From the NCBI GenBank assembly GCA_902461985.1, contig CABQAB010000034.1, positions 1 to 11,359 of the forward strand: a stretch of 11,359 bases of DNA, given 5' to 3'. The translations under genes and the position numbers were made by a program. The number at the start of each line of letters is the position of its first letter. Position 1 is the first letter of the stretch. Of this stretch, positions 1-11,359 are shown piece after piece. Source of the DNA: an uncultured Bacteroidales bacterium (GTDB lineage Bacteria > Bacteroidota > Bacteroidia > Bacteroidales > UBA932). Under the pieces are notes generated by a model. The model was not told the DNA's origin, did no database searches, and saw only the letters and a program-made list of their open reading frames with translations.

Positions 1-230
1 TAGTGCTCACCCTCTTTTGCGGTTCCTGCCGTTACGGTGTATGTCACCACACATTCGTCAGCCCCGTAAAGTTGTACTGGAATTTTGAGGACACCCTTGT
101 CTTCTGCTATGTTTGCCCTGTTAATCGTGAATGACACGATGTTGGCATCTTTGTATTCGGCTTTGTGGCATGCCGCCAGCGAAAGGGCGGCGGCAGACGC
201 CGCAAATATCTTTTTCAATATCTTGTTCAT
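1..230 (-). CDS. Lipoprotein with Calx-beta-like domain (N-terminal part; runs off left edge)
   Basis: Translating the minus strand from the ATG at 230 gives 76 codons with no stop before the window ends, so only the N-terminus is present. Residues 1-20 form a lipoprotein signal peptide (basic MNKILKK, then an Ala-rich hydrophobic core) ending in the lipobox LAAC with Cys21 as the lipidation site. The rest reads as an all-beta domain: VSFTINRANIAEDKGVLKIP, a strand with VTYTV, then GTAKEGEHY. This resembles the start of Calx-beta or bacterial Ig-like adhesin domains. It starts 12 nt after the SusD stop and should be the third gene of the left SusC/SusD operon, in the place a SusE/F-type surface-binding lipoprotein would occupy. 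The role as an accessory surface-binding protein is inferred from position. The substrate is unknown. Confidence 0.8.
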   Translation of the reverse strand, partial: MNKILKKIFAASAAALSLAACHKAEYKDANIVSFTINRANIAEDKGVLKIPVQLYGADECVVTYTVTAGTAKEGEH

Positions 231-242
231 GATTCTGTCGTT

Positions 243-1787
243 TTAGTCTGCAAGTATTTTTGCGTAACCAGGATTCTGTTCAAGGTTGTTGTTGACCCTC
301 ATCTCGTATGAAGGAATCGGCCAGCAAAGGTGATAATCTCCGGCTTCGAGAGAGCGTCCGACATAACCCGCTGTCTCATTGAGAACATGACTATCCAATG
401 CACCGGCCTGGCCTTCACGGCCTGCGTGTCCTACGCCCCAGCGTTTGAGACATTCAAGTCTGAGTCCGTCGCCTACAGTCTCCCTGAACCATTCTTTCTG
501 GATTGCCTCCATGGTAATCGCGGCCGTTGGAGTAGCCTTTCTGCTGCTCTGCAGTGTCGTAAGTTTGGACATGGCCTTGATCTTCTGATTGTTCATAAAG
601 GCTGCTTCTGCTGCGACAAGGTACATTTCCGGGAGTGCGAAAGGTTTCGGGGCTATGTGCCCGTCAATTATTCCGCTTGCATTGAGCGCGGTGTTGCCCT
701 TGTACTTGGTGAATACGAAGAACTTGCCCTGATAATATGAACCGCTGCTCTTGAACGGAATCTTTGAAGTGTCGTCGAACCAGTTGCGCCTGCGCCAGTC
801 TCCGCTCTCGTAAGAATCAATGAGTGTCTTGGATGGAAGATAGCCCGAAGCGAAAGAATCTTTTGTAGGCGAATTGGCATCTGTACCGTAGTTTATATAT
901 TCATCGTAACTACCGGCAAGTTCGGTAAGGGAAACGGGGAGCATCATGATAGCCTCTTTGCCTGCATCCTCGAACCATTCAGCCTGGAACTCGGCCTCAG
1001 TTTCGCAAAGGGCATAGGCAGAGTTGGTGATTACTGTGTCTGCGTATTCGTATGCTTTTCCATAGTTGCGTGTGTCAAGATTCCAGTTGGCATACATACA
1101 GCGCAGCACATCTACATTGAAGTATTCCGATGCTGCTTTGCCGGCTTCACCCTTGAGAATCACATAGGCATCGTCAAGGTCTTTCTTAATCTGGTTATAT
1201 ACAGCCTCGACAGTAGCCCTTGCCGGCTTTTCGTTCTGGTCGTACACAGTTACGAGAGGCACGCAGAGGTCAGTCGATGCAGTTGCCGGGTCGTATGCTT
1301 TTCCATAACGGCGTGCAAGTTGGAGATATGCCCATGCGCGTGCTGATTTTGCATCAGCCATGAGGTAGTTGAGGTCATCGCCATAGATTTCACGATCGAG
1401 AGTTGACTTCGGAACCTGGTCTATCACAATGTTGAAATTCTTTATGGCCGTGTACATATTCTGCCAGAATCCTGTAATGTAGTCATCTGAAGAAGTGAAT
1501 GAGCCGTCAAGACGATGCAATGCGCCGTAACGGTTTCCGAATTCGGTGGTGGCGTTGAAAGCATCGAACATTATGTCGTCAGACATTTTGTATGTCCCGG
1601 CCTGCATGGTCCTGAAGTTGGAATATATCCCCAAGTCATAACTTTCAATATCTTCCGGAGTCTGGATCATCGGAATATTTTCATCATATACCAGCGATGT
1701 GTCCGGATACAGGTCCAGATTGCATGCGACCACCATTCCGAGGGCAAGAGAAACGGATAATATCTTTAATATATTGTTGTTCATCAT
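243..1787 (-). CDS. SusD/RagB-family outer-membrane nutrient-binding lipoprotein
   Basis: This 514-residue protein is the cell-surface lid and ligand-capture partner of the SusC channel encoded just upstream. Residues 1-21 are a signal peptide ending in the lipobox VVAC, so Cys22 is lipidated. CNLDLYPDTS follows, matching the usual start of mature SusD proteins. The helix around 141-162 (YLMADAKSARAWAYLQLARR) is the family's TPR-like segment, normally A-x-A-R-hydrophobic-LRA-x-x-Y. The C-terminal block has the family's GLRLECLKRWG (441-451), PIPSYEMRVN (490-499) and QNPGY (504-508). Length is normal for SusD (about 500-550). The gene starts 17 nt after the SusC stop. A second in-frame ATG at 1784 is an equally possible start. 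The ligand (glycan or peptide) cannot be told from sequence. Confidence 0.95.
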   Translation of the reverse strand: MMNNNILKILSVSLALGMVVACNLDLYPDTSLVYDENIPMIQTPEDIESYDLGIYSNFRTMQAGTYKMSDDIMFDAFNATTEFGNRYGALHRLDGSFTSSDDYITGFWQNMYTAIKNFNIVIDQVPKSTLDREIYGDDLNYLMADAKSARAWAYLQLARRYGKAYDPATASTDLCVPLVTVYDQNEKPARATVEAVYNQIKKDLDDAYVILKGEAGKAASEYFNVDVLRCMYANWNLDTRNYGKAYEYADTVITNSAYALCETEAEFQAEWFEDAGKEAIMMLPVSLTELAGSYDEYINYGTDANSPTKDSFASGYLPSKTLIDSYESGDWRRRNWFDDTSKIPFKSSGSYYQGKFFVFTKYKGNTALNASGIIDGHIAPKPFALPEMYLVAAEAAFMNNQKIKAMSKLTTLQSSRKATPTAAITMEAIQKEWFRETVGDGLRLECLKRWGVGHAGREGQAGALDSHVLNETAGYVGRSLEAGDYHLCWPIPSYEMRVNNNLEQNPGYAKILAD

Positions 1788-1804
1788 AATCTGTCTTAAA
1801 ATGT

Positions 1805-4804
1805 TTAGAACTTGATTTCAATGCCACCGAGTACCTGAAGGGTGTTTCCAGGGATGCCGTATGTGAGGTTTCCGTCAATTTCAGGGTCTATACCCGTATA
1901 GTTGGTAAGAGTCCAGAGGTTACGTCCGGTGATTGAGAACATTACTCCTTTCACTACTTTCTGTGTTCCGAGAGCCTTCTGTGAAAGGGAATATCCAACA
2001 GTAAGGTTCTTGAGCCTTAGGAAGGATGCGTTCTCCAGCAGATGAGTGTCAAATTCCATATTGTAGCCCTTTGACCAGTCTGGGTATTCTGCATCGGTAT
2101 TGTATGGTGTCCAGAAGTCAGAAACGGACTTAATCTGGTTGTCACCTACGTTTCTGTTAGGATTGGCATAGAAATATGCGTCATTATTGATGAGATACTT
2201 TCCTGCGAAGTAAGAAAAGTCCACATTGAACGAAAGTCCTCTCCAGTGGCCACGAAGTCCGAAACCTCCGCTGACAGGCTCGTGTCTTCTGATTCCGGTA
2301 TTCTGGGTAAGAGCTTCCTCATTATACTCTTTGGTAATCCGTTGAGGATCCATAGTGCAGACATTCTTATCCTCTCCCGGGAGATACCAGGTAGGTGCTC
2401 CGTCTTCAGGATCTACTCCGGCAAAAATCGGGAAATAGTACATTACCGGGCTGCCGACCACATATCCCAAACCGGTGTTGGCGACTTCCCAGCTTGTTCT
2501 GCCGTCGAATAGTTCAGTCACCTTTTCAGCATTGTAATTGAATGTGGTGTTGAAATTCAGTCCGTAGTCCCTGCCTTTGAGTATGTCTACTCCCAAAGTG
2601 ATGTCTATACCGGTATTACACATTGCTCCAACATTGGCAGTAACGCTGCTGAAACCTGTCGTATATGGCTGAGGCACTGACATGAGCATATCGCTTGTCA
2701 CTCTGTTGTAAACCGAAATTTCCGCATCAAGCCTGTCCCAGAAACGGGCGTCAATTGTTGTCGTGAAAAGTCTCTGTTTCTCCCATGTGAGACTTTCGTT
2801 TGAAGGGCTTGACAAATACAGGTAAGGTGAACCATTATATGTTGAGGTGCTGGATGATATGGTTCCCAGATGTTCATAATTAGGTATATTTGCGTTACCC
2901 TGCGTTCCGTAGCTCAGCTTGAGCGAAAGTCTGTCAACAGGCCTGATGTCCTTGAGCCAGCTTTCATTCTTGAGATTCCACATGGCCCCGACCGCCCAGA
3001 ACGGTGCCCATCTGTTGTTCTTTCCGAAACGGGATGAAGCATCGTAACGGACTGTTGCATCTATGAAATACCTTTCGGCATAACTGTAGTCAGCATGTCC
3101 GAAGAATGAGAGGAAAGCATATTCAGTTTTATTCTGGCTCATGGTTCTGGTGCTGGCAAGACCATTCTGAACATTCATAAGACGGTCGTCAGTCTGTCCC
3201 ATAGAACTGCTTGAGTTGTATTTGTACAGATATTTTATGCCTTCCTGCCCGAGAAGCACTGAGAAATCGTGTCCATTCTTGAAAGAATGGCTGTATTCGA
3301 GAGTATTGGTGATGGTGTTCCGTGTAGTATAATAATCTCCTAAAAGTCTCTGGCTATTGTCTGTGAATGATGCTGAAGGAAGGATTCTTGCGTCACGCTG
3401 GTCAATATAAGAATCAGTGCCGACACGTGATGCCAGGATAAGGCCTTTATAGAGTTCTATTTCAAGGAACGCAGATCCGTTGATTCCGTATCTGTTATAG
3501 TTATCAAAGAACTTTTCGGAACGGTAGTGCTGGTTCGTCAGTCCGTTTGGATAGGACTCGGGATATTCCTTGCCTGTGTTAGGGTCGATTGCAGGGAAGA
3601 GCGGGTTGATCAAATAGGACAATCCGCCTTCGGTATATGCTCCGTCGAGTCCTCCGGAATTGTTCCAGTTACCATTCTGGCGGTCTTCAGTAAGGTATCC
3701 AGTGAAATTCACTCCCGCCTTGAGCCAGTCGGTAGGACGGGCCTGGATGTTTGAACGGAGAGTATAACGGTCATAATAGTTTCCGATCGTGTTTCCGTCC
3801 TGATGGAACTGGGAAGCACTGAACATATATGCCACCTTGTTGCTTCCGCCTTCGATGGTCACGTCATTCTGGCACTGTAGACCGTGAAGATTCTGGAAAT
3901 AATGATGCCATTTCGTGTCTGCAGTGTATCCTTTGGAATAATAAGTGTCTTCTATAGCCTGAGGAGTCATGATGCCGGCACGAATCCAGAACGAAGTCAG
4001 TTCGCTGCTGTTCATCATGTTCTCGTAGAACTGGAGGTTCGAGTGAGTGCTGACGCCCCACTGGGTATGCACTGTCACCGTGGCCTTTTCATTGAAGTGT
4101 CCTCCTTTAGTGGTGACGTACACGATACCGTTGGCTCCGAGGGAGCCATAGATTGATGTTGAAGACGCATCCTTAAGCACGGATATGGACAGAATGTCAT
4201 TAGGGTTGAGGTTCATGACCATTGTGCTGTTTGACTGTATGCCGTCGATAATAAACAACGGCTCGCTGCTGCTTGACAATGAACCCACACCGTGAATTTT
4301 CATGCTTATTGAGTTATCTCCCGCAACGCCACCCGTAGAGAGTACCTGCATACCTGCAACCTGTCCCTGGAGACGGTCGAGAGGCGACTGGGAAGCGGAG
4401 TTCTTCACTATGTCGGCTTTTACGGTAGTGACTGCACCGACTTTGTTTCCAATGCGCTTTGACGAGCCATACCCGATTTTCACGGCTGCATCCAGAAACT
4501 CGGCGTCCGAGTCGAGTCTTACGTTGATTGTTTTCTTGCCGTTCACGCTTACTTCTGTCGTTTCGTAGCCGATGGACGAAAATGACAGAACTGCATTTGA
4601 GGCTACATTGATTGAATAGTGTCCGTCAATGTCGGTAGCCACTCCATATGCCGTAGCTGCGCCTTTCACGATGACACTGGCTGCCGGCACCGGCTCTCCG
4701 GTGGCGGAATCCGTGACTGTACCCGTTACAGTCAGGGTTTGCGCGTAGGCTGACAAGCCTAAAGCCGCAAACATGGTGGTGAGAAGAAGTTTGATTTTCC
4801 TCAT
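1805..4804 (-). CDS. SusC/RagA-family TonB-dependent outer-membrane transporter (left operon)
   Basis: This 999-residue protein forms the 22-stranded outer-membrane barrel that imports the ligand captured by its SusD, powered by TonB-ExbBD. Residues 1-21 are a Sec signal peptide (MRKIKLLLTT, cleavage after AYA). Residues 23-105 are a carboxypeptidase-regulatory-like beta-sandwich (VTGTVTDSATGEPVPAASV, FSSIGYETTEV). Residues 116-235 are the plug, with LFIIDGIQ and the SusC signature SIYGSLGANGIVYVTTKGG. The remainder is barrel, ending in GGIEIKF with the terminal Phe expected of outer-membrane barrels. The TonB-box region (DAAVKIGYG, 105-113) departs from the common EVVVTG form. There is no N-terminal STN domain, so signalling to an anti-sigma factor is not expected. 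It is the first gene of the left operon, preceded by a leader of about 220-240 nt that starts at the putative invertible promoter. Confidence 0.96.
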   Translation of the reverse strand: MRKIKLLLTTMFAALGLSAYAQTLTVTGTVTDSATGEPVPAASVIVKGAATAYGVATDIDGHYSINVASNAVLSFSSIGYETTEVSVNGKKTINVRLDSDAEFLDAAVKIGYGSSKRIGNKVGAVTTVKADIVKNSASQSPLDRLQGQVAGMQVLSTGGVAGDNSISMKIHGVGSLSSSSEPLFIIDGIQSNSTMVMNLNPNDILSISVLKDASSTSIYGSLGANGIVYVTTKGGHFNEKATVTVHTQWGVSTHSNLQFYENMMNSSELTSFWIRAGIMTPQAIEDTYYSKGYTADTKWHHYFQNLHGLQCQNDVTIEGGSNKVAYMFSASQFHQDGNTIGNYYDRYTLRSNIQARPTDWLKAGVNFTGYLTEDRQNGNWNNSGGLDGAYTEGGLSYLINPLFPAIDPNTGKEYPESYPNGLTNQHYRSEKFFDNYNRYGINGSAFLEIELYKGLILASRVGTDSYIDQRDARILPSASFTDNSQRLLGDYYTTRNTITNTLEYSHSFKNGHDFSVLLGQEGIKYLYKYNSSSSMGQTDDRLMNVQNGLASTRTMSQNKTEYAFLSFFGHADYSYAERYFIDATVRYDASSRFGKNNRWAPFWAVGAMWNLKNESWLKDIRPVDRLSLKLSYGTQGNANIPNYEHLGTISSSTSTYNGSPYLYLSSPSNESLTWEKQRLFTTTIDARFWDRLDAEISVYNRVTSDMLMSVPQPYTTGFSSVTANVGAMCNTGIDITLGVDILKGRDYGLNFNTTFNYNAEKVTELFDGRTSWEVANTGLGYVVGSPVMYYFPIFAGVDPEDGAPTWYLPGEDKNVCTMDPQRITKEYNEEALTQNTGIRRHEPVSGGFGLRGHWRGLSFNVDFSYFAGKYLINNDAYFYANPNRNVGDNQIKSVSDFWTPYNTDAEYPDWSKGYNMEFDTHLLENASFLRLKNLTVGYSLSQKALGTQKVVKGVMFSITGRNLWTLTNYTGIDPEIDGNLTYGIPGNTLQVLGGIEIKF

Positions 4805-4858
4805 AGGTTTACCACTTTAAATTAAACTTATTATACCTTTTTGATGTTTTTCATTTTT

Positions 4859-4882
4859 GACCGCTCTGTCGCCGAGCCGGTC
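4859..4882 (-). promoter_or_regulatory. Strong hairpin in the leader of the left SusC
   Basis: The arms gaccgctc (4859-4866) and gagccggtc (4874-4882) pair over 8 bp with one bulged base, closing a 7-nt loop. It lies 54 bp upstream of the SusC start. On the minus strand it is followed by AAAAATG rather than a T run, so it does not look like an intrinsic terminator. A role in leader-RNA stability or translation is possible but not shown. Confidence 0.4.
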
Positions 4883-4912
4883 CTTCACCTTGAAAGACTG
4901 CCGTCCTGACAG

Positions 4913-4951
4913 TTTTTCCTACACTGCTTTTCCTATACTTTTTACACTACT
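4913..4951 (-). repeat. Three degenerate tandem repeats in the left leader
   Basis: On the plus strand the units are TTTTTCCTACACT (4913-4925), TTTTCCTATACT (4928-4939) and TTTTACACTACT (4940-4951), spaced about 12-15 bp. On the transcribed strand they read roughly AGTrTAGGAAAA. They lie between the putative promoter and the left SusC. Part of this array (4935-4949) is also found in the leader of the right operon. Repeated sites for a DNA- or RNA-binding regulator are one explanation; chance in a short AT-rich stretch is another. Confidence 0.4.
4935..4949 (-). promoter_or_regulatory. Leader element TAGTGT-N4-AGTAT, left copy
   Basis: On the minus strand this reads TAGTGT-AAAA-AGTAT. The right operon leader has TAGTGT-TTTT-AGTAT at 6041-6055, in the same orientation relative to its genes. 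Both copies lie outside the inverted repeats, so they stay with their own operon when the segment flips. This suggests a shared control signal, but the function is unknown. Confidence 0.35.
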
Positions 4952-4981
4952 CCCATCCACTCCGGCGGCCCTTTTCCCATT

Positions 4982-4993
4982 CAGTCCAGACTG
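4982..4993. promoter_or_regulatory. Perfect 12-bp palindrome CAGTC-CA-GACTG
   Basis: Two 5-bp arms flank a 2-bp centre, 28 bp outside the left inverted repeat and inside the left leader. The shape suits a small dimeric regulator or a short hairpin. A related half (AGACTGCCGT) recurs at 4895-4904. No protein can be assigned to it. Confidence 0.25.
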
Positions 4994-5021
4994 TCGTTTC
5001 AAGCACTGGAATTGTGTAGTT

Positions 5022-5043
5022 TTTAACGGGCGTTTTCGAGTGC
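5022..5043 (+). repeat. Left inverted repeat of the invertible segment (recombination site IR-L)
   Basis: This 22-bp site matches the reverse complement of 6005-6026 at 20 of 22 positions. Mismatches are at 5024 and 5039, and 14 bp (5025-5038) match perfectly. Within it is the palindrome AACG-GG-CGTT (5025-5034). A two-base non-palindromic centre flanked by symmetric arms is the form of serine-recombinase crossover sites, which are cut with a 2-nt stagger. The site lies between the left SusC leader and the invertase gene. Confidence 0.8.
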
Positions 5044-5052
5044 ATGGAATTG

Positions 5053-5084
5053 CAAAAATGAACATTTAATTTTAGAATTGCAAA
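5053..5084 (-). promoter_or_regulatory. Outward-facing Bacteroides-type promoter (TTTG-N20-CATTTTTG)
   Basis: On the minus strand the -33 box TTTG (5084-5081) is separated by 20 nt from CATTTTTG (5060-5053). The latter matches the Bacteroides -7 consensus TAnnTTTG at all defined positions but the first. Transcription would start near 5046, only a few bases inside the left inverted repeat, and run through it into the left SusC with a leader of about 240 nt. If the segment flips, the promoter would face the lipoprotein at 6090 with a leader of about 90 nt. Both boxes are followed by CAATTC, giving two copies of TTTGCAATTC 28 bp apart. Confidence 0.6.
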
Positions 5085-5196
5085 TCTTGTAAGTGCTGCA
5101 ATTCAATGAGTTAAAAATGTCATTTCCCAATATTTATAAAAATTGGTTATAATTTGTAAGTTAATGTAGCGTCATTCTTTCAATCTTAAATCAAAT

Positions 5197-5230
5197 GAAA
5201 GGTATTTGCCATTGGACAAATTTGTTCAAA
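5197..5230 (-). promoter_or_regulatory. Weaker candidate promoter inside the segment
   Basis: On the minus strand TTTG (5230-5227) lies 22 nt before TACCTTTC (5204-5197), which matches TAnnTTTG except at the last base. The spacing is slightly long. It points the same way as the promoter at 5053-5084 and lies just after the invertase terminator hairpin, so it could be a second, weaker outward promoter. Confidence 0.25.
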
Positions 5231-5244
5231 AAGTTGAAAATATT

Positions 5245-5265
5245 TTTCTCGAACGGTTTGAGAAA
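5245..5265 (-). terminator. Hairpin terminator downstream of the invertase (possibly bidirectional)
   Basis: The arms 5245-5254 and 5256-5265 (tttctcgaac / gtttgagaaa) are complementary apart from one position and form a tight stem. It begins 5 nt beyond the invertase stop codon. On the minus strand it is followed by the AT-rich AATATTTTC. On the plus strand it is followed by CTTTTTAATTG, so it may stop transcription from both sides. It would insulate the left SusC promoter from invertase read-through. Confidence 0.5.
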
Positions 5266-5269
5266 CTTT

Positions 5270-5884
5270 TTAATTGAGTTTTTCGAGTATATAATGGCAT
5301 TTTCTGCACTTTGCAAGGGTATTTCGATGCACACCGAACGATGCGGCAATAACAGTAATTGGGACTCCAGAAGCATGTATTTCCTCGATTCTTTCCCCGT
5401 TTTCGCATATTGTCCGGACTTTCTCGCTGCATCCTGAAGGCCTGCCAAGTTTGATCCCGACGGTTTTTCTGGCTGCCAGAGCCTCTTTCGTCCTCTGGGA
5501 AATAAGATTTCTTTCTATTTCGGCAGCCAGTGCGAAGGCAAACGCGATGATGCGGGAATTGATGCTGTCACTCAGATCGAAGTTGTCCTTGATTGTGTGG
5601 ATGCGGATGCCGTGCTGGGAGCAGTAGTTGAGTATGGACATTATCATCAGCATATTTCTGCCGAGCCGGGATATTTCGGTGGAGATTATCAAGTCGCCGG
5701 GCTTCATTTTCCGTATGAGCCTGCCAAGGCGGCGTTTTTCCCAGGGTACGGTGCCTGATACGGATTCTTCCACCCATTTGTTGATTTCCAATCCTTTGGA
5801 TTTACTGTAGTTTTTGATTTCGAACCGCTGACTCGCGGAGGTCTGCATCTCGGTGCTGACCCTGATGTAAGCATAAGTACACAT
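5270..5884 (-). CDS. Serine site-specific recombinase, DNA invertase (Hin/Mpi type)
   Basis: This 204-residue protein has the size and two-domain layout of small serine invertases. The catalytic domain opens with YAYIRVST, placing the nucleophile at Ser10 with Arg8 beside it. It continues with GDLIISTEISRLGRN (63-77), whose Arg73 and Arg76 correspond to the conserved active-site arginines of the resolvase/invertase family. The long dimer-interface helix contains AEIERNLISQRT (121-132). The linker GIKLGRPSG (143-151) leads to a C-terminal helix-turn-helix domain (about 155-195) with ITVIAASFGVHRNTLAKCRK. These proteins cut both strands at a 2-bp centre via a covalent serine linkage and invert DNA between inverted sites. 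The gene lies inside such a pair of sites, so its likely target is its own flanks. All key residues are present, so it should be active. A transposon resolvase is less likely, because no transposase is nearby. Confidence 0.93.
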   Translation of the reverse strand: MCTYAYIRVSTEMQTSASQRFEIKNYSKSKGLEINKWVEESVSGTVPWEKRRLGRLIRKMKPGDLIISTEISRLGRNMLMIMSILNYCSQHGIRIHTIKDNFDLSDSINSRIIAFAFALAAEIERNLISQRTKEALAARKTVGIKLGRPSGCSEKVRTICENGERIEEIHASGVPITVIAASFGVHRNTLAKCRKCHYILEKLN

Positions 5885-5902
5885 AAGTAATTGATTTTTA
5901 TC

Positions 5903-5933
5903 TCAATATAATGTGCACCTCGAAAACGGCAAA
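5903..5933 (-). promoter_or_regulatory. Candidate promoter of the invertase gene
   Basis: On the minus strand TTTG (5933-5930) is followed after 19 nt by TATATTGA (5910-5903). This matches TAnnTTTG at four of six defined positions with correct spacing. The start point would be close to the invertase ATG at 5884. The third copy of the recombination-site arm (5915-5928) lies within the spacer, so invertase bound there could repress its own gene. Confidence 0.4.
5915..5928 (+). repeat. Third copy of the recombination-site arm (half site)
   Basis: The bases GCACCTCGAAAACG match the arm GCACC-CGAAAACG of the right site and, on the other strand, GCACT-CGAAAACG of the left site, apart from one inserted or changed base. 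The other half of the palindrome is missing (GGCAAAA follows), so it should bind but not recombine. It overlaps the putative invertase promoter. Confidence 0.45.
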
Positions 5934-6004
5934 ATCAGGAGACGCCTCCGCGATGCTACAGGGCCGCCGTTTCGTTCAGGAGAAATCCAAGTAAAACAAC
6001 CGCC

Positions 6005-6026
6005 GCACCCGAAAACGCCCGTTTAA
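6005..6026 (-). repeat. Right inverted repeat of the invertible segment (recombination site IR-R)
   Basis: This is the inverted partner of 5022-5043 (20 of 22 bp identical; 14 bp perfect at 6010-6023). It contains AACG-CC-CGTT (6014-6023), the same palindrome read from the other strand. It lies 63 bp upstream of the right operon's first start codon. No outward TTTG/TAnnTTTG promoter is visible just inside it, unlike at the left repeat. Confidence 0.8.
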
Positions 6027-6040
6027 TAGTGCAGCGGAGG

Positions 6041-6055
6041 TAGTGTTTTTAGTAT
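6041..6055 (+). promoter_or_regulatory. Leader element TAGTGT-N4-AGTAT, right copy
   Basis: TAGTGT-TTTT-AGTAT lies 15 bp outside the right inverted repeat and 34 bp before the lipoprotein ATG. It is preceded by GGAGG. The same element, with AAAA in the middle, occurs in the left leader at 4935-4949. The conservation across two otherwise different leaders is the only evidence of function. Confidence 0.35.
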
Positions 6056-6089
6056 TGAAATATCTATTCACAATTAATATAGTAGTGCT

Positions 6090-7547
6090 ATGAAAAAAAT
6101 TGCTTTATTTTCGATGCCGCTTGTTGCCCTGCTTTTTGCTGCAGGCTGCACAAAAGAACCGGTTACACCCGAACCGAATCCGGACAACAAACCAGATGAA
6201 CCGGCAGTGGTCACATTTACCGCACAAGCCACAAACGTACTTGAGAACGGTGTCTCAATTTCCATCAGCCATGACGGAACTGAAAACGATACTTATTACG
6301 GATTCTATACTACGGATCTGACTTCAGAAGCAGGAACTCTTATCGAAGCGCAGGTCGCTGAACTCAAAGAAAGCGTGTCAGACCTGACTCAGGTGCTCTG
6401 GAAGGGAAAGACCCTCGTTCGTCCTGTCATGAACCTGACTCCGGCTACGGACTACAAATACATTGTGTTCGGCGTCAAGGCTGACGGTACAGTCTACGGA
6501 AAAGAAGGAGTGGCAGAGTTCAAGACGCTTGAAACAGAGGAATTGAAATTTGAAGTCAACCCTGCCTGGACGGTAAGTTATGACGGCAAGAGTGTTCACA
6601 ATACATACGGTCTCGTGGATGTCATATCAGTAGCCACCACAAGCACAGAAGGATATATCATCGATGTCATCGATGTTGAAAGTTACGAAACTGATGGTAT
6701 CGAGGCGTCTTTCCTTGCAAGCATAGATTACATACAGTCTATCATCGATCAGGATGTAAACAACGGTTATGAGACCACTTGGGACGATATGCTCTACACT
6801 GAGAATGCTCAGGAATATTACAACCTCAAGGACGGAGTAAGCTATTATGCAGTTGCGATAGGAGTCAGCAGCGAAGGCGAGCCTACCGGCAAATATGCCA
6901 TAACCGAAGCCTTCACCGCAGATCCTGCACCTGAGGCAAGCGAGGACTACAGCAAGTGGCTTGGCATGTGGATCATTACTGACCAGAACGACCAGCAGTA
7001 TCCTATGATTTTGAGCATGTTTGATCCAGACCATACCTATGCAGTCACTCTGGTAGACGGCTTTTATGATGCACGTGCCTCTTACAATGATGACAAGACT
7101 ATGTCTTTCAGGTCAGGAACAGTCCGCGAGAACGTTGATTTCGGCCAATATGGAACAGGTAGCGTAGGATTCTACGGATCAGGTCCTATCGGCGCGGATG
7201 TATATACCATTACAGGTACATACGCTATCTGCACTATGACTCTTGACGAGAGCGGAAACAGTGCGGCCGGAGACCCTACTCCTGTCACCTTGAATCTGAC
7301 CAACGGAGAAACATGTACGCTTACCGCCATGACTTATGTGGGCGTTGTCGGAAATTCTCTCTTGAGTTGGCCTACAACGATGATTCCGGAATACGCACTT
7401 CCGTTGAAGTCCATGACAAGATACGAGGAATCGGCATCACTCAGAGTCAAGAACCCTGTTATAGCCGCTGCCAAGAGACACCGCGCTTCGTTCAAGAGCC
7501 TTGACGTAACTGCAGCCGAACTTCAGAACGCAGTTTCAGCCAAATAA
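6090..7547 (+). CDS. Beta-rich surface lipoprotein, first gene of the right operon
   Basis: This is a 485-residue secreted lipoprotein. Residues 1-19 form a signal peptide (MKKIALFSMPLVALLFAAG) with Cys20 in the lipobox AAGC. A Pro/Glu/Asp-rich linker (21-39) follows, typical of surface-exposed Bacteroidota lipoproteins. Residues 40-147 look like a fibronectin-III-type domain: strands VTFTAQAT and VSISISHDG, then LTPATDYKYIVFGVKADGTV and a closing EFKTLE. Residues 152-276 look like a second such unit, with LKDGVSYYAVAIGV near its end. Residues 287 to about 445, beginning YSKWLGMWIITDQ, form a third beta-rich region of the kind found at the C-terminus of many Bacteroidota lipoproteins. A basic Ala/Lys-rich tail ends the protein. 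No catalytic motif is seen. Its place directly before SusC/SusD suggests a surface-binding or accessory role, but it resembles no named gene I recognise. Confidence 0.9.
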   Translation: MKKIALFSMPLVALLFAAGCTKEPVTPEPNPDNKPDEPAVVTFTAQATNVLENGVSISISHDGTENDTYYGFYTTDLTSEAGTLIEAQVAELKESVSDLTQVLWKGKTLVRPVMNLTPATDYKYIVFGVKADGTVYGKEGVAEFKTLETEELKFEVNPAWTVSYDGKSVHNTYGLVDVISVATTSTEGYIIDVIDVESYETDGIEASFLASIDYIQSIIDQDVNNGYETTWDDMLYTENAQEYYNLKDGVSYYAVAIGVSSEGEPTGKYAITEAFTADPAPEASEDYSKWLGMWIITDQNDQQYPMILSMFDPDHTYAVTLVDGFYDARASYNDDKTMSFRSGTVRENVDFGQYGTGSVGFYGSGPIGADVYTITGTYAICTMTLDESGNSAAGDPTPVTLNLTNGETCTLTAMTYVGVVGNSLLSWPTTMIPEYALPLKSMTRYEESASLRVKNPVIAAAKRHRASFKSLDVTAAELQNAVSAK

Positions 7548-7576
7548 TTTCCGCTGAACTTTTCAGCATCAAACTG

Positions 7577-7615
7577 TAAACGGCTTTTGTGCGATAATGA
7601 CACGAAGGCCGTTTA
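7577..7615 (+). promoter_or_regulatory. Long intercistronic hairpin between lipoprotein and SusC
   Basis: Arms 7577-7591 and 7601-7615 pair over 15 bp with two G-U wobbles and a 9-nt loop (cgataatga). The bases after it are ATAAAACTC, without a T run, so it is a poor intrinsic terminator. It may trim or stabilise the mRNA and set different levels for the lipoprotein and the downstream SusC/SusD. Partial termination cannot be excluded. Confidence 0.55.
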
Positions 7616-7633
7616 TAAAACTCTAAATTGCTT

Positions 7634-10600
7634 ATGAGGAAATTCAAATATTTTTTTACTGCTCTGATGCTGTGCGTTTCAGTCCTGGTCAATGCCCAGA
7701 ACATTTCCGTCAGCGGAATTGTTACCGATGCATTGACGAAGGACCCTGTGCCATTCGCAGGCATTCAGATCAAGGGTACAACGACAGGAGGCATGACCGA
7801 CGGCGACGGCTACTACAGCCTGAATGTGCCTGCCGATGCTGTACTGGTCTTTTCTTCAATCGGCTACAAGGCAAAGGAAGTGGCTGTGGCCGGCAGGAAA
7901 ATCTGCAATGCCGAACTTGAGGCCGATGCGGAAATGCTTGAAGGCGTGGTCGTTACAGGTATGCAGAAGATGGACAAGCGTCTGTTCACCGGTTCGACGG
8001 CGAGAGTGGACGGAGACAAGGCAAAACTCGACGGTGTAGCTGAAGTCGGCCGTGCCCTCGAAGGCCGTGCTTCCGGAGTCTCCGTGCAGAATGTGTCCGG
8101 TACGTTCGGAACTGCGCCGAAAATCCGTGTGCGTGGTGCCACATCCATCTACGGTTCGTCCAAGCCGCTGTGGGTTGTGGACGGAGTCATTATGGAGGAT
8201 GTAGTGGAGGTGGATGCCGACCAGCTTTCATCAGGTGATGCTACAACCCTTATCAGTTCTGCAATCGCAGGTCTGAATGCAGACGACATAGAGAGTTTCC
8301 AGATTCTCAAGGACGGTTCAGCGACGTCAATCTACGGAGCGCGTGCGATGGCCGGAGTCATAGTGGTGACGACCAAGAAAGGTACCGCCGGACATAGCCG
8401 TATCAGCTACACCGGAGAGTTCACCACGAGGCTCAAACCGAGCTACAACAATTTCAACATCATGAACTCCCAGGAGCAGATGAGCGTCTACCGTGAAATG
8501 GAAAAGAAAGGCTGGCTTAACTACGCCGAACTTGCCAATGCTTCAGAGAGCGGCGTCTACGGCAAGATGTACAACCTGATTTCCGCAGGCCAGCTCGAGA
8601 ATACGGAGACCGCACGCAACGAATATCTCCGCCAGGCTGAATACCGCAACACGGACTGGTTCGATCTGCTGTTCTCCAATGCGATGATGCACAACCATTC
8701 CGTCAGCATATCTTCCGGAACGGACAAGTCGCAGTATTACGCCTCGATCAGTGCCATGGCCGATCCGGGCTGGACGAAACAGAGCAAAGTGAACCGCTAT
8801 ACGGCCAATCTCAATGCTTCCTACAATATACTGAGGTGGCTGTCCCTCAATATGATAGCAAATGCTTCCTACCGTCAGCAGAGAGCTCCCGGAACATTGT
8901 CTTCAGACATTGATGCAGTGAGCGGAGAGGTTAAGAGGGACTTCGACATAAATCCGTATTCATATGCCCTGAACACTTCGAGAGTGCTTGACCCTGATGA
9001 ATACTACACGAGGAACTATGCCGCATTCAACATTTTCCATGAACTGGAAAACAACTACATGGATTTTGACGTCACTGACCTGAAATTTCAGGGCGAGTTC
9101 AAAATCAAGCCTGTCACCGGTCTTGAGATATCCGTCCTCGGTGCGGCAAAATATTCATCAAGCGCACAGCAGCACCATATTACTGACTATTCCAACCAGG
9201 CCATAGCCTACAGGACCTATCCGACAACCACCATCAGGGACAGGAATCCGTTCCTTTACACGGATCCTGACAATCCATACGCAATTCCTATCAGCGTGCT
9301 TCCTGACGGAGGAATCTATGAGAGAACTGATTTCAGAATGTTCTCATACGACTTCCGCGCCAGCGCGGCATACAACAAGGAGTTCAGCGGCGGACACATA
9401 ATGAACCTTTTCGGAGGTATGGAAATCAACTCCGTGGAGCGTTCCCAGACATGGTTCAGGGGATGGGGTATGCAGTATTCCATGGGAGAGATTCCGAAAT
9501 ATGCATATCAGGTGTTCAAGAAGGGTGCGGAAGAAGGCAGCAACTATTATTCTATGGTCAATGCCCTCACGAGAAGCGTTGCGTTCTTCGCCAACGGAAC
9601 TTATTCCTACCAGGGCAGGTACACCATAAACGGGACTATCCGCTACGAAGGCACCAACAAACTCGGAAAGACGACTTCCGCCCGCTGGCTTCCTACGTGG
9701 AACGTGTCCGGAGCATGGAATATACATGAAGAATCATGGTTCAAGCCGCTTTATCCGGCATTCTCATTCTTCTCGCTCAAGGCTTCGTATTCGCTGACGG
9801 CTGACAGAGGTCCCGCATCCGTGACCAACTCCAGGGTTGTGATAAGCAGTGAAACGCCGTGGAGACCGAGCACCGGAGACCAGGAGTCAGCTCTCTATGT
9901 ATCTGATCTTGAAAACGGAGCTCTGACTTACGAGAAGAAGCACGAGGTGAACGTGGGCACTGCAATGGGTTTCGTGGACAACAGAATCAATCTTGAGTTC
10001 GACTGGTACAAGCGCAACAACTATGACCTCATCGGCCCTATCAATACTCAGGGTATAGGCGGCCAGATTCTCAAATACGGAAACGTGGCTTCCATGTCTT
10101 CTTCAGGAGTTGAATTGACACTGTCCACTGTGAACATCGACACGAAGGATTTCAGGTGGACTACGGATTTCATATATTCCCATGCCACGAACAAGGTGAC
10201 TTCCCTCGAAAATATGCAGAGAGTCATCGACCTCGTGTCGGGAAGCGGTTTCGCGCTTGAAGGCTATCCTGTCCGTTCGATTTTCTCGATTCCGTTCAAG
10301 GGGCTTGACGCGCAGGGAATCCCTACGTTCCTTGACCAGAACGGCAACGTTACGTCCACAGGCATCTATTTCCAGGAAAGGGACAACATCGACTTCCTGG
10401 AATATTCCGGAAGTTCCGACCCTACCGATTTCGGAAGCTTCGGAAATACTTTCCAGTGGAAAGGGTTCAAGCTGAATGTGTTCTTCACCTATTCATTTGG
10501 CAATGTCGTACGTCTTGATCCTGTGTTCTCACGTTCCTACAGCGACATGACTGCTATGCCGAGGGAGTTCAAGAACCGCTGGGCAGTGCCTGGAGATGAG

Positions 10601-10936
10601 AATGTCACCACGATACCGGTCATTGCTTCTTCCGAGCAGAACAGGAAGATCGCGCAGCTCAACTATGCCTACAATGCCTACAACTATTCCACCGAGCGCA
10701 TAGCGAAAGGGGATTTCATCCGTCTCAAGGAAATTTCCCTGAGTTATGACTTCCCTAAAAAGTGGATCGAGGCTATGAAGATGAGTGCGCTCTCGCTCAA
10801 GGTGCAGGCGACAAATCTTGCACTTCTCTATGCGGACAAGAAGCTGAACGGTCAGGATCCGGAGTTTTTCAACACCGGAGGAGTCGCTACCCCTATGCCT
10901 AAGCAGTTCACCATAACTTTGAGAATAGGATTCTAA
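7634..10936 (+). CDS. SusC/RagA-family TonB-dependent outer-membrane transporter (right operon)
   Basis: This 1100-residue transporter is the second SusC of the window. I place the start at the ATG at 7634 (MRKFKYFFTA, a normal signal peptide); the in-frame TTG at 7628 only adds two residues. The signal peptide ends at VNA-Q22. Residues 24-105 form the carboxypeptidase-regulatory-like domain (VSGIVTDALTKDPVPFAG, FSSIGYKAKEV). EGVVVTG (103-109) is a clear TonB-box-like segment. The plug spans about 115-250, with LWVVDGVI and the SusC signature SIYGARAMAGVIVVTTKKG. The barrel ends with ITLRIGF, a terminal Phe. No STN domain is present. It is about 100 residues longer than the left SusC and clearly diverged from it, so the two should not import the same ligand. 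The SusD start follows 11 nt after its stop. Confidence 0.96.
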   Translation: MRKFKYFFTALMLCVSVLVNAQNISVSGIVTDALTKDPVPFAGIQIKGTTTGGMTDGDGYYSLNVPADAVLVFSSIGYKAKEVAVAGRKICNAELEADAEMLEGVVVTGMQKMDKRLFTGSTARVDGDKAKLDGVAEVGRALEGRASGVSVQNVSGTFGTAPKIRVRGATSIYGSSKPLWVVDGVIMEDVVEVDADQLSSGDATTLISSAIAGLNADDIESFQILKDGSATSIYGARAMAGVIVVTTKKGTAGHSRISYTGEFTTRLKPSYNNFNIMNSQEQMSVYREMEKKGWLNYAELANASESGVYGKMYNLISAGQLENTETARNEYLRQAEYRNTDWFDLLFSNAMMHNHSVSISSGTDKSQYYASISAMADPGWTKQSKVNRYTANLNASYNILRWLSLNMIANASYRQQRAPGTLSSDIDAVSGEVKRDFDINPYSYALNTSRVLDPDEYYTRNYAAFNIFHELENNYMDFDVTDLKFQGEFKIKPVTGLEISVLGAAKYSSSAQQHHITDYSNQAIAYRTYPTTTIRDRNPFLYTDPDNPYAIPISVLPDGGIYERTDFRMFSYDFRASAAYNKEFSGGHIMNLFGGMEINSVERSQTWFRGWGMQYSMGEIPKYAYQVFKKGAEEGSNYYSMVNALTRSVAFFANGTYSYQGRYTINGTIRYEGTNKLGKTTSARWLPTWNVSGAWNIHEESWFKPLYPAFSFFSLKASYSLTADRGPASVTNSRVVISSETPWRPSTGDQESALYVSDLENGALTYEKKHEVNVGTAMGFVDNRINLEFDWYKRNNYDLIGPINTQGIGGQILKYGNVASMSSSGVELTLSTVNIDTKDFRWTTDFIYSHATNKVTSLENMQRVIDLVSGSGFALEGYPVRSIFSIPFKGLDAQGIPTFLDQNGNVTSTGIYFQERDNIDFLEYSGSSDPTDFGSFGNTFQWKGFKLNVFFTYSFGNVVRLDPVFSRSYSDMTAMPREFKNRWAVPGDENVTTIPVIASSEQNRKIAQLNYAYNAYNYSTERIAKGDFIRLKEISLSYDFPKKWIEAMKMSALSLKVQATNLALLYADKKLNGQDPEFFNTGGVATPMPKQFTITLRIGF

Positions 10937-10947
10937 TTTAGAAGTGA

Positions 10948-11359
10948 ATGAATATGAAACCAAAGAATCTGAAATATATATTTGCAGTCCCGTCTGTCCT
11001 CCTTGCCGCGGTCTCATGCAACAAATGGCTGGACGTGATGCCGGACAACCGGGCGGAGATAGACACTGAAGAAAAAGTCGCGAAACTCCTCGTCAGCGCC
11101 TATCCCGTGACTGACTATATCGTTCTGTCTGACTATTCATCAGACAATGTGGATGACTTCGGGGCTGACCATCCATACTCCGACCGTTTCCTTGAACAGA
11201 TGTACGAATGGAAAACCGTGACCGAGGCCGACAATGAAGATCCCGGCATGGTGTGGAGTGGATGCTATATGGCCATAGCCAATGCGAACCAGGCTCTGCA
11301 GGCAATCGAAGACATGGGGAATCCGCAGTCTCTGCAGCCTTACAAAGGAGAGGCGCTAC
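10948..11359 (+). CDS. SusD/RagB-family lipoprotein (N-terminal part; runs off right edge)
   Basis: The frame is open from the ATG at 10948 to the window end (137 codons). A second in-frame ATG at 10954 could also be the start. The signal peptide ends in the lipobox AVSC with Cys24. The mature protein begins CNKWLDVMPDNRAEIDTEE, the standard SusD opening (C-x-x-x-LD-x-x-P), followed by VAKLLVSAYP. Further on, MVWSGCYMAIANANQALQAI is the family's conserved helix, equivalent to W-x-x-x-Y-x-x-I-x-x-x-N in other SusD proteins. It forms the pair with the SusC ending 11 nt upstream and would act as that transporter's lid. The C-terminal part is outside the window. Confidence 0.93.
   Translation, partial: MNMKPKNLKYIFAVPSVLLAAVSCNKWLDVMPDNRAEIDTEEKVAKLLVSAYPVTDYIVLSDYSSDNVDDFGADHPYSDRFLEQMYEWKTVTEADNEDPGMVWSGCYMAIANANQALQAIEDMGNPQSLQPYKGEAL

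Follow-up and report, generated by a model that had tools for sequence, protein, structure and literature searches.

SusC/SusD pairs determine which glycans a gut Bacteroidota cell imports. The locus analysed here raises the question of whether a cell could choose between two such pairs by turning around a piece of DNA that carries its own recombinase. The window, i.e. the whole stretch analysed, is a contig of 11,359 bp in which a 1.3-kb gap separates two divergent SusC/SusD operons; in this gap, an inverted repeat encloses a segment of ~1 kb with an intact serine invertase gene and a predicted outward promoter. The features of the window are:

243-1787, minus strand: left SusD (PF14322, PF07980)
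1805-4804, minus strand: left SusC (TIGR04056, 663 bits)
5022-5043, plus strand: left arm of the inverted repeat, 20 of 22 bp matching the other arm; core TAACG-GG-CGTTT at 5024-5035
5084-5053, minus strand: predicted outward promoter, TTTG-N20-TAnnTTTG, 1 mismatch of 10 (motif match), reading over the left arm to the left SusC
5270-5884, minus strand: Mpi-like small serine recombinase (invertase), 204 aa, within the segment (PF00239, 112 bits; NF009949, 247 bits)
5904-5933, minus strand: weak candidate promoter of the invertase itself, 2 mismatches (motif match), inside the segment
6005-6026, minus strand: right arm of the inverted repeat, 20 of 22 bp matching the other arm; core AAACG-GG-CGTTT at 6013-6024
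6090-7547, plus strand: putative lipoprotein, 485 aa, opening the right operon (lipobox-like N terminus in the sequence)
7628-10936, plus strand: right SusC (TIGR04056, 626 bits)
10948-11358, plus strand: right SusD, truncated by the contig end (PF14322)

The original prediction placed the segment in the gap between two divergent SusC/SusD operons. Both operons were found by profile matches; the right one, however, begins with the gene for the 485-aa lipoprotein, and the right SusC is therefore the second gene of its operon. The lipoprotein has no Pfam or NCBIfam match, and the left operon opens with a gene of a different family. The seven closest DNA relatives of the right SusC among 400 genomes are all in loci with the same type of cassette. 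Compared with the ORFs of the other 63 loci described below, the lipoprotein gave a single weak match (30% over 74 residues, in L007).

The inverted repeat was confirmed as described: 5022-5043 and the reverse complement of 6005-6026 are identical at 20 of 22 positions, including the 14-bp perfect stretch AACGGGCGTTTTCG at 5025-5038 (plus strand) and 6010-6023 (minus strand). With a minimum distance of 300 bp between the arms, the top-scoring inverted repeat of the intergenic stretch 4805-6089 reached 16, while 200 dinucleotide shuffles gave a mean of 9.7 and a maximum of 12. The core of the repeat is the dyad AAACG-NN-CGTTT, which the cores in the window match with 0 and 1 mismatch. Small serine invertases are characterised by inverted dyad sites with a matching asymmetric central dinucleotide, and the centres in the window are GG and GG. 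A direct repeat at 5267-5288 (77%) and an inner inverted pair at 5392-5405/5921-5934 were considered as extra sites and rejected, both being without the dyad core.

The gene inside the repeats had been described as a complete serine DNA invertase gene, and the ORF at 5270-5884 (minus strand) is indeed intact and matches PF00239 with 112 bits. The protein contains R8, S10 and RLGR, which we take to be the active-site serine and arginine residues of the resolvase catalytic domain, as found in small serine DNA invertases; moreover, DNA-invertase and gamma-delta resolvase chains are among its best matches in a PDB search. The best curated NCBIfam model is the Mpi-family model NF009949, to which the protein scores 247.1 bits, i.e. 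under the curated cut-off of 272. We conclude that the invertase is a relative of the Mpi family and not a formal member. As in Hin-type systems, its ORF lies between its own sites at 5024-5035 and 6013-6024. In two related loci, L022 and L033, in which the available flank contains no SusC, a META domain is found next to the invertase: in L022 (5995-7101), the invertase frame runs on into a META domain to give 368 aa, and in L033, a META-domain protein begins 12 bp past the invertase.

An outward promoter had also been placed in the cassette, and a Bacteroidota-type match at 5084-5053 (minus strand), facing the left SusC, agrees with this. The window contains eight motif matches with at most 1 mismatch on both strands in total, and a second match of equal quality with a 22-base spacer lies at 5230-5197; a single match is, thus, not rare, and the match at 5084-5053 gains weight because its position is conserved in relatives. 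Toward the right operon, no promoter match with at most 2 mismatches was found in 5885-6089 or 7400-7640. An inverton consists of a promoter-like element between inverted repeats, facing a gene that it can drive, and the predicted promoter at 5084-5053 has this placement. In the assembled orientation, we predict that the left SusC is ON and that the right operon, with the lipoprotein gene as its first gene, is OFF.

We propose that the Mpi-like serine invertase encoded in the segment would pair the two inverted AAACG-GG-CGTTT sites and exchange strands at the asymmetric central GG, and that the ~1-kb segment, with the invertase gene and its one outward promoter, would thereby turn around. In the assembled orientation, the promoter would drive the left SusC/SusD operon and the right lipoprotein/SusC/SusD operon would be without a promoter; after inversion, the right operon would be on and the left operon off. 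From the sequence, it is very probable that the cassette is a self-contained, dedicated either/or switch of two SusC/SusD operons that is flipped by its own invertase. We infer that the enzyme acts on these sites, that the orientation sets expression and that flipping occurs within populations.

A pattern scan of species genomes gave 63 loci, mostly from Bacteroidales including Candidatus Cryptobacteroides; in the genus of one relative, 84 of 300 genomes have a homolog of the invertase at E <= 1e-40 and 47 have one at E <= 1e-57. Out of 133 loci, 3 were dropped for having no invertase match and 47 of the remaining 130 as duplicates with identical invertase DNA. After additions and de-duplication, 83 loci were left, window included, and 64 of these have at least 54% invertase identity; the promoter, contig-end, SusC-family, two-SusC and control-bin counts were made on loci reaching this identity. 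In the following, U and D denote the sides upstream and downstream of the invertase gene, respectively.

The two-SusC count covers 43 loci, window included, with at least 54% identity and at least 2.6 kb on both sides, 21 of the 64 loci having been dropped for short flanks. An outward SusC is present on both sides in 38 of the 43 loci, on the D side only in four, on the U side only in none, and on neither side in one. When the first 64 loci (the initial 63 and the window) were scored for SusC within 1.5 kb, SusC was present on both sides and always outward in 32, restricted to the D side in 13 and to the U side in 5, and absent from both in 14; the window counts as D only at this distance because its lipoprotein gene intervenes. 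In none of these 64 loci does the nearest SusC within 1.5 kb point inward. The four one-SusC loci of the first count all have their SusC on the D side, which is the side faced by the promoter; in three, a promoter with 1 mismatch occupies the usual position, while L024 has only a match with 2 mismatches elsewhere.

Repeats missing from relatives that retain the invertase would have spoken against a switch. Allowing at most 2 mismatches, 33 of the 38 two-SusC loci and none of the five others have both cores (103 of 1031 control bins contain such a core by chance); with at most 1 mismatch, the counts are 25 of 38 versus 0 of 5 (Fisher P 0.009). Under looser matching, a pair with matched centres emerged in four of the five remaining two-SusC loci (the exception is L110), and the five loci without two SusC yielded no comparable pair. 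In total, the architecture recurs: divergent SusC/SusD operons flank a promoter cassette that encodes its own invertase.

Several further observations were made in the flanks of related loci. A leader ahead of susC with AGTGTAGTGTA and TCAATATTTATGTTTAAC recurs in several of them, e.g. in L014, L016, L035 and L036. Distant homologs with 44-52% identity (L048, L052, L054-L057 and L059-L061), found in Helicobacter, Treponema, Alphaproteobacteria and Opitutales contigs, have no SusC in the flank; in L052, a matched AC/AC site pair surrounds the gene.

Serine recombinases require identical central bases for religation; agreement of the central bases between the two arms is, therefore, what is expected of working sites. 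Cores with at most 1 mismatch lie within 400 bp of the gene in 37 of 60 loci for the U side (control bins, 6 of 524) and in 44 of 58 for the D side (control bins, 5 of 507). The two central bases vary by species, and among the 33 of the 83 loci that have both cores, they are equal between the arms in 32 (12 GG, 12 AG, 5 GT, 2 GA and 1 AC), whereas shuffled pairing gave a mean of 9.8 and a maximum of 20 concordant loci. The sole discordant locus, L057, is alphaproteobacterial with 44% invertase identity. Among loci with at least 54% identity, the centres are concordant in 30 of 30, two loci with tied cores being concordant either way. Pairs with a TC centre show up under looser matching.

Some loci contain cores beyond a simple pair. 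On the U side of L038, cores lie 373 and 30 bp upstream of the gene, so that the locus has a third core, and the sequence between these two resembles the D arm of another locus; L019, L026 and L047 also have a second upstream core. A lone exact core with the centre AC lies near a SusC relative at L131:4883, in a locus without a close invertase match, and is possibly the target of another recombinase. At L130:108, a core lies 107 bp from the start of a contig that carries a relative of the window's right SusC, which looks as though the assembly had been interrupted within a cassette of this type. For the B. fragilis Mpi site, a primer listed in the part of PMC10939037 that was consulted hints at a half-site similar to the core and is only a lead.

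The predicted promoter has a fixed place in the relatives. The element TTTG-N19/20-TAnnTTTG points outward, with the start of its -7 box about 24-29 bp inward of the D core. Of 54 D ends, window included, 32 have it with no more than 1 mismatch, and in 31 of these 32 it is at one position; i.e. 30 of the 53 other loci have a match at the same place as the window. The remaining 22 D ends have two or more promoter mismatches. Four comparison regions gave a match in 3 of 40 cases (deeper in the cassette), 2 of 53 (beyond the D end), 1 of 46 (beyond the U end) and 0 of 47 (within the U end). Thus, the promoter is found at one end of the cassette only, the D end, pointing out.

The original prediction also led to a comparison of relatives for the opposite orientation, and the flanking SusC families were found to switch sides between species, all side comparisons being between species, with one genome per species. 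With SusC families defined by linkage at 60% identity or more, a family of 13 members has 6 on the U side and 7 on the D side, and a family of 11 that includes the window's right SusC has 6 and 5; families of nine (7 U, 2 D) and six (3 U, 3 D) members and smaller ones also occur on both sides, and two families of four members occur on one side only. The side of a SusC does not follow the SusC tree but changes about as often as shuffled labels: on the trees of the four largest families, 5 changes compare with 4.6 after shuffling, 4 with a mean of 3.9, 2 with about 2, and 3 with 2.3. In the window's family, all 4 changes are forced by well-supported branches. Pairs of loci swapped on both sides are L005/L025, L017/L110 and L030/L105, with the caveats that the sequence of L105 is partial and that L110 is without a matched site pair; L006/L016, L007/L112 and L040/L041 keep their orientation on both sides, and L004/L105 is ambiguous. 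Breakpoints were compared in loci having a core at no more than 1 mismatch and flanks of more than 1500 bases, and for matches of at least 600 bases and at least 70%. The evidence from breakpoints is limited: the 27 opposite-side DNA matches begin within 9 bp of the core in 5 cases, beyond this distance on the outside in 21 and 159 bp inside in one (L027/L038). Of the 33 same-side matches, 6 extend 49-213 bp into the cassette, and this contrast is in the expected direction and not significant (P 0.12). Side changes between species may come partly from exchange of operons.

Assemblers yield contig breaks and contigs of ~1 kb when a segment exists in two orientations. In 52 loci, contigs end within 400 bp of the gene nine times versus 1.6 times expected, and 2, 0, 2 and 2 times in the next 400-bp bins. 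Moreover, the longest contig is 900-1199 bp in 27 of 119 listed invertase clusters versus 7 of 120 listed RuvA clusters (P 1.8e-4), each list holding the best 120 of about 8000 scored clusters and RuvA from one relative being a single, imperfect control. The core-to-core length has a median of 904 bp and a range of 834-1254 bp in 30 loci. The contig ends and the ~1-kb contigs are a hint of both orientations within populations; the breaks could alternatively come from the repeated susC leaders.

Could the segment flip without the enzyme, by homologous recombination between similar inverted susC 5' ends, with the invertase as a bystander? Several loci share a long inverted similarity of their susC 5' ends (e.g. 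354 bp in L036); however, the match of the species-variable centres in 32 of 33 loci agrees with site-specific serine recombination, and homologous recombination has no need of it, five opposite-side matches begin within 9 bp of the core, and the window's own first genes come from different families. We regard this explanation as very improbable. The wide differences in flanking SusC families between species would also fit a mobile element that mainly inserts beside susC genes and carries the promoter as cargo. Against this, 20 genomes chosen from the loci have one close copy each (five of them also have a distant homolog), viral contigs, when scanned, yielded a single distant relative (44%), two outward SusC are present in 38 of 43 loci, and the nearest SusC is inward in none of 64; that the cassette is mainly such an element is hardly to be expected.

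Since the closest curated family is Mpi, the invertase might instead be a master enzyme like that of B. fragilis, which flips many promoters in trans and lies here by chance. In the genomes of 15 relatives, however, the exact pattern WAACGDKCGTTT occurs 47 times versus 42 times for a reversed control, a count blind to mismatched cores and to the centres GA, TC and AC. Of these 47 occurrences, 20 are at the cassette, and both sites are exact in nine genomes; the cassette cores of five genomes escape the pattern because they differ from it. Inverted pairs of exact cores within 2 kb, i.e. leaving aside mismatched cores, were found only at the cassette, and a role as a master enzyme appears quite improbable. 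It is somewhat easier to imagine, yet still unlikely, that the cassette is locked in this genome, as a decayed or rarely active switch that merely supplies the promoter of the left operon. In favour of such a state, four relatives have a D-side SusC only and no detectable second site, and no conserved promoter of the invertase was found across the relatives; against it, the window keeps both cores (0 and 1 mismatch) with the GG/GG centres, the promoter, an ORF in which R8, S10 and RLGR are present, and an outward operon on the other side as well.

The reading as a self-encoded phase switch, with which the original prediction started, is supported by the recurrent architecture, the co-varying sites, the one fixed outward promoter and the SusC families that change sides. 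What the sequences document is the anatomy, the co-variation of the sites, the position of the promoter, the change of side between species and the pairing of exact cores only at the cassette in the relatives' genomes. As many related uncultured gut bacteria share the arrangement, its most likely role is to let a cell express either of the two receptor systems. More tentatively, and with the odds somewhat against it, the cassette may be a two-slot exchange platform of Cryptobacteroides and kin, with one switch per genome, in which SusC/SusD operons of many families enter and leave the slots over evolution and the species-specific centre (GG, AG, GT, GA, AC, and TC under looser matching) acts as a private code against cross-recombination.

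If true, a dedicated either/or switch would leave a clonal population of these uncultured bacteria with cells of two feeding types. Its fixed promoter, 12-bp core and two slots render it readily testable with long reads; in addition, the different central dinucleotides represent a natural collection of serine invertase sites, possibly without cross-reaction among them.

Among known systems, the segment inverted by Hin in the Salmonella flagellar phase switch contains an outward promoter, and switches of the Hin type have a recombinational enhancer bound by Fis; Tsr0667 is a tyrosine recombinase. The available passages of PMC5903667 describe Hin as encoded inside the segment that it inverts and name Mpi as a master enzyme. 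The cassette shares with Hin a small serine invertase inside its own segment and an outward promoter; it differs in having a receptor operon beyond each end, so that each orientation has a target, and in an enzyme that is nearest to Mpi. According to the passages of PMC4747536 consulted, Mpi of B. fragilis inverts 13 regions, and shufflon-type inversions at three SusC/SusD clusters, as well as at nine other regions, are due to Tsr0667. Mpi belongs to the curated protein family closest to the invertase and is likewise a serine recombinase inverting promoters in Bacteroidota, whereas here the sites surround the invertase gene and no other inverted exact-core pair was found in the 15 relatives' genomes. 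With Tsr0667, as portrayed in those passages, the cassette shares the variation of SusC/SusD outer-membrane proteins through DNA inversion; in contrast to multiple shufflon inversions by another kind of invertase, one segment, one serine enzyme and one promoter are present here. In the sections of PMC11892184 consulted, TonB receptor and SusD genes are found near invertons, and invertase genes near invertons are generally non-regulatable. Like the cassette, such gut invertons have a promoter enclosed by short inverted repeats in the neighbourhood of TonB receptor and SusD genes, and an invertase inside a two-operon switch is not among the cases that these sections describe. In titles, the beginnings of abstracts and passages of the literature, a scope that did not extend to the primary Mpi, Tsr0667 and PhaseFinder papers, we recognised no description of this arrangement. 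In total, the Hin-like layout and the Mpi-like enzyme are known in kind, and one promoter that would serve either of two receptor operons is the cassette's own feature.
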